Below are positions 1-64,000 of a stretch of 64,000 nt of DNA, piece after piece (position 1 is the stretch's first letter; each line of letters opens with the position of its first letter). The stretch is taken from assembly GCF_029360705.1 (NCBI RefSeq), contig NZ_JARKMX010000002.1, positions 62,001 to 126,000 of the forward strand, read 5' to 3'. Both the position numbers and the translations under genes were made by a program. The notes under the pieces were generated by a model that searched no databases, was not told the origin of the DNA, and saw only the letters and a program-made list of their open reading frames with translations. The DNA comes from Paraflavitalea pollutisoli (lineage in GTDB: Bacteria > Bacteroidota > Bacteroidia > Chitinophagales > Chitinophagaceae).

Positions 1-168
1 GAAAAAGGTATGGACGATGTATTGCTCACCGGAGGTGGCATCATTCCAGAAGATGATATGCAACAACTCAATGCCCTGGGCGTTGGCCGGCTCTTTGCGC
101 CCGGCGCTACTACCCAGGAAATCGCTGGCTATATCACCGATTGGGTGAAAGAACACAGAAGTTTTTAA
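1..168 (+). CDS. Cobalamin-binding domain protein, methylmalonyl-CoA mutase type (3' end only)
   Basis: Only the last 55 codons lie in the window, in frame 1, ending at TAA 166-168. The peptide includes [12 protein letters not shown] followed by a Leu/Ala/Gly-rich stretch and [11 protein letters not shown]. This matches the end of the B12-binding Rossmann domain of methylmalonyl-CoA mutase and related mutases, where a GG(x)IP turn and an F.PGT segment line the nucleotide tail of cobalamin. It may be the C-terminus of a full mutase large subunit or a stand-alone B12-binding subunit; the window cannot separate these. A methylmalonyl-CoA epimerase is encoded at 36183-36593, so the organism probably runs the propionate/methylmalonyl pathway. 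The downstream gene is convergent. Confidence 0.75.
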
Positions 169-169
169 C

Positions 170-187
170 GCAGGATTTCGCTCCTGC
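170..187 (+). terminator. Short hairpin after the cobalamin-binding gene
   Basis: Two nucleotides after the stop codon GCAGGA (170-175) pairs with TCCTGC (182-187) around a 6-nt loop. There is no clear U-tract, so this is a weak intrinsic terminator candidate between two convergent genes. Confidence 0.3.
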
Positions 188-223
188 CTCCTCTTCATTA
201 CCTATCCTTTACCTGGCTTCGCC

Positions 224-994
224 CTATCTGTCGAACCATTTCTTAAATGCGGGGGCTTTTTCCCGGCTGATATCCAGGTCTATCTTCAATGGTGCTTTGA
301 GCGTGATCGTCAACTTCTGGTTTTCGTGGGGGCGTACGCTCTGGATGGCATCGATGTGGACAATTCCCTGGCGGTTGGCCCGGTAATATACCTGTGGGTC
401 CAACAACTCCTCCACCTCTTCCAGGGTCGTAAAATCAAGGATATGCTTTTCGCCGGCGAATGTATAAATGTAATTAAGGTTGTCGCGGAGGAAACAGGCA
501 ATGTCTTTTGTATTGACCGGTATCCACTGGTGCCGCACGTGCACAATGAACTTCTCCTTGTACGCAGGTGCCGCCGACTGATTGGCCAGTAAGGATTGCA
601 ACATCTTTTGCATAGGCGCCGGATACCGTGCCTGACTTTCTACGATGGCCCGGCATTTGGCAATTGCCCGCTGCAGCTCTTCCTCATCGACCGGCTTCAG
701 CAGGTAATCCACGCCATTTACTTTAAAGGCCCGGATAGCGTACTCGTCGTAGGCCGTCGTGAATACGATGGGACATTTGATATCGTACCGTTCCAGCAGC
801 TCGAAGCTTACCCCGTCCGACAACTGAATATCCATGAACAATACATCTGGTTCGGCATTCTCCATAAACCATTTGTACGCTGTTTTCATACTGGGTAGGG
901 TCTCCACGATGGAAATATCGGGAGCAACGTTTTTGATCCTTGCTGCCAGTTCTTTGGCAATGAGGTGTTCGTCTTCGATGATAACTGCTTTCAT
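224..994 (-). CDS. LytTR-family response regulator
   Basis: This 256-residue protein has an N-terminal receiver domain and a C-terminal LytTR DNA-binding domain. In the receiver, the acidic pair is in IIEDEH (residues 5-10), the phospho-acceptor is Asp55 in LFMDIQLSDG, the switch Thr80 is in VFTTAYDEY, and the conserved Lys-Pro is 100-101. The C-terminal ~100 residues carry the LytTR pattern (YRANRQGIVHIDAIQSV). Such regulators bind DNA directly upstream of target promoters once phosphorylated. The gene starts 24 bp after the sensor kinase gene and is almost certainly its partner. Targets are unknown. Confidence 0.93.
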   Translation of the reverse strand: MKAVIIEDEHLIAKELAARIKNVAPDISIVETLPSMKTAYKWFMENAEPDVLFMDIQLSDGVSFELLERYDIKCPIVFTTAYDEYAIRAFKVNGVDYLLKPVDEEELQRAIAKCRAIVESQARYPAPMQKMLQSLLANQSAAPAYKEKFIVHVRHQWIPVNTKDIACFLRDNLNYIYTFAGEKHILDFTTLEEVEELLDPQVYYRANRQGIVHIDAIQSVRPHENQKLTITLKAPLKIDLDISREKAPAFKKWFDR

Positions 995-1018
995 ATGCTT
1001 ACTTTTTATTGCTGCGGT

Positions 1019-4000
1019 TTACAGCAAGGGAATTCTAACCGTAAACCAGGTGGCGTCTTCTTCAATGATCATGGGTTTATTGCACAGGAAGCGATACAGG
1101 GACAGCATATTGGCAAGCCCTTGTTTATTGGATGTTTCTACAAAGTTCTTTTTCTGCAGGTTGTTACGCACCACGAGGTAGTCGTTCTCCACAAACATAT
1201 CGATCACCAATGGCGACTCGGTATCGACCAGGTTGTGCTTGATGGCATTCTCTACCAGGTTTTGCAGGGTCACGGGCGCTATCTTCCGATCGAGAAAATC
1301 GTCGCCGATGGTATTGTTGATGCGCAACCCCTGGTCAAAGCGTGTTACCTGCAGTTCAATGTACATCTGCACGAATTTCAGTTCGTCGCGCAGCGGCACT
1401 ACTTCGCTGTCGCGGTTTTTCAGGATATACCGGTAGATGCGGGACATCTTATCGAGAAAATTGCCTGCCATTTTTTGATCGATGCGTATTAAGCTGCTGA
1501 GTGAGGTCAATGAATTGAACAGGAAATGCGGATTGAGGTGTTGCTTCAGGTTTTCGTACATCACCAGTGTCTTTTCCTTTTCCAGCTGTTGGGTCTTTGT
1601 TTCTAATTGCAATATCTGCTGTTGCTGCCCCAGCTTGGCCTTGTAAAAGACGTACAACGAGGTGGCCAGCGTCAGCGCTACTGCCAACATAAACCACCAG
1701 GTTTTGTAAAAGGGTGACCTGACATGAATGGCCAGCAATACTTCCGGCGTATGCCAGTTGCCGGGCATATTCGTGGCCTTCACCTTGAATACATAATCGC
1801 CCCCGGGGATATTGGCATACCCGGCATACCGGCGTTGCCCCGCCATCACCCAATCCTTATCAAACCCTTCCAGCATATAGGCATACTCCTGCTTATCGGG
1901 CCGGTTGTAGTCGAGTGCTGCGTACTCAAACGAGATCACATTCACTCCGGGTGGTACCTCAATGGTACTTGCACCTTTCGGCAGGTACTCGCAGTATACC
2001 TCTTTATCATCGACCTTGAAGGTGGTGATCAACAAAGGCACCACCGTACTTTTCTTGGGGAACGATTGCGGATTGAAGGTGTAGTAACCACCGGCGGTCA
2101 GGATCGCCATATTACCGTCGCGCAGCAGGGATAGGCCATTGGCCAATCCAACTTTATCCAAGCCATCGGGTTTACCGTAGGTGGTAACACTGCCATTACT
2201 CTTATGGATCATGCACAGGTTGGGCGGCGAGATGGTCCAGATATTTCCTTCCGCATCTCCCTGCAGGGCAAAAGTTACTTCTTCCTGCAAGCCATTGTCG
2301 CCATTGTAGACTTTGGCCAATGCCGGCTTTTCACCCGCAGCATTGTAATGCAGCACGCCTCCATCGGTACCGGCCCAGATATCGCCATCGCGATCGGCGT
2401 ACAAGGCATAAACATGGTTCTTTCGCGCGTCCTGCGAAAGGGCACCTCTGGTGTCTGGATTCACAAACTGCTTCAACGAATCATCCAGGTAACCAAATGA
2501 GCCCCGCCGGTTGCCAATCCAAACCCGGCCACGGCGGTCGATGGCAATGGTGCGAATCACGTTCGACGGCAGCGCCAACGGACTTCCCGGTCCATTGAAA
2601 TAATGCTGGTACTGCTGCTTTTGCGGATCATAACAAAACAAGCCATTCCGCTCTGTAGCGATCCAGATGCGACCGCGGGGATCTTCCCGCAGGGTAATGA
2701 AATTATTGGAAGGCGTGGCTGCCGAGTAAGCGGGTGGCTGTGGCGGCATCAGCAGCATCTTCCTGACCGGATCGTACTGGTATACATAGTCGCGGGCAAG
2801 TACCCACACCACACCTTTGCTATCCTGAATGATATCATTGATGATCAATACCGCTTCATCGCCCGGCATGTGCTGAAAAGGCAACGTGATTGTTTGGCCG
2901 GTTTGCTTGTCGATGGCATGAAGCCCGTCGGCAAAGGCAGTACCCATGTATTGGTACCTGCCTGCCCGATCGTCCTGCAGCGACGTGATCGCATAGAAGG
3001 CGCCATTGTCTGTATGCTGCACCTTGACCGGTGTATACAGGAACTTCTTATCCCGCTCCCGTATGCGCGACAATCCTCCCACATGCCCTGCCCACAGATT
3101 TTGCTGGTTATCAGACAGTATATGCTCCACCAGCTTAGAGGGAATGCCGGCATCATTGTCATCGGGCCAGAAATTAAAACGCTTGGTTTGCTTATTGAAT
3201 ACACCCAACCCCGCATCATTACTGGCGATCCAGAGCTCCTGCTCATTACGCACCTTGATATCCATGATGATGTTGGTGGTACCGATGTTCTTATTCCTTT
3301 TGCTGAACTTGTAATTCTCCCATTGCCCTGACTGGATATTATAATAACTCAGGCCACCCGCCCAGGAGCCCAACCACAATCCCTGCCCGTCGGCCACAAT
3401 GGAAGTAAACAGGTCATCCCGTAATACCGCATTACCGGGCCAGGTGGTACGCACCGGGGTCATGGAGCACGTGGCTGGTTCAAAGCGGTAAAGACCGTCG
3501 TGGGTGGCGAGCCAGTATACCCCTTTTTTCTCCTGGTGTACTCCATAGACGGAATTGTACACCGGTCGTATTTCTATCGGGTACCGGGTACTGCTGTCCG
3601 GTATGATGTTATACTGTTGGTATTTGCCGGAGCTTCTATCCAACCGGAACAGCCCTTTTTGCTGAACACCTGCCCACACCGTATTGTCCTGATCGATGTA
3701 CAAAGCGCTGACGGCCGGTGTAGCGGCCTGCTGGCCTTCCGTTGCCTGGATGGGGTAATGGGTGAAGGTACCAGCGGCGGGATCATAGCAACTCAAACCG
3801 GCCCGCACCATACCCACCCATATTTTCCCATCACGGTCTTCTGCCAGTTTTGTCACGGCATTGCCGGGCAGACTGTTGGCATCGTCCTTGATCCGCCTGT
3901 ATACTTTGAAGTGATAGCCGTCGTAGCGATAAAGTCCGTTTACGGTTCCAAACCAGGCATAGCCCCGTGAATCCTGTAGCATGGTCGTGACCTTGTTGCT

Positions 4001-4126
4001 GCGCAGGCCTTCTGTTTCGCCGAAATGCGTAACGCTGAAATTGGCTGCATCCTGTGCAGTTATCCGGCATAGGGCGCCGGTCAGTAGCAGGATCAGCAAA
4101 CAGCAAGTTTTGGGGTTTAATGGCAT
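1019..4126 (-). CDS. Sensor histidine kinase with periplasmic propeller and Y_Y_Y domain (LytS-type kinase)
   Basis: A 1035-residue membrane sensor. It has a signal peptide (about 1-25), then a long run of two-component-regulator propeller repeats (for example DSRGYAWFGTVNGLYRYDG near residue 55, and repeated D..G.IW.GT/A motifs to about 690). A Y_Y_Y domain follows (about 725-795, YMLEGFDKDW), then a membrane helix near 809-828, a short coiled coil, and a His_kinase/HATPase_c module. The phospho-acceptor His lies near 867 in LNPHFLFNSL and the N-box near 960 in LVENAIKHN. This architecture is common in Bacteroidota for sensing extracellular or periplasmic ligands, often glycans. It differs from hybrid PUL sensors because the regulator is a separate LytTR protein encoded just downstream. 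The globin gene ends 12 bp upstream, so the three are probably co-transcribed. Confidence 0.93.
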   Translation of the reverse strand: MPLNPKTCCLLILLLTGALCRITAQDAANFSVTHFGETEGLRSNKVTTMLQDSRGYAWFGTVNGLYRYDGYHFKVYRRIKDDANSLPGNAVTKLAEDRDGKIWVGMVRAGLSCYDPAAGTFTHYPIQATEGQQAATPAVSALYIDQDNTVWAGVQQKGLFRLDRSSGKYQQYNIIPDSSTRYPIEIRPVYNSVYGVHQEKKGVYWLATHDGLYRFEPATCSMTPVRTTWPGNAVLRDDLFTSIVADGQGLWLGSWAGGLSYYNIQSGQWENYKFSKRNKNIGTTNIIMDIKVRNEQELWIASNDAGLGVFNKQTKRFNFWPDDNDAGIPSKLVEHILSDNQQNLWAGHVGGLSRIRERDKKFLYTPVKVQHTDNGAFYAITSLQDDRAGRYQYMGTAFADGLHAIDKQTGQTITLPFQHMPGDEAVLIINDIIQDSKGVVWVLARDYVYQYDPVRKMLLMPPQPPAYSAATPSNNFITLREDPRGRIWIATERNGLFCYDPQKQQYQHYFNGPGSPLALPSNVIRTIAIDRRGRVWIGNRRGSFGYLDDSLKQFVNPDTRGALSQDARKNHVYALYADRDGDIWAGTDGGVLHYNAAGEKPALAKVYNGDNGLQEEVTFALQGDAEGNIWTISPPNLCMIHKSNGSVTTYGKPDGLDKVGLANGLSLLRDGNMAILTAGGYYTFNPQSFPKKSTVVPLLITTFKVDDKEVYCEYLPKGASTIEVPPGVNVISFEYAALDYNRPDKQEYAYMLEGFDKDWVMAGQRRYAGYANIPGGDYVFKVKATNMPGNWHTPEVLLAIHVRSPFYKTWWFMLAVALTLATSLYVFYKAKLGQQQQILQLETKTQQLEKEKTLVMYENLKQHLNPHFLFNSLTSLSSLIRIDQKMAGNFLDKMSRIYRYILKNRDSEVVPLRDELKFVQMYIELQVTRFDQGLRINNTIGDDFLDRKIAPVTLQNLVENAIKHNLVDTESPLVIDMFVENDYLVVRNNLQKKNFVETSNKQGLANMLSLYRFLCNKPMIIEEDATWFTVRIPLL

Positions 4127-4138
4127 ATCGGCTTCAAT

Positions 4139-4549
4139 TTAATCAATTCCCTGCCCCTGCATCATTTCGCGAAACAACCAATTGAGCATTTCCTGCCAGG
4201 CTTCGCTCAGGGCCGGCGTCCACCCATTACCCATGCCCTCGGCCATCGTCAGCAGCAGGCATTCGCCTACTACTGCATAGTGTTCTGGCTGCGCGCCATA
4301 ACCATTGTGCCGTTGCCCGAGCTTTTGGATATCCCGGGCAATCATTTCGTGCCGTTCCAGGTTACTAATGATGTGGTGCAGCATTGTCGTAAGCCTGCGT
4401 GCCTGTTCTTTTACGTCTGATTTAAAAAGGTGCCGGATTAATGGCTCACTGGCAAATAGCCGCCTGTAAAACAACTCGCCGGCTTCCTGCGCCAGCGGTT
4501 GTATCCTCGTCCAGGAGGATTGTATGAGCCTTTGTTGCTGTACAGTCAT
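4139..4549 (-). CDS. Single-domain globin (flavohemoglobin-like globin fold)
   Basis: A globin of 136 residues if started at ATG 4549. The same frame also opens at ATG 4609, adding 20 residues of no globin character, so I prefer the shorter start. The protein begins VQQQRLIQSSWTRI as bacterial globins do. It has a likely proximal (F8) His in GQRHNGYGAQPEHY, followed by the conserved VVGECLLLTM helix. It resembles the heme domain of flavohemoglobin or Vitreoscilla haemoglobin but has no reductase domain. Expected ligands are O2, NO or CO. It sits 12 bp upstream of the large sensor kinase, which suggests a link to gas sensing or respiratory stress; that link is inference. Confidence 0.85.
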   Translation of the reverse strand: MTVQQQRLIQSSWTRIQPLAQEAGELFYRRLFASEPLIRHLFKSDVKEQARRLTTMLHHIISNLERHEMIARDIQKLGQRHNGYGAQPEHYAVVGECLLLTMAEGMGNGWTPALSEAWQEMLNWLFREMMQGQGID

Positions 4550-4674
4550 TTTGTGGTATTCAAGGGTAAAATTGCTGACAGCGCCGGTTCCGGCCTCTTT
4601 TTTCAACATGAAGTGTAGGAAATTTCAAATGAACCGTGGCAGGGGGCCTGGCGCCGTGGCATCGCTGGGGCCTG

Positions 4675-4995
4675 TCAGGCGAGGATGAGGATATCCTCCG
4701 ACTGATCGGGCAGCAGCCGGATCGGTACCACTTCGCCGATCACCGGCATTTTCCCTTCCGCTACCAGCGTATTGACCAGTTGGTACAACAGTCTTTCCTG
4801 CAACCGGATCATTACCCACAATTTGAGCGATATATACCCTTTCAGCAACTCCTGTCGCTCTTCGATCTCGATGATGCGCGCGTAGGCCCTTACTCCTTGT
4901 TGCAGCAACAGTCGTTGCTGTTGTAGCTGACCGATCACTCGTTTGCGTTGACGGCGACGTTGCAGGATATTCCACCAGGGTTTCACGGTTACCAT
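4675..4995 (-). CDS. Hypothetical protein, 106 aa
   Basis: I do not recognise this protein. It has a basic N-terminus (ILQRRRQRKRV), a Gln/Leu-rich stretch with coiled-coil character (residues about 20-35), and an Arg/Glu-rich helical middle. It ends with an acidic-hydrophobic tail (SEDILILA). There is no signal peptide or membrane segment. It lies 28 bp downstream of the 257-aa secreted protein and 125 bp upstream of the preferred globin start on the same strand, consistent with one transcription unit. A different minus frame overlapping it (4625-4975) is low-complexity and Ala/Thr/Arg-rich, and I take it as a shadow. Confidence 0.5.
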   Translation of the reverse strand: MVTVKPWWNILQRRRQRKRVIGQLQQQRLLLQQGVRAYARIIEIEERQELLKGYISLKLWVMIRLQERLLYQLVNTLVAEGKMPVIGEVVPIRLLPDQSEDILILA

Positions 4996-5023
4996 GTTTT
5001 AATTGAATAATGGGAGGGCACGA

Positions 5024-5797
5024 TCAACCGGCCGCATAGTAGTAGGTCGTTACCGCCTTTACCTGCTTTCCCTTTTTAGCGATCAGTTTTACCGGCAGGC
5101 CTTCAGCATCCGTTTCGTATTCGTACGTAAATGCGTAATTCAGCTTGCCTTTTCCGTTGGCCGAGCTGATCGTTTTGATCAAGTGTTCGCTGTTACGGCC
5201 TACCAGGTTGTTGATGTTGTGACGGAACTTCAGGTCTTCCAGGCCTGTCGTATTCGCCTTGTCGCTGTAATAACCCAGCTCCTTCGTATTGTTCAGTTCG
5301 TTGTTGTACCAGGTCAGGATGCGTACCACATCGCGCCCGTCGTATTCGTAGCTGATGGTATACGTACCTGCAGCTCCATATTCGCGCGACTCCCTAACGA
5401 GATACCCTTCTTTGTTGTACTCGAACCTGTGCAAAACGGTATCGGGCGCAAAACTACCATACGCGGCGATGGCCGTTCCCTGCAACAACTTACCTGTCGA
5501 GTCTGTCAATCCGCGGAAACTGTACACCACCCTGCCCGCTTCTTTTGCATATTCCGTCAGCAGGATGCTATCCCCCACATACCGGAATGTATTGATCTCT
5601 GTGTTGTTCTCCACCAGAGTGATGTGCCCTGCCGTGTCTTTTGTCAACTGTGTAGCCGAGGCACTATCGCCCGTAGATTGCCAACGCACCAGCCGTTTGG
5701 TAATGACCGGCTTTTTCTGTTGCACTTTTGCTTGTATACAGGCCACATACCCACACAAAGACACGATAGCCACACTGGCCATGATCTGCCATTTCAT
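5024..5797 (-). CDS. Secreted hypothetical protein with YD-repeat-like segments
   Basis: A 257-residue protein with an N-terminal signal peptide (MKWQIMASVAIVSLCGYVA). The rest is rich in Tyr-Asp and Tyr-Glu turns such as YNKEGYLVRESREYG, YEYDGRDVVR and FTYEYETDAEGLPVKL. These resemble the short beta-hairpin repeats of DUF4595/YD-like lipoproteins that are abundant in Bacteroidota. No catalytic motif is visible. The gene is the first of a closely spaced minus-strand series running to 224. The upstream minus-strand sequence contains CAACTTTG (5840-5847), one base off the TAnnTTTG -7 box. Confidence 0.65.
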   Translation of the reverse strand: MKWQIMASVAIVSLCGYVACIQAKVQQKKPVITKRLVRWQSTGDSASATQLTKDTAGHITLVENNTEINTFRYVGDSILLTEYAKEAGRVVYSFRGLTDSTGKLLQGTAIAAYGSFAPDTVLHRFEYNKEGYLVRESREYGAAGTYTISYEYDGRDVVRILTWYNNELNNTKELGYYSDKANTTGLEDLKFRHNINNLVGRNSEHLIKTISSANGKGKLNYAFTYEYETDAEGLPVKLIAKKGKQVKAVTTYYYAAG

Positions 5798-6159
5798 AAA
5801 ACAGGTTTAATGATTAATTGATACTTGATGTTTGCGAGGCAAAGTTGCGATGATCTGCCTCGCTGTAGGAAATTTTACGGAACGACCCGTTGTATTCATT
5901 CATCGAAAGATGCAGAACCCCACCCGGAATGTTTATTCGCTATACTTTCCCTTCTGCAAAACTACGGGCATCACCGGCGCCCCGTAAGTACTAATGGGTA
6001 ACTGGCCGTTTTGAATCAACAACCTGCAGAAAATATGATTGAATTGCATTCTACACGGGATTATCACCGCTTCATGCCATGTATCCGGCATTCCGCTGTA
6101 ATCTTCTTGTGGACGGGCCTTTCGCACCCCAACTTTGCGGTATCAAATACAACCTTACT
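5798..6159. other. Divergent intergenic region, 362 bp
   Basis: This region lies between two divergent secreted-protein genes and holds no convincing reading frame. Both sides carry the sequence CAACTTTG facing their gene: 5840-5847 on minus and 6130-6137 on plus. Each matches five of six fixed positions of the Bacteroidota -7 box. I see no strong hairpin. Confidence 0.4.
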
Positions 6160-6657
6160 ATGATACGCTCGAACAAATGGCCGCTTCTCCTGATCGCAGC
6201 CCTGATCTTAATCTCTTGTAAAGGACAATTGAAATTTGGCATCAAGAAAGATATTTCCAATGGTATCACCACCGCCTGGACCAATATGGAACCCAAGCAG
6301 GTAGTACGAATCATGAATGGTGAAAGGGTGTCGCACAACCAGGTGGTGCTGGGTGAAAGTTTTGCCGTGATCAACCAGGGCGTGGAAGGCCTCACCGTAA
6401 AGGATGGAAAAGTATCGGTGGGCTGCTCGCTCACGATCCTCGACAGCAGCGGCAAAAAGCTGATGGCCGAACCCGATCTTTTTGTGGGCAACGATGTGTG
6501 GGAGAAAGACAAGGCCACTGAACTGAAGTGCACCGTCAACACCGGCAAACCCATGGACTGGCAACAGGAATACCAGATCGTGGTCACCTTCTGGGATAAA
6601 TACGGCAAGGGCAAATTAGAAAACCGGCTTACGGCCTATATAGAGGACATTCCTTAG
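6160..6657 (+). CDS. Predicted lipoprotein of unknown function
   Basis: I start this at ATG 6160, not at the in-frame ATG 6079, because the 6160 start gives a clean lipoprotein signal: IRSNKWPLLLIAALILISC with lipobox LISC. The upstream in-frame segment also overlaps the presumed promoter. The mature part (about 145 residues) looks like a beta-rich domain, with DGKVSVGCSLTILDSSG and a later QEYQIVVTFWDKYGKGKLEN. I cannot assign a family. It is immediately followed by an enoyl-CoA hydratase that has its own -7 box, so co-function is not implied. Confidence 0.7.
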   Translation: MIRSNKWPLLLIAALILISCKGQLKFGIKKDISNGITTAWTNMEPKQVVRIMNGERVSHNQVVLGESFAVINQGVEGLTVKDGKVSVGCSLTILDSSGKKLMAEPDLFVGNDVWEKDKATELKCTVNTGKPMDWQQEYQIVVTFWDKYGKGKLENRLTAYIEDIP

Positions 6658-6662
6658 ATTTG
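6655..6662 (+). promoter_or_regulatory. -7 box TAGATTTG for enoyl-CoA hydratase
   Basis: A perfect match to the Bacteroidota TAnnTTTG box, 14 nt before ATG 6677. Its first three bases are the TAG stop codon of the preceding lipoprotein gene. Confidence 0.55.
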
Positions 6663-6676
6663 AGAAAATCTTTGTC

Positions 6677-7450
6677 ATGTACGAAACCTTGCTTGTAACC
6701 ACGGAAGAAAGCATCTGTACCATCACCATCAACCGGCCCGATAAACTGAACGCCATCAACAAGACCGTGATGAGCGAACTGGGCCAGGCCATCGATGAGG
6801 TGTACAACAACCCCGCGATCAAAGCAGCGATCATCACCGGCTCGGGTGGCAAAGCCTTTGTAGCCGGCGCCGACATCAGCGAGTTTCAGGGTCTTACTAA
6901 AGAGCAGGGCACGGCATTGGCCCAGAAAGGACATGATATCTTCTTCAAAATAGAACGATCGCCCAAACCCATCGTTGCTGCCGTGAACGGCTTTGCCCTG
7001 GGTGGTGGCTGCGAACTCGCCCTCGCCTGTCATTTCATCATCGCTACCGACAATGCAAAGTTTGGCCAACCCGAAGTGAACCTGGGCCTGATACCCGGCT
7101 ATGGTGGTACGCAGCGGCTGGTACAGGTGGCCGGCAAAGGACGCGCCATGGAACTGCTGATGAGTGGTCGCCTGTTTTCTGCCAAAGAAGCGTTGAGCTA
7201 TGGAGTAGCCGTGGAAGTTGTCACGCCTGGCGAACTGCTGATAAGGGTAAAAGAGGTACTGCAGACGATCATTGATAAGGCACCTATTGCGATTTCCAAT
7301 GTCATCACCTGCGTCAATAGTTTCGATCACACCCAAAAGGGATACGACCTCGAAGTAAAACTGTTTGGCGACTGCTTCGCCACAGAAGATATGAAGGAAG
7401 GCGCCGCTGCCTTCCTGGAGAAAAGAAAACCCGCCTTCAAAGGTCAATAA
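6677..7450 (+). CDS. Enoyl-CoA hydratase/isomerase (crotonase family)
   Basis: At 257 residues this is the usual length of a single-domain crotonase. It should add water across trans-2-enoyl-CoA in beta-oxidation or a related acyl-CoA pathway in the cytoplasm. Both catalytic glutamates of true hydratases are present: Glu113 in GFALGGGCELALAC and Glu133 in QPEVNLGLIPGYGG. The oxyanion-hole backbone positions fall in FVAGADI (61-67) and GGG (109-111). The exact acyl substrate cannot be read from sequence. It is convergent with, and only 1 bp from, the stop of the next gene. Confidence 0.93.
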   Translation: MYETLLVTTEESICTITINRPDKLNAINKTVMSELGQAIDEVYNNPAIKAAIITGSGGKAFVAGADISEFQGLTKEQGTALAQKGHDIFFKIERSPKPIVAAVNGFALGGGCELALACHFIIATDNAKFGQPEVNLGLIPGYGGTQRLVQVAGKGRAMELLMSGRLFSAKEALSYGVAVEVVTPGELLIRVKEVLQTIIDKAPIAISNVITCVNSFDHTQKGYDLEVKLFGDCFATEDMKEGAAAFLEKRKPAFKGQ

Positions 7451-7451
7451 C

Positions 7452-8858
7452 TTATTTACTGTTTGCCGGCTTTACCTCGGTCGTATCGGTTGCCAGCAGT
7501 GGCACCCGGTACCCGCCGGTATCAATGGCTACGCCCGGCAATGCCTGTTGCAGACCGTCCATATCTGCCTTACGAATAGAAGTCTGGTAGCAATATACCG
7601 ACCGTAGTGCCGTCAATCCTTTCAACTGTTGCAGGCCCTGCGCCGTCACCTTCGTGCCCACAATATTGAGGTATTGTAGTTGTGTCAACTGCTTTAGTTG
7701 CGCCATACCGGCATCGGTGATCCCCGTGTGATCCAATTGCAGCCGGGGGATATTTTTACACTGTACCAGGTAGCTCATCGCCGAATCATCGATCACCGGC
7801 TGCCCCATCCGCACCCAGGTCAGTTGCTCTTTCAACGGCAGTATCAACTGCAGGTCGTGGTTGCGCAGGCCAGTGGCATTCATAAAACTGACGGTGAGGT
7901 AATTGCTGTTGCGTGATACCGGTAGTATGACGGCCCCCAGGTCGCGTATCCGTTTTAGGGCACTGTCGTTTGCCTTGCCGACCGGCTCGGCCGGGATGGC
8001 ATCCGGTAGTTTGGGCGCCTCGCTTTTAGGCGCGCCCTGCAGGGCCAGCAAGGTGGATTTGATGGCCTCCGGCTGTTGCAGGTCCTTTACTTTTTTATCG
8101 AAGGAAGCGCCGGAAGCAATCCACCAGTGGATCAATGCCAGCTCCTGCTCGGTCAGCTGGGGTTTCTCTTTGGGCGGCATATGGTCTTCATGCTCTTTAG
8201 GTAAGAGTAGTCTTTTCATCAGGTCCCCTGTTTCCGCATTGCCGGGAACGATTGATACGCCCGTCTTGCCACCTTTCAGCAACAGGTCGGGCTGGTCCAT
8301 GCGAAAGCCACCTTTTTGCTTGTTCTTGTTGTGACAGCTGAAACATTTTTCCTGCAGTACCGGCTGAACTACCTGTGCGTACGCTGCAGCTTCCTGTACA
8401 TTGGTGATGATCACCTGCTTCGCAGTATCGTCACCGCTACCGATGGCAGAAAAGGGGCGTGTCAGGTAATCGGAGCCATGCGTGAGTGATCCGCCGACGT
8501 GCCCGGTGAGTGCCACGAGAACAACGAGGACGATCATCATCGGCCAGTGCCAGCGACCGCCCTGTTGCTTCACCCGCAGGTAGTACAAGACGATGGCCAA
8601 TACGGCTACCGCAATGCCCAGCCATTGGTGCTGGTTGACCATGTCCTCATCGTAATCATCGCTGCGCGACAGGAAATAGCCCGTAATACAGGAAACGATC
8701 GCACTGATCATACCTACGAGTAAGGACAAATTGATCGCCTGCCCTACCTGCGCTTCCGGCTTACGCCGTTGCCACCATTGCAGGATAAACGCCAACAAGA
8801 GGATACCGATCGGAAGGTGTACGAATACGGGGTGAAAATGACCTACGATAGAAAACAT
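7452..8858 (-). CDS. Membrane DUF2231 protein with planctomycete-type cytochrome c domain and leucine-rich repeats
   Basis: A 468-residue protein with three parts. First is an N-terminal DUF2231-like membrane unit of about four helices starting FHPVFVHLPIGILLLAF. A PSCyt1-type c-heme domain follows, with CFSCHNKNKQKGGFRMD, then HMPPKEKPQLTEQELALIHWW, the usual distal signature. The C-terminus has leucine-rich repeats (DHTGITDAGMAQLKQLTQL and a second copy). It is the last gene of the operon. Its ATG shares one base with the TAA of the isomerase gene (overlap at 8858), implying translational coupling. It probably anchors an electron-transfer function to the cytoplasmic membrane for the two periplasmic proteins encoded upstream. 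That role is inferred from the recurrent clustering of these families. Confidence 0.88.
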   Translation of the reverse strand: MFSIVGHFHPVFVHLPIGILLLAFILQWWQRRKPEAQVGQAINLSLLVGMISAIVSCITGYFLSRSDDYDEDMVNQHQWLGIAVAVLAIVLYYLRVKQQGGRWHWPMMIVLVVLVALTGHVGGSLTHGSDYLTRPFSAIGSGDDTAKQVIITNVQEAAAYAQVVQPVLQEKCFSCHNKNKQKGGFRMDQPDLLLKGGKTGVSIVPGNAETGDLMKRLLLPKEHEDHMPPKEKPQLTEQELALIHWWIASGASFDKKVKDLQQPEAIKSTLLALQGAPKSEAPKLPDAIPAEPVGKANDSALKRIRDLGAVILPVSRNSNYLTVSFMNATGLRNHDLQLILPLKEQLTWVRMGQPVIDDSAMSYLVQCKNIPRLQLDHTGITDAGMAQLKQLTQLQYLNIVGTKVTAQGLQQLKGLTALRSVYCYQTSIRKADMDGLQQALPGVAIDTGGYRVPLLATDTTEVKPANSK

Positions 8859-9787
8859 TATGAATACCTTTTTCGGAGCAATTGCATCATGTGAACATTA
8901 ATGGCCCATTGATCGGCCAGGGGCTGCCTGGTGTAGGGCAGTGTGGGCATATAATCGGGCGGACCAAACTCCGTAAGGATCGTCAGCGGCAGCCCCGCCT
9001 TCTTTTTCTTTTCCACGATGGTATCCCACCAGGCGATATGCGCTTTCACAGCACCTTCCCATTCCGGTGCGCGCGGATCGCTGACCTGCGGCCCTTCGGG
9101 ATGCCCTACGCGCGCGTGGATATGATCGGTGCGGTCGAGCGCCCGGGCCACATTCTCCGGTTGGTCACCCAGCAAGCTTTCGTGCACTGTACACCAGTGT
9201 GAGATATCGAGCGTCAATCGCAGGTCTGGTATTTTATCGATGTATTGCCGGGCTACCGATGCCGCAAAAAGGATACGCGACCGGTGTGTTTCATGCATGA
9301 TGATGATCCCTGTTTTCTTCGACAGCTGCGTGGTGTGGTCGATGAACAACTGGTTTTGCTCGAACGTGAAATAGTCCCGGCCTGCATGGCAGTTGATGTA
9401 GAGGGGCTTTTGCACGGTGTTGTTGGCGGCAGCGTCGATGGCCTTTTTGAACTCGGCCAGGTGATCGGTCGGATTGCTGGAAGAGCCGCCACACAGAAAA
9501 CCTACTTCGAGTTGGTGCTTTTTCAAGGCGGAAAACAAATCATCCTGTCCCGCTTTGTCGCCGGGCCACCACATTTCAATACCATCATAGCCTTCTTTTT
9601 TGGCCTTGGCACAGAACTCATCCGTAGTGCCGCGGAAGCCCCAATTGGTAGCCATGATCTTGAGGGAGAAGCCGGCACGGCTGCTGAAGGCCGGCTTGTC
9701 CAAAGCCATCGAGTCTAATGAAGACAACAACATCGCCGTCGTGGCAGACGCTCCCAGTCCGAAAAATTTCCTGCGGGTTAAAGGCAT
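8858..9787 (-). CDS. Sugar phosphate isomerase/epimerase-like TIM barrel, Tat-exported
   Basis: A 309-residue protein with a twin-arginine leader (MPLTRRKFFGLGASATTAML), followed by an AP-endonuclease-2/xylose-isomerase-like barrel. Metal-ligand segments are visible: EMWWPGD near residue 75, NCHAGRDYF near 133, MHETHRSR near 165, DISHWCTVHESLL near 195 and HARVGHPEGPQ near 225, with a C-terminal LTEFGPPDY. These Glu/His/Asp motifs fit the divalent-metal site of the fold. The Tat signal puts it in the periplasm, so it is unlikely to be an intracellular phosphosugar enzyme despite the family name. It probably isomerises or epimerises a free sugar or sugar derivative. It overlaps the next gene by one base. 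Confidence 0.85.
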   Translation of the reverse strand: MPLTRRKFFGLGASATTAMLLSSLDSMALDKPAFSSRAGFSLKIMATNWGFRGTTDEFCAKAKKEGYDGIEMWWPGDKAGQDDLFSALKKHQLEVGFLCGGSSSNPTDHLAEFKKAIDAAANNTVQKPLYINCHAGRDYFTFEQNQLFIDHTTQLSKKTGIIIMHETHRSRILFAASVARQYIDKIPDLRLTLDISHWCTVHESLLGDQPENVARALDRTDHIHARVGHPEGPQVSDPRAPEWEGAVKAHIAWWDTIVEKKKKAGLPLTILTEFGPPDYMPTLPYTRQPLADQWAINVHMMQLLRKRYS

Positions 9788-9866
9788 CGTGGTGGTTTGA
9801 TTGTTTTAAAGTATGTGTATCGCGTTGCTGGCCGTCTTTTCGAAGCGGCTATTCCCCGGAAGCTCC

Positions 9867-11375
9867 TTATGCGATGATCTCTTCGATCACGCGGCCATGT
9901 ACATCCGTTAACCGGAATGGTCTGCCCTGGAACTGGTAGGTGAATTGCTCGTGATCGAAACCGAGTTGGTTCAGTATCGTAGCCTGTATATCGAATGCGG
10001 TTGTTTTACCGCTGATGGCGCTGTAACCGATCTCGTCCGTTTCACCATAACTGGTACCCCGTTTGATGCCACCACCGGCCATCCAGATGGTAAAGGCCTC
10101 CACATGGTGATCGCGGCCCTTGAAGGGATTCTGTTTGCCCTCCCGGTTTTCCATCATCGGCGTACGGCCAAATTCGCCGCCCCACACCACCAGCGTATCT
10201 TCGAGCAGGCCACGCTGTTTGAGGTCCAGCAGCAGCGCCGTGGTAGCCTTATCTACCTGCCGGCATTTATTGATGAAGCCTACATCGATGGCCAGGTTCG
10301 AATCGGTGCCATGGCTATCCCATCCCCAGTCGAACAGCTGCACGAACCGTACGCCTTTTTCGACCAGCTTGCGGGCCAGCAATACATTGTTGGCATAACA
10401 GCTTTTGCCCGGCTGGGTGCCATACATATCATGAATATACTGCGGTTCGTCATTGATGTTCATGACATCCGGCACCGATATCTGCATCTTATAAGCCATC
10501 TCGTATTGGGAGATGCGTGACAATATCTCAGGATCCTGGTACTCGGCATATTGCTGGCGGTTGACTTCATTGATCGCATCGATCGAAGCCTTGCGCAGGT
10601 CGCGGTCCATACCGGCGGGATCCTGAATGAACAACACCGGGTCGCCTTCGCTGCGGCATTGTACCCCCTGGTACACGCTCGGCAAAAAGCCGCTGCCCCA
10701 AACGCTTTTACCCGCATCGGGAAATTTACCCCCCGATGTCAGCACCACAAAGCCGGGCAGGTTCTGGTTTTCTGTACCCAAACCATAAGTAGCCCAGGAG
10801 CCGATACTGGGCCTGCCCAATCGCGCCGACCCGGTATGCATCAGCAATTGTGCCGGACCGTGGTTAAACTGATCGGTGGTCACCGCTTTAAGGAAACTCA
10901 CTTCGTCGGCTACCGATGCCAGGTGTGGCATATGGTCCGATACCCAGGCGCCACTTTGGCCACGTTGTTTGAAGGCAGCCTGCGGACCCAGCATTTTGGG
11001 TACACCGCGTATAAAGGCAAACCGTTTCCCTTCCAGCAATGACTGCGGACAGTCTTGCCCATCGAGTTTCATCAAAGCGGGCTTATAGTCAAACAACTCC
11101 AACTGAGAGGGAGCACCCGCCATGTGCAGGTAGATGACCGATTTGGCTTTGCCGGGAAACAGGGGCAGTTTAGGCGCCAGGGGATGCGCCGCATCGAACG
11201 GCGTTTGTGCCAACTCTTCTTTTCCGCCGCCACAACCACCCAGCAGGGCACCCATGGCAAGCGCGCCCAACCCCATCGCACTTTCTTTGAGAAAGTGCCG
11301 GCGGGTTAAATGGTGCAGGGCACGGGCATTCGCTTCGTTGACCAGCCGCTGGTTATGCAATTCTTTTTGGGTCAT
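9867..11375 (-). CDS. DUF1501 family protein (sulfatase-like fold), Tat-exported
   Basis: A 502-residue protein. Residues 20-50 carry a twin-arginine motif (LTRRHFLKESAMGLGALAMG) with a following Cys in LLGGCGGG that could also be a lipobox. DUF1501 hallmarks follow: YLHMAGAPSQLELFDYKP, HMPHLASVADEVSFLKA, FVQLFDWGWDSHG and GGEFGRTPMMENREG. DUF1501 belongs to the alkaline-phosphatase/sulfatase superfamily, but its reaction is undetermined. It begins 16 bp after the DUF1549/DUF1553 gene; these two families are almost always adjacent and are thought to work together at the cell surface or in the periplasm. Confidence 0.92.
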   Translation of the reverse strand: MTQKELHNQRLVNEANARALHHLTRRHFLKESAMGLGALAMGALLGGCGGGKEELAQTPFDAAHPLAPKLPLFPGKAKSVIYLHMAGAPSQLELFDYKPALMKLDGQDCPQSLLEGKRFAFIRGVPKMLGPQAAFKQRGQSGAWVSDHMPHLASVADEVSFLKAVTTDQFNHGPAQLLMHTGSARLGRPSIGSWATYGLGTENQNLPGFVVLTSGGKFPDAGKSVWGSGFLPSVYQGVQCRSEGDPVLFIQDPAGMDRDLRKASIDAINEVNRQQYAEYQDPEILSRISQYEMAYKMQISVPDVMNINDEPQYIHDMYGTQPGKSCYANNVLLARKLVEKGVRFVQLFDWGWDSHGTDSNLAIDVGFINKCRQVDKATTALLLDLKQRGLLEDTLVVWGGEFGRTPMMENREGKQNPFKGRDHHVEAFTIWMAGGGIKRGTSYGETDEIGYSAISGKTTAFDIQATILNQLGFDHEQFTYQFQGRPFRLTDVHGRVIEEIIA

Positions 11376-11391
11376 ATCAAATCGGTTGGTA

Positions 11392-14118
11392 CTAGTTTTT
11401 AGTGATCAGTTCATCGAGGTTCAGCAAGGCGTTGGCGGTTACTACCAATGCTGCCGTCTCGGGGTTGTTGTGCTCATCCATCACGCCAATCATCTCGCAG
11501 GTCTTCACGCTATCCTGCTGATAAGTCCGCAATGCCTGCTGGTATAATTTGGTGAGCACATCGAGCCTGCTGGCAGAGATTGGTTTGTACAGCGCCAGTT
11601 CGTATCCTTTGCTGATCTGTTGCCGCACATCTTTACCCGCCAGTTTTTGCATGCGGTAGGCCAGTTGCCGCGCCATCTCGAGGTAGGCCTCGTCATTGAG
11701 CGTTACCAGCGCTTGCAAAGGTGTATTGGTACGGATACGCCGGGAGGTACAGACTTCCCGCAGTGCGCCATCGAAAGTGATCATGGATGGATAGGGGGCC
11801 GTACGTTTCCAATACGTGTATACCGCACGCCGGTGCGCTTCTGGCCCCAAGGCATTCTTCCATTCCGCGCCATTCCAGGGCGATAGCCAGATACCGTCGG
11901 GCTGGTAAGGATATACAGCCGGGCCATACATACCAGGGCTGATCAGCCCACTGATACATAGAGCCTGGTCACGCACCTGCTCCGCCGACAGGCGAACCCG
12001 CGGGCCTCTTGCATACAGTTTATTGTAAGGATCTTTTTCCAGTAGTTCTTTACTCACCTTCGAGTCCTGGCGATAGGTGGCTGACAACACCATCTTGCGC
12101 ATCAGTTTCTTGAGGCTCCAGCCATCGGTATTCATCAGCTGCCAGGCCAGGTGGTCCATCAGGGCGCGGTGCGTAGGCGGAATGCCTTGTGTGCCGAGGT
12201 CTTCGAGCGTTTCTGCCAGTCCGGCACCAAAGAACTGTTCCCATACCCGGTTGACCATCGTACGCGCCGTGAGGGGGTTATCCTTTTGCGTTAGCCACAT
12301 GGCCAGCCCCAGTCGGTTACGCGGCGCCTGTGCCGGTAACGGGTTCAGCGAATGCGGCACATCGGGTTGCACCGTTTTGCCTTTTACCAGCCAGTTACCT
12401 CTTTCAAACACCTGTGTGGGCCGGTGCATATCGGCAGGGTTGTCCATCATGATCGGCGTGGTCGGCACACCTTTGTTCAGCAATCCCCACCAGCGTGCTT
12501 CCTGCGCAGCATAACCCGGTTGTGCGGCTCCCGGGAAAGGAGCGGTGAAATGAAACCAGTCGAACATCATCCCGTTTTGCTCGGGCGTCGTCAGGCTGGC
12601 ACTGCTATATACAAGGTAAATATCATGTACTCCGGGTGTAGGCGGCAAGGAAAAACGATGGATCTGCCAGCCCTTGGTAGCCGCTGGCCGCAGCGCACTT
12701 AACAACGTGCCTTTGGCACTATCCAGGCGCAGTTGCAACACACCATCTTTCAGCCCCGTGGAGTAACGCAACAGTAATTGTGTTTTGTCTTGCAGGTTGA
12801 CCTGCTTCAGTGCTGCCACTCCCTGGTTGCGCAATACAAGCCATTTGGTATCGGAGAGGGCGGCATTGGCAATCACGTCGGCCGTCAGGGAATGAATAGA
12901 AGGTTCCCAGGTCTTGATGAATTGCTCCCAGCGATCAGCCTCTACGGAGGTGCCATACTTACGGGCCCAGGCAACGGTGGTAGCCAGTTCGGTCTTCATC
13001 GAATCGGTCAGGTGGCGCAACAGTGGGTAGTCTTCATAGGTATCATCATCACGGGTATCATTGAAGAAAGCGACAAACTTGTAGTACTCATCGTGGGTAA
13101 AGGGATCGTAGGGATGGCTATGACATTGTACACAGGCAAAGGTGGTTCCCATGATCCCTTCCCAGGTCGTATTCACACGATCCAGTACGGCTGATGTGCG
13201 GAACTCTTCATTGTCTGTACCGCCTTCATCATTGGTCATCGTATTGCGGTGAAAGGCGGTGGCAATGTACTGGGCATCGGAAGGATTGGGTAGCAGGTCG
13301 CCCGCTATTTGCTCGGTCAGGAAAACATCATAGGGCTTGTCGGCATTGAAGGCATCGATCAGCCAATCGCGGTAGCGCCAGATGGAACGATGACTGTCGC
13401 GCTCATACCCCTTGGTATCGGAATACCGCGCCAGGTCGAGCCAAACGGAGGCCCATTTTTCGCCAAAGTGTGGCGAGGCCAGTAAAGAGTCTACCAATGT
13501 CTCGTATCCTTTATCATCATGATTCGTCAGGTATTGCTGCGCCCAGTTGTCGGGGGCCGGCATACCGATGAGGTCAAGACTTACCCGGCGCAACAAAGTA
13601 GCGGGGTCAGCTTCCACAGCAGGTTTCAATCCTGCCTCCTGCTGTTGCTGGTAAATGAACCGGTCGATGTCGTTGCGAATGTTTCCCTCCACGTTGGGCA
13701 GGGCTACCTGCTTCACTGGCACATAGGCCCAGTGATCGCCCCAGACAGCACCTTGCTTTACCCAGTTACGTAAGGTCTTGATCTCTGCTTCGCTTAATGG
13801 TTCTTCATGGTAAGGCATTCTTTCTTCTTCATCATGCAGGGTGAGGCGGCGGATCATTTCACTGTGGTCGGGATCGCCCGGAATGATGGCTGGTTTACCG
13901 GATTCGGTATTGGCCAGTGCTTCGGAGCGGAAGAGCAGGCTGAACCCTCCCTGGCGCTTGACGCCGCCATGGCAGGAAATGCATTTCTTATTGATAATAG
14001 GTTTTACTTCGGTGTTGAAGTCTACAGCCGGGCTGCGGGTACTGAACGTAAATACCAGTACAGCCACCAGCAATACGCCAATGACCAGGAAGGTCTTCTT
14101 TACAGCAGGAGCAATCAT
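11392..14118 (-). CDS. PSCyt1/DUF1549/DUF1553 domain protein
   Basis: I start this at ATG 14118 (908 residues) because the 26 extra codons up to 14196 run through the promoter and operator. The N-terminus then is IAPAVKKTFLVIGVLLVAVLV, a signal or anchor helix. Domains in order are: a planctomycete cytochrome c domain (CISCHGGVKRQGGF); DUF1549 with DRFIYQQQQEAGLKP and RRVSLDLIGMP; a second heme-like CVQCHSHPYDPFTHDEYY; a CBM6-like beta segment in the middle (HRFSLPPTPGVHDIYLVYSS); and DUF1553 with NPLTARTMVNRVWEQFFG and SWLKK-like helices. The function is unknown, but the family is linked to redox steps in complex-polysaccharide use. It is the first gene of the LacI-linked operon. Confidence 0.9.
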   Translation of the reverse strand: MIAPAVKKTFLVIGVLLVAVLVFTFSTRSPAVDFNTEVKPIINKKCISCHGGVKRQGGFSLLFRSEALANTESGKPAIIPGDPDHSEMIRRLTLHDEEERMPYHEEPLSEAEIKTLRNWVKQGAVWGDHWAYVPVKQVALPNVEGNIRNDIDRFIYQQQQEAGLKPAVEADPATLLRRVSLDLIGMPAPDNWAQQYLTNHDDKGYETLVDSLLASPHFGEKWASVWLDLARYSDTKGYERDSHRSIWRYRDWLIDAFNADKPYDVFLTEQIAGDLLPNPSDAQYIATAFHRNTMTNDEGGTDNEEFRTSAVLDRVNTTWEGIMGTTFACVQCHSHPYDPFTHDEYYKFVAFFNDTRDDDTYEDYPLLRHLTDSMKTELATTVAWARKYGTSVEADRWEQFIKTWEPSIHSLTADVIANAALSDTKWLVLRNQGVAALKQVNLQDKTQLLLRYSTGLKDGVLQLRLDSAKGTLLSALRPAATKGWQIHRFSLPPTPGVHDIYLVYSSASLTTPEQNGMMFDWFHFTAPFPGAAQPGYAAQEARWWGLLNKGVPTTPIMMDNPADMHRPTQVFERGNWLVKGKTVQPDVPHSLNPLPAQAPRNRLGLAMWLTQKDNPLTARTMVNRVWEQFFGAGLAETLEDLGTQGIPPTHRALMDHLAWQLMNTDGWSLKKLMRKMVLSATYRQDSKVSKELLEKDPYNKLYARGPRVRLSAEQVRDQALCISGLISPGMYGPAVYPYQPDGIWLSPWNGAEWKNALGPEAHRRAVYTYWKRTAPYPSMITFDGALREVCTSRRIRTNTPLQALVTLNDEAYLEMARQLAYRMQKLAGKDVRQQISKGYELALYKPISASRLDVLTKLYQQALRTYQQDSVKTCEMIGVMDEHNNPETAALVVTANALLNLDELITKN

Positions 14119-14142
14119 ATATGGAACCGTTTGGCTGACAAC

Positions 14143-14150
14143 TAAAGTTA
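14143..14150 (-). promoter_or_regulatory. -7 box TAACTTTA for the DUF1549 operon
   Basis: It matches five of six fixed positions of TAnnTTTG and lies 24 nt upstream of ATG 14118. This supports the shorter start of the first operon gene. Confidence 0.4.
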
Positions 14151-14192
14151 GCAATAAAAAGGTCCCCTCCATCCTGCCCCTTGTGGGAATGC

Positions 14193-14204
14193 GCAATCGT
14201 TTGC
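14193..14204. promoter_or_regulatory. Candidate LacI-family operator
   Basis: GCAATCGTTTGC is a near-palindrome centred on CG with one mismatched pair, the typical form of LacI/GalR operators (GCAAnCGnTTGC). It lies between the divergent lacI-type gene and the 14118-7452 operon, 37 bp from the regulator's start codon. Confidence 0.55.
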
Positions 14205-14228
14205 CTATTTTTTAATATATTACCGGTT

Positions 14229-14236
14229 TATTTTCG
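14229..14236 (+). promoter_or_regulatory. -7-like box TATTTTCG for the LacI regulator
   Basis: It differs from TAnnTTTG by one base and ends 5 nt before ATG 14242, which predicts a leaderless or nearly leaderless mRNA. The same box and spacing precede gldF at 32236. Confidence 0.35.
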
Positions 14237-14241
14237 TTTAT

Positions 14242-15255
14242 ATGGAGAAAAAGCTTCCTACCATTAAAGAGATCGCGCAGCGCCTGAATATTTCCATTTC
14301 TACGGTATCACGTGCCCTGCACGACCACCCCAGCATTGGTCTGCGCACCCGGATGGCAGTGAAGAAAATGGCAGCTGAGCTGAACTATGAACCCAACCAA
14401 ACAGCTATCTTTTTCAAGCAGCGCAAAACCTTTACCATCGGCATCATACTGCCCAATCTCCGGGAAGAGTTTTTTTCCTCTGCGATCAACGGCATCGAAA
14501 CGATTGCCCAGCAGAATAACTACATCGTACTGATCGGTCAGTCGCACGACGACATCGAGAATGAGAAGCGTATCCTGGAAACCATGAAGAAGCACCGGGT
14601 GGATGGTATCCTCGCTTCTATCTCCAAGAACACCACCCAGTTTGACCATTTCGAGCAAATGAAGAGCTATGATATCCCGGTGGTATTTTTCGACCGGGTA
14701 CCCGACGTACCGGATGTGCATTCCGTAAGTTGCAATCTCTACCACAGCTCTATCGAAGCGGTGGAGTTCCTCATCAACAAAGGCCACAAGACGATCGGCT
14801 ATATGCAGGGGCCCTCTACCCTGGGCATCAAGAACGAGCGGCTGGCAGGTTATTACGAGGCCTTGAAAAAGCACAAGATACCAGTCGACGAGTCGCTCAT
14901 CGTGAGCACCGACCTGTCTACCAAAAGTACGGAGGAGGCCCTCGACAGCCTGCTGGGTAAGAAGAAGAAACCCACTGCGGTACTGGTATTCAACGACTAT
15001 GTAGCCCTCGACGCCATCCACTATGCGCGGCAAAAGAAATTAAAGATCGATAAGGATATTAGTTTTGTCAGTTATGCGAACGTATCGGTGACCCGGTACC
15101 TCGATTACCCACCCATCGCCTCTGTGGAGCAGTTTCCCTACGACCAGGGCGCCCGCGCTGCCGAACTGCTATTCAAACTGTTGGATACCAAGACGAATCG
15201 CCAGGACATCCCTTATGAGAATGTGGTATTAAAAAGCGAATTAATCGTGCACTAA
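14242..15255 (+). CDS. LacI family transcriptional regulator
   Basis: At 337 residues this is typical for the family. The N-terminal helix-turn-helix is clear ([20 protein letters not shown], residues 6-25), with the hinge helix [17 protein letters not shown] periplasmic-binding-protein-like effector domain begins with [20 protein letters not shown] and includes [11 protein letters not shown] and [11 protein letters not shown]. It is transcribed away from the cytochrome/DUF1501/isomerase operon, and a GCAA-n-CG-n-TTGC-type site lies in between, so that operon is the likely target. The inducer is probably a sugar or sugar acid, not identifiable here. Confidence 0.93.
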
Positions 15256-15268
15256 AGCGTATTCCGAC

Positions 15269-15276
15269 TACCTTTG
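15269..15276 (+). promoter_or_regulatory. -7 box TACCTTTG for fumarase
   Basis: A perfect TAnnTTTG match, 19 nt upstream of ATG 15296, with a T-rich leader between. Confidence 0.6.
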
Positions 15277-15295
15277 CCCTCAAATTTTTTTTGTT

Positions 15296-16693
15296 ATGGA
15301 TTATCGTATTGAGAAAGATACCATGGGCGAGGTGCATGTACCAGCCGATGCCATTTACGGCGCACAGACCCAACGCAGCATAGAAAATTTCCAGATTGCG
15401 CAGGATATCAATAAAATGCCCAAAGAGATCATCCGTGCCTTTGCCTATTTGAAAAAAGCAGCCGCCCTCACCAACTTCGATGCAGGTGTGTTACCCAAGG
15501 AAAAGTGTGATCTGATCGGTCAGGTGTGTGATGAGATCCTCGAAGGAAAACTGGACCATGCTTTCCCGCTGGTCGTATGGCAAACCGGTTCGGGCACACA
15601 GTCCAACATGAACGTGAACGAGGTAGTAGCCTACCGTGGTCACGTGATTCAAGGCGGTAAGCTCACCGACAAGGAGAAATTTCTGCACCCCAACGACGAC
15701 GTCAATAAATCACAGTCTTCCAACGATACTTTCCCCACGGCCATGCACATCGCAGCGTACAAGATGCTGCTCGATGTAACCATCCCCGGCATCGAAAAGC
15801 TCCGTGACACCCTCCAGGCCAAGAGCCAGGAGTACATGCACGTGGTGAAGATCGGCCGCACCCACTTTATGGACGCTACTCCCCTCACCGTAGGACAGGA
15901 GTTCAGTGGTTATGTATCTCAACTGAACCATGGTCTGAAGGCGATCAAGAATACATTGGCTCACCTGAGCGAACTGGCCCTGGGTGGTACAGCGGTAGGT
16001 ACCGGCATCAATACACCACCCGACTATGCGGTGAATGTAGCCAAGCATATCGCTAACCTGACTGGTCTGCCTTTCATTACGGCAGAGAACAAGTTTGAAG
16101 CCCTGGCTGCCCACGATGCGATCGTAGAAGCCCATGGTGCCTTAAAAACAGTGGCCGTAAGCCTGATGAAGATTGCCAACGATATTCGTATGCTAAGTTC
16201 CGGCCCCCGCAGCGGTATCGGGGAGATCTTTATTCCCGACAACGAGCCCGGCTCTTCCATCATGCCTGGTAAGGTAAACCCTACCCAGTGCGAGGCGCTC
16301 ACCATGATAGCTGCCCAGGTACTGGGTAACGATGTGGCGATCAATATCGGTGGTGCTACCGGTCACTTTGAACTGAACGTGTTCAAGCCCGTGATGATCT
16401 ACAACTTCCTGCACAGCGCCCGCCTGATCGGCGATGGCTGCGTAAGCTTCAACAACAAGTGCGCAGTAGGTTTGGCCCCCATCGAAGAGAACATCAAAAA
16501 ACACGTAGATAATTCTCTGATGCTGGTAACCGCCCTGAACACCAAGATCGGTTATTACAAAGCAGCAGAGATTGCCCAGACAGCCCACAAAGAAGGAACG
16601 ACGCTGAAGGAAATGGCGGTGAAGCTGGGTTATGTGACTCCCGAACAATTTGACGAATGGGTGATTCCTGCCAACATGGTAGGAAAGATCTAA
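15296..16693 (+). CDS. fumC: Class II fumarate hydratase
   Basis: A 465-residue oxygen-stable fumarase that interconverts fumarate and L-malate in the TCA cycle. Signature regions of the aspartase/fumarase superfamily are intact: [14 protein letters not shown] (98-111), [11 protein letters not shown] (141-151), the catalytic-base His190 in [14 protein letters not shown], and the SS loop [16 protein letters not shown] starting at residue 319. The catalytic serine is about 321. Length and motifs match FumC better than aspartase (AspA) or argininosuccinate lyase. It is monocistronic, with its own promoter and a strong terminator. Confidence 0.96.
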
Positions 16694-16715
16694 ACCCGTT
16701 GTATAATCATACTGC

Positions 16716-16746
16716 AAATGCCGCTTCGACGTGAAGCGGCATTTTT
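16716..16746 (+). terminator. Intrinsic terminator of fumC
   Basis: A perfect 12-bp stem, 16716-16727 pairing with 16733-16744 around a 5-nt loop, continuing into a T-run. It lies 23 bp after the stop codon. Confidence 0.85.
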
Positions 16747-16773
16747 CATTTACGGCCCCTGCGGCAAAAGCAA

Positions 16774-16808
16774 GGGGCGGCGGAAACCAATGTTCCCGCC
16801 GCCCCTCT
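16774..16808. terminator. GC-rich hairpin between fumC and the TonB receptor
   Basis: GGGGCGGCGG (16774-16783) pairs perfectly with CCGCCGCCCC (16796-16805). It sits between convergent genes and probably acts as a barrier or terminator for the minus-strand receptor transcript. Confidence 0.55.
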
Positions 16809-16836
16809 TTATAAACAGTTACCAGAGAATATTTCT

Positions 16837-19260
16837 TTACAATTTAACAGCTACATTGGCCATCACGCAGCGCCCCATTTGGGCGGTCACTACACCCTGA
16901 CCCACGAAATAGCGTTCATCGGTGATGTTATCTACCTTCAAGCCGAGGCGGTAGCGACGTGTTTCATAAAACACGGAAGCATTCACCAGTGTATAGGCCG
17001 GGAAGGTAAATACCCCTGTAATGGCCGAGTTACCAGTCATGTGGTCGCCTGTGTAGGTTCCACCGGCACCAATGCCCCAGCCTTTCAGCTTACCCTTGAT
17101 GAACGTGTAGCTTGTCCACAGGTTGGCCAGGTCGGCAGGACCTGCAGCTGGCGGACGGCGATCCTGCAAAGCAGCCGTCGTTTTGGTAAACTTGCTGTCA
17201 TTGTGCGCATAGCCAGCATTGATATTCCATCCGTCGACAGGATTGGCATTGACCTCGATCTCGAAACCACGGCTGGTTTGTGTGCCGTCCTGCACGGTGA
17301 TGTTGTAATCGGTACCGTTGAGCTTGTACACATCGGGGCGGGTAACATTCTCCACCTTGATGTCGTACACACTGGCTGTCACGTTCAAGGCATTGTTGAA
17401 CAACTCCAGTTTTACACCCGCCTCTTTCTGGTTGGCCTTTTGTGGCTTGAAGGTGCCAGACACTTCCGGTATCGGCTGCGTTACCGGTGCTACGTTGGCG
17501 AAGCCATTCATGTAGTTGGCAAACAGCGACACCTGTTTCTTCAGCACTTCGTACACCAATCCGAACTTGGGCGATACAGCGGTTTGTGCATAGTTGCTGT
17601 TGGCGACCAGGGCATTGGTGGCGTGGTTGATCGTACCCTTGCTGTCGAAACGGTCTACCCGCAAACTGAGCATGGCCATTAAATTATTGGTGATATTGAC
17701 CACATCCGACGCATACGCGCTATAGATATAGGTGGAAGTATGGTTGCGGGTAGGTGCCAGGGTACTGGCGGCCAGCTTTTGATCGACCTGGTACTTCGAG
17801 ATCTTCACGTAGTTGGGATCATTGTTGAGCGTACCGTTCACAAAGTCGACTACGATATAGGGCGAGTTGTCATTGTTGATCTTATAGCGCACATAGTCCA
17901 GGCCTACTACCAGGCGGTTCCTGATGCCCAACACCCTGAAGTCGCCGGTAAAGTTCTGCTGAATATCTATCGCCGTATTGATGGTGTTTTGCAGCGACAC
18001 GTTGCGCTCCAGCGAATCATCGGTGGCCTTGCGGATGAACTGGTATTGATAGTATCCTTCCGATTTACGGGTATTGCTCGACACGATGGTTTGTGCCGTC
18101 CAATTGGGTGCAAACTGGTAAGTAGCTACCGCCCGAACATTGACGGTGGGCGTTTTCATCGTCAGGTCGTTGCTGGTATAAGAACGCTTCCAGTCGAACT
18201 TCAATTCTTCCGGCTCATGCGCAACATACTGGCGGGTACGGTTCAGGAACAGGGAGGCGGGGCTGGTTGCTTCTGCATTGTAGAAGTCGGCATTCAGGTT
18301 GATGCGGAGCTTTTCCGTTGCCCGCAGCTCGAGCGAAGGAGCCAGGAAGATCGTTTTGCGGAATCCGGCATCCTGCCAACTCAACTGATGGTGGTAGGCG
18401 GCATTCAAACGAAACAATACTGTTTTCTCTTTATTGAGCGGTCCGTAGATATCGGCATTGACCCGGTTGAGGTTGAAGCTGCCGGTGGTATACGACACTT
18501 CACCACCCAGCGTGTCCAGCGGTTTCTTGGTAACGATGTTGATCAATCCTCCAAAGGAAGTAACCGCACCGCCGTACAAAGTACCGGAAGGGCCTTTCAT
18601 GACTTCGATACGTTCGATGGAAGCGGGATCATAATCGCCGTTGGTTTGGCCAGGTACGCCATCTACAAAGGCAGCTTCCGTGCGGAATCCACGCAGCGAA
18701 TAGGAAGAGGCACCATCTGAATTGATGGCACGGCTGCCCTGAATCTTATAGAGACCGGGCGCGTTGCGCAAGGCACTACCGAAATCGATCACCATCTGCT
18801 CGCGCAACAGGTTCTTTGGAATGGAAGAATATACCTGGGGATTTTCCAGGCGACGGAGCGGCATCTTGGCGATGGACTGGCTTTCTTTGGTATAGAACTT
18901 ATTCTTTCTGCCGGAGATCACGATCTCTTCGAGGAAGGCGTGGTTTTCCGTCAGGTTGAAATCGAGGGTGACGGTTTCGCCAGCCGTAATGGATACCGCC
19001 TTTTCAACCGGCTTCAATTCTACGGAAGATGCCCGGACCGTGTAGTCGCCAGGCGCGATATTAGCCAGCTTATACTGACCATAAGAAGTGGTCACCGTCG
19101 CATGTTTGGTATTGATCAATATTACTGTCACACCTTCGGCGGGCTGGCCATCGGAAGACAATACTTTACCCACCAGGATACCGCCATCCTGTGCATAGGA
19201 TACAGCGTGGATCAGGGTTAGTAAACAAAAGAACAGTAATGAGCCTAACTTGTTTTTCAT
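16837..19260 (-). CDS. TonB-dependent siderophore-type receptor with N-terminal carboxypeptidase-regulatory-like domain
   Basis: An 807-residue outer-membrane receptor. A signal peptide (MKNKLGSLLFFCLLTLIHAVSYA) is followed by a CarboxypepD_reg-like beta sandwich (GKVLSSDGQPAEGVTVILIN). The plug domain contains NAPGLYKIQG, SYSLRGFRTEAAFVDGVPG and IERIEVMKGPSGTLYGG, and then a 22-strand barrel. The plug resembles FhuE/FpvA-type siderophore receptors rather than SusC proteins: it is shorter than SusC and there is no SusD gene nearby. The C-terminus, ANVAVKL, has the alternating hydrophobic pattern of an outer-membrane protein. It should import an iron chelate or similar ligand using TonB energy. 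It is alone on its strand, with no iron regulator next to it. Confidence 0.9.
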   Translation of the reverse strand: MKNKLGSLLFFCLLTLIHAVSYAQDGGILVGKVLSSDGQPAEGVTVILINTKHATVTTSYGQYKLANIAPGDYTVRASSVELKPVEKAVSITAGETVTLDFNLTENHAFLEEIVISGRKNKFYTKESQSIAKMPLRRLENPQVYSSIPKNLLREQMVIDFGSALRNAPGLYKIQGSRAINSDGASSYSLRGFRTEAAFVDGVPGQTNGDYDPASIERIEVMKGPSGTLYGGAVTSFGGLINIVTKKPLDTLGGEVSYTTGSFNLNRVNADIYGPLNKEKTVLFRLNAAYHHQLSWQDAGFRKTIFLAPSLELRATEKLRINLNADFYNAEATSPASLFLNRTRQYVAHEPEELKFDWKRSYTSNDLTMKTPTVNVRAVATYQFAPNWTAQTIVSSNTRKSEGYYQYQFIRKATDDSLERNVSLQNTINTAIDIQQNFTGDFRVLGIRNRLVVGLDYVRYKINNDNSPYIVVDFVNGTLNNDPNYVKISKYQVDQKLAASTLAPTRNHTSTYIYSAYASDVVNITNNLMAMLSLRVDRFDSKGTINHATNALVANSNYAQTAVSPKFGLVYEVLKKQVSLFANYMNGFANVAPVTQPIPEVSGTFKPQKANQKEAGVKLELFNNALNVTASVYDIKVENVTRPDVYKLNGTDYNITVQDGTQTSRGFEIEVNANPVDGWNINAGYAHNDSKFTKTTAALQDRRPPAAGPADLANLWTSYTFIKGKLKGWGIGAGGTYTGDHMTGNSAITGVFTFPAYTLVNASVFYETRRYRLGLKVDNITDERYFVGQGVVTAQMGRCVMANVAVKL

Positions 19261-19635
19261 CGTCGTTTATTTATACGTATCGGGGTGAACTATTTTGGTG
19301 GCAATCGAGGATACCGCTGGCGAAACCCTTGTTGCAGCTGGCCTTTTTCGCAAAAGATCCCAATCCGCCCAGGCTATCCAGCCGGCAGATCGGGTAATAG
19401 TTTAGATCTTTTACAGGAACCTGGTCGGGAAATGAACCGGCTGGAGGAATGGCAAATCACCTGGCCGGATGTAAAATCGGCTGCAAAGGAATGAATTGTA
19501 GGAGACTCGTAGTTACGGTTTCAGGAAATCGGCTTACGATATAGGAAACTGTTGGGTAGCTATGACAAATAGATACAGCAGCCTCAGGGATGGCAATCAC
19601 CTGGGACTGAAGGGGAAAACCTTGTCGGTACAAAC
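19261..19635. other. Intergenic region, 375 bp
   Basis: This lies upstream of the TonB receptor gene and downstream of the sugar dehydrogenase gene, both on minus. I find no clear -7 box for the receptor. A plus-strand frame ending at 19494 has some helix-like character near its end but no plausible start or homology I know, so I do not call a gene. Confidence 0.35.
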
Positions 19636-21390
19636 CTATTGTAATATCATCTTATCCGTCCTGATCTCCACACCATAGCCATTGTACAATTTCAATACAT
19701 ATACGCCACGCCGGAAGGCGCCTACGACCAGCGAGAAACTGCTTCGGGTGGAAAGGCCTTCCAGCACAGGTATGCCCGCCATATTGATCAGGCGATAACG
19801 TACCGGTCGGGCTACTGCAGGTTCTGCTTCCACCTGGATGGTCGTAGTTGCCGGATTAGGATACACACTAGTGGTATAGGTTACTTGTTGCGGGCCAGGT
19901 TGCTCTCTTATTGGCAGCAGCGAACCTCCGTATTCAAACACCAGGATCGCCCCCTTGTTGGCCAGGTTCGACTGATCGGAGCCGCTGGGCCCCGACGTAG
20001 AACCAATACTGTCGGTAATGATGAAGATCTTCCCATCGGGGCTCATGGCAATATCCCGGTAGCGGTTTACCGATTTGAAATAACCGATGGAATCACCAAT
20101 GATCGCATCCCGCGTAGCATTCAGTCGGTATCGATACAAAGTACCCCGGCGCAACGTCGTCACCAGCAGCGACGGATACCAGTTGGGAATACCCCGGCCC
20201 ATGTTGAGGTTGTAATATTCGATCGAAGAAGGCGCAATGGTCGGGTACTTCAGCCAGCCGTTGGCAATCTCGCATTTGCTGGTGGGCAACGGCGTACATT
20301 CCGTGTAGGCTTTCACCAGTGGCTTCTTAAAATTGGCTTTCACACTAGCCGGTGCACTTTTTTCCTGCATCACCGTGGCGCCATTGGGTATATAAAACGG
20401 GCTTTCCACAAAGCCCTGGTTGCAATTGGAGGCGGTTGACCAGTTGACGTATTGGTAATTCACCTCATCCGAGTCACCGGCAATATAGGGCCAGCCATAG
20501 TTGCGCCCACTCTCGATCACATTGAGCTCATCGTCTGTATTGGGACCATGTTCGGAGCTGAATAACTTGCCGCCTGTGGTCAATGTAAATGGCGACAACC
20601 CAGACGAAGCATCTTTCTCCCACACCAGTCCCTGCGGATTGCGGTGACCGATGGTGTAGATATGACTGCGTACCCCATTCCACAGCGGGTTATCGGCAGG
20701 GATGCTGCCATCGAAATTCAACCGCAGGATCTTTCCCGAATAGTTGGTATACACCTGACCGTTGATATTGGCTTGGGTAGGCAACTGCTGGGAGCGGATC
20801 TCATTACACCGGTTGTTGAATTGGTTGTTGCCCAGGTCGCCACAAGAATAATACAGTTTACGATCTGCTCCCACAATGAGACGGCCTGTACTATGATCAC
20901 CACCTGCAGGAATACCCTGTATCAATACCGTTGGATTGGTCAATGTGGGATTAGCCCCTGCGTTGTACTTATACCGCACGATGCGGATCGCACTGGAGGA
21001 ATAACTATACGCCACGAATATGGAATCCTCATTGGTATTTTGTCCGAATCCCGGGTGCAGGGCGAGGCCCAGCATCCCATTCTGCCCAATACTGGTGGCA
21101 GCATAGGGGGCAAAATTATTCCTGTTCGCATTAAACACGACCTGGCTTTGAATATCGAGTAAGATCTGCCGTACGCCGGTACCGGTATCGACCCGCAGCA
21201 CGCGGCCAATCTTTTCGGTTATGAAAAGGTGGTTATCAGGACCGTACACCACATCGAACGGGTGCGCCAGCCGATAACCACCAGCGCCTGGTTTTTCATT
21301 CAAAACAGTGCGTGTAAAGGGTTCATTTTGAGCAAGGGAAGAAAAAGAAAGTAATACGAGGACACTCAAAAACAGGGGTTGGTTTTTCAT
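19636..21390 (-). CDS. PQQ-dependent sugar (glucose/sorbosone) dehydrogenase-like protein with T9SS sorting domain
   Basis: A 584-residue secreted protein. A signal peptide (MKNQPLFLSVLVLLSFSSLA) is followed by a six-bladed GSDH propeller with LAHPFDVVYGPDNHLFITEK, GMLGLALHPGF, GGDHSTGRLIVGADRKLYYS and GHRNPQGLVWEKD. The His in GHRNPQGL and the preceding DH fit the PQQ/catalytic pocket of soluble aldose dehydrogenases. The last ~75 residues (SVYPNPATTTIQVEAE ... GVYVLKLYNG) form a type A T9SS sorting domain, so the enzyme should be secreted or surface-attached by the type IX system. Either a quinoprotein sugar dehydrogenase or a non-enzymatic relative is possible. Confidence 0.88.
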   Translation of the reverse strand: MKNQPLFLSVLVLLSFSSLAQNEPFTRTVLNEKPGAGGYRLAHPFDVVYGPDNHLFITEKIGRVLRVDTGTGVRQILLDIQSQVVFNANRNNFAPYAATSIGQNGMLGLALHPGFGQNTNEDSIFVAYSYSSSAIRIVRYKYNAGANPTLTNPTVLIQGIPAGGDHSTGRLIVGADRKLYYSCGDLGNNQFNNRCNEIRSQQLPTQANINGQVYTNYSGKILRLNFDGSIPADNPLWNGVRSHIYTIGHRNPQGLVWEKDASSGLSPFTLTTGGKLFSSEHGPNTDDELNVIESGRNYGWPYIAGDSDEVNYQYVNWSTASNCNQGFVESPFYIPNGATVMQEKSAPASVKANFKKPLVKAYTECTPLPTSKCEIANGWLKYPTIAPSSIEYYNLNMGRGIPNWYPSLLVTTLRRGTLYRYRLNATRDAIIGDSIGYFKSVNRYRDIAMSPDGKIFIITDSIGSTSGPSGSDQSNLANKGAILVFEYGGSLLPIREQPGPQQVTYTTSVYPNPATTTIQVEAEPAVARPVRYRLINMAGIPVLEGLSTRSSFSLVVGAFRRGVYVLKLYNGYGVEIRTDKMILQ

Positions 21391-21573
21391 AGTCCGGATA
21401 GGTTAAAGGATAACGGTCGATTGATTATTTGGTAGTACTAAGTTGACAAATTCCGGTAAAACTAACAATAGCTGAAACCCGCGCTGGGCTTAGTATATAT
21501 ACGATTGTACAATTGACAGGTTCGAACTAAATTTACGCTTACCCATGGTACGTAATGTACCCAATCCATACTT

Positions 21574-23865
21574 ATGAAGATAAATCTACTTCTACAACCA
21601 CTACTGATCTGCGTATGCGCATTCGGTATAGCTACCCAGGGGTTTGCTCAGTCAGCCAGGGTGCTTGCCGGAAAAAGCTACGTCAACGTCAACAAGGGTG
21701 TTAATGGTGGAACCATCGAACCCGGTGATATCCTCGAGATACGGGCTACGATCGCTGTCGGCAATTTCGACGGCCGCTCCATCAGCAATACCCATTATGT
21801 CGATACCATCCCGGCCAATACCACGTACATTCCGGGTTCCCTGAAAACAATGACCAACGAGGGCATCACCTTCCGCGCCTTTTCGGACGGCAGCGGTGAT
21901 GACCAGGCCTATTTTGATCCGGCCGGCAGGCTGCGCATCAACCTGGGCAGCGCCGGCAATGCCGGGGCCGACCTGGGTGGCAATGTCACGAGTGTAGCCC
22001 CCTGGGCGGCACCCAACGGCGGCCTGGTACACGCCAGTGGCCGCCCCTCCTATTTCCAGGGCATGTGTATCATCTCGGCATCCTACAGGATTCGCGTAAA
22101 TGCCTCGGTAACCTATGGCAGTTTCATCACCATGCCCGGAGGTGCTTTCTATTTCAGGAACAATGGTACCAATACCGTAAGCCCCTGTGCTTCCTGGCGC
22201 ATTGCGGTGCAGGAAAATGCCGGTCTCTGTGCCAACTCGATCGGCGCCAGTGCGGTGATCGATTATGGCGGCACCTTTGGTGCAGGCACCACACAAAACA
22301 GGGCTACCTCTGCTATTATTCCGGGATTTGTTTTTCAGAACGTTGCCACTGGGCAGCCTGCCGATGGTAACTATTCCATCGTCAACAACCTGAGCCCCTC
22401 GGGCAATACCAATCCCAACTCTCCCATTCCCAACAATACCAACCGCGTTCACGGCCGTTGGGATATCATGGGTGACCATACAGGTGCTACCAATCCACAA
22501 TTGGGCAATGCACCCGTAGCACCAGGTGCCAATGGAGGTTACTTCGTGGCCATCAACGCAGCCTATGCCAATAGCAACGCCATTCAACAAACGGTTGGAG
22601 GGCTTTGTCCCAACACCTATTATGAGTTCTCGGCCTGGTTCAGGAATATCTGTAGGTATTGTGGCTGCGATACTACCGGGCAACCCTCTTATGGTTCATC
22701 AGGCAGTACCTTCTTTCCCAACCCGAATTTCAGAGGTGCCGACTCTTCGGGTGTCAACCCCAACCTAACCTTCATGGTGGACGGGGTCGATTACTATACT
22801 ACGGGCAATCTTCCTTATACCGGCCAATGGGTGAAAAAAGGATTTATCGTGAAGACCGGCGCCAACCAGACCTCTTTCACCATTACCATCCGCAACAATG
22901 CGGCAGGTGGCGGCGGTAACGACTGGGCGATCGACGATGTCACCCTCGCCACCTGTACACCCAACCTGGATCTGCGGCCTTCCCCTTCGCTTACCGCTTG
23001 TACGGGGCAGGCTGTCGACATGTACGCCGATATCCGTTGCTACTTCCCCAACTATATCTATTGGCGGTGGGAACGCAGCAATGACGGCACCAACTGGACC
23101 AATACCGGCGTGAGTGGTACGGGTAATCCGGTGCTGACCAACGGCGAATACGAATTCAGGGCCTCCTACCCCACCTTCCTGGCGGGATCTTCGTTCAATA
23201 ATGTTCGCTATCGAATACGTATCGCCTCGCGACCGGAAAACCTCGACGACAACGATTGTTCCTTCACGGCTACCACCCTGATCACGATCACGACGCAGAA
23301 TTGCTCCGTACTGGTACAAGGTGAAATACAGAACTTCTCTGGCCAGGTCGTCAATGAGCTGGGCAGGTTGCAATGGACCACCGTCAACGAAGGAGAAGGA
23401 ACGAGCTATGAGGTGGAGGCCAGCTTCGACAACCTGCACTTCCAGAAGATCGGCACGGTGCCGGGTACGGGACTGCCCAGTCACACCTATTACTTCACCG
23501 ATCCACAGGCCATTGCGGGTAAAAAATTCTATCGCCTGAAACTCACCGATGGCAAGAGCTCGCAATACAGCCGTATCCTGCAGCTGTCGAATGGCGCGGT
23601 TGATTTCTCGGTGAAATCGATCGTCAACCCCTTCCTCGACAAAATAAGTATGGAGATGACCTCACCCGACAATAAGCCGATCACGATCACCCTGCTCGAT
23701 GCTTATGGCCGCCTGATTCGAAAAACGAATACGGTCGTCAATAAGGGATATAATACCATCACACTCTATGAGCTCGGCAACATACAGCCGGGGGCCTACA
23801 TCATACAGATCAAGCACCATGATGCGGTGATCAACAGACAGGTACTGAAATTGAAAAGAGAATAA
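21574..23865 (+). CDS. Large secreted T9SS-sorted protein, ligand-binding-like repeats
   Basis: A 763-residue protein. It has a signal peptide (about 1-25, ending FAQSA) and an N-terminal DUF11-like region (NKGVNGGTIEPGDILEIRAT). A middle region with paired Cys and Asn/Thr-rich loops (TYYEFSAWFRNICRYCGC, WAIDDVTLATC) resembles carbohydrate-binding or jelly-roll modules. A C-terminal part (YEVEASFDNLHFQKIGTVPG) leads to a type A sorting domain (YGRLIRKTNTVVNKGYN ... GAYIIQIKHHD). No catalytic motif is apparent. It may be an adhesin or surface-matrix protein. It is divergent from the sugar dehydrogenase and carries its own terminator. Confidence 0.82.
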   Translation: MKINLLLQPLLICVCAFGIATQGFAQSARVLAGKSYVNVNKGVNGGTIEPGDILEIRATIAVGNFDGRSISNTHYVDTIPANTTYIPGSLKTMTNEGITFRAFSDGSGDDQAYFDPAGRLRINLGSAGNAGADLGGNVTSVAPWAAPNGGLVHASGRPSYFQGMCIISASYRIRVNASVTYGSFITMPGGAFYFRNNGTNTVSPCASWRIAVQENAGLCANSIGASAVIDYGGTFGAGTTQNRATSAIIPGFVFQNVATGQPADGNYSIVNNLSPSGNTNPNSPIPNNTNRVHGRWDIMGDHTGATNPQLGNAPVAPGANGGYFVAINAAYANSNAIQQTVGGLCPNTYYEFSAWFRNICRYCGCDTTGQPSYGSSGSTFFPNPNFRGADSSGVNPNLTFMVDGVDYYTTGNLPYTGQWVKKGFIVKTGANQTSFTITIRNNAAGGGGNDWAIDDVTLATCTPNLDLRPSPSLTACTGQAVDMYADIRCYFPNYIYWRWERSNDGTNWTNTGVSGTGNPVLTNGEYEFRASYPTFLAGSSFNNVRYRIRIASRPENLDDNDCSFTATTLITITTQNCSVLVQGEIQNFSGQVVNELGRLQWTTVNEGEGTSYEVEASFDNLHFQKIGTVPGTGLPSHTYYFTDPQAIAGKKFYRLKLTDGKSSQYSRILQLSNGAVDFSVKSIVNPFLDKISMEMTSPDNKPITITLLDAYGRLIRKTNTVVNKGYNTITLYELGNIQPGAYIIQIKHHDAVINRQVLKLKRE

Positions 23866-23868
23866 CAT

Positions 23869-23893
23869 AAAACGGCCCGCGCTGCGGGCCGTT
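23869..23893 (-). terminator. Terminator hairpin, minus-oriented
   Basis: AACGGCCCGC (23871-23880) pairs with GCGGGCCGTT (23884-23893). Read on minus it is followed by TTTTAT, so it best serves the 25212-23950 lipoprotein gene. Confidence 0.65.
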
Positions 23894-23906
23894 CTGTACA
23901 ATCATA

Positions 23907-23951
23907 CCGGGCCACAGCAGGGGAAGACCTGTTCGTGGCCCGGTTGTTTTT
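23907..23951 (+). terminator. Terminator hairpin, plus-oriented
   Basis: CCGGGCCAC (23907-23915) pairs with GTGGCCCGG (23935-23943) and is followed by TTGTTTTT. It terminates the T9SS protein gene and its U-tract overlaps the stop codon of the opposing lipoprotein gene. Confidence 0.65.
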
Positions 23952-25212
23952 ATTGGCACTTGTACGATAGTACATTCTTCACGTTCTCGCCGTACGCCGA
24001 TTCTCCTCCCGACGATTCGAAACTGGTTATATAGCCATTGGCATCGAATACATAGTTCTTGAATTCAGCCACTGCGGGCGTGCCAGTCGGGTTGCCACCG
24101 CTATCCAGGTCCTGCCGCGTTGACTTCACCGGAATATTTGCATTGGTTTTGCCATAGTTGATGGCATTCTGGAACAACAGTATTTCCGGATTGGGATGGA
24201 AGGCAACAAACTCTTTCGCTGTTTTGGACACATCATATTCATACGTTACCCTTGTGCCGCTGGGCAGCAGCGCGCCGGTCACCTCTACCTGTGTCAGGTT
24301 GCCTGCGGTCCAGGTATAGCTCGACTCCGCGATGGTCACAAAAGGAATGGCTTTCAGGGCTGCCTCCGCTTTCGACAGGTAGCCATTGCCATCATACGTG
24401 TATTTGATCACCAACTCGGGCGAAGCAGCATCCAGCGGGTTGAAATAACCGGTATAGGAACTGATACGTCCATTGGCGTCGAGGGTGAAGAACTGCGTAG
24501 CATCTACCTTGATTTGCGTCGCTGAATATACCAGGTTGAAGGTATTGGTGATGACGCCGCCCGTTTGCGAAGAGCTGTCGATCACTTCCGTTTTGGTGAC
24601 CTGGTTTTGATCGTTGAAGGTGGTGGTGATCGTACCGATCTTATCGCCATTGAGCAGGTCATAACTGGCCAGGTTGCTGATCAGGCAGGCCGAAGGATTG
24701 GTAGGTGGCGCCACGTCGGTGGCCCGGATGGCAGCTGAAAACTTTCCATCGATGATGTTCACGAGTGCCCCTGCCGAATCGATCACTTCACCGGAGAAAA
24801 TACCCAGCACATGGGCAGAATCAATGCTGGTGATCGTCACGGTAAATTTACCGGCCGCTGCGGGATCATTGCTGTACAACAGGTCTCCGTTAGAGAAATA
24901 TTCAAAAATGACAGAAGGTGTGGCATAGATGCCGGCGATAATGTTGGCGCCGATGATCTCCAGGTGGAAACTGCCTGTCTGATCGTTGGAAAAACCTTCC
25001 ATGACCAGCGAATTCACGCTGCCATTGTTCTGGTAAAAGGCAGTATCGAGCGGCCCTTTAAAGGCATGCACATCCTGTTTAAACTCCCAGGCCAGGTCAC
25101 CTGTCGGGGCTTCGCCCGATTCAAAACTCTTTTCTTTCTTACAGGCGGGCAGCGCGATCACCGCCAACACGAGCACAATGAGACCAATACTGTATATTCG
25201 ATTCATAACCAT
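23950..25212 (-). CDS. Large lipoprotein of unknown function
   Basis: A 420-residue lipoprotein with signal and lipobox in LIVLVLAVIALPACKK. ATG codons at 25212 and 25206 are equally possible starts. The N-terminal half (to about 165) looks like a beta-sandwich (GSFHLEIIGANIIAGIYATP). The C-terminal half has YD-like repeats of the DUF4595 type: DLLNGDKIGTITTTFNDQNQ, YTYDGNGYLSKAEAAL, TYEYDVSKTAKEF and NYVFDANGYITSFES. Such proteins are common in Bacteroidota with no assigned role. It is expected at the periplasmic or outer face of the outer membrane. The adjacent gene encodes the lipoprotein signal peptidase, but that is probably coincidence. Confidence 0.75.
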   Translation of the reverse strand: MVMNRIYSIGLIVLVLAVIALPACKKEKSFESGEAPTGDLAWEFKQDVHAFKGPLDTAFYQNNGSVNSLVMEGFSNDQTGSFHLEIIGANIIAGIYATPSVIFEYFSNGDLLYSNDPAAAGKFTVTITSIDSAHVLGIFSGEVIDSAGALVNIIDGKFSAAIRATDVAPPTNPSACLISNLASYDLLNGDKIGTITTTFNDQNQVTKTEVIDSSSQTGGVITNTFNLVYSATQIKVDATQFFTLDANGRISSYTGYFNPLDAASPELVIKYTYDGNGYLSKAEAALKAIPFVTIAESSYTWTAGNLTQVEVTGALLPSGTRVTYEYDVSKTAKEFVAFHPNPEILLFQNAINYGKTNANIPVKSTRQDLDSGGNPTGTPAVAEFKNYVFDANGYITSFESSGGESAYGENVKNVLSYKCQ

Positions 25213-25326
25213 GTGTTTAACAGCCTGGTACAGGCTATTGATACCACAGGTTATTTACCATACGAGCACTGTTACTTCGCCAGGGAAGTAAAGGCCAATC
25301 ATCTCATCGTACCTGTCAGGATCAAT

Positions 25327-26010
25327 TTACAATACCTGTACCGTGTCGTTTACGGGAGAATTGGTTTCTACAGTTGTGCGGGATTCTTCGTGGGGTTGCT
25401 TCTTGAAGAAGCGGCGTTGGAACAAAAGTATAACGATAACACCTACAGAAATTGAGGCGTCGGCAATGTTAAAGATCGGTGAAAAGAAAGTAAACCGCTC
25501 ACCCCCCCAGAACGGGATCCAGGTAGGAAGGGTTTTGTTTTCAATGATGGGGGCATAGATCATGTCAACCACCTTTCCATGTAGGAAGCTGGCATAACCA
25601 CCACCCGAAGGGAAAAGTACTGCTTTGGGCAAACCATCGTCGCTGGGTCCAAAGATCATACCATAGAACATGCTATCGATCAGGTTACCCAAGGCACCGG
25701 CAAAGATCATGGCCACGCAGATAATGAATCCACGGTGATATTGTTTTTTGACGATGCTGCGGATGTAAAACACACCGAAGATGACAGCGACCAGGCGGAA
25801 CAACGTGAGCGCGAGTTTACCCCATTCGCCGCCAAATTTCCAGCCCCAGGCCATGCCTTCGTTTTCGATGAAGAACAGGCGGAACCATCTGCCAATCAAG
25901 GGTATTTGCTCACCATAGTTCATGGAGGTTTTCACCCAGATCTTTAATATCTGGTCTATAGCTATGATACCGATAATTATTAAAGCGACCGTTCTGATCT
26001 TCACCGTCAA
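25327..26010 (-). CDS. lspA: Lipoprotein signal peptidase (signal peptidase II)
   Basis: A 227-residue membrane protease that cleaves prolipoproteins before the lipid-modified cysteine. Both catalytic aspartates are present: Asp112 in GALGNLIDSMFYG and Asp184 in PIFNIADASISVG. There are four membrane helices and the conserved FFIENEGMAWGW. The gene is longer than E. coli LspA (~165 aa) because of an insert between the two Asp motifs (residues about 120-170), which is common in Bacteroidota. The start appears to be TTG at 26010, as no ATG lies upstream of the first helix in this frame. A perfect -7 box sits 13 nt before it. Confidence 0.92.
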   Translation of the reverse strand: MTVKIRTVALIIIGIIAIDQILKIWVKTSMNYGEQIPLIGRWFRLFFIENEGMAWGWKFGGEWGKLALTLFRLVAVIFGVFYIRSIVKKQYHRGFIICVAMIFAGALGNLIDSMFYGMIFGPSDDGLPKAVLFPSGGGYASFLHGKVVDMIYAPIIENKTLPTWIPFWGGERFTFFSPIFNIADASISVGVIVILLFQRRFFKKQPHEESRTTVETNSPVNDTVQVL

Positions 26011-26023
26011 GAAATTTAGTTTT

Positions 26024-26031
26024 CAAAGATA
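26024..26031 (-). promoter_or_regulatory. -7 box TATCTTTG for lspA
   Basis: A perfect TAnnTTTG on the minus strand, 13 nt from the TTG start at 26010. It supports that start rather than any upstream one. Confidence 0.6.
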
Positions 26032-26071
26032 ATGCTTTCACATTGGAGTTTCGTCGTCAAAACCGTTGAAT

Positions 26072-28570
26072 TTACTCCTCGAAATAGACCCTTTTTACCC
26101 GCTGAGAAATACCCGTAAGCATCTCGTATGGAATGGTTTGGGCCCAATGGGCTACCTGTTGCACAGGTAGCTCCCTGCCAAACAGTATAACTTCATCACC
26201 CTCCTGCACATGCGGAATACCGGTAATATCGATCATCACCATGTCCATACATACTGTTCCCATCACGGGTGCGAGCTGTCCTTTCACCCACATTTTACCA
26301 ATGCCATTACTCAGGTTGCGCGGATAACCATCCGCATAACCGATGCGGATCGTAGCCACCGTCGTATCATGTGTCACCACACCACGTCGGCCATAACTCA
26401 CCGTTTCACCCGCCTTCAGGTGTTTGATCTGCGCAATGGTAGCAATGAGCGTGGACACTTCTTTCAACTCCAGCTTGTGCGTATTGGCACTATCGATGCC
26501 ATATAAGCCGATGCCCAGGCGTACCATGTCGAGTTGCAGATCAGGATGCCGCGCAATCCCGGCTGTATTGGCGATATGGCGCAGGAACGGATAGGCTACT
26601 ACCTCTTGCAGCGTAGCTATCATGCTTAGAAAAAGACTGGCTTGTTGCCGGGTGAAAGCATCATGCTGTGCATCCTCACTGGCCGCCAGGTGACTGAACA
26701 CACTCTTTACCGTAAACACATCCGTTTTCAGCACGTCCAGTACCGATTCCAGTTCTTCGGTCGAAAAACCCAACCGGTTCATCCCCGTTTCAAACTCGAT
26801 GTGCACCGGAAACTGCCGGATGCCCTGGCGCTTCAGGAATGCTTCGAACGCCCGTAACAGGCCTGGCGAATACAGGTCTGGCTCCAGGTTATATTGCACC
26901 AATACATCGAAGGTCGACGGATCGGCGTTCATCACCATGATCGGCAGATTGATGCCCCCACGGCGAAGCTCCACGCCTTCATCGGCATAAGCTACCGCCA
27001 GGTAATCCACCTTATGAAACTGCAGGGCATTGGCAATCTCGTAACTGCCGCTGCCATAAGAAAACGCTTTTACCATCGCCATCAGTTTGGTAGCAGGCTG
27101 TAGCAATTGCTGGTACTGCCGCAGGTTATGGCCCAGCGCATTGAGGTCGATCTCCAATACCGTTTGATGCACCTTTTGCTCCAGCAAACGATCGATCTGC
27201 TCCAGCTCGAATACCCTCGCTCCTTTCAGCAAAATGGTTTCATCGCGGAATACCAGGTGATGAAAATCATGTATAAAAGACTCTACCGAAGGGTAAAAGG
27301 CTAGTTCTGGAATGGCCGATAGCCGGAAGTTGGCCTGGTGCTGCATCATCTTGTCGCCGATGCCGATCAGGCGGGCAATGCCCCGTTGCGCCAGCGCCTG
27401 CGCCACTTCGCGGTACAACTCTTTTTCATGGCGGCCGCTCTGTAAGATATCCGACAGGATCACCGTTTTACGGTCATGCTGACTTTGCTGCGCCAGGAAG
27501 TCGAGCGCTATATTGAACGAGCTAAGGTCGGCACTGTAACTGTCATTGATGATCGAACAATTGTTGGTGCCCTTCTTCAACTCCAGCCGCATGGCCACCG
27601 GCCCCAGCTGTATCATCTTTTTATCGATAGTCTTTGCATCCACCCCCAGGTGCAACAACACACACCAGCAATGGATGGCATTTTCTACCGACGCATCATC
27701 GGTAAAAGGTATCCGTACCGAAATAGTTTGGTCTTTGTACAAAGCCGTGATCAGGGTAGTGCCGGCCTCCTTGTAGATCGTCAGTATCTGCAGCGTCGCT
27801 TCGGTCACCGTACTCCAGTTGAATATGTCAAAAGCCCCCTGACCGCCCTTGTTGATCTGCTGGTACAAAGCAGCCACCCCTTCATTGATCTCCGGCGCAT
27901 CCTTGCAATAGACCAATGCTTTCACATGGGTAAACAGGCGCAGTTTTTCATTCACCTTCTGCCGCCCGTTCAAAAATCCTTCACTGTGCGCTTCACCAAT
28001 ATTCGTAAACACACCGATCGTAGGCTGTATGATCTTTTGCAGTTTGTCCATCTCCCCACTTTGCGAAATGCCTGCTTCGAAGATGCCCAGCTCATGCGAC
28101 TCATTCATTGGCCATACACTCAGCGGCACACCGATCTGCGAGTTGTAACTACGTGGACTGCGGATAATCGAATACCGGTCATCCAGCAGCTGATTCAACC
28201 ATTCCTTCACGATCGTCTTTCCATTGCTGCCCGTAATGCCGATCACAGGAATGGAAAACTGCTTGCGGTGATGGGCCGCCAACAGCTGCATGGCCTGCAA
28301 CACATCTTTTACCTGCAGGATGTTCGCTGCCGGCATCGGTGCGGTATCGACCTCCTCACTCACTACAAAATTGCGCACGCCACGCTCATAAAGCGCGGGC
28401 AGAAAACCATGGCCGTCCCGGCGCGGCCCTTTCATGGCAAAGAACAGGGAGCTGGCCGGAAAGATCAGCTTGCGGCTGTCGATCAGCAACTGTTCGATCA
28501 GGGCATTGTCGGTTTGCTGTACCAGCTTACCTTTTACAATGCCGGCTATATCCTCGATAAAATACTTCAT
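26072..28570 (-). CDS. Fused MurF - alanine racemase
   Basis: An 832-residue bifunctional cell-wall enzyme. Residues 1 to about 455 form a Mur ligase (UDP-MurNAc-tripeptide:D-Ala-D-Ala ligase) with the ATP loop GITGSNGKTIVKEWL and HELGIFEAGISQSGEMD. From about 465 onward lies an alanine racemase, beginning VLEIDLNALGHNLRQYQQ, with the PLP lysine in MVKAFSYGSGSYE and the C-terminal domain containing YGRRGVVTHDTTVATIRIGYADG. This supplies D-Ala and adds the D-Ala-D-Ala dipeptide in one chain. The fusion is a known feature of many Bacteroidota. The ATG lies 8 bp after the terC stop, so both are driven by the promoter at 29561. Confidence 0.95.
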   Translation of the reverse strand: MKYFIEDIAGIVKGKLVQQTDNALIEQLLIDSRKLIFPASSLFFAMKGPRRDGHGFLPALYERGVRNFVVSEEVDTAPMPAANILQVKDVLQAMQLLAAHHRKQFSIPVIGITGSNGKTIVKEWLNQLLDDRYSIIRSPRSYNSQIGVPLSVWPMNESHELGIFEAGISQSGEMDKLQKIIQPTIGVFTNIGEAHSEGFLNGRQKVNEKLRLFTHVKALVYCKDAPEINEGVAALYQQINKGGQGAFDIFNWSTVTEATLQILTIYKEAGTTLITALYKDQTISVRIPFTDDASVENAIHCWCVLLHLGVDAKTIDKKMIQLGPVAMRLELKKGTNNCSIINDSYSADLSSFNIALDFLAQQSQHDRKTVILSDILQSGRHEKELYREVAQALAQRGIARLIGIGDKMMQHQANFRLSAIPELAFYPSVESFIHDFHHLVFRDETILLKGARVFELEQIDRLLEQKVHQTVLEIDLNALGHNLRQYQQLLQPATKLMAMVKAFSYGSGSYEIANALQFHKVDYLAVAYADEGVELRRGGINLPIMVMNADPSTFDVLVQYNLEPDLYSPGLLRAFEAFLKRQGIRQFPVHIEFETGMNRLGFSTEELESVLDVLKTDVFTVKSVFSHLAASEDAQHDAFTRQQASLFLSMIATLQEVVAYPFLRHIANTAGIARHPDLQLDMVRLGIGLYGIDSANTHKLELKEVSTLIATIAQIKHLKAGETVSYGRRGVVTHDTTVATIRIGYADGYPRNLSNGIGKMWVKGQLAPVMGTVCMDMVMIDITGIPHVQEGDEVILFGRELPVQQVAHWAQTIPYEMLTGISQRVKRVYFEE

Positions 28571-28578
28571 GTCGTTGA

Positions 28579-29541
28579 TTAGTGAAGGTCCCTGCTATGT
28601 CCTGCATCATGCGTGCCATTTTTGGCGCGGTTGGCCAGCGCGATGGAATAAACCATCGACGCCGCGATGCTCACCAGGATCACCAGCAGCGACACCCAGA
28701 TGGGCACCTCCACATGGAAGATCTCTGCCAGCATTTTGAGACCTATGAAAATGAGCACAAAAGCAATCCCTTGCTGCAGGTGGCTGAACTTATCGACCGC
28801 CCCTTTCAGCAAAAAGAACAGCGAACGTAGCCCCAGGATGGCAAAAATATTGCTCGTATAGATGATCAGCGGATGTTTGGATACGCCCATTACAGCGGGT
28901 ATCGAATCGACCGCGAATACAATATCCGTCGTCGCCAGCATAACCACCACCACAAACAGCGAGGTGTACATCCGCTTGCCATCGACCTTCACGATCAGAC
29001 GGCCGCCATGGTCTTCCATGGTCACCGGCAATATCTTCCGCAGCCATTTGTAGACCGGGCTATCGGCCGGATTGTACTCGACGTTTTTGTCGTGGGTAAA
29101 CATTTTATAGCCCGTCCACACCAGGAAGGCGCCGAATATATACAGTATCCATTCAAAACGGTTGACCAGTCCCACGCCCACTGTAATGAACAATACGCGG
29201 AATACGATGGCCATGAGGATGCCGATCAGCAGCACGCGGGCATAATACTCGTCTTTGACGTAAAAGAAATTAAAGAGCAAGATGAACACGAAGATATTGT
29301 CGATACTCAGACTCTTCTCCATCAGGTAGGCACTCACATATTCCAATGCCATCCCCTTGCCCAGCTCGTACCAGATGAAGACGCCGAAGCTGAGGCCCAG
29401 GGCTACCCAAAACACACTTACCCAAAATGCCTTTTTTAAAGATACATGAGTCGACCGCTTGCTGAAAAGTCCGAGGTCGATGATGATCGCCAGTACCAAT
29501 ACGATCCCAAAGACCAGGTAAGTGATTTGATCCCTTGTCAT
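28579..29541 (-). CDS. TerC family integral membrane protein
   Basis: A 320-residue protein with about nine membrane helices. Conserved acidic TerC motifs include ALEYVSAYLMEKSLSIDNIF in the first half and TDIVFAVDSIPAVMGVS in the second. It is related to E. coli Alx and to TerC of tellurite-resistance clusters, and is thought to move or sense metal ions such as Mn2+. No tellurite genes are nearby; it is instead co-transcribed with murF-alr, possibly reflecting a role at the envelope. The true substrate is unknown. Confidence 0.9.
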   Translation of the reverse strand: MTRDQITYLVFGIVLVLAIIIDLGLFSKRSTHVSLKKAFWVSVFWVALGLSFGVFIWYELGKGMALEYVSAYLMEKSLSIDNIFVFILLFNFFYVKDEYYARVLLIGILMAIVFRVLFITVGVGLVNRFEWILYIFGAFLVWTGYKMFTHDKNVEYNPADSPVYKWLRKILPVTMEDHGGRLIVKVDGKRMYTSLFVVVVMLATTDIVFAVDSIPAVMGVSKHPLIIYTSNIFAILGLRSLFFLLKGAVDKFSHLQQGIAFVLIFIGLKMLAEIFHVEVPIWVSLLVILVSIAASMVYSIALANRAKNGTHDAGHSRDLH

Positions 29542-29560
29542 GCTTGATTGTTGATGGCAA

Positions 29561-29568
29561 CAAAGATA
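29561..29568 (-). promoter_or_regulatory. -7 box TATCTTTG for the terC-murF/alr operon
   Basis: A perfect TAnnTTTG match on minus, 19 nt upstream of the terC ATG at 29541. Confidence 0.6.
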
Positions 29569-29668
29569 GGGGCCACAAGTGGTAAACGACCACCGCTAAT
29601 CCCCGCAGGAAATTGTATAGAACGGGACGATTGTTGCCTGAAAAAACAGTCAGCCTCCCGATCACAGG

Positions 29669-29695
29669 TCTGTGCACCGGCGCCCGGTGCTACAG
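29669..29695 (-). terminator. Hairpin downstream of gldG
   Basis: GCACCGG (29674-29680) pairs with CCGGTGC (29684-29690), extended by CTGT/ACAG with one bulged base. It lies 37 bp after the gldG stop, but no good U-tract follows on minus. Confidence 0.35.
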
Positions 29696-29731
29696 ATTAA
29701 AAGAAAGTTAAGGTTTAGCCGGTCAGCGCGC

Positions 29732-31444
29732 CTACTGGTATTTCCTTTTCCGCATTGCCTGGTAAATAAATCCAAAGAGAATAACCAGCAAAACAGGTAC
29801 CGCGATATTGATCACCTGCCAGGTAGTTCTTTCGCTGGCTACTTTTTCCGGATCGAGCAGGCGAAGGGTGTAATCCTTTGACCGGGTTTCGAGGATACCC
29901 GAGGGATTGACGAGGTATTCGATGGCGTTCAGGATAAAATCTTTATTGGCGTACTGGTAGTTGGTAAACTGGTTGAAGCCCATTGGCAGCGGCCCCTGGG
30001 CCTGCGAGAATACATTGGTGGCAATATCAGCATCGGAGATAACGATCATTTTGTTCTCTTCCGTGCTGGTAGCGCGGAAGGGCTGTTTGTACAACCCAGC
30101 CAGCGTATCCATGGCGGCCTGCGACAGCCGGTTGGTGAACAGCGAGGAAAAACGACCTTCGAGCAGCACCGCCACCGGAATATTGGCTTTGTTGAAGGTC
30201 TTCATATCTTCCTCCGTCTTGATGCTGTTGAGCGATACGATGGCCGGTGTATTCAGCGTACGGGAATTGGCCGAAGTAGCCAGCAATACCGTTTTGCGTA
30301 TACCCGGCGCCTTTACCGTGTCGATCGAGTTGGGGAACATCGACAGCACCTGGTCCATATTTTTCGAGATCGGATTATCGGAATAGGAGCCCAGCAACGG
30401 GAAATAAGGCCAGCTTTGCAATTCCATCTGGGGTTTGTCGCCCATATTGCCTACCACCAGCGGCAGGCGATCGCAATTGAGGTCTTGCACCAGGTCGGGA
30501 TTGATGCGCACCCCGTATTTAAAGAGCTGATCGTCGAGGTTGAGGCCAAAGTCGAAGGCCACGAAATCGCTTTGCTTCCGCATCAGGCTATCCAGGCTGG
30601 CATCGAGTTTATCCAGCAGCCAGATCACCTTTCCGCCGTTCATGATGTACTGGTCCAGTTTCAGCTTTTGCTCGCTGGTAAAGGGCTTGGTGGGCTTCAT
30701 CACCACCATCGCATCGAACTGCTGCGGAATGACGGGCACACTATCGATAGGTACCCAACCAAAGCCGTAATTGGCCTTCAGTGCCCCTTCAATGAGGTCA
30801 TATACATTATACGTGATCGGCTCGCCATTACCCAGCAGGTAACCGACGGAAGGCGCCGATTCGGCCGTGATCTTCTGGATGGCATGTGCCAGTTTGAATT
30901 CGAGCAGGGCTTCGGCATTGTTGAGGGTGCTGAAGGGGTCACCATCAGACACTTTGGAACCTTGCAGAAAATCGATGGGCAGCACACGGTCGCGGTAGGC
31001 AATGAGTGCCCCAGGAAACAGGTAGCGTTGCTCCTCCCCTTCTCCTTCTTTCGCTTTTACCCGCACATTGGTGGGCTTGAGGCCCAGGCTCATCAGGGAA
31101 TCCATGGTCAGCACGCCTTCTGTAGAATCGGCAGGATCGGAGCCGGGACGTTGAAAACGGAACAATACATGGGAACCACCCGCTTCTTTAAATTCCTGCA
31201 GCAGCTCGCGTGTGCTGTTGGCCAGGCGCTTGAAACCAGCCGGCATATCGCCGTCGAGGAAAACAGTGACCACCACTTCACCTTTCAGTTGCGACAGCAT
31301 TCTTTTGGTAGGGGTCGACAAGGTAAAGCGCTTTTCCTGTGTGAGGTCGAGCCGGAAATGAATTTGCGCGGCGAGGTAATTTACCCCCACCAGTACGATC
31401 AACGCATAGAGCCACCAATATTTCGAAGCGAACAGTTTTTTCAT
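29732..31444 (-). CDS. gldG: Gliding-motility ABC transporter component GldG
   Basis: A 570-residue protein with an N-terminal membrane helix (YWWLYALIVLVGVNYLAAQI), a large extracytoplasmic region (FRLDLTQEKRFTLSTPTKRML, then VVTVFLDGDMPAGFKRLANS) and a C-terminal helix (INIAVPVLLVILFGFIYQAM). Length, topology and the Arg-Phe-Thr-Leu-Ser motif fit GldG, the DUF4350/ABC-2-associated partner of GldF. In Flavobacterium, GldA, GldF and GldG form an ABC transporter needed for gliding or surface organisation. gldF lies 69 bp upstream; no gldA is in this window. Gliding cannot be concluded from gldFG alone. Confidence 0.92.
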   Translation of the reverse strand: MKKLFASKYWWLYALIVLVGVNYLAAQIHFRLDLTQEKRFTLSTPTKRMLSQLKGEVVVTVFLDGDMPAGFKRLANSTRELLQEFKEAGGSHVLFRFQRPGSDPADSTEGVLTMDSLMSLGLKPTNVRVKAKEGEGEEQRYLFPGALIAYRDRVLPIDFLQGSKVSDGDPFSTLNNAEALLEFKLAHAIQKITAESAPSVGYLLGNGEPITYNVYDLIEGALKANYGFGWVPIDSVPVIPQQFDAMVVMKPTKPFTSEQKLKLDQYIMNGGKVIWLLDKLDASLDSLMRKQSDFVAFDFGLNLDDQLFKYGVRINPDLVQDLNCDRLPLVVGNMGDKPQMELQSWPYFPLLGSYSDNPISKNMDQVLSMFPNSIDTVKAPGIRKTVLLATSANSRTLNTPAIVSLNSIKTEEDMKTFNKANIPVAVLLEGRFSSLFTNRLSQAAMDTLAGLYKQPFRATSTEENKMIVISDADIATNVFSQAQGPLPMGFNQFTNYQYANKDFILNAIEYLVNPSGILETRSKDYTLRLLDPEKVASERTTWQVINIAVPVLLVILFGFIYQAMRKRKYQ

Positions 31445-31513
31445 AGTCGATGATGATCTTCCGGGAATTGCAATCGGGCAGCTGGTCGTTACGACGCGAT
31501 GCCCTTGTATGAT

Positions 31514-32236
31514 TTATCGTTTCAGTAAGTTTCGCGCCGTAAACAGCAAAAAGAAGCCAATGATACCCACAAAATAGATGATATCGCGGCTATCCACCAC
31601 CCCACGGCTTACGCTGCGGTAATGGAAATCGATGCCCGCCATCTCTACGTAATAGTCGGCACCCGACTGTAAAGCGGGAATACGGCTGATGGCATTGAAG
31701 CCGCTGTACAACAGAAAACAGGCAAAAGCGCTGGCGATAAAGGCTACCACCGCGTTGTTGGTGAGGCTGCTGCAGCATACGCCGATGGCCACAAATACAG
31801 CGACCAGGAAACAAAGGCCGATATAAGAGCCGATGATGGCGCCGGTATCGATGGAGCCGGTCTCGGACAATTGCAGGATGGTGAAGATGTAAATGATCGT
31901 GGGCAAGATGGCGATGAGTACCACGAGCAGGGCCCCGAAATATTTACCGCCTACCACCTGCCAGCGGCTGAGCGGTTTAGTTTGGAGAATCTCGAAAGTA
32001 CCACCTTTAAACTCGTCGGCGAAGCTCCGCATGGTAATGGCCGGGATCAGCAGGAGCAGGATCCAGGGCGCCAATTCAAAAAATTTATCAAGCGTAGCGT
32101 ACCCAAAATCAAGGATATTGGTATCAGGGAAAACGAACAGGAACAAACCATTCAACAGCAGGAACACCACAATGGCAATATAACCGGTCAAACTGCTGAA
32201 GAATTGGCGAAATTCTTTTTTACAAACAGACCACAT
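31514..32236 (-). CDS. gldF: Gliding-motility ABC transporter permease GldF
   Basis: A 240-residue ABC-2 type permease with six membrane helices. It begins VCKKEFRQFFSSLTGYIAIV and contains ITMRSFADEFKGGTFEILQT and LSRWQVVGGKYFGALLVVLI, both characteristic of GldF/NatB-like permeases. It pairs with GldG downstream. The start ATG lies 5 nt after the -7-like sequence TATTTTCG (32242-32249, minus), suggesting an almost leaderless message. Confidence 0.92.
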   Translation of the reverse strand: MWSVCKKEFRQFFSSLTGYIAIVVFLLLNGLFLFVFPDTNILDFGYATLDKFFELAPWILLLLIPAITMRSFADEFKGGTFEILQTKPLSRWQVVGGKYFGALLVVLIAILPTIIYIFTILQLSETGSIDTGAIIGSYIGLCFLVAVFVAIGVCCSSLTNNAVVAFIASAFACFLLYSGFNAISRIPALQSGADYYVEMAGIDFHYRSVSRGVVDSRDIIYFVGIIGFFLLFTARNLLKR

Positions 32237-32432
32237 GCGTACGAAAATAAGAGATTATACCTATATAAAAAGAAATGCAGTAGATAGTGATGTACGAAAA
32301 AGGGATTTCCCTATATTCGCTTTCTTCCAATCCAAATAATCCATCTCCTATCGCAAAACCTATCCGTAGTAATTAACGGCTTTTGCCATACATATATTTT
32401 ACACAGATAACCATAACCTACTGCAACAAAAG

Positions 32433-32453
32433 CTCTCCGCCCGGAGAGTTTTT
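32433..32453 (+). terminator. Orphan intrinsic terminator, possible small-RNA end
   Basis: CTCTCC (32433-32438) and GGAGAG (32443-32448) form a hairpin with a GCCC loop. It is followed by TTTTT and flanked upstream by AAAA that can extend the stem. The upstream gene gldF runs the other way, so the terminated transcript would be a short non-coding RNA. Confidence 0.6.
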
Positions 32454-32480
32454 GCGTTTATAACCTTCCCACCCCTTTTC

Positions 32481-32524
32481 GAGACCTTATAGAGACCTTA
32501 TCGGGACCTTATAGAGACCTTATA
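32481..32524. repeat. Four tandem 11-bp repeats, consensus GRGACCTTATM
   Basis: Units at 32481-32491, 32492-32502, 32503-32513 and 32514-32524 differ at only two positions. The period of 11 bp is close to one helical turn, so each unit presents the same DNA face. A degraded fifth unit follows. Confidence 0.85.
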
Positions 32525-32700
32525 CAGACTTAGCTCCTTGTCAGCTTCCTACTACTCCCTACTCATGCCTACAGCAGCCTGCTACCAGCCCAATAGCCAG
32601 GCCGAAGTACTGGTTGTAGTACCTTGAAGGTAGCCCGATTGTCTGCAGATGGTATTCCTATAGCACGAACACACCCAAATTACAGCCTGCATAAACCAGG

Positions 32701-32731
32701 GATACAGCGCCCCTATCAGAGGCGCTGTATC
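32701..32731. repeat. Inverted repeat, 11-bp arms
   Basis: GATACAGCGCC (32701-32711) and GGCGCTGTATC (32721-32731) are perfect reverse complements around a 9-nt loop. No U-tract follows, so a regulatory site or RNA stem is more likely than a terminator. Confidence 0.7.
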
Positions 32732-32874
32732 TACGCTGTATCCTCTATAACTGCCTACATTATTCAGCACATTAGGTGGACAGTCGGCAAGCAGTATCCC
32801 TACTCGCTCCTAAATGATTGATATGCAATGCAATAAGCGCCCCGGCAATCTTTTCAAAAATAAACAGGCCTCAT

Positions 32875-32896
32875 ATCTACTGACATTTCAGTAGAT
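32875..32896. promoter_or_regulatory. Candidate BlaI operator
   Basis: ATCTACTGA (32875-32883) and TCAGTAGAT (32888-32896) are perfect 9-bp arms separated by 4 bp. The palindrome ends 49 bp before the blaI start and 5 bp before a -7-like TATATTTA (32902-32909), so a bound repressor would block the promoter. Confidence 0.65.
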
Positions 32897-32945
32897 CAAC
32901 TTATATTTACGTTACAAAACTATTTATTCCGTTAAACACCGCAGT

Positions 32946-33305
32946 ATGGAAGATCTGACCAAGACCGAAGAGCGTATTATGCAGATCATCTGGCAGCTGG
33001 AGAAATGTTTCGTGAAGGATATTATTGACCGGCTCGACGATGATCCCAAGCCTCCCTATACCACCATTTCCTCGGTGGTACGCATTCTCGAAAACAAAGG
33101 CTTTGTAGGCCATAAAGCCTATGGCAAAACCCATGAATACTTCCCCGTCATCTCCCGGGAAGAATTCGGCAAATTCAGCTTTAAACGTATGTTCCGGGAA
33201 TACTTTGCCGGCAAACCCGAAAAAGTGCTCTCCTTTATGCTGGAGGACGAAAAACTGAGCGATGCAGACATCGAACAGTTGAAGAAATTCATTGACCAAC
33301 AATAA
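32946..33305 (+). CDS. BlaI/MecI/CopY-family repressor
   Basis: A 119-residue winged-helix repressor. It starts LTKTEERIMQIIWQLEKCFV, followed by DIIDRLDDDPKPPYTTISSV, the recognition helix region VVRILENKGFVGHKAYG, and a C-terminal dimerisation helix (LSDADIEQLKKFID). Family members bind palindromic operators and are inactivated by proteolysis when the partner M56 sensor protease fires. The partner is encoded 11 bp downstream. The likely operator at 32875-32896 points to autoregulation. No beta-lactamase or copper exporter lies adjacent, so the wider regulon is unknown. Confidence 0.93.
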   Translation: MEDLTKTEERIMQIIWQLEKCFVKDIIDRLDDDPKPPYTTISSVVRILENKGFVGHKAYGKTHEYFPVISREEFGKFSFKRMFREYFAGKPEKVLSFMLEDEKLSDADIEQLKKFIDQQ

Positions 33306-33316
33306 AACCTTTTACC

Positions 33317-34912
33317 ATGAACGGCCTTCTTCAATACCTGCTGAACGTATCGCTCGGCCTGTTGCCCTTTTATGTCCTGTATTTTTTCTGGCTGCGCCGG
33401 CTCACTTTCTTCAACTGGAATCGCTGGTATATTCTTTTCTCGCTGTTGATCAGTGCCCTGGTACCACTGATACCTGTGGGCAGTAGCCATACCTATGTGC
33501 TGCCAGCACCTATGCCTACGCTTCCTGTGGCACCCGTCACTGCGCCCATCAGTGTACCGTCAATAACGCCACTGGCTACCACCGCCACCACCGCCATCGA
33601 TTGGCAAATGATCTTCCTGATCATCTATAGCGCCGGCGTCCTCATCGCCACTACCAGTCTGCTGGCCGGCTTGCTGAAAGTATGGCGTATGATCAGGACG
33701 CAACCACGCAGTCCCCGCCTGCATGGCTATCACATCATTCGCAACGAACACATCACCGCCAACGCCTCCTTCTTCGGCTATATTTTTTTACAACCACAGT
33801 TGACAGAAGAAGAGGCCTATACCGTCATCCTCCACGAAGATGTGCATGCCCGCCGCTACCATACCCTCGACATGCTGCTGTTGGAATGCTTTAAAATACT
33901 GCTGTGGTTTCATCCGGCCGTATACCATTACAAGCAATTGCTGCTGCAGGCGCATGAGTTTGAGGTAGACCAGGAAACGGCCCAGGCCACCAATAAGAAA
34001 TCGTATGCGCACCTGCTGATTAAGATACAAAGCAAAACCACTCCTGCGCTCGTCAATGCCTATAGTGCTTCCGGCATTGGTCAACGGGTGAAAATGTTGT
34101 TTGCCAAAAGGTCGGGCCGCGCCCTGAAGTTGGTATACCTGCTGATCATTCCCTGCATATTGTTGACCGGCCTTTACTGCAGCAGACCCGTCGATACGCC
34201 AGCGAACACGGAGGATATGACGAGTTCCGCTGGTGAGTTTGGCGTGTTTCAGGAAACGGCCGATGAGTTCCGCTATATATTGTACCCGGAGAAAGTACAA
34301 CGGCTGGAAGATTACCATCGTTTTCTGTACAAAGGGGAGTTTACGGAAGTGGGTAAGCGCTTCGGCCAATTCAAAGCTTCCATCAACGGCTTAACACAAT
34401 CACAAACCACTGGACCTACCCAACAAGTGGGCTTCATCCTTAGCAGCCGCGGGGATGTGATGGAAAGATTCGATGTAGCCCAATTGCTGCAACAGCACCA
34501 GGTGATCGAATGTTCGGTCGATAAACAAACGGGGATCGTACAACTGCTGGCCATTAACCGGGATGCCATGAATCGCGCTGCGCCCCGCTACGATAAGGCA
34601 CAGGTAGCAGCGGGTAAGGAACTGTTTGTGGCCAACTGTGGAGCCTGCCATATGATCGACAAAGACATAACCGGCCCGGCACTGGCGGGCATTGAAAGCC
34701 GCCGGTCCAAAGAATGGCTCCACCGGTTTATCCGCAACAACCAGGAAGTGCTGGCATCGGGCGATAGTGCCGCCCTTAAAGTATACAATGACTGGAATAA
34801 AACACCTATGAGTGTGTTTCCCGCGTTGACAGATGAGCAGATCGAGTCCATACTCGCTTATATCCGGTCGAGTCAGCGCACGGCGGTACTGCTTCCGCCG
34901 GTACAGCAATAG
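33317..34912 (+). CDS. BlaR1-like M56 metallopeptidase fused to a C-terminal cytochrome c domain
   Basis: A 531-residue membrane sensor protease. Four membrane helices (about 5-25, 38-54, 97-121, 270-287) match the BlaR1/MecR1 topology. The zinc site HEDVH is at 173-177, with the third ligand region HEFEVDQE at 213-220. After the last helix the usual penicillin-binding sensor is absent. Instead there is an unassigned ~110-residue region (about 310-420), then a class I cytochrome c domain: heme motif CGACH at 441-445 and probable distal ligand Met498 in NKTPMSVFPALTDEQIESIL. The fold places this heme outside the cytoplasm. By family logic, a change at the heme domain would activate the protease against the BlaI-type repressor. 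Redox, ligand or electron-transfer sensing are all possible. Confidence 0.9.
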   Translation: MNGLLQYLLNVSLGLLPFYVLYFFWLRRLTFFNWNRWYILFSLLISALVPLIPVGSSHTYVLPAPMPTLPVAPVTAPISVPSITPLATTATTAIDWQMIFLIIYSAGVLIATTSLLAGLLKVWRMIRTQPRSPRLHGYHIIRNEHITANASFFGYIFLQPQLTEEEAYTVILHEDVHARRYHTLDMLLLECFKILLWFHPAVYHYKQLLLQAHEFEVDQETAQATNKKSYAHLLIKIQSKTTPALVNAYSASGIGQRVKMLFAKRSGRALKLVYLLIIPCILLTGLYCSRPVDTPANTEDMTSSAGEFGVFQETADEFRYILYPEKVQRLEDYHRFLYKGEFTEVGKRFGQFKASINGLTQSQTTGPTQQVGFILSSRGDVMERFDVAQLLQQHQVIECSVDKQTGIVQLLAINRDAMNRAAPRYDKAQVAAGKELFVANCGACHMIDKDITGPALAGIESRRSKEWLHRFIRNNQEVLASGDSAALKVYNDWNKTPMSVFPALTDEQIESILAYIRSSQRTAVLLPPVQQ

Positions 34913-34932
34913 GTTAGCTGATTGAGCGATGA

Positions 34933-36102
34933 CTAGCCCACAAAAGGATTGAGTGCGCGAAGAGATTGTACCGTTTCAGTCACCTTTTCGATCGTATAAG
35001 TAATTTCTTCTTCTGTAGTAAAGCGGCCCAGGCTAAAACGAAGTGAACTGCGGGCCATTTCGTCCTGCAATCCCAGGGCTTTAAGTACAAAGCTGGGCTC
35101 CATCGAAGCCGACGTACAGGCAGAGCCGGTAGCTACTGCAATTTGCTTATTGAAGCCGAGCATGAGTGCATTGCCCTCCACCTGGGCAAACGCGAGGTTA
35201 CTTACTTGCGGCAGACGATGTTGCCGGTTGCCATTTACCTGTACCCCCTTTAATTGCAGCAAGGCATTTTCCAATTGGTCGCGCAGGTGGGCCATCCGGA
35301 TACGTTCATGCTCCAATGTCAACCGGCAGAGCTCAGCTGCCTTACCCAATCCTACGATACCGGGTACATTGAGTGTACCACTGCGCATACCGCGTTCATG
35401 ACCACCGCCATCGATCTGGGCAGTGAGCCGTACGCGTGGGTTCTTGCGCCTGATATACAGCGCCCCTACCCCTTTCGGGCCATACAGCTTGTGGGCGGAG
35501 AAACTCATCAGGTCGATTTCGTCGCTAATCACTTGTACGGGAATCTTTCCCACCGCCTGGGTCGCATCGCTGAAGAAGATAACGTTGTGTTTTTTGGCGA
35601 TGCGGCCGATGGCCTGCACGGGCTGTATTACGCCGGTTTCATTGTTGGCGTACATGATCGCAATGAGTATCGTAGCCGGTGTGATCGCCGCTTCCAACTG
35701 TTGCAGGTCGATAAGGCCCTCGCTATTCACCGGCAGGTAGGTGACAGACGCACCCTGCTTTTCGAGGTGTTTGCAGGCATCCAGTACGGCCTTGTGCTCG
35801 GTGACACAAGTGATGAGGTGATTGCCTTTGGCAGCGTACATTTCCGCTACCCCTTTCAACGCCAGGTTATTGCTTTCCGTAGCACCAGAGGTGAAAACGA
35901 TCTCTGTAGGATCGGCACCAATCAGGGCTGCCACCTGTTGGCGGGCATAGTCGACCGCTTCTTCTGCCTGCCAGCCAAGCGCATGCTGCCGGCTGGCTGC
36001 GTTGCCAAACTGTGTGGTAAAATAGGGCAACATGGCCTCCACCACCTGTGGATCGCAAGGGGTAGTGGCATTGTAATCGAGGTATATGGGAAACTGCAGC
36101 AT
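34933..36102 (-). CDS. Cysteine desulfurase (NifS/IscS family)
   Basis: A 389-residue PLP enzyme that removes sulfur from L-cysteine as a persulfide for Fe-S cluster and tRNA thiolation. It begins IYLDYNATTPCDPQVVEAML. It has TSGATESNNLALKG, the PLP lysine in MSFSAHKLYGPKGVGALY (about residue 207), and the active cysteine loop ATGSACTSASMEPS (about 330). The short active-site loop and overall form are IscS/NifS-like (group I) rather than SufS-like. It is monocistronic, convergent with the M56 gene and divergent from mce. Confidence 0.94.
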   Translation of the reverse strand: MLQFPIYLDYNATTPCDPQVVEAMLPYFTTQFGNAASRQHALGWQAEEAVDYARQQVAALIGADPTEIVFTSGATESNNLALKGVAEMYAAKGNHLITCVTEHKAVLDACKHLEKQGASVTYLPVNSEGLIDLQQLEAAITPATILIAIMYANNETGVIQPVQAIGRIAKKHNVIFFSDATQAVGKIPVQVISDEIDLMSFSAHKLYGPKGVGALYIRRKNPRVRLTAQIDGGGHERGMRSGTLNVPGIVGLGKAAELCRLTLEHERIRMAHLRDQLENALLQLKGVQVNGNRQHRLPQVSNLAFAQVEGNALMLGFNKQIAVATGSACTSASMEPSFVLKALGLQDEMARSSLRFSLGRFTTEEEITYTIEKVTETVQSLRALNPFVG

Positions 36103-36117
36103 ATATTTTTCCTAACA

Positions 36118-36125
36118 CAAATCTA
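36118..36125 (-). promoter_or_regulatory. -7 box TAGATTTG for the cysteine desulfurase
   Basis: A perfect TAnnTTTG on minus, 15 nt from ATG 36102. Confidence 0.6.
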
Positions 36126-36153
36126 CCTCAATTGGTTGATTCGCATTCCCCGG

Positions 36154-36161
36154 TATCTTTG
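36154..36161 (+). promoter_or_regulatory. -7 box TATCTTTG for mce
   Basis: A perfect TAnnTTTG, 21 nt upstream of ATG 36183. It lies inside the longer reading frame that opens at 36132, so it excludes that start. Confidence 0.6.
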
Positions 36162-36182
36162 GAGACTTCAAATCCAAACGAT

Positions 36183-36593
36183 ATGCTGAAAGTAGAACAT
36201 ATTGGTATTGCTGTAAAAGACCTGGCACAATCCATCCCGCTCTTCGAGAAACTGCTCAATACGCCCTGTTACAAAACCGAATCGGTAGCGAGTGAGCAGG
36301 TCACCACCGCCTTCTTTCGCCAGGGCGACACGAAGATCGAACTACTGGAAAGCAGCTCTCCCGAAGGAGTGATCGCAAAGTTTATCGACAAAAAGGGAGA
36401 AGGCATGCACCATATCGCTTTTGAGGTGGCCGACCTCGAAGTCGAGATGCAGCGCCTGCAGAACGAGGGATTCACCCTCCTCAACCCCACCCCCAAATTA
36501 GGCGCCGATAACAAACGTATCTGCTTTCTGCATCCCAAAGGAACCAATGGTGTATTGATCGAGCTGTGCCAGGAGATCAAACCCGGAGAGTAG
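36183..36593 (+). CDS. mce: Methylmalonyl-CoA epimerase
   Basis: A 136-residue vicinal-oxygen-chelate protein that interconverts (R)- and (S)-methylmalonyl-CoA. It starts MLKVEHIGIAVKDL, with the first metal His in EHIGIAV. It has TKIELLESSSPEG, a second metal His in GEGMHHIAFEVADL, and a C-terminal GTNGVLIELCQE providing the Glu ligand. This set matches epimerase rather than glyoxalase I. It fits with the B12-binding mutase tail at 1-168 and indicates a propionyl-CoA/succinyl-CoA route. Confidence 0.93.
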   Translation: MLKVEHIGIAVKDLAQSIPLFEKLLNTPCYKTESVASEQVTTAFFRQGDTKIELLESSSPEGVIAKFIDKKGEGMHHIAFEVADLEVEMQRLQNEGFTLLNPTPKLGADNKRICFLHPKGTNGVLIELCQEIKPGE

Positions 36594-36634
36594 ACTGGTA
36601 CGCTCAAACAAAAGCGGCATCGCTAGCCCCGCCC

Positions 36635-37684
36635 CTAGTTTCCCGGAGGGCCAAAGCGCGGGTCTTTGATAAAGGAAGAGTCGGTCAACGTGCGCAGAAA
36701 GAATTGTAAGTAAGTCTTGTCGTTGTTGGTAAGCGGAATCCCGTTTCTCACCAACGGATCGACGGTAGCACTGACCTGTACCCCGCTGTTGTAATGTTCC
36801 AATGCCTGGTTGACCGAAATGAACCTTCCATCGTGGGCGTAAGGAAAACTCACATACAGATTGCGCAGGCTGGGCACCTTGAACTTGAGTGAGTCGGCTT
36901 TATTGTTGGTGATGCGCATACGGCCATAGTCTTTGATCGTAGGATCGACCGACAGGCCGGTATTGCGAAAACTATTGTCGGTAAATAAAGGCTCGGCATG
37001 ACAGCTATTACACTTCGCCTGGAAGATCGCATACCCCATCTGCTCCTGGGCATTGAAATTGGTCAGGCCTTTTTTCACCTGGTCGTATTTTGAATTGGCC
37101 GAGACCATCGAGCCTGTAAACTGCGTCAAGGCATACAGCATGCGCTGGCTGTTGATGGTCTCATCGCCAAAAGCAGCTTTGAACAGGGATTTGTACGTCC
37201 CATCCTGCCCAAGTTTCTTCAATACATTGTTGAGGTCCTCGGCCATTTCATTGGGTGCGGTGAGCGGTGCCAGGGGCTGCACCTCCAGGTTGACGATACC
37301 CCCATCCCAATGTGTTTGCTGTTGCCATACCAGGTTAAACAGGGGTGGTGCGTTGCGTGTGGTAAATTGATTATCGAAACCATGGCTGAAGTTGTGGTCG
37401 AAGGTGGCGAATGCGGCAAACTGCTGATGGCAGGAAGCGCAAGGGATATTGCCATCTTTTGAGAGACGGCCATCGTAAAACAATTTGCGACCGAGTTCAA
37501 AGCCTTCTTCCGTCAGCGGATTGTTGGTAAACGTATAATGCGGAGCGGGGAAACCTGGCGGTACCGTGAAGGTGAGCGGCGTGGGACCGCTTTTGCTGCC
37601 ATCTCCTCCTTTCTTACAGGCCTGTATCCATACAGTGCCCAGGATGAGCAATAAAAGGATCCGTATCGTCCATCGTATTGTCAC
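36635..37684 (-). CDS. Diheme cytochrome c peroxidase / MauG-like protein (MbnH-type)
   Basis: A 349-residue lipoprotein (lipobox Cys23 in WIQACKK) with two c-type heme motifs, CASCHQ (Cys82/Cys85/His86) and CNSCHAE (Cys225/Cys228/His229). It has the family segments LFYDGRLSKDGNIPC, TTRNAPPLFNLVWQQQTHWDG and KVPSLRNLYVSFPYAHDGRF. The family includes bacterial peroxidases, MauG and MbnH. Its gene starts 2 bp after an MbnP-like gene, so by analogy with the characterised MbnPH pair it may oxidise a tryptophan in that partner rather than act only on H2O2. That substrate is inference. Confidence 0.88.
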   Translation of the reverse strand: MTIRWTIRILLLLILGTVWIQACKKGGDGSKSGPTPLTFTVPPGFPAPHYTFTNNPLTEEGFELGRKLFYDGRLSKDGNIPCASCHQQFAAFATFDHNFSHGFDNQFTTRNAPPLFNLVWQQQTHWDGGIVNLEVQPLAPLTAPNEMAEDLNNVLKKLGQDGTYKSLFKAAFGDETINSQRMLYALTQFTGSMVSANSKYDQVKKGLTNFNAQEQMGYAIFQAKCNSCHAEPLFTDNSFRNTGLSVDPTIKDYGRMRITNNKADSLKFKVPSLRNLYVSFPYAHDGRFISVNQALEHYNSGVQVSATVDPLVRNGIPLTNNDKTYLQFFLRTLTDSSFIKDPRFGPPGN

Positions 37685-37686
37685 GG

Positions 37687-38493
37687 TTAATTATTGGTGA
37701 CCTCTACCACTGTAAACATCTTCGAATAGTTGTCTGCGATCTGCTGTGCCAGGGCGCCAGGCATCATCACACCCGCATTGGCACTGATGCGTATATCGTG
37801 GGGGTTGCTGAACCAGTCGTATACATCGGCCGAGATGGTCAAGTCTGTTTTCCCCTTCGATTTCATATCTATATCGTTGTTCATTGGGAATAGCAGGATG
37901 ATCTTTTTAATCACGGATTCCGACTGCCGGAAACCGCCAATATGATACTTGAAGGTATTGGCGGGCGCGGTAGAAGCGGGTGAAGTACCCTCCAGCTTGG
38001 CCATGATATAACCGGTATTCCATTCCCAGAACATGCCTTGGGCAGGATCGAGTACACCATCCTGGGCGCCGCTTACGTTGAGCACACTGTCTACTCCCAT
38101 GGTAAAGGCGATGCGGTTGTACTTATAAGGAAGAACATTCAGCTTGATGGTGGTGCTGTTGGAATCGGCGAAATCAATGAGGTAATAATCCTGGTCGCCG
38201 GCCCGGTAGATCTTGTTGGAGTCGGTATTCATCAACTCGATGCCGTGAATGTAGAATTTGAAGGCACTTACCTTGAACGACTCGTTGAATTCATTTTTGT
38301 AGGTAACCGTATCGAAATACATAGGTTGGTTATCAAACTGCACCACGGGCCTGAAGTTGATCACGATGTTGTGGTCGGGCTCGTCGATCCCGTCCATTTT
38401 CAGTTCTTTCTGACAGGCTACAAAGAATAATGCCAGCAGGCAAAGGCTGATGGTATGGGTCAGTATGGGAGTAATGTGTCGCTGTTTGGTCAT
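37687..38493 (-). CDS. MbnP-like copper-binding lipoprotein
   Basis: I place the start at ATG 38493; an in-frame GTG lies at 38499. The protein (about 268 residues) has a lipoprotein signal with lipobox FFVACQKE, followed by a beta-sandwich domain. It opens IVINFRPVVQFDNQPMYFDT and includes SAFKFYIHGIEL. The conserved FWEWNTGYIMAKLEG segment is typical of MbnP-family proteins, which bind copper and in which a Trp is converted to kynurenine by the diheme partner. The two Trp of that segment are candidate targets. The partner gene follows with a 2-bp gap. Confidence 0.85.
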   Translation of the reverse strand: MTKQRHITPILTHTISLCLLALFFVACQKELKMDGIDEPDHNIVINFRPVVQFDNQPMYFDTVTYKNEFNESFKVSAFKFYIHGIELMNTDSNKIYRAGDQDYYLIDFADSNSTTIKLNVLPYKYNRIAFTMGVDSVLNVSGAQDGVLDPAQGMFWEWNTGYIMAKLEGTSPASTAPANTFKYHIGGFRQSESVIKKIILLFPMNNDIDMKSKGKTDLTISADVYDWFSNPHDIRISANAGVMMPGALAQQIADNYSKMFTVVEVTNN

Positions 38494-38508
38494 GTGCACG
38501 GTTTTAGG

Positions 38509-38919
38509 TCAGAGATCGGAAGGCCTGATCTTTTGCCGGTGTTGTTTTTGCCCGGACTGCTTCTTTTTAGAGTCCAGCCGCTTTTCTTTGGAGGCTTTGG
38601 AAGGTTTGGTGGCAACACGCTTCTTTTCTTTTTTGAGGGCCTGTTCGATCAGCGCGTGCATCTTTTCCAGTACTTCCAGCTTGTTCTCCAATTGCGACCG
38701 GTGTACCTGGCTTTTCACTTGCAAAAATCCTTCCGAATTCACCCGGGAAGCCAGCTTTAATTGCAAACGTTCTTTCTGTTGATCGCTCAATACCAACGAA
38801 TTGCCGATATGAAAGTACCCTTCCACCATCGACTCTACCTTATTGACGTTCTGTCCGCCTTTACCGCCGCTGCGGGCCGTTTTAAAGACGATCTCTTTGG
38901 TTATATCTATATTACTCAT
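38509..38919 (-). CDS. arfB: Peptidyl-tRNA hydrolase / ribosome rescue factor ArfB
   Basis: A 136-residue release-factor-like protein with the catalytic GGQ at residues 21-23 (ARSGGKGGQNVNKVES). The basic, Lys/Arg/Gln-rich C-terminal tail (EKRLDSKKKQSGQKQHRQK) inserts into the empty mRNA channel of stalled ribosomes. It frees peptides from non-stop complexes. Length and the tail separate it from RF1/RF2. Its stop lies 15 bp upstream of mbnP on the same strand, so the three genes may be one transcript without obvious shared function. Confidence 0.93.
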   Translation of the reverse strand: MSNIDITKEIVFKTARSGGKGGQNVNKVESMVEGYFHIGNSLVLSDQQKERLQLKLASRVNSEGFLQVKSQVHRSQLENKLEVLEKMHALIEQALKKEKKRVATKPSKASKEKRLDSKKKQSGQKQHRQKIRPSDL

Positions 38920-38981
38920 AATACGCGGGCATTTTGCCGGTTGCCCAATTCTCCCATAAATTTACAAACTAACCTATAAAT

Positions 38982-39433
38982 ATGCGGGCAGTAATACAGC
39001 GCGTCAGTCAGGCCAGTGTAACGATCAATGATGTAATACGCTCATCCATCGGAAATGGTTTGTTGGTGTTGGTAGGAATTGAAGATGCAGACACCCCCGA
39101 AGACGTAGAATGGCTCAGCAACAAGATCATCAACCTACGCATTTTTAATGATGACAACGGGGTCATGAATGTTTCGGTCAGGGAAAACGGTGGCGATATC
39201 ATCCTGGTGAGCCAGTTTACGCTGCATCCGCCACTAAAAAGGGCAACCGGCCCTCTTATATCCGGGCCAGTAAACCCGATATCGCCGTGCCCCTGTATGA
39301 AAAAATGATCGCCCGGCTGGAGCAGGACCTGGGTAAGGGCATCGGTACCGGTGAATTTGGGGCAGACATGAAAGTGAGTTTGCTCAACGATGGCCCTGTC
39401 ACGATCATCATAGACACGAAAAACAAAGAATAG
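38982..39433 (+). pseudogene. dtd: D-aminoacyl-tRNA deacylase, frameshifted
   Basis: The first 82 codons read as Dtd (MRAVIQRVSQASVTIND ... [11 protein letters not shown]), then the frame ends early in unrelated residues at 39308. The expected continuation lies in another frame: [20 protein letters not shown] through [20 protein letters not shown] to TAG 39431-39433. The break falls right after CAT 39225-39227. Restoring a single base there (for example G, giving His-Ala-Ala-Thr) rejoins the full ~150-residue enzyme, including the SQFTL and NRPS active-site motifs. Either the gene is a recent pseudogene or one base is missing from the assembly. Dtd removes D-amino acids from mischarged tRNAs. 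Confidence 0.88.
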
Positions 39434-39456
39434 CCTCAAAACACAAAAAAGCTAAT

Positions 39457-39789
39457 ATGGAAATCACATTGAATGAAGCCCAGGACCAGGTCGACCACTG
39501 GATTAAAACGGTGGGCGTGCGATATTTCAATGAACTCACCAACCTGGGTATCCTGATGGAAGAGGTTGGCGAACTGTCGCGCTTGATGGTGCGTACCTAT
39601 GGCGAGCAGTCGTTTAAGGAAAGTGACAAGAACAAGCTATTGTCGGATGAGATGGCCGATGTATTGTGGGTGCTGATCTGCCTGGCCAACCAGACGGGTG
39701 TGAACCTGACGGAGGCGCTCCAAAAGAATTTCGAGAAGAAAAATATCCGAGATGCCCGCCGCCACCTGGATAATGAGAAGTTGCAATAA
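39457..39789 (+). CDS. MazG-like nucleotide pyrophosphohydrolase
   Basis: A 110-residue all-alpha NTP-PPase. It carries the metal-binding pattern EEVGELSRLM (about 31-40) and SDEMADVLWVLICLAN (about 67-82), the EExGE...DExxD motif of MazG/RS21-C6 proteins. Such enzymes hydrolyse nucleoside triphosphates to monophosphates, cleaning the pool of non-canonical nucleotides. It starts 23 bp after the dtd stop, and the hypothetical membrane protein follows after 14 bp, suggesting one operon. Confidence 0.9.
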   Translation: MEITLNEAQDQVDHWIKTVGVRYFNELTNLGILMEEVGELSRLMVRTYGEQSFKESDKNKLLSDEMADVLWVLICLANQTGVNLTEALQKNFEKKNIRDARRHLDNEKLQ

Positions 39790-39803
39790 GGTTTTCGATC
39801 CAT

Positions 39804-40811
39804 ATGAACGATGAAGAATTATCCGTCGAAGAACGGATCAAAAAAGCGGTGGCGTATGCGCTGCCGCAGGTAGCCGGGCATGGCGACGCAGACAGCATCG
39901 TGCACGAAATCAAATCCCTCTTTCGGCTCACGCAGGAAGAGGCCGCACAGGCTTATTCCCAGATGCGGCAGCAATACAATAGGATCTATGAGCGAACGAT
40001 CTGCCGTTACAACCTTATCGTATTGGCATCAGCAGGGATTGCGCTGCTTGCCTTTACCACTTATTTACTCCTGGGAAATGCGATACGAGAAAGCGCTGCA
40101 GGCATCATCCTCATCGTGATCGCGGTGGTAGCCATATTGGTAGCTGCAGGCGCAATGATCAAGGTGACGGGAATCTGGCAGGAGAAGAGATACCAACCAT
40201 TTATCGATCGGCCCCGCCTTTTTTTCATCGGAGAGCGGGAAGCTATGTTATGGCATGCCTGGAAGTTGTTACCTATGGGCATCTTTCTCCTGGTAGTGGC
40301 ATCCTTCCAATATCTCACCGATCAGGGTATGCTCAACCTCAACGCACTGGACACCAGTGATCCTAAAAAAATATACCATCAGCCCTATTGGGTGAAAATA
40401 GCTGACGGAAAAAATCCGCAGTATGGTTATGCCTTTTCCTTTTACGAAGATCCGCAGGTATACCAGCTGCCGGATGATTTAAGCCAGGATGGGCACCCCA
40501 ACTACTCCATCCGCGACGTATTTGCCAATGATACCGTGCAGATCGTGTACGACCGGAAAGAGGAGCCGCTGATCAGGGACCGGTATGAATCGCACAAGAT
40601 CCGAATCTACAACATAATAAAAGAAGGGAAACCTTACCTGGACCTGGCCCAACGAAACACGTCCATTTATGAAAAAAACAAAGCGCAAGCCCGATGGGGC
40701 CTATTGGGGTTTATGCTAATCGAATTTATTGCGGTAGTGGTGCTTTTTTGCCAGGTGTTGAAAAGCCGGCAGGAGCTTGTCGTTCGATACGGTGCAGCCA
40801 ATAGATCGTAA
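39804..40811 (+). CDS. Hypothetical multi-pass membrane protein
   Basis: I do not recognise a family. The 335-residue protein has a helical cytoplasmic N-terminus (about 1-65, acidic then IKKAVAYALPQVAG and a Gln-rich helix). Two membrane helices follow at about 72-92 and 97-120, a third near 155-172 (LPMGIFLLVVASFQYL), a soluble region of about 130 residues and a final helix (LLGFMLIEFIAVVVLF). The soluble part (KIADGKNPQYGYAFSFYEDP ... DTVQIVYDRKEEP) looks beta-rich and may lie outside the cytoplasm. It is probably the third gene of the dtd-mazG unit. Confidence 0.65.
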   Translation: MNDEELSVEERIKKAVAYALPQVAGHGDADSIVHEIKSLFRLTQEEAAQAYSQMRQQYNRIYERTICRYNLIVLASAGIALLAFTTYLLLGNAIRESAAGIILIVIAVVAILVAAGAMIKVTGIWQEKRYQPFIDRPRLFFIGEREAMLWHAWKLLPMGIFLLVVASFQYLTDQGMLNLNALDTSDPKKIYHQPYWVKIADGKNPQYGYAFSFYEDPQVYQLPDDLSQDGHPNYSIRDVFANDTVQIVYDRKEEPLIRDRYESHKIRIYNIIKEGKPYLDLAQRNTSIYEKNKAQARWGLLGFMLIEFIAVVVLFCQVLKSRQELVVRYGAANRS

Positions 40812-41055
40812 TCGTACAGATGCCGGTAAGAGTGGTGCCTGTCCCCATTTGCCAGAAATGGTTGACGACCTTACGCACGAGCCCGGCACATACGAAGATC
40901 GCCGGCCCAACCAATTGTTGTACGCCCAACCCCTGGGTGGGATCACTCCACGCCCAGCGGGGCGTAAAAGCCTCCTTTATGATATTTACGGTATAACCCT
41001 GCCACAGCAGCTCTTGCGGAAGCGCTCCGGCAGGGTATCCTTTTTTAAAGTCGCA
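40726..41055 (-). other. Open minus frame with protein-like content, no ATG start
   Basis: A 110-codon frame runs from just after TAG 41056-41058 to TAA 40726-40728. Its conceptual peptide (KKGYPAGALPQELLWQGYTV ... VQQLVGPAIFVCAG ... GICTITIYWLHRIER) looks like a small membrane protein. It overlaps the end of the convergent 39804-40811 gene by 86 bp. The only usual start codon I find is TTG at 40929, which removes the first third. It could be a real small gene with an odd start, or the decayed 3' part of one. The gene at 41395-41063 lies 7 bp upstream on the same strand. Confidence 0.3.
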
Positions 41056-41062
41056 CTACGGA

Positions 41063-41395
41063 TTATCTGCGAGAAATATCTACCAGTTTGTAGATCAAAC
41101 CACCAATACCGACGAGCATCATGACGAGGCCAAATATGTACAGGCCGCTACCAGACTGATATTTGCTCATTTTCATGATACCACTAAAAATAAAGTAAAC
41201 GGATACGAGCATCGACATGATCCCGATGCCCTGAGAGGATTTGGCGCGACTGGCGACATTATTTCGCTTCAGGGCGCTGTTGACTTCATCGGTGGAGAAC
41301 TGCTGATTGAGGAGGTTCTTTCGGATCTCATCGAGCGAGAAGCCTGCAGCGATCTGTTTGTCGATTTCCAGCTGGAGGGTTTCATTGTTTGCCAT
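41063..41395 (-). CDS. Small hypothetical membrane protein
   Basis: A 110-residue protein. The N-terminal ~45 residues form amphipathic helices (LQLEIDKQIAAGFSLDEIRK, then FSTDEVNSALKRN), resembling the short helical domains that precede small membrane proteins in Bacteroidota. Two hydrophobic segments follow (GIMSMLVSVYFIFSGIM, and LYIFGLVMMLVGIGGLIYKL). I cannot name a family. The adjacent downstream frame at 40726-41055 may be related or co-transcribed. Confidence 0.65.
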   Translation of the reverse strand: MANNETLQLEIDKQIAAGFSLDEIRKNLLNQQFSTDEVNSALKRNNVASRAKSSQGIGIMSMLVSVYFIFSGIMKMSKYQSGSGLYIFGLVMMLVGIGGLIYKLVDISRR

Positions 41396-41486
41396 GGGTA
41401 CGGATTTATGGAGCTAAAAGTAAGCGCGCGGCCGCGCAATCGCAATAGCTGAATATTTTTAAGCATCCAGGCCTGTAAACCAATTA

Positions 41487-41519
41487 TTTGCCAGCTGATT
41501 GATGCATCCGGCTGGCAAA
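41487..41519. repeat. Inverted repeat upstream of glycyl-tRNA synthetase
   Basis: TTTGCCAGC (41487-41495) and GCTGGCAAA (41511-41519) pair perfectly around 15 nt. The site lies upstream of the glyS -7 box, so it would not be in the mRNA leader; it may be a protein-binding site or a terminator. Confidence 0.5.
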
Positions 41520-41574
41520 AATTATATGCGTACTATTTTTTCATTCTATTGAGATAGATAATATTAGCCCGTCT

Positions 41575-41582
41575 TATCTTTG
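41575..41582 (+). promoter_or_regulatory. -7 box TATCTTTG for glycyl-tRNA synthetase
   Basis: A perfect TAnnTTTG whose last base is only 6 nt before ATG 41589. With the usual distance to the start point, the mRNA would be leaderless or have one to two leader bases. Confidence 0.6.
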
Positions 41583-41588
41583 CCCGCT

Positions 41589-43028
41589 ATGGCAACAAAC
41601 GATAATAAGTTTCAGGCGATCGTCTCGCATTGCAAAGAATACGGTTTCATTTTCCAATCCAGTGAGATCTATGATGGGTTAGCAGCAGTTTACGATTACG
41701 GCCAATGGGGCAGTGAACTGAAAAAGAACATCCGCGATTACTGGTGGAAGAGCATGACCCAAATGCACGAGAACATCGTCGGTATCGATGCTGCTATCTT
41801 CATGCACCCCACTACCTGGAAAGCCAGTGGTCACGTGGACAATTTCAGCGATCCCATGATCGACAACAAGGACAGCAACAAACGCTACCGGGTCGACCAC
41901 CTGATCGAAGCCCATGCCGACATCCTGGAAAAAGAAGGCAAAAAAGCAGAAGCAGATGCACTGCTCGCAACGATGGAAGCTTTGCTGGGAAAAGACGACC
42001 TGGCTGGTCTCAAAACCTTAATCGAAGACAACAAGATAAAATGTACGGTCAGCGGCACGTCCAACTGGACCGACGTACGTCAGTTCAACTTGATGTTCTC
42101 TACCCAGCTGGGTAGCGTAGCCGACGAAGCCAGCGAGATCTACCTGCGCCCGGAAACGGCCCAGGGTATCTTCGTCAACTTCCTCAATGTGCAGAAGACC
42201 GGCCGGATGAAGATACCTTTTGGTATTGCCCAGATCGGTAAGGCCTTTAGAAACGAGATCGTTGCCCGCCAGTTCGTATTTCGTATGCGCGAATTCGAAC
42301 AGATGGAGATGCAATTCTTTATTCGCCCTGGCACAGAAGACCAATGGTATGAGTACTGGAAAGCAGAGCGTCTGAAATGGCACCTGAGCCTGGGTATTTC
42401 ACCGGAAAGATACCGTTACCACGACCACGTAAAGCTGGCCCATTATGCCAAAGCGGCTTGTGATATCGAGTACGAATTTCCCATTGGCTTCAAGGAAGTA
42501 GAAGGTATTCACTCACGCGGCGATTTTGACCTTACCCAGCATCAGACCTATAGCAAAAAGAAAATGCAATACTTTGATGCTGAGATCAATCAGAACTATG
42601 TGCCGTATGTGATCGAAACCTCTATTGGTCTCGATAGAACGGTATTGCTGATCCTCAGCGAAGCCTATGTGGAAGAAGACCTGAGTACACCTGAAAAACA
42701 GGATAGCCGGGTGGTACTGAAATTTCCGCCCAAACTGGCCCCCATCAAGCTGGCCATTTTACCATTAACGAAAAAAGATGGCTTGCCAGAAATTGGTCGG
42801 CAGATCATGAACGATTGCAAATCAAGCTTTTATTGCTTCTACGAAGAAAAAGACGCCATCGGTAAACGCTACCGTCGCATGGATGCTATTGGGACCCCTT
42901 TCTGCGTAACCGTCGACCACCAAACCAAGGAAGATAATACGGTGACAATCAGGTATCGCGATACCATGCAGCAGGAACGCATTCCGATAAATAAAATATT
43001 GGAAATTGTTCAAAAACAGATTATTTAA
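41589..43028 (+). CDS. glyS: Glycyl-tRNA synthetase (dimeric, class II)
   Basis: About 479 residues. I use ATG 41589 because the nine bases before it in frame overlap the -7 box. It charges tRNA-Gly. Class II motifs are visible: KNIRDYWWKSM with HPTTWKASGHVDNFSDPMID near the N-terminus, YLRPETAQGIFVNFLNVQ (motif region), and FGIAQIGKAFRNEIVARQFV with FRMREFEQMEMQFF (motif 2). Near the C-terminus is the ETSIGLDRTVLLILSEAY motif 3 region. The C-terminal anticodon-binding domain begins VVLKFPPKLAPIK. This is the alpha2 archaeal/eukaryal-like GlyRS, not the alpha2beta2 GlyQS type. Confidence 0.96.
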   Translation: MATNDNKFQAIVSHCKEYGFIFQSSEIYDGLAAVYDYGQWGSELKKNIRDYWWKSMTQMHENIVGIDAAIFMHPTTWKASGHVDNFSDPMIDNKDSNKRYRVDHLIEAHADILEKEGKKAEADALLATMEALLGKDDLAGLKTLIEDNKIKCTVSGTSNWTDVRQFNLMFSTQLGSVADEASEIYLRPETAQGIFVNFLNVQKTGRMKIPFGIAQIGKAFRNEIVARQFVFRMREFEQMEMQFFIRPGTEDQWYEYWKAERLKWHLSLGISPERYRYHDHVKLAHYAKAACDIEYEFPIGFKEVEGIHSRGDFDLTQHQTYSKKKMQYFDAEINQNYVPYVIETSIGLDRTVLLILSEAYVEEDLSTPEKQDSRVVLKFPPKLAPIKLAILPLTKKDGLPEIGRQIMNDCKSSFYCFYEEKDAIGKRYRRMDAIGTPFCVTVDHQTKEDNTVTIRYRDTMQQERIPINKILEIVQKQII

Positions 43029-43289
43029 TTCTAAATTTGTCACTTGCGTAATCGACTCAGGTAGATCAAATTCCTGATAAAACCTCTCTCCTTTTTGAAA
43101 GCGAACAATGTGTCCTTTTGAAAACCAAACTTCCCAGTTAGGCTCTATTTGATTTAGTAGCTTATAATATTTCCATGAGCTATCCGTTATAGGATAACTG
43201 CCGTATTGACATTGATCAAGTATTTTGACCGTGTCACAAAGGTAGAAACCCCTATAAAGGACTGCTGTTTCGTAAACCGGTTCTTTACT
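43029..43289 (-). pseudogene. AT-rich gene fragment of unknown function
   Basis: On minus a frame with no stop runs from TAA 43290-43292 toward the glyS stop. It encodes protein-like sequence (ETAVLYRGFYLCDTVKIL, QYGSYPITDSSWKYYKLL, EPNWEVWFSKGHIVRF, FYQEFDLPESITQVT) rich in Trp and Tyr. No ATG, GTG or TTG precedes it, and it has no clean end: the frame simply continues antisense into glyS. The region is AT-richer than both neighbours. I read it as the remnant of a gene, possibly acquired, truncated on both sides. Confidence 0.4.
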
Positions 43290-43303
43290 TTAAAAAGCTG
43301 TAT

Positions 43304-43582
43304 ATGCTTGCAATCGTAATTCCTGTGAATGTATTCTTGTTTGGCGGCTTGATACTATTCGCATTTGTAGCTGGCTTTCTCACCCGGAAAGGTCAGTTGA
43401 AAAAAATGAAAACAAAGGTTCTTGAGTTGGAGAATGAGATGTTGAGCAACCATGCTGATATCCTCGACTTGCAGAAAGAAAAAGCGCTTCTTGAGCAAAA
43501 ACTGAAAGAACACCACATTCCTGTTATATCCATCACTTCCAAAGACGACAGCAGTAAGCGTAAAAGCGGCAATCAGCACTAA
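43304..43582 (+). CDS. Small membrane-anchored coiled-coil protein
   Basis: A 92-residue protein with one N-terminal membrane helix (VIPVNVFLFGGLILFAFVAG), a basic stop-transfer segment (TRKGQLKKMKTK) and a coiled coil (VLELENEMLSNHADILDLQK through LLEQKLKEH). The tail is short and polar. The layout resembles small envelope scaffolding proteins, but no family can be assigned. It is convergent with the ferredoxin reductase gene. Confidence 0.6.
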   Translation: MLAIVIPVNVFLFGGLILFAFVAGFLTRKGQLKKMKTKVLELENEMLSNHADILDLQKEKALLEQKLKEHHIPVISITSKDDSSKRKSGNQH

Positions 43583-43675
43583 TTCCACTGCTTCGCCGGC
43601 AACTAGTCCCCCTTCATCTTTCCTATTAGATGAATATTTGTTGCCAACCCTAAAATCCAATCGTAGAGACAGCTA

Positions 43676-44434
43676 CTAACCGTATAGTTCCTGGTGGATC
43701 ATTTTTCGATCATACCCCAGGTTTTGTATCCGTTGGCGGGCCTCGTCGATCATATCCTTCCAACCACATAGGAAAAAATAAGCAGGCTTCGGCAGCCACT
43801 CGCTGGAATTATCCGGTGCAGGAATTCTATTCTCCTTACAGATCTGTTCATACAGGCTGTGCACATAACCAGTATGATAGTCGCCCGGTGCTTCCCGTGA
43901 GTAGGTTGGAATGTACCTCAAGCTGGTGACTTTCGATTCCAGCGCCCTCAGCTCATCGGCATACAAGGCATCTTTAAACAATCGACAGCCAAACAACAAA
44001 TAGATAGATTGATGGGGTACCCCGTGATTGAGTATGTGGTGGCACATAGATCGAAAAGGCGCAATGCCTGTACCTGTACAAATGAAGAACAGGTCACGGT
44101 CTACCAGTTCCGGCAATACAAATACGCCTTGTGGCCCACGGAGGGTTAGCTCAGAACCTTCTTTAATTTCATGAAACAGGTAATGTGTACCAGCTCCACC
44201 ATCGAGTAGTACGATCACCAGCTCAAATACATTGGAGCTATCGGGCCAGGAGGCGATGGAATAGCTACGCCAGCGCTTATTGGGCTTCTCGTGTATGGGA
44301 AGATCTAACGTCACAAACTGGCCTGGCGTAAAATCAAAAGACGCCAATTCCGGAACCTGTATCCAGAACCGTTTAGTACTGGGCGTTTCGTCGGTAATGC
44401 GTATCACCTTACCAGTTCGCCAGGGCTGCAACAT
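43676..44434 (-). CDS. Ferredoxin--NADP+ reductase-like FAD/NAD(P)H oxidoreductase
   Basis: A 252-residue flavoprotein. The FAD-binding barrel contains the RxYS motif in RWRSYSIASWPDSS and GPQGVFVLPELV. The NAD(P)-binding half has FFICTGTGIAPFRSMCHHI, FGCRLFKDALYADEL and FFLCGWKDMIDEAR, and the chain ends HQELYG. Length and order match bacterial FNR (Fpr-like) enzymes, which pass electrons between NADPH and ferredoxin or flavodoxin. No ferredoxin domain is fused and no partner gene is adjacent. A weak -7-like TATATTTA lies upstream. Confidence 0.88.
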   Translation of the reverse strand: MLQPWRTGKVIRITDETPSTKRFWIQVPELASFDFTPGQFVTLDLPIHEKPNKRWRSYSIASWPDSSNVFELVIVLLDGGAGTHYLFHEIKEGSELTLRGPQGVFVLPELVDRDLFFICTGTGIAPFRSMCHHILNHGVPHQSIYLLFGCRLFKDALYADELRALESKVTSLRYIPTYSREAPGDYHTGYVHSLYEQICKENRIPAPDNSSEWLPKPAYFFLCGWKDMIDEARQRIQNLGYDRKMIHQELYG

Positions 44435-44661
44435 TGGGTCTGTGTTTACTTAAATATACGAAATTTCGGGTGCAGCCCCATTGGCCATTCCGGCGAAACG
44501 GCCCATATTCCCTTTGAAATGAATGGCTTTGATGCGAACGGAAGCATGGACGGGTAGGTAGCGGTAGTTTGCGATTATAGGCCAGGCGACTTACAACGGT
44601 GCGGCTGGCAAGGGAGGGCTTTAAATGGCTGATGCCTTGGTTTGGGGCGGCTATCGATACC

Positions 44662-44799
44662 GATCCATTGGTTGGGCGTTTATCCACTGATCCATTGGTT
44701 TCGGTCCGTTTTCAATTTTACGCTGCAGGAAGGTTATCCATAACGATCCCATGTTTGGCGGCCGTTATCCAACTCCCGCTGCGGGGCGGTTATCCATAA
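44662..44799. repeat. Degenerate tandem repeats with DnaA-box-like sites
   Basis: GATCCATTGGTT occurs at 44662-44673 and 44689-44700, and GGTTATCCATAA at 44732-44743 and 44788-44799. Four sequences close to the DnaA box TTATCCACA are on plus: 44680 (TTATCCACT), 44734 (TTATCCATA), 44765 (TTATCCAAC) and 44790 (TTATCCATA). The repeats look like decayed units of about 28 bp. Confidence 0.55.
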
Positions 44800-44852
44800 A
44801 AAAAGGAGCAGCGCTGCTGCTCCTGTATGCCTTAATGGCAAGCAATCGAGTC
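44797..44852 (-). ncRNA. Candidate small RNA, about 55 nt
   Basis: On minus, TTTG (44884-44887) and TACTTTAG (44858-44865, one base off TAnnTTTG) are spaced 18 nt apart like a Bacteroidota promoter. About 30 nt after the predicted start, AGGAGCAGC pairs with GCTGCTCCT (44804-44824) and is followed by seven T on minus (44803-44797). No frame lies between. This may be a short RNA with two small hairpins; the start point is estimated. Confidence 0.4.
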
Positions 44853-44983
44853 GGGTGCTAAAGTAGCCCATTTTTCCATCCGACAAACTTTTTCAGCCCA
44901 CTTTTATTTCCACTTCCGTGTATTAATAAATTTCTGATTATCAAGGAGAAACCTTAGTCTTTCAGACTACTTGACGGCAATCA

Positions 44984-45003
44984 ATGCTAAAATGTTTTAG
45001 CAT
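44984..45003. repeat. 20-bp palindrome upstream of mfd
   Basis: ATGCTAAAA (44984-44992) and TTTTAGCAT (44995-45003) are perfect arms around TG. It lies 42 bp upstream of the mfd -7 box and could be an operator. Confidence 0.6.
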
Positions 45004-45044
45004 ACCCGTAACGAACCACAACGCTCCCACTCCCCGCTTTTTTG

Positions 45045-45052
45045 TATCTTTG
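45045..45052 (+). promoter_or_regulatory. -7 box TATCTTTG for mfd
   Basis: A perfect TAnnTTTG, 11 nt upstream of ATG 45064. Confidence 0.6.
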
Positions 45053-45063
45053 CGCCCGTTGAT

Positions 45064-48000
45064 ATGAATCTGCAGACGTTGCTGGATACCTACAAGAATA
45101 ACCCCCGCCTTTTTCAATTGGCGGACAGGCTTTCTTATTCCCAACCGCAACACATTTACTGCAGCCACCTCCGCGGCAGCTCCGCCGCCTTCGTGATCAG
45201 CACCATTTTTCAGCATCCGGCCAATAGTCAGCTCAACCACGTCGTGATCTGCGAGGACTCCGAATCTGCAGCCTATCTGCAGAATACCCTGGAGAACCTC
45301 ACCAATGCACTGAATGTATACTTCTTCCCCTCATCGTTCAAAAACAGGAAGAATTTCAAGCTGCTCAACTCTTCGCACGTGATGTTGCGCACCGAAGCGC
45401 TCACCCGCTTTGCGGCCCAGGCTGCCGGCAAAGGCAACCGCACCGGATTATTGGTCACCTACCCCGAAGCGCTGTTTGAGAAAGTCGTATTACCCGACTC
45501 CCTGTCTGGCAATATCATTTACCTCAAGACCGGCGACAGCATCAACGTCGACGGGCTTTTGGAGCAGATGGTGAGTTATGGCTTCCAGCGTACCGACTTC
45601 GTGTACGAGCCCGGCCAGTTCGCCCTGCGCGGTGGTATCCTCGACATTTACTCTTTTGGCAACGAAAAGCCTTACCGGGTAGAGCTTTTTGGTAATGATG
45701 TAGACTCCATCCGCATCTTCGATCCGGAAACCCAGCTCAGCGAACGCAAGCTGCTGCAGGTCACCATCATTCCCAATGTGGAAACCCAGTTCGACAGCGA
45801 TGAGAAGACCTCTCTCTTCGACTTCCTCCCCGACAATACCGTGGTGTGGATACAGGATTGGGCCCTGACCAAAGAAAAGATCATTACCCAGGAAGAAGAC
45901 CTCGGGATGTTCATCAACCTGGAACAGGAAACAGCCGCCAGCCTGGCTGCCAATCCCAAAAGCCGGGAAGCCCGCGCAGCACGAGAAAAGGAATGGGATG
46001 AAGACGAGACCCGGCTGGTGAAAGCCAGCGTGAAGCCTGACGATTTTGTGCCGGCCGACATGCTTGAACTACAATTACAGCAAAGACATATCGTCGAGTT
46101 TGGGCATGAAGGCTCCTTCCCTTTCTTTACCGGGGGCGAGGCGCACACCATCGTGTTCAACACCAAAGATCAGCCGGCCTTCAACCGCCAGTTCGACATG
46201 TTGATCCGCGACCTGAAGCAGTGGCTGGGCAAAGGATTCAGCCTGTACCTCTTCGCCGAAAACCCGCGACAGCTCGAAAGGCTCAACAGCATCTTCGAAG
46301 ACCTGAAAGCAGAGATACAGTTTACCCCTGTACCTACTTCCATTCACCAGGGCTTTATCGACGAAGACTCTAAAGTCGTTTGCTATACCGATCACCAGAT
46401 CTTCCAGCGTTACCATAAGTACAAGGTGAAGCAGGCCTACAACAAGAACAAGGCCCTTACGCTGCGTACACTTCGTGAACTGCAACCCGGCGACTACGTC
46501 ACACACATCGATCATGGTGTGGGGACTTTCAGCGGCTTGCAGAAATTGGAAGTGAATGGCAAAATGCAGGAGGCGGTACGCATTCTCTATAAAGACAGCG
46601 ATATCCTGTATGTGAACATCAACTCACTGCACAAGATATCCAAGTACACGGGCAAAGAAGGCACCGTACCCAAGGTTAATAAGCTGGGCAGTGACGCCTG
46701 GAGCAAACTGAAGGAAAAAACCAAAGTCAAGGTCAAGTTAATCGCCTTCGACCTGATCAAACTCTACGCACAACGGAAAGCACAACAGGGCTTCCAGCAT
46801 TCGCCCGACAACTACATGCAGACCGAGCTGGAGGCATCGTTCATATACGAAGACACGCCCGACCAAAGCAAGGCTTCTGCCGATGTGAAGAAAGACATGG
46901 AACAACCTTCTCCCATGGACCGCCTGGTGTGTGGTGACGTAGGATTCGGTAAGACGGAAGTAGCCGTCCGAGCAGCCTTCAAGACCTGCTGCGATGGCAA
47001 ACAGGCTGCCGTATTGGTTCCCACGACCATCCTGGCCTTCCAGCATTATAAAACATTCAAAGAACGGTTGAAGGACTTCCCGGTAACCGTTGACTATATC
47101 AACCGCTTCAAGTCGTCGAAAGAGAAGAAAGAAACGATGAAACGCCTGGAAGAAGGCAAGATCGATATCCTGATCGGCACCCACGGCATACTCGGTAAAG
47201 AAGTTAAATTCAAAGACCTGGGACTGTTGGTCATCGATGAAGAGCAAAAGTTTGGCGTTGCGCACAAGGAAAAGATCAAGACACTCCGCACCAACGTGGA
47301 CTGTCTTACGCTGACGGCTACGCCCATTCCGCGCACCCTTCAGTTCAGCTTGATGGGCGCCCGTGACCTCAGTATCATCAATACGCCACCTCCTAACCGG
47401 CAGCCCATCCAGACTGAAGTAGCGGTGTTTAACGAAGACATGATCCGCGACTCCATCTACTTCGAAACAGAACGTGGCGGTCAGGTATTCTTCATCCACA
47501 ACCGGGTGATGGGACTGGGTGAAATGGCCGGACTTATTCAGGGACTTTGTCCCGACTTGAGCATTGGCACTGCGCACGGACAAATGGAAGGTCATATCCT
47601 CGAAGAACGTATCCTTGATTTCATCGACAAGAAATATGACGTGCTGGTATGTACCAATATCGTGGAAAGCGGTGTGGACATTCCAAACGTCAATACGATC
47701 ATCGTTAACAACGCACACCAGTTTGGCCTTAGCGATCTGCACCAGCTGCGCGGCCGTGTAGGCAGAAGTAATAAAAAAGCCTTCTGTTACCTGATGGCCC
47801 CACCGATGAGTACCCTGCCCACCGACTCGCGTAAGCGCCTGCAAACCCTGGAGCAGCACAGTGAACTGGGTAGTGGTTTCCAGATCGCCATGCGCGACCT
47901 CGATATCCGCGGTGCCGGTAATATGCTGGGCGGCGAACAAAGTGGTTTTATGGCTGAGATCGGTTTCGAGATGTACCAGAAGATCCTCGACGAGGCCATC

Positions 48001-48561
48001 AAAGAATTGAAGCGTACCGAATTCCGTGCGCTGTTCAAAGAGGAGATCTCTAAACAGGAAGACTTTGTACAGGATTGTACCATCGATACGGACCTGGAGA
48101 TCCTGATACCCGACAGCTATGTAGAAAGCATCACGGAAAGGCTAACGCTATACACGCGTCTCGACAATTGCGAAGACGAAGCTTCTCTGCAGGAATTCTC
48201 CCGCGAACTGGCCGACCGTTTTGGCCCCATCCCCAAGCAGGTAGAAGACCTGTTCGACACCGTGCGTAGTCGTAAACTGGCGGTAGAACTTGGTTTTGAA
48301 AAGATGTTGCTACGGGACGAAACATTGAAGTGTTTCTTCATCAACAAAAATGACTCTCCCTATTTCGAGTCGGATACCTTCCGCGAGATACTCACTTATA
48401 TTCAGAAGCATACCAACAATGCGAAACTGAAGCAAACCGGCAAAAACTTCTTGTTGGTAGCGGAAAACATCAAAGACATGCAGGTACTTACACAATTCCT
48501 CAGCCGCATGCGCAACTTTGTAAAGAGCGCAACGGAAGCAGGCTTCCCCACCAAAGCATAA
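45064..48561 (+). CDS. mfd: Transcription-repair coupling factor
   Basis: A 1165-residue ATP-driven DNA translocase that removes stalled RNA polymerase from DNA lesions and recruits UvrA. Parts in order: a UvrB-like N-terminal region (with [20 protein letters not shown]), the RNA-polymerase-interacting CarD-like domain ([20 protein letters not shown], about residue 480), and RecG-like helicase lobes. The helicase has Walker [17 protein letters not shown] near 622, the box DEEQKFGV near 725, [18 protein letters not shown], and [11 protein letters not shown]-terminal TRCF domain follows. It is complete, with no frameshift seen, and appears monocistronic. Confidence 0.97.
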
Positions 48562-48671
48562 TGTGGTTTCCTATTCATTAAAAGGGAATCAGGTAAATTA
48601 GCGCAAAAATCCCAGGCCACTTTATTCGTTATAAGGAGTATCCGCATGGCAGCGAGCTGCCAAAGCAGTGC

Positions 48672-49616
48672 CTATCGGTCTACCTGGCGGCCAGCTTCTT
48701 TCTTCTGCTTGCGCATGACCCTTAGCCATGAAAAGAGAATGGCGAAGAAGGCCAATAAAGGAATGGCCCATACTACACTTGCCCAACGGAAAGTACCCTG
48801 CACTTCTTGCTGCTCGGCTTTAATCGCTTCGTGACGGGCATCTACGGTCTTTTTTAAAGAGGGCTCATACAAGGCTGCATAATCATAAAATGGAATGGCT
48901 TCCCCTCTGGAATCTGTCTTCGCTACGATGTCGGCAAAATCGAGTGCCAGTTGGCCAACCACCTGATCAGGTGGCGACATATAACCGGTTCGTTCATGCA
49001 ACTGATAGGCAATCTGTACCTTCAGCGAATCTGGATTACGCACAAAGACATATTGTTTATCGATGACCCACTGACCATAGTCCTTGAAACCAAGGTTGAT
49101 GACTTTATCAAACTGTTGCTTACCTAACTTTTCTTCGAGTATTCGTTCCTGAATCCAATCGGAACCATAGTTACCCTGCCGTGTGATGGCCTGTGCTTTA
49201 CGCACCGTTTCCAGTGCTTTATCAATTTTACCGGTAAACTCGTACCCCCAGGCAAGATGAGCCGCGATCGCATAGTCGTCGGGATGTAGTGTATACAAGG
49301 CTTCCAATTGCTGCACTGCTGCTGCCTTATCACCTGTCTTCAACACGATGATCGCATAAGTGGTTTTGCCACGCAGGTCCAGATTGGCGAAGCCAATCCG
49401 CTGCAATGAATCCAGTTGGTTTGTAAGCGAGCCGTCTGCCGAAAATTGAGCGCTCCAATAAGCAGGTTTTCCATGCTGCACATGTACCAAAGCATTGAGA
49501 TCGACCTTTTCACCCACCAATGGTACTCGTTGTGAAGGGGACAATTGAGCTTCAGCAATCGTAGCAACCTGCAAAAACAAACAAAGTGCCCAAAGGGTAT
49601 ACATCATTCTGCGCAT
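48672..49616 (-). CDS. TPR-containing membrane-anchored protein of unknown function
   Basis: A 314-residue protein with a signal peptide (MMYTLWALCLFLQVATIAEA). Tetratricopeptide-like helices lie in the middle (KAAAVQQLEALYTLHPDDYA, AAHLAWGYEFTGKIDKALET). Near the C-terminus is a single membrane helix (WASVVWAIPLLAFFAILFSW) followed by a basic Lys/Arg tail. The N-terminal part (VGEKVDLNALVHVQHGKPAY) is of unknown fold. The topology places most of it in the periplasm. No partner gene is obvious: the upstream neighbour is the repeat array and mfd is convergent downstream. Confidence 0.65.
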   Translation of the reverse strand: MRRMMYTLWALCLFLQVATIAEAQLSPSQRVPLVGEKVDLNALVHVQHGKPAYWSAQFSADGSLTNQLDSLQRIGFANLDLRGKTTYAIIVLKTGDKAAAVQQLEALYTLHPDDYAIAAHLAWGYEFTGKIDKALETVRKAQAITRQGNYGSDWIQERILEEKLGKQQFDKVINLGFKDYGQWVIDKQYVFVRNPDSLKVQIAYQLHERTGYMSPPDQVVGQLALDFADIVAKTDSRGEAIPFYDYAALYEPSLKKTVDARHEAIKAEQQEVQGTFRWASVVWAIPLLAFFAILFSWLRVMRKQKKEAGRQVDR

Positions 49617-49623
49617 AGTACTG

Positions 49624-49631
49624 CAAACTTA
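49624..49631 (-). promoter_or_regulatory. -7 box TAAGTTTG for the TPR protein
   Basis: A perfect TAnnTTTG on minus, ending 7 nt before ATG 49616; the message would be leaderless or nearly so. Confidence 0.55.
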
Positions 49632-49751
49632 GCCGATCCCGCCGAGTTAATGAACAGTTTTCCATCGTGAACTGCCAAGCGCCGCTATAAGCATACACCA
49701 GGTTATTTCGCGCGCCGTTCCAACCATCCTTCCATACCCTTAAAAAATAAA

Positions 49752-49799
49752 GGCCTGGCTTAGAAAAGCCTGGCCGTTTGTTGATCGTACCCTTTAAAA
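49752..49799 (-). repeat. Structured repeat copy 1 (variant stem)
   Basis: Arms GGCCTGGCTT (49752-49761) and AAGCCTGGCC (49766-49775) pair with one internal mismatch around loop AGAA. The conserved 24-nt tail is at 49776-49799. Its stem sequence is unlike the other four copies, but the shape, arm length and loop size are the same. On minus the stem is followed by TTTATTTTTT, a good terminator signal, making this the distal end of the array. Confidence 0.85.
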
Positions 49800-49877
49800 A
49801 ATCATGAATGCGGTAATAAGTAGTTTATCGGGTCTGTCGACTGCAACCTGGTACGTGTTGTGCAGTTTTTGAAAAGA

Positions 49878-49925
49878 GCCATCCCGAGGAATCGGGACGG
49901 CGTTTGTTGATCGTACCCTTTAAAA
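49878..49925 (-). repeat. Structured repeat copy 2
   Basis: Arms GCCATCCCGA (49878-49887) and TCGGGACGGC (49892-49901), loop GGAA, one internal mismatch, tail 49902-49925 (GTTTGTTGATCG followed by TACCCTTTAAAA). On minus the stem is followed by TCTTTTC. Confidence 0.9.
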
Positions 49926-49999
49926 AACTTGAATGCTTTGATAAAGAACTTCCGGGGTTTAATCACTGCAGCTGTTACCAATTGCGCAGTTTTAAAAGA

Positions 50000-50047
50000 G
50001 CCATCCCGAGGAATCGGGACGGCGTTTGTTGATCGTACCCTTTAAAA
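50000..50047 (-). repeat. Structured repeat copy 3
   Basis: Stem and tail are identical to copy 2: arms 50000-50009 and 50014-50023, loop GGAA, tail 50024-50047. Confidence 0.9.
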
Positions 50048-50119
50048 ATTCTTCAATAAGTTGATAAGCAGTTGGTTTGGGTAAGTTGCCGGAATGTATC
50101 ATCACGGCGTTTTAGAAGA

Positions 50120-50167
50120 GCCATCCCGAAGAATCGGGACGGCGTTTGTTGATCGTACCCTTTAAAA
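50120..50167 (-). repeat. Structured repeat copy 4
   Basis: Arms 50120-50129 and 50134-50143 as in copy 2, but with loop AGAA as in copy 1; tail 50144-50167. Confidence 0.9.
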
Positions 50168-50330
50168 TAAACTCTTATAATATCTTGATATACTAATGAT
50201 CCTTTGTTACCAGGTACTGCCTTTCCTTGCCCGCCGGGTCTTTAATGCCATCACCACTTTCAGTAAGACAATCCAATCTCTCATAACCCTATTGTCGGTG
50301 ATAAAAATTGCTGTTAAAGCTTCAGAAAGG

Positions 50331-50378
50331 GCCATCCCGAGGAATCGGGACGGCGTTTGTTGATCGTACCCTTTAAAA
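50331..50378 (-). repeat. Structured repeat copy 5
   Basis: Arms 50331-50340 and 50345-50354, loop GGAA, tail 50355-50378. It starts 13 nt after the stop codon of the T9SS gene on minus and is preceded by the longest spacer (163 nt to copy 4). Confidence 0.9.
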
Positions 50379-50391
50379 ATCGGTGAATATC

Positions 50392-51057
50392 TTATTTAGA
50401 CTTAATGATCCGTTGGATGATCGTATCTGTGCCATTTGATACACGGAGGATATAAATGCCTTCAGCAAGATCGTTGAGTGCCAGCGTTTCGTTCAGCGCA
50501 GCCTCTTGTCTGAGTTCGGTCCTCACGGGCTGACCATTGAGGTTATTGATCACTTCCAGCGAAACAAACTTCCCCTTCCATTCTGCAGGTAGCGAAACCT
50601 TTAAGTCACTTACAACCGGATTGGGCGATACTTTCACAACCGGTGTAGCTTTGTGGTCTACAGTATATACTGTATGCTTAATCGATTTCTGCACCTTACC
50701 TTTCATATCAACCATATTGATACGATAATAAACAAATCCTTTAGGGACATTCTTCACGTCGTCGGAAAAGCTATAGCTTTTCTTGAAGCCAGTAGATTCA
50801 TCTTCTCCTGTAAACAAATAACCCACTTCACTAAAGGCTGTATTATCCAGGCTGCGTTCGATCACAAAATGACTGTACTGATCATCTACCGAAGTAGACC
50901 AGTTCAATACTACTTTCTTACCAGCACTTGATTTTCCTTGCTGTGCAACGCCGGACAGCGCGGAGACTATGAACATCAGGGGCAACAATATCCACCTGAA
51001 AATATGTTGTAGAATAATGGGTTGTTGGTCGGCAGAGAGATAGTGGTACGTTTTCAT
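50392..51057 (-). CDS. Small T9SS-sorted secreted protein
   Basis: A 221-residue protein. A long signal region (residues about 20-40, LLPLMFIVSALSGVAQQG) precedes a fibronectin-like beta domain (VVLNWSTSVDDQYSHFVIER), the common type that precedes sorting domains. The C-terminal ~75 residues are a type A sorting domain (VVKVSPNPVVSDLKVSLPAE ... GIYILRVSNGTDTI). It lacks any catalytic domain. Almost the whole mature chain is sorting and linker sequence, so it may be the surviving tail of a once larger surface protein. The structured repeat array begins 13 nt after its stop. Confidence 0.8.
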   Translation of the reverse strand: MKTYHYLSADQQPIILQHIFRWILLPLMFIVSALSGVAQQGKSSAGKKVVLNWSTSVDDQYSHFVIERSLDNTAFSEVGYLFTGEDESTGFKKSYSFSDDVKNVPKGFVYYRINMVDMKGKVQKSIKHTVYTVDHKATPVVKVSPNPVVSDLKVSLPAEWKGKFVSLEVINNLNGQPVRTELRQEAALNETLALNDLAEGIYILRVSNGTDTIIQRIIKSK

Positions 51058-51409
51058 AACTTATTTATTAGGGACGGATAAACTATGTAATGTCCACAGG
51101 AGCTTGGAAACGAACCGGTCTTTTTCGTAAGTATTGGGGGATATAACTGTCAGCTTACAACGCTGCAATAAAATAAGTGATTCAGGTACGGTTTAACTGG
51201 GAGATTGGGTACGGTTATGATGGGAATTGGAGGGAGATCGTTGTTGTTGATCGTGAGTCAAAGATTGAAACAAAATTTGACAGATGCAATAGGCGAGGCT
51301 AATTTTTTTTGACTTATATCGAGCAATAAATGCTTGCGCATTGATTTACAATAACAAAAAAAGTCCCTTCGTAAAAACACGAAGGGACTTTTCTATAGTA
51401 ATAAATTGA
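51058..51409. other. Intergenic region between the atp operon and the T9SS gene, 352 bp
   Basis: It contains the atp terminator (51359-51392). A weak minus-strand -7-like sequence, AATCTTTG, lies near 51262, about 200 nt upstream of the T9SS gene. I see no gene. Confidence 0.4.
51359..51392 (-). terminator. Intrinsic terminator of the ATP synthase operon
   Basis: A perfect 14-bp stem, 51359-51372 with 51379-51392, loop of 6 nt, followed by T-rich sequence on minus. It ends the operon 18 bp after atpA. Confidence 0.9.
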
Positions 51410-52987
51410 TTACTTATACTGAGGCATGATTGACTTAGCGAGCTCAACCATTTTCTTAACGCCATCTTCTGGCAGATTGCCTTTCTTGAACTGAGCCAAT
51501 ACATCAGGCAGCTTGTTCTCCATCTCCATCAGGAAGTGGTCTTCAAACTCTCTGACACGCTTAACGGCTACTTCACGCAGCAAACCTTGCGTACCGAGGT
51601 AGATGATCGCTACTTGTTTTTCTACTGCGAATGGCGTGTACTGAGGCTGTTTCAGGATCTCCACGTTACGGGCACCCTTGTCAAGTACCAGCTTGGTAGC
51701 AGCATCGAGGTCACCACCGAACTTAGAGAAGGCTTCCATTTCACGGTAGAGGGCCTGATCGAGTTTCAGGGTACCTGCTACTTTCTTCATCGACTTGATC
51801 TGTGCGTTACCACCTACGCGGCTTACAGAGATACCTACGTTGATCGCCGGACGGATACCACTGTTGAAGAGGTTACCTTCCAGGAAGATCTGACCGTCGG
51901 TGATCGAGATTACGTTGGTTGGGATATATGCAGATACGTCACCAGCCTGTGTTTCGATGATGGGGAGCGCCGTCAATGAACCACCACCTTTTACCAGGTG
52001 CCTGATAGACTCAGGAAGGTCGTTCATGTTCTTGGCTACGCTGTCGTCATTGATAACCTTGGCAGCACGCTCGAGGAGACGGCTGTGCAGATAGAATACG
52101 TCACCAGGATAAGCCTCACGGCCTGGGGGGCGACGCAGCAGCAGCGACACCTCACGGTAAGCCACTGCTTGCTTGGACAGATCATCATAAATGATCAGGG
52201 CAGGACGACCGGTATCACGGAAGAACTCTCCGATGGCAGCACCCGCGAAAGGCGCGTAGAACTGCAAAGGAGCAGGATCAGAAGCAGAAGCCGCTACGAT
52301 GGTGGTGAAAGCCATAGCACCAGCGTCTTCCAGAGTCTTCATCACACCAGCAATGGTAGATGCTTTCTGGCCGATCGCAACATATATACAATAAACTGGC
52401 TTGCCAGCTTCGAAGAACTCTTTTTGGTTGATGATGGTATCGATCGCGATAGCGGTCTTACCAGTTTGACGGTCACCGATGATCAACTCACGCTGACCAC
52501 GACCTACGGGAATCATAGCGTCGATCGCTTTCAGACCGGTTTGGAGGGGCTCTTTTACCGGCTCACGGAAGATTACACCAGGCGCTTTACGCTCCAGGGG
52601 CATCTCATACTTTTCGCCAGCGAGAGGACCTTTACCGTCGATAGGCTCACCCAATGTGTTTACCACGCGACCCAGCATGCCTTCACCTACATTGATAGAG
52701 GCGATCTTACCAGTACGACGCACTTTCGCGCCTTCCTTGATATTTCCGCTCTCACCCATCAATACCACACCCACGTTGTCTTCTTCCAGGTTAAGGGCAA
52801 TTGCACGAACACCGTTCTCGAACTCCACCAGTTCACCAGAACTTACATTGTTCAACCCGTAAACACGGGCAATACCATCGCCCACTTGCAGTACGGTACC
52901 AACCTCTTCGAGATCGGCTGCCGCATTGAAGTTGCTCAGCTGCTGGCGTAATATCGCTGATATTTCATCAGGCTTAATGTCTACCAT
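51410..52987 (-). CDS. atpA: F1 ATP synthase alpha subunit
   Basis: A 525-residue regulatory nucleotide-binding subunit of the F1 sector. The P-loop is [15 protein letters not shown], preceded by [16 protein letters not shown]. The alpha signature near the C-terminal third reads [20 protein letters not shown]. The N-terminus ([19 protein letters not shown]) is the usual delta-contact region. It is the last gene of the operon: a strong terminator follows directly, so atpG is not next to it as in many bacteria. Confidence 0.97.
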
Positions 52988-53075
52988 ATCTAACTGTTTA
53001 TAGTTTTTTGTTTGTTTTTGTTTGCGTCGTCTGTCAGGTTTAAAGTTGACCGGCGGCTTTCCGCGGCCACACCTA

Positions 53076-53639
53076 CTATCTTATCTTATAGATAAAGTCA
53101 TTGTTCATGAACTGCGCTTTGATCTTGTTCAGATCGTAAGCGATGCTACCGTCTACCAGGGTATCTCCCAGCTCCAGTACAAAACCACCGATCAGTTCTT
53201 CCTTCACGGCAGTTTCCAGTTCGATATTCTTGATAGCTGTTTGCTCCTGGATCTTGGCGATCATCAGTTGCTTGACATCCTCACCAACCGGTGCAGCGGT
53301 AGTCAGCTTCACCACATGAACTCCTTTGTATTTCTTGTATTGCTCGATGAAAGCAGTGATGATCTCAGGCAAACCAGCTTCACGGCCTTTATTGACCAGC
53401 AAATTATTGAACGCAGTAGTGATCTCGCTTACCTTACCTGCTGTCAGTGCTTTCAGAATAGCTTCTTTCTTATCGGCAGAAACAACCGGGCTTTTGAGCA
53501 AAGTCACGAACTCGCGGCTGCTCTTGCAAATAGCCTGCAGCAACAGCATATCATTATATATAACTTCCAGTTGATTGCGCTCGATAGCCAGATCAATCAA
53601 ACTCTTGGCGTACCTGCCTGCTAACCGTGGATTAAGCAT
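53076..53639 (-). CDS. atpH: ATP synthase delta subunit
   Basis: A 187-residue stator protein linking F1 to the b subunit. The N-terminal six-helix domain starts [20 protein letters not shown]. The family signature in the C-terminal half reads [20 protein letters not shown], followed by [16 protein letters not shown]. It lies 88 bp upstream of atpA and 96 bp after atpF in the operon. Confidence 0.95.
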
Positions 53640-53735
53640 CTTATTAATTTGAGAATTGGGTAATTTGAAAACTTGATAATATCTGTACTAATCCGGCTGA
53701 TCGTGTTCAAATCAGCTCATTTTCAAACTATCCAA

Positions 53736-54230
53736 TTAGTTCAACTTTACTTCGTTCGTCAGTTGTTTGATAAAGGACTCCTGTTCGCCTTTACCAGCCA
53801 GCTCGCGGCGCAGTACTTTCTCGGCAACTTCGATCACCAATGCACCAACCTGGTTCTTCACTTCGGTAATGGCAGCCATCTTCTGGTTCTGGATGGCAGC
53901 TTGTGCTTCAGTAATGATCTTATTCGCTTCTACCTTAGCCTGTTCTTTGGCTTCGTTGATGATCCGGTCTTTGGTGTCGCGAGCTTCTTTCAGGAGCTGC
54001 GCTCTTTCTTCACGTGCCTTGGCCAGCAGGGCTTCATTTTCATTCTTCAATTGAGCCATTTCAGCTTTTACTTTTTCAGCAGAAGCGAGCGACTCTGCGA
54101 TACCTGTTTCACGATCCTTCAAAGATTTCAGGATGGGAGTCCAGGCAAACTTCTTCAATAACAATAAGAGAACAATAAAGGCAATCAGCGTCCAGACAAA
54201 AAAACCAAGATGAGGAGTTAACAAACTCAT
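53736..54230 (-). CDS. atpF: ATP synthase b subunit
   Basis: A 164-residue subunit started at ATG 54230; the longer in-frame start at 54278 adds 16 residues that are not typical. There is one N-terminal membrane helix (LGFFVWTLIAFIVLLLLLKK) followed by a long charged coiled coil (ASAEKVKAEMAQLKNENEAL onward) that forms the peripheral stalk. It sits between atpE and atpH. Confidence 0.94.
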   Translation of the reverse strand: MSLLTPHLGFFVWTLIAFIVLLLLLKKFAWTPILKSLKDRETGIAESLASAEKVKAEMAQLKNENEALLAKAREERAQLLKEARDTKDRIINEAKEQAKVEANKIITEAQAAIQNQKMAAITEVKNQVGALVIEVAEKVLRRELAGKGEQESFIKQLTNEVKLN

Positions 54231-54325
54231 AGAAAAAATATTATAAAGCTTTAATTCAGTGGTTGAAAGTAACTGCACCCTCCGCCCTGTGCTTCAGGTG
54301 CAGTACTAAGGTTTGTGAGATACGA

Positions 54326-54589
<264 letters not shown>

Positions 54590-54619
54590 TTATTATTAAT
54601 AAAGAATTTTATTTACCGA

Positions 54620-55711
54620 TTAGTGGTGAGGATCTTCTTCGAAATGATGATCCCCGATCGCCTGGCTGATAAATACCGCTGTCAGGTTCGTAAAGATGTA
54701 AGCCTGGATAAAGGCTACCAGTACTTCGATCACATAGATGAACACCGCGAAAGCGATAGACACTGGCGTGAATGCGATACCAGCTACCTTGGTCATTTCG
54801 GAGAAGATAAAGATCAGGCTCACGAAGCTAAGGATGATGATGTGACCAGCTGTCATGTTCGCAAACAGACGAATGATCAGGGCGAAAGGCTTGGTGAAAA
54901 CACCCATCAACTCAACCGGCAGCATCAGGAATTTAACACCTACGGGAACACCAGGATACCAGAAAATGTGCCCCCAGAAATGTGCATTGGTGCTGAACAG
55001 GATAACAATCAGCGAAATGATGCCCAATACCATCGTAAAGGCGATATTACCAGTTACGTTGGCACTGCCTGGCAGCAAACCAAACAGGTTATTGATCAGA
55101 ATGAAAAAGAACAAAGTAAGGAGGTAAGGCAGGTATTTTTCCGCCTTGCCGTGCAGGTTGGGCTTGGCAACATCATCCCGTACAAACAGGATCACAGGCT
55201 CTACTGCATTCTGCAAACCTTTGGGAGCAGAGGTGAGGCCCTGACCAGACTTATATTTCTTGGCGATATTCGTCAGGATCAGGTAAAGAACGATCAAAGC
55301 CAGGAACATCTGTACCACGTTCTTGGTCAGTGAGAAATCGAACACCTTAACAGTCTCGTCAGCAGTACCGTCTTCTTTAACGGCAATGATATCATGACCT
55401 ACCAGTTTGTATCCCTCATGGATCTCTTCGCCATGATGGAAAGCGGAAGACATAAATACACTCAAGCCCCTTTGAGGAGAATACAGGATGACCGGAAGCG
55501 GGAGGGTAGCATGAAAATCGTGGCCACCTTCGTGCTCAATAGTAAAAAAGTGAAACTCGTGCGCGTCTGCAATGTGATCCAACATCTCCTTACCTGGGTC
55601 GAACTTCTTCTCAGCACCCTCTCCTTCATTGGCCATCGCTGACCCGGAAAAAAGCACTAAAAAAAGGCTGAAAACCGCTACTGATAAGGATTTGAAACGT
55701 TTGAAAGCCAT
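54620..55711 (-). CDS. atpB: ATP synthase a subunit
   Basis: About 363 residues from ATG 55711. The in-frame start at 55744 is excluded because the -7 box (55732-55739) would lie inside the gene. The N-terminus is a signal peptide (FKSLSVAVFSLFLVLFSGSA) followed by a ~110-residue extracytoplasmic region rich in His, Asp and Glu (EFHFFTIEHEGGHDFHATLP), a known Bacteroidota extension. Five to six membrane helices follow. The essential Arg is in FALIIRLFANMTAGHIIILS. It is the first gene of the operon. Confidence 0.95.
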   Translation of the reverse strand: MAFKRFKSLSVAVFSLFLVLFSGSAMANEGEGAEKKFDPGKEMLDHIADAHEFHFFTIEHEGGHDFHATLPLPVILYSPQRGLSVFMSSAFHHGEEIHEGYKLVGHDIIAVKEDGTADETVKVFDFSLTKNVVQMFLALIVLYLILTNIAKKYKSGQGLTSAPKGLQNAVEPVILFVRDDVAKPNLHGKAEKYLPYLLTLFFFILINNLFGLLPGSANVTGNIAFTMVLGIISLIVILFSTNAHFWGHIFWYPGVPVGVKFLMLPVELMGVFTKPFALIIRLFANMTAGHIIILSFVSLIFIFSEMTKVAGIAFTPVSIAFAVFIYVIEVLVAFIQAYIFTNLTAVFISQAIGDHHFEEDPHH

Positions 55712-55731
55712 ACTGTTCCTGAAATTTGGCG

Positions 55732-55739
55732 CAAAGATA
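55732..55739 (-). promoter_or_regulatory. -7 box TATCTTTG for the atp operon
   Basis: A perfect TAnnTTTG on minus, 20 nt from ATG 55711. It decides the atpB start. Confidence 0.65.
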
Positions 55740-55831
55740 AGCATGGGGTGTCAAAATCCATCGTCGTTAAGAAGTATTTTGAAGATTTACCGGATATGGT
55801 AAACGGGAGGTAGGCAAAGGGGCTCCCTTTG

Positions 55832-57643
55832 CTAGATAACTCCTTGTTTTTCAAACTGCATTTGGTGCAATTTGTAGTAAAAACCCTGATTTTTCATTAG
55901 CTCTTCATGGTTCCCGATCTCTTTGATCTCCCCCTTGTCCAACACGATGATCTTGCTGGCCTTGCGGATCGTAGAGAGGCGATGGGCGATCACAATGGAA
56001 GTACGGCCTGCAATCAACTTATCGATCGCATGTTGTATCAACAGCTCGCTTTCCGTATCCACCGAAGAAGTGGCCTCATCGAGGATCAATATAGAAGGGT
56101 TATACAAAAGTGCCCGGATAAAGGATAGCAACTGGCGCTGTCCCAGCGAAAGACTACTACCCCGCTCCATCACGTTATAATCGTACCCTCCAGGCAGTTG
56201 CATGATAAAGTCATGCATATCAATCATTTTGGCAGCTTCTACCACCTGCTCCCGGCTGATTGCAGGATTGCGTAGGGTAATATTTTCCATGACAGAACCA
56301 GAAAACAGGAAAACGTCCTGCAGCACAACCCCAATATTTTTTCGAAGCGCGGCAAGCTGATAATCCTCAATCTTTACATCGTCGATGGTCAGGGCCCCTT
56401 GTTGAATATGATACAGCCGGTTGAGCAGGCTGATGATGGACGTCTTACCACTGCCGGTATGCCCCACGATCGCAATGGTTTCACCTGGATTGGCTGTAAA
56501 AGAAATATCCTTCAATACATACCTGTCTTCCACATAAGCAAAAGACACATGATCAAACTGGATCTTACCTTTTACCTGGGTGGGTGCATAGCTACCTTCC
56601 GTTTTAATATAATCATCATTGTCCAGCACTTTAAACACCCTTTCGCTGGCCACCATCCCCATTTGCAAAACATTGAACTTATCGGCAATTACCCGCAGCG
56701 GACGGAATAACAGGTTGAGACAGAGATAAAAAGAGATCATTTTGCCGATCAGGCTTTGAGCTTCCACCCCCTCCAGTTTCAAGGCATGGGTGGCGGCCCA
56801 CCACACCATCAGGCCAGTGCCTACCGCCAACACGATCTCCACCAGGGGGAAAAAAACGGAGTAAGCGAAAATGGCTTTGATGTTGGCGTTGCGGTGCTCC
56901 TTATTGATATTCCTGAACTTCGCAAACTCTTTATCTTCCGCAGCAAACGCCTGCACGATGCCCATGCCGGTAATATGCTCTTGTACAAAAGCATTCAGGC
57001 TGGAAACGGCATTCCGCACGCGAATAAATGACTTATTAACGCTTTCTTTAAAGTAATAGGTGGCAATGATCAGGAACGGGAATGGCGCCAGGCTGATCAG
57101 CGTCAACCGCCAGTCCACCCAGAACATGAATACCAGGATAGCGATGATGGACAGGAGATCCGCAATAATAGGAATTAGCCCTTCCGCAAAAATATCGTTG
57201 ATGGCTTCAATGTCGTTGATAGTACGTGTGGTGAGGGTACCAATGGGCGTGGTATCAAATTGAGACAGGTTCAACCCCAGTACCTTCCGGTATACCTTAA
57301 CCCGCAGATCTTTCACCACCGTTTGCCCCAGCCAGGCGGTCAGGAAAGAGAAATAGAACCGGAAAAAGACTTCCACGATCAACAATCCCACCTGGATGAC
57401 GGTGATCCAGATCACGACCTCGATAAATTTAGTCTTGGCCACCAGTTCGGCAGCCGCCCCTTTGGGTACCCAGTTGTTGATCGTTTCCTGGATCAGCCAT
57501 GGACGAATAGGTGACAGGATCGCCAGCAGGATCGCCAGCCCCAAAGAGATGTAAAATTTCTTTTTATAGGGCGCCGCGAACCGGAACACCCGGCGCAACA
57601 GACTGAAATCAAATATTTTCTTGTTGGAGACTTTTGCTGACAT
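55832..57643 (-). CDS. ABC transporter, fused permease and ATPase (lipid A/multidrug exporter type)
   Basis: About 603 residues from ATG 57643, chosen because the earlier in-frame start (57658) overlaps the -7 box. Six membrane helices are followed by a nucleotide-binding domain with Walker A VGHTGSGKTSIISL, Q-loop VVLQDVFLFSGSV, signature SLSLGQRQLLSFIRALL, Walker B ILILDEATSS and switch His IVIAHRLSTI. The membrane domain resembles MsbA/LmrA-like exporters (type IV). The substrate is unknown; lipid or drug export is plausible. It is transcribed alone and parallel to the atp operon. Confidence 0.94.
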   Translation of the reverse strand: MSAKVSNKKIFDFSLLRRVFRFAAPYKKKFYISLGLAILLAILSPIRPWLIQETINNWVPKGAAAELVAKTKFIEVVIWITVIQVGLLIVEVFFRFYFSFLTAWLGQTVVKDLRVKVYRKVLGLNLSQFDTTPIGTLTTRTINDIEAINDIFAEGLIPIIADLLSIIAILVFMFWVDWRLTLISLAPFPFLIIATYYFKESVNKSFIRVRNAVSSLNAFVQEHITGMGIVQAFAAEDKEFAKFRNINKEHRNANIKAIFAYSVFFPLVEIVLAVGTGLMVWWAATHALKLEGVEAQSLIGKMISFYLCLNLLFRPLRVIADKFNVLQMGMVASERVFKVLDNDDYIKTEGSYAPTQVKGKIQFDHVSFAYVEDRYVLKDISFTANPGETIAIVGHTGSGKTSIISLLNRLYHIQQGALTIDDVKIEDYQLAALRKNIGVVLQDVFLFSGSVMENITLRNPAISREQVVEAAKMIDMHDFIMQLPGGYDYNVMERGSSLSLGQRQLLSFIRALLYNPSILILDEATSSVDTESELLIQHAIDKLIAGRTSIVIAHRLSTIRKASKIIVLDKGEIKEIGNHEELMKNQGFYYKLHQMQFEKQGVI

Positions 57644-57655
57644 AATGGAAGCGGG

Positions 57656-57663
57656 CAAAGATA
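57656..57663 (-). promoter_or_regulatory. -7 box TATCTTTG for the ABC exporter
   Basis: A perfect TAnnTTTG on minus, 12 nt from ATG 57643. Confidence 0.6.
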
Positions 57664-57702
57664 GCCCAAATAGGAAATACTACACCCGCGCCACAGAATT
57701 GT

Positions 57703-59916
57703 TTACTCATCCATAGCCTTGCGGTACGCTTTGATGAAAATGGCACCAAGATTTTTATACGGAGGGATATAATCGTCAAACTTTTCCTTGGCTGGTCCCG
57801 ACTTGAATTTCCCGCCCAACTCCTTCCACATATTGATCCAATCGATGTTGCGACCAGCCACCAGGTTCGCATTGATGGCTTCCAGGATCGGCTCATTCAC
57901 CGTTTTGGTACCCACCTGTTTGGAAGAAATGATATGAGCATCCCGGCAGATGGTCAATACCTCATTGAGGTTGTTGTAGCCACCACAGGAACCCAATACC
58001 ACGATATGCGCCGTGGGTGCCAGCTTCTTCAAGGTATAGGGCAGGTGATAACTATGCCCCCTGTGCACGACCACTGTGGGACGCAGGTTCTTTTTATCCA
58101 GGTATTCCATCAGCTTCAACTGTGCCTTCTCATCGAGATCCTCTTCTACTTTAGGATTGTACAGAGGTTTGTTGGCGTAAATAAACACCGGCTTTCCTTT
58201 CACAGAGCGGATAGACACCCATTCCGGTTTGTCTTCTATCTTCCATTCAGCACGGCCCCTGAACATACCCATGAAGTTGACAAAGGAATTCTGACCATCC
58301 TTGTCTTCATCTCCGTAAAAGAATACCTGCTGTATTACACGACCGCTGTCGTCCGTTAGTGATCGGTAATCCTGCGCATAAATAGAAGGTATGCCCAGCA
58401 TGGTCGACAAATCCATTTTGCGGGTGGTATCGGCCGACTCGAATAGTATTTTTAACAACTTGTAAATAACCACCCCACGCTTGTTATTATCCTGCACATT
58501 CTTGTCATAATTCCACGACACTTCGTTGAGGATAAAACTAGCCAGCTCTTTGTTCTTATCCATGATGCTGCTGTAGGAATCGGCTACATCCACCGCATCT
58601 TCCAGGTCATCGCTTCGATCACCTTTCTTACGCTCCAGACCAATCACAAAAGCTTTCATCAAAGTCTCAGCTTCTTCCTTACCCATAGTGCTGAGAAAGT
58701 TATTGAGTGTATTGTAGCCCGCTGCCATTTTAATGAACTTCCTGAAATAGTCGCCATTCACACTCATCAATAAACTATCGCCCCGTGGATTCTTCATTCG
58801 CTGAAATATACGCGGATATACCCCACTCACATAACTCGACGTATAGATCTCGTCTTCACTCAGCACCGCTACATAGTATAGCTCCTGTGGAGTAAGGTTG
58901 TTTAACGCGCGGAACCTCACATTAGGATCATTTACGTCGTGCAGCGCATTGATCTCCCGCACAAACAGCTGCCTCGCTTTACGGGCCATCATTTCTGTCA
59001 GCGCATTCAGCTCGGTGGCAGTATCGCGTACCGGCGGCAATAGCCGTCCCGCATATTCGATACGTGTCTTTACCAGCAGCCTGAAATAGCTGAAATCATT
59101 ATCCTTGACGCTATCAATTTCATTGAGGCTGATCCGACCGCGGATCAAGTTATCGAGGAAAGGGAAATAGAGTTGGCCGTTGCGGCTACCGGCCATTTGA
59201 CCAATCGTGCGTACCAAGGTATCCGGGTGGCTCGCTATACGCTTACTCAATGTACCTTTAGCCTGTGCGTAGTCATAAAACTTACGGATATCCCGGTGTG
59301 CAGCCACTTTCAGCAAACTGTCGGCAAAAGGCACATTCGGATTCTTGCGTAACTCCTGGAGAATCTCGTCAGGGTGTAATCCTATATATTTTCGGATCAA
59401 CGTAATCTTTGACGCGGCCATACCCGGGTTATCGGTAGAATAAGCCATTCCGTCTACCAGCATCCTACCGACGCCATACTCATTGGCGTCTATAATGGAT
59501 TCGAAGCTCTCTCCTTTTCTGTCCAGGGCGATGCAGTCCGTTAGCCCCTTGATCAATGCCGGTGCGGCAGAAGCAGGAAAATCCTTTTGGGTGCGATGGG
59601 TGGCATATTGCTGTAGCGTGGATTCTACATTCCGCAGGTACTTGATCTTGGCCATATTGGTCAGCAGGGAATCCGATTCCAGGGCTTCCTGGAGTTCATC
59701 GATCCGCCGGCCCAAAGCGTCGGTAATCTGCAGCTGGATCGTCTCGTCAGCCACCCCTTTGGTAGTGCTCGCTAATAACTTTACTTGTTGTTTATCAATG
59801 TTTTCATGCCATAGCACACGCTGCATGGCGATCTTAAACGGGTAGGCAGACGTTTGGCCCTGGCCGGCCACCGATAAACACAATAAAAGAGATGAAAAAA
59901 GTAAATATGGTTTCAT
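57703..59916 (-). CDS. Large secreted protein with a clan-CD-protease-like C-terminal domain
   Basis: A 737-residue protein with a signal peptide (MKPYLLFSSLLLCLSVAGQG). The first ~500 residues are mostly helical with no family I recognise (LRRIDELQEALESDSL-like segments, and LNALTEMMARKARQLFVREI). The C-terminal ~130 residues look like an alpha/beta domain containing VVVHRGHSYHLPYTL (His618 and His621), then HIVVLGSCGGYNNL with Cys644. A His followed 23-26 residues later by a Cys after a hydrophobic strand is the layout of clan CD peptidases such as separase and CHAT proteins. I see no proof of activity; the domain could be inactive. It has its own promoter and no co-transcribed partner. Confidence 0.65.
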   Translation of the reverse strand: MKPYLLFSSLLLCLSVAGQGQTSAYPFKIAMQRVLWHENIDKQQVKLLASTTKGVADETIQLQITDALGRRIDELQEALESDSLLTNMAKIKYLRNVESTLQQYATHRTQKDFPASAAPALIKGLTDCIALDRKGESFESIIDANEYGVGRMLVDGMAYSTDNPGMAASKITLIRKYIGLHPDEILQELRKNPNVPFADSLLKVAAHRDIRKFYDYAQAKGTLSKRIASHPDTLVRTIGQMAGSRNGQLYFPFLDNLIRGRISLNEIDSVKDNDFSYFRLLVKTRIEYAGRLLPPVRDTATELNALTEMMARKARQLFVREINALHDVNDPNVRFRALNNLTPQELYYVAVLSEDEIYTSSYVSGVYPRIFQRMKNPRGDSLLMSVNGDYFRKFIKMAAGYNTLNNFLSTMGKEEAETLMKAFVIGLERKKGDRSDDLEDAVDVADSYSSIMDKNKELASFILNEVSWNYDKNVQDNNKRGVVIYKLLKILFESADTTRKMDLSTMLGIPSIYAQDYRSLTDDSGRVIQQVFFYGDEDKDGQNSFVNFMGMFRGRAEWKIEDKPEWVSIRSVKGKPVFIYANKPLYNPKVEEDLDEKAQLKLMEYLDKKNLRPTVVVHRGHSYHLPYTLKKLAPTAHIVVLGSCGGYNNLNEVLTICRDAHIISSKQVGTKTVNEPILEAINANLVAGRNIDWINMWKELGGKFKSGPAKEKFDDYIPPYKNLGAIFIKAYRKAMDE

Positions 59917-59950
59917 AAGGAAATTCAGCTATCTGCATCAATTACAAGAG

Positions 59951-59958
59951 CAAAAATA
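59951..59958 (-). promoter_or_regulatory. -7 box TATTTTTG for the clan-CD-like protein
   Basis: A perfect TAnnTTTG on minus, 34 nt from ATG 59916. Confidence 0.5.
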
Positions 59959-60058
59959 CTACCAATTGGTTGTATAGAACAGAAAATCAACATCTGCGGT
60001 ATAACATCAGTTAACAATTTCATAATTGGTGCACCCCTTGTCGCGTGCTTTGGAAAAT

Positions 60059-60066
60059 TAACTTTG
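60059..60066 (+). promoter_or_regulatory. -7 box TAACTTTG for the PhoB-type regulator
   Basis: A perfect TAnnTTTG, 18 nt upstream of ATG 60085. It overlaps the in-frame TTG at 60064 and so excludes that longer start. Confidence 0.6.
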
Positions 60067-60084
60067 CGTAAATTTATTGTTAAC

Positions 60085-60771
60085 ATGGATTCTAAAGGCA
60101 AGAAGATCCTGATAGCTGATGATGAGCCCGATATCCTGGAAATCATACAATACAACCTGCAAAAAGAAGGGTATGATGTGGTAACGGCGAAGGATGGCGA
60201 CGAAGCCCTGACCAAAGCCCGCTCCAACAACCCGGACCTGATCGTGTTGGATATTATGATGCCCAAGAAGAATGGCGTGGAAGTATGCGAGATCCTGCGT
60301 GCACAACCTTCTTTTAAGGATACCCTGATCCTTTTCCTGACCGCCTTGAGCGATGAAGGTTCCCATGTAAAGGGGTTGGAAACCGGTGCAGATGACTATA
60401 TAAGCAAACCTGTAAGTCCTAAAATATTGGTTAGCAGGGTCAATGCCCTATTTCGCCGGACAGCCGTCAAGGAGCCGGAAGGAGAAAAAGTGATCCGCAT
60501 CGACAACCTCGAGATCGATCCTGTCAAGTTTGAAGCCAAGGTAGACGGAAAGTCTGTCGTTTTGGCCAAAAAGGAGTTCGAACTGCTGTATCTCCTGGCC
60601 TCCAAGCCTGGCCGCGTGTTTCTCCGCAATGAAATACTGAACCAGGTATGGGGCAATGATGTTATTGTTGGCGACCGCACCATCGACGTGCATATCCGGA
60701 AAGTAAGGCAAAAACTAGGCATCGACTGCATTACGACCGTAAAAGGCGTCGGGTATAAGTTTGACATATAG
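60085..60771 (+). CDS. OmpR/PhoB-family response regulator
   Basis: A 228-residue regulator. The receiver domain has acidic pocket ADDEPD (11-16), phospho-acceptor Asp56 in LIVLDIMMPKKNG, the TALSDEG switch and the conserved Lys in DYISKPVSPK. A winged-helix effector domain starts near residue 130, with KKEFELLYLLASKPGRVFLR and VGDRTIDVHIRKVRQKLG. The kinase gene begins 54 bp downstream. Pairs of this type in Bacteroidota include PhoB/PhoR-like and RprXY-like systems; no phosphate genes are nearby, so the stimulus is open. Confidence 0.94.
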   Translation: MDSKGKKILIADDEPDILEIIQYNLQKEGYDVVTAKDGDEALTKARSNNPDLIVLDIMMPKKNGVEVCEILRAQPSFKDTLILFLTALSDEGSHVKGLETGADDYISKPVSPKILVSRVNALFRRTAVKEPEGEKVIRIDNLEIDPVKFEAKVDGKSVVLAKKEFELLYLLASKPGRVFLRNEILNQVWGNDVIVGDRTIDVHIRKVRQKLGIDCITTVKGVGYKFDI

Positions 60772-60825
60772 CGACTGCTTCCTACATTCGTACCTCACCA
60801 AAAAAGCAAGTAAGCGCAAAGGGGC

Positions 60826-61881
60826 ATGTTCTCCACTAAAAATCTATCGCCAAAGCAGTTAGCCGCATTTACGGCAGCTATCCTGTCCGTACCGATTGCC
60901 ATCGGTATCTTCCTGTTTACCTTCGACTGGCGCGTAGGACTGGCTTCGCTTGCCCTTGTTTTTGCCGGCAGCTATGCACTGATCATTTTCACCCTCGAAA
61001 AGTTCATTTACCGTAAGATCAAGCTGATCTACAAGCTCATCTACCAAACTAAGGCGACCAAAAAAGAGGAAGTATACTTTAAATACATCCTTCCCCAGAA
61101 GAGTATCGACGAAGTACGGGCCGATGTGGAAGCCTGGGGCGAAAGAAGAAACAAAGAAATAGAACTACTACAAAAAAATGAGGCCTACCGGAAAGAGTTT
61201 CTGCAGAACCTGGCCCACGAGATCAAAACTCCCATATTCGCCATTCAGGGTTATATCGACACCTTGTTGGACGGCGCCATGAACGAAGAAGCGATCCGCC
61301 AAAAGTTCCTGGAAAAGACCTCTAAAAATGTTGACCGCCTGGTAAACCTGGTCAATGACCTGGACGAGATATCCCGCCTGGAAAGCGGTGAACAGCTGTT
61401 GTTTAAACAGAACTTCATCATTCAGGACGTGATCCGGGAGATCTTTGACTCGCTGTCTATCAAGATCCACGAAAAGCATATCAAGACCACCATCAAAAAA
61501 GGTTGTGAAGCGCCCATCACCGTTTTTGCCGATAAAGAAAAGATCAAACAGGTGTTGATCAACCTTATTGGCAACGCTACCAAATACGGACGTCCAAACG
61601 GCACCATTGTTGCCAGTGTATACAAGACAGATGACAAACATGTACTTGTTGAAATCGGTGATGACGGGATTGGCATCGAACCGGAGCACCTGCACCGCAT
61701 CTTCGAACGCTTCTACCGCACCGATACCGCCCGCAGCAGAGATAAAGGCGGTACTGGGCTGGGCCTTGCTATTTGCAAACACATCGTCGAAGCGCACGGA
61801 CAAAGTATTCACGCCCGCAGCACCCCCGATGTAGGTACTACCATCGGCTTTTCGCTGGAAGCCAAACGTGACAATGCCTAG
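60826..61881 (+). CDS. PhoR-type sensor histidine kinase
   Basis: A 351-residue kinase with two membrane helices (about 12-32 and 37-57) and only a few residues outside, then a linker with coiled-coil character. The HisKA helix has His131 in LQNLAHEIKTPIFAIQGYID. The HATPase domain has the N-box INLIGNATKYG, G1 EIGDDGIGIEPEHLHRIF and G2 DKGGTGLGLAICKHIV. The lack of a large periplasmic sensor resembles PhoR/WalK-like kinases that sense through the membrane or partner proteins. It overlaps the end of the convergent mscS-like gene by 4 bp. Confidence 0.94.
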   Translation: MFSTKNLSPKQLAAFTAAILSVPIAIGIFLFTFDWRVGLASLALVFAGSYALIIFTLEKFIYRKIKLIYKLIYQTKATKKEEVYFKYILPQKSIDEVRADVEAWGERRNKEIELLQKNEAYRKEFLQNLAHEIKTPIFAIQGYIDTLLDGAMNEEAIRQKFLEKTSKNVDRLVNLVNDLDEISRLESGEQLLFKQNFIIQDVIREIFDSLSIKIHEKHIKTTIKKGCEAPITVFADKEKIKQVLINLIGNATKYGRPNGTIVASVYKTDDKHVLVEIGDDGIGIEPEHLHRIFERFYRTDTARSRDKGGTGLGLAICKHIVEAHGQSIHARSTPDVGTTIGFSLEAKRDNA

Positions 61882-62666
61882 GCCATCCCCGGCAATTTGA
61901 TCCCGGCTTTTTTAATACCATCGATGATCTTCTCCTGCAAGCCCATGCGCTCATCCACAAACCCATGGGGCTTTACCCAGGCATTGACCATGACTTTATA
62001 GCCATCTGGTTCAAGGGTCGATATACCTATTCGAGGTTCAGGCTCACTCAGGATATCTTTATCTTCTTTAACAATCCCCGCGATAATGTAGCGCACCTTC
62101 TCGATATCGATGCCATAATTCACCTTAAATTCGATATCCATTCTTCGTTTACCTTCCCGGCTCGTATTGATGATGATCTCGTTCGACAACTTGCTGTTGG
62201 GCACGATCACGATCTTATTATCGAACGTGGTGATCACGGTATAAAATATCTCAATGGCGGTAACGGTCCCCTCCTGTCCCTGTGTCACGATGTTATCGCC
62301 AATGCGGAAAGGTTTCAGGAGGAGGATCAGGATGCCACTCGCGAAATTTTGCATAGTACCCGACAACGCAAGACCGAGCGCCACGGTAACACCGCCGATG
62401 ATGGCAGCAAACAGGGTCATCTGGATACCCAGTATCTGCATGAGCAGCAGTATCAGTAATATGTACAGAATGGTAATGATGAGACTTTGCAGAAAAGGAG
62501 CCAGCGTGGAAGAGATCGCCCGTTTCTGAATACGTTTGCGTGTCCACTTTTTCAAAATGCGGATAACCCACAATCCGGCGAATAGGACTAGAATAGCTAT
62601 CAGAATCCTGGGCCCCATGACCAGGATCCAGTCCATCGCCTTTTCATAAAATTTGTCTAGATTCAT
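61878..62666 (-). CDS. Small-conductance mechanosensitive channel (MscS family)
   Basis: A 262-residue channel that opens under membrane tension to release solutes in osmotic downshock. The first ~90 residues hold three membrane helices. The pore helix region GGVTVALGLALSGTMQNFAS has the small-residue pattern of MscS TM3. The beta domain has PFRIGDNIVTQGQEGTVTAI and FDNKIVIVPNSKLSNEIIIN. Length is close to E. coli MscS (286). A 10-bp inverted repeat lies 24 bp upstream of its start. Confidence 0.93.
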   Translation of the reverse strand: MNLDKFYEKAMDWILVMGPRILIAILVLFAGLWVIRILKKWTRKRIQKRAISSTLAPFLQSLIITILYILLILLLMQILGIQMTLFAAIIGGVTVALGLALSGTMQNFASGILILLLKPFRIGDNIVTQGQEGTVTAIEIFYTVITTFDNKIVIVPNSKLSNEIIINTSREGKRRMDIEFKVNYGIDIEKVRYIIAGIVKEDKDILSEPEPRIGISTLEPDGYKVMVNAWVKPHGFVDERMGLQEKIIDGIKKAGIKLPGMA

Positions 62667-62689
62667 AATCAGGTGAGCAGCATTTTATA

Positions 62690-62732
62690 CCTGGCATGCT
62701 GCCAACTCCCTGAATTAAAAAGGCATGCCAGG
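62690..62732. repeat. Inverted repeat between mscS and the FAD oxidoreductase gene
   Basis: CCTGGCATGC (62690-62699) and GCATGCCAGG (62723-62732) are perfect arms around 23 nt. It may be the terminator of the upstream minus-strand gene or a regulatory site for mscS; no long U-tract is present. Confidence 0.5.
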
Positions 62733-62790
62733 CCCCCAAAGACGCCCCCATTGCGTGGAATAACGTGAGGTATTCACACAAACTTACCCC

Positions 62791-63915
62791 TTACAGGAAC
62801 GAAGTCGCCTCTTCCGCGAGCCCAAACGACAGGGTCATTCCTGCACCACTGAGACCGTTCAGTACGTATACTGCCGGCTCCGGAGAAAAGAACAGGTCTG
62901 AGTCGCCATTCGTCAATTTGGGATAAATCCCATTCCACGATTCAATGATCCTGCTATCCTTAAACTGTGCAAAACTGCGTAGGTATTGAAGGATCATCGT
63001 ATTGATAAAGTCCTTATCGAAAGGATCGTGGGTAAGTCCGTATTCGTGCGAGTCGCCGATCGTCAACTCGCCGCGGCCGTTTTGCGACACCATGACATGG
63101 ATACCCCAGTCCAGGTATTCGCTCATTTCCGCCTCGTATCGTTTCTTCAATTGCTGCAGGGAGGCCGACGCACTAAAACTCTTGTAGTGAATCAGCGACA
63201 GTCCGCCACACAAGGCAGGACCGATCCGCCAGCCATCAGGCTGCGCAGCTATCCGCATCATTTGCAATTTGCACTTCGTCAATGGATAGGCAGCATAGGC
63301 TTCCGGATATAGGGTCTCAAAATCGGCCCCACTGCAAATAAAGATCACATCGCCATCGTACGCTTCATCATTACCCACATACACCGTATTCTCTGATATA
63401 TAACTTACGCAACGGCCCCAGAAAAACTCAACGCCATATTTTTCCTGCAGATAGCCCGGCAAAGCACCGATGGCCTCGCGGGGATCTACGATCAACTCAT
63501 TGGCACTGTAAAGACCGCCCAATAAACCCTGCTGTACAACTGCACCCGATCTGTCGGCTACATCCTGCGCAGACAACAATTCCACCGGACGTTCATCGCT
63601 GAATGCCGCGTGTAGCTCCTGCAATACATCCCACTCGTCGGGGTGATAAGCCACATGCAAACTCCCTACCGGATCATACCAGAAAGCGCCGTCATCGCCA
63701 ATCTCCTTCCAGATCTCACGACTACGCATCGCCCGGTCGTACAGTTTACCAGGCTGACCGATTGGCCACACCATGCCAAAATTCCTTATGGATGCACCCA
63801 CCGCTTTGTGGGTACGATCAAACACTTTTACGGCATATCCTTTTAATGCGAGCGCCCGGGCAGTGGCCAATCCCACGATACCGGCACCAATGACAACGGC
63901 AGACGGCTTGCTCAT
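62791..63915 (-). CDS. TIGR03364-like FAD-dependent oxidoreductase
   Basis: A 374-residue flavoprotein of the DAO superfamily. The dinucleotide-binding motif is in AVVIGAGIVGLATARALALK. It has RNFGMVWPIGQPGKLYDRAM near residue 45 and the C-terminal FAD segment VYVLNGLSGAGMTLSFGLAE. The pattern fits the TIGR03364 group, which in other bacteria clusters with phosphonate (2-aminoethylphosphonate) genes and oxidises N-methylated or amino substrates. The ATG (63915) shares a base with the TGA of the upstream membrane protein (TGATG), so they are translationally coupled. Confidence 0.85.
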   Translation of the reverse strand: MSKPSAVVIGAGIVGLATARALALKGYAVKVFDRTHKAVGASIRNFGMVWPIGQPGKLYDRAMRSREIWKEIGDDGAFWYDPVGSLHVAYHPDEWDVLQELHAAFSDERPVELLSAQDVADRSGAVVQQGLLGGLYSANELIVDPREAIGALPGYLQEKYGVEFFWGRCVSYISENTVYVGNDEAYDGDVIFICSGADFETLYPEAYAAYPLTKCKLQMMRIAAQPDGWRIGPALCGGLSLIHYKSFSASASLQQLKKRYEAEMSEYLDWGIHVMVSQNGRGELTIGDSHEYGLTHDPFDKDFINTMILQYLRSFAQFKDSRIIESWNGIYPKLTNGDSDLFFSPEPAVYVLNGLSGAGMTLSFGLAEEATSFL

Positions 63916-64000
63916 CAAACAGGTTTTAACGATTCAAATTTCCGGTTGAAATAATACAAAGAATAGATCGTAGCGGCGATTCCTATTACCGAAAATATTA
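63915..64000 (-). CDS. C-terminal end of a membrane protein (partial)
   Basis: Only the last 27 codons are in the window. The peptide IFSVIGIAATIYSLYYFNRK followed by FESLKPV ends with a membrane helix and a basic tail. Its stop overlaps the start of the FAD oxidoreductase. A major-facilitator-like transporter (for example DUF5690 type) often precedes TIGR03364 genes in Bacteroidota, which is my best guess; the visible part is too short to prove it. Confidence 0.6.
   Translation of the reverse strand, partial: IFSVIGIAATIYSLYYFNRKFESLKPV

Follow-up and report, generated by a model that had tools for sequence, protein, structure and literature searches.

Tandem units of a probable FopS-like small RNA behind a type IX secretion cargo gene in Paraflavitalea pollutisoli

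Enterobacterial sRNAs derived from 3′ UTRs, such as CpxQ, combine a seed with the mRNA's own terminator, and tandem sibling sRNAs, including Qrr and LhrC, comprise several copies with near-identical seeds, transcribed from their own promoters. To our knowledge, little is known on the sRNAs of Bacteroidota outside Bacteroides. The closest described system is FopS of Bacteroides thetaiotaomicron, presented as (i) a family of paralogous, multi-copy sRNAs, (ii) encoded at nine intergenic and four antisense loci and, in one case, derived from a 3′ UTR, (iii) partnered with mRNA leaders of outer-membrane proteins (SusC), (iv) bound by RbpB, a protein of the RRM class, and (v) deposited in Rfam (PMC11697453).

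The window analysed here comprises 64,000 nt of the Paraflavitalea pollutisoli genome (contig NZ_JARKMX010000002.1, positions 62,001 to 126,000), and coordinates refer to it unless another contig is named. An array at 49752-50378 displays, as minus-strand RNA, five copies of a unit formed by a core and a hairpin. Read in that direction, each unit runs from an AU-rich stretch through the 24-nt core UUUUAAAGGGUACGAUCAACAAAC, which adjoins a 24-nt hairpin of 10 stem positions and a 4-nt loop, into a U-rich stretch. Copy 5, the first on the RNA strand, spans 50331..50378 (core 50355-50378, hairpin 50331-50354), followed by copy 4 at 50120..50167 (core 50144-50167, hairpin 50120-50143), copy 3 at 50000..50047 (core 50024-50047, hairpin 50000-50023), copy 2 at 49878..49925 (core 49902-49925, hairpin 49878-49901), and copy 1, the last, at 49752..49799 (core 49776-49799, hairpin 49752-49775), which carries a distinct stem. 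Copy-to-copy spacings, counted from copy 1 to copy 5, are 126, 122, 120, and 211, the spacers between the tandem copies have diverged, and the 24-nt core, which as a tail reads GTTTGTTGATCGTACCCTTTAAAA on the plus strand, is the same in all five. The first core begins 13 nt past the stop codon of a gene on the same strand (50392..51057, minus) encoding a 221-aa protein with a C-terminal T9SS sorting domain (PF18962, above the curated cut-off), in agreement with the sequence-only reading, which had placed an array with an invariant tail in the 3′ region of a T9SS gene. The next gene downstream (48672..49616, minus, 314 aa) shows weak TPR matches below curated cut-offs and is probably a bystander, since other genera carry other genes at this place.

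A single stem is common to copies 2-5, with one base different in copy 4, whereas copy 1 displays another stem with one mismatch, as had been described from the sequence. Written as minus-strand RNA, the stems of copies 2-5 comprise 10 base pairs, all paired, including one G-U that corresponds to A-C on the plus strand, and that of copy 1 contains one A-A mismatch. The minus-strand folds of the five copies range from -16 to -20.6 kcal/mol (z from -2.6 to -3.4); among the three copies tried on the plus strand, copies 2 and 5 fold more weakly than on the minus strand (-17.8 and -18.4), whereas copy 1 folds better (-18.2), owing to its flanking bases. A U-rich 3′ flank of the hairpins is found on the minus strand, with a weaker U tract in some copies. 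The minus strand is therefore the likely RNA strand, given the G-U pair in the stems of copies 2-5 and the U tract, and the strand assignment of the earlier reading holds. Each unit thus displays a GC-rich hairpin and then a U tract, as in an intrinsic terminator.

We consider it probable that the array comprises several copies of one FopS-like trans-acting sRNA, here called family A, likely released from the 3′ end of the T9SS-cargo mRNA and pairing with the leaders of other mRNAs. Each unit would consist of a single-stranded seed of about 21-24 nt, UUUUAAAGGGUACGAUCAACAA, and an intrinsic-terminator hairpin.

Exact cores occur in the genome of the window at the array locus only, and a search tolerating up to 3 mismatches adds a single site without a hairpin. 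The array is kept at the same locus in 5/5 genus genomes, with 3-5 copies each, and a reversed control pattern has no match in any of the five; the array is therefore not a chance pattern. These data bear on the suggestion, raised in the earlier reading, of a REP-like or other mobile hairpin repeat. The tandem copies with diverged spacers, and the variation in copy number within the genus, would fit such a repeat. Nevertheless, the single locus is retained in all five congeners, the stem of copies 2-5 recurs at one other place only and there without a core, and the genome-wide dispersed copies that characterize REP/BIME elements are not seen in the genome of the window or in the genus genomes, so that this origin has a next to negligible probability.

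Across the family, a 23-mer of the core with up to 3 mismatches is matched in 41 of 294 genomes, five of which are judged chance and left out (G062, G013, G071, G261, and G044). The remaining 36 are judged real, with arrays of 1-5 copies, eight of them kept on the core match alone (G006, G105, G177, G039, G130, G196, G243, and G282); the copies sought in related genomes have thus been found. An exact scan for an 18-nt core across 84,980 species returns 82 stretches, listed as 80 loci, comprising (i) 74 loci of the element, (ii) one target-like site (L059), and (iii) five matches inside ORFs of other taxa, by title Oligoflexia, an unnamed bacterium, Aquimarina, Flavobacterium, and Omnitrophus. 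The titles of the 74 element loci read Chitinophagaceae, Chitinophagales, Sphingobacteriales, Bacteroidota, or a genus, the genera including Niastella, Paraflavitalea, Longitalea, Flavihumibacter, Puia, Pinibacter, and Pseudoflavitalea; a hairpin is seen by eye at 72 of them, the other two being cut by the end of the stretch. The exact scan selects for core identity, and the invariance of the core is judged from the mismatch-tolerant 23-mer search, in which mismatches fall mostly in the first 5 bases.

Some candidates were discarded. Matches in G001:C2, inside an ORF, and in L049, coding-looking by eye, were dropped as members of family A. An apparent enrichment of the 10-mer GATCGTACCC in the genome of the window (48 matches) was likewise rejected because the reversed control contains CTAG, hence is unfair; among the 30 loci inspected, 5 belong to the array, and ORFs account for 24 of the remaining 25. 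A search of the phylum with the model R1 gives a match in 19/296 genomes, and the few matches inspected outside the family are terminator-like hairpins without the core, none of which was counted.

The sequence-only reading had also proposed selection on RNA structure, from a pattern that included the deviating stem of copy 1. That stem, GGCCAGGC...GCCAGGCC, is the last-copy stem in 5/5 genus genomes, with one base different in one genome, and is therefore an old class, not a fresh compensatory change. The window's five copies alone are weak evidence of covariation, and the family-wide comparison supplies it. The comparison set comprises 125 distinct copies, reduced to 100 distinct units and 68 distinct hairpins, after 9 copies were dropped at ends, 43 duplicates removed, and 8 loci set aside. 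Of the 100 units, 94 have UUCU, GUCU, or UUCC as their loop. Across the 68 hairpins, which were chosen by folding and are to that extent biased toward pairing, 94.7% of the cells are paired, double changes occur at 9 of 10 positions, and the covariation score is 0.765, compared to 0.207 for shuffled controls and at most 0.206 for slid registers. Most pairs occur as several types (GC, CG, UA, and AU). Selection on structure is thus upheld by the 68 hairpins of the family.

None of the Rfam 15 families, Flavo-1 included if in the set, explains the array: no family reaches its gathering score in the window, the same holds at seven related loci, one tRNA excepted, and a search by E-value gives three unrelated weak matches only. 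Among the top-ranked publications in open-licence literature, none was found that concerns regulatory RNAs of type IX secretion, which is not proof of absence from print. The family-A element was not found in that literature either, the accessible parts of PMC11697453 and PMC8040213 included.

The genomic context was suggested earlier as a check on the relation of the hairpins to gene ends, and the answer is divided: a sense ORF ends at most 60 nt upstream of the element at 31 of the 74 loci, and none does at 43 by the ORF caller, five of these lying at a locus edge. Release from a cargo mRNA may accordingly not be general, as those 43 loci suggest. Among the 31 upstream genes, a T9SS sorting domain is found in 18 by Pfam and in 17 by NCBIfam. 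In genus g72, a second family-A locus with the variant core UUUUUAAGGGUACGAUCAAUAACG lies behind a gene end that by eye resembles a T9SS sorting domain (L227, L228, L229, L231, and L234). As a separate observation, a palindrome-like element, GTTTATANNATAAAC, which may be an operator, occurs just 3′ of single-copy family-A genes in L053, L060, L067, L080, and L106, and the next gene resembles by eye that of a TonB-dependent receptor in L053, L056, L120, and L126.

In the window, the units would most likely be made as the 3′ ends of the upstream T9SS-cargo mRNA. A TAnnTTTG box is found in the 60 nt upstream of 0/125 family-A copies, and when one mismatch to the -7 box is allowed no offset exceeds 3/125, except one that overlaps the core edge. 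An AU-rich run precedes the seed in family-A copies and, together with the lack of a canonical Bacteroidota -7 box upstream, favours release from the 3′ end of the cargo mRNA in the window. Serial, partly leaky terminators, combined with cleavage within the AU-rich run 5′ of the seed, would release the units; transcripts of the later copies should be scarce unless these terminators leak or there are promoters that were not seen. The copy number would then set the dose.

The same arrangement might be accounted for by a serial 3′-end module, in which the core binds an RNA-binding or processing protein, for instance of the RRM class, and the role of the hairpins is confined to ending or protecting the T9SS-cargo mRNA, with no antisense targets. 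The frequency of T9SS genes among the near upstream genes speaks in its favour, as 3′-end coupling is common, and RRM proteins are encoded in 6/6 genomes tested (5-12 matches each). It is, on the other hand, at odds with the 43 loci that have no near upstream ORF end, and it leaves unexplained both the complements of the core in mRNA leaders and the match of a second seed, that of family B, to the leader of an HExxH protein, described below; we regard it as unlikely. The sequence-only reading had likewise seen serial terminator or attenuator modules with a conserved recognition sequence. The terminator-like hairpins are borne out, whereas the recurrence of the core's complement in mRNA leaders makes an antisense seed a better reading of the core than a protein-recognition or attenuator site.

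The trans-acting sRNA would pair through its seed with TTGATCGTACCC sites, located in mRNA leaders of secreted and secretion-related proteins, and this pairing would alter the translation or stability of the targets. A search for this reverse complement of the core covered 37 genomes considered to be carriers of family A, all non-array places being inspected except G123:C110. The 61 distinct non-array sites comprise (i) 36 inside ORFs, a chance-like share, (ii) 7 further sRNA copies, and (iii) 18 intergenic sites. Eleven of the 18 lie at most 150 nt before the sense start of an ORF of at least 80 aa, ten of them at 54-83 nt and one at 134 nt; of the remainder, one lies 243 nt before a start, and six are a leader associated with PF04308, a gene that we take to be ykuK, some 33-50 nt before a short ORF. 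At one of the 18 sites (L259), an antisense start falls within 150 nt, although the sense start is closer; at L199, in the ykuK leader group, the nearest ORF start is antisense, at 313 nt, compared to 353 nt for the sense start.

The intergenic sites fall into eight gene groups, namely (i) a secreted protein of 525 aa that bears an HExxH motif, preceded by tandem sites in G006 and G227, with a weak T9SS-tail match below the curated cut-off and no peptidase family found for it; (ii) a leader found before the gene of a 152-aa secreted protein and, as a relic, before ykuK; (iii) a GDSL-like protein, with a Pfam match below the cut-off and a T9SS-like tail by eye only; (iv) GldM, in two genomes and well supported in Pfam; (v) a SusC-like receptor with a Plug domain; and (vi-viii) a response regulator, a creatininase-like protein, and a UbiD-like protein, all three named by eye. 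Only GldM is firm as regards the T9SS nature of the predicted targets, and the sharing of most candidate sites is restricted to one or two genera. In genus g3, the leader of the 152-aa gene holds a site of 9-15 nt in 5/5 genomes. In the window's genus, the homologous leader lies 310-406 nt before ykuK and keeps 12 nt invariant in 5/5 genomes between diverged flanks, and the HExxH and 152-aa genes, which lie 5′ of ykuK in g3, are not seen there. The ykuK leader of G294 displays a 23-nt match to the seed complement, and in 25 other family-A genomes no match longer than 9 nt occurs within 900 nt before ykuK. The GDSL-like gene carries sites of 16 nt in G001 and 12 nt in G002, and, at the corresponding position, of 8 and 7 nt at two paralogues in G004; no site is found in G003, and the gene is absent from G000.

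Duplexes at eight of the sites range from -23.5 to -34.0 kcal/mol, whereas 500 shuffles of one leader average -7.8 kcal/mol and reach -17.9 kcal/mol at best, the shuffles being of single letters and not dinucleotides. At the HExxH leader, seed A beats all 300 shuffles in 3 of 14 family-A genomes (G006, G227, and G288) and seed B does so in G098 and G288, with G213 and G123 left out of the test because their gene starts could not be located or were incorrect. Within these limits, the seed possesses the conserved complementarity to mRNA leaders that characterizes a trans-acting base-pairing sRNA. The sequence shows the anatomy, conservation, covariation, and complementarity, whereas the transcription and processing of family A, its pairing with targets in vivo, and any regulatory effect are inferred; binding near the 5′ end of a leader would most simply lower translation or stability.

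A DNA operator, in which the 12-nt word is a transcription-factor site present both in promoters and in the array, would account for the clustering of the intergenic sites upstream of genes and for a B-type site that adjoins, by eye, a possible -33 box at ykuK. Several observations conflict with it. The site of the GDSL-like gene starts 15-17 nt after a TAnnTTYG -7 box (by eye) and is therefore placed inside the transcript, and the gldM site sits 3′ of the preceding gene's stop codon and 5′ of gldM. The length of the shared stretch is variable (9 to 23 nt), as expected of pairing, and every occurrence of the word in the array is coupled to a terminator hairpin, on a single strand. We consider such an operator very unlikely.

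The array might also act mainly as a decoy or sponge that titrates other RNAs and does not act on mRNAs. Its multiple copies are compatible with this role, as is the ykuK leader of the window's genus, which could itself be a sponge because its 12 nt are kept though an ORF of only 17-35 aa follows, in place of the 152-aa gene of the second genus. Titration is nonetheless very unlikely as the main role, since the A and B seeds are alike and not complementary, so that A cannot sponge B by pairing, and since 11 of the 18 intergenic sites precede an ORF of at least 80 aa within 150 nt. The leader concerned lies in the window's own genome at G000:C15:4092235 (L025), and in G001-G004 at the corresponding place; what is left there is the leader, with the sRNA site, and an ORF of 17-35 aa.

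A covariance-model search inside the family led to a sister RNA, family B, which comprises AGUUUUCAUAGGGUACGGAUUAAAAACGGGCC and a hairpin and is found in 38 of 60 family genomes, the window's genome included, where its copy (L348) lies in G000:C10 near 58323, 3.7 kb left of the window. Compared to family A, family B is freestanding with its own promoter, canonical-looking in 41 sequences (TTTG...TAccTTTa); in many genomes it adjoins a gene resembling tatD by eye. The 73 sites of the family-B complement comprise 41 sRNA copies (36 recognized by the terminator test and five, L299, L301, L322, L328, and L343, by the core), 20 sites in ORFs, and 12 intergenic sites; at 11 of these 12 a sense start follows within 150 nt, and at none is an antisense start close by. 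At the HExxH leader, the family-B seed beats at least 299 of 300 letter shuffles in 11 of 16 family-A-negative genomes; the mean over the 16 is -26.0 kcal/mol, compared to -15.8 for the reversed seed and -8.6 for its complement; among 100 shuffled family-B seeds, the best gives -16.9 kcal/mol. Family B is present in 15 of these 16 genomes and was not found in G016, which is incomplete. The B-type sites in ykuK leaders of family-A-negative genomes lie, by eye, just before a possible -33 box and may thus be outside the mRNA. Judged by sequence, family B is the more widespread paralogue and appears to share a target gene with family A. Inside the window, AATCCGTACCC at 41396-41406 (minus) is complementary to the family-B seed and lies immediately before the start codon (ATG) of an ORF of 110 aa (41063-41395, minus), which may be a target of family B.

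More tentatively, the two paralogous families might form a Chitinophagaceae RNA regulon for secretion, in which arrays in the 3′ UTRs of T9SS-cargo mRNAs feed back on secreted proteins and gldM, and in which seed and leader sites have been switched together between clades (A and B). We rate this wider scheme as doubtful because the T9SS nature of the targets is weak outside GldM. The seed, the matched leaders, and the natural difference in seed and target between clades provide a directly testable system, and the array suggests an unusual form of gene, with serial terminators, each of which may yield a regulator.

Family A resembles FopS (PMC11697453) in being multi-copy, in having a conserved single-stranded 5′ segment ahead of a terminator hairpin, and in the RRM proteins encoded in the six genomes tested. 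It differs from FopS in that (i) its copies stand in tandem and not at separate loci, (ii) no canonical promoter is seen among the 125 copies, (iii) no Rfam 15 family, FopS included if in the set, reaches its gathering score at the array, and the bacterial family is a different one, and (iv) its predicted targets include gldM and secreted proteins.

Family A likewise recalls the sRNAs of the CpxQ type in joining a seed to the terminator of an mRNA, probably freed by cleavage in the AU-rich stretch, and departs from them in having several copies in series behind one gene and no known dependence on Hfq. Near-identical seeds in several copies are, on the other hand, a feature shared with Qrr and LhrC, from which the present system differs in that a promoter is clear only in the paralogous family B and not in family A.
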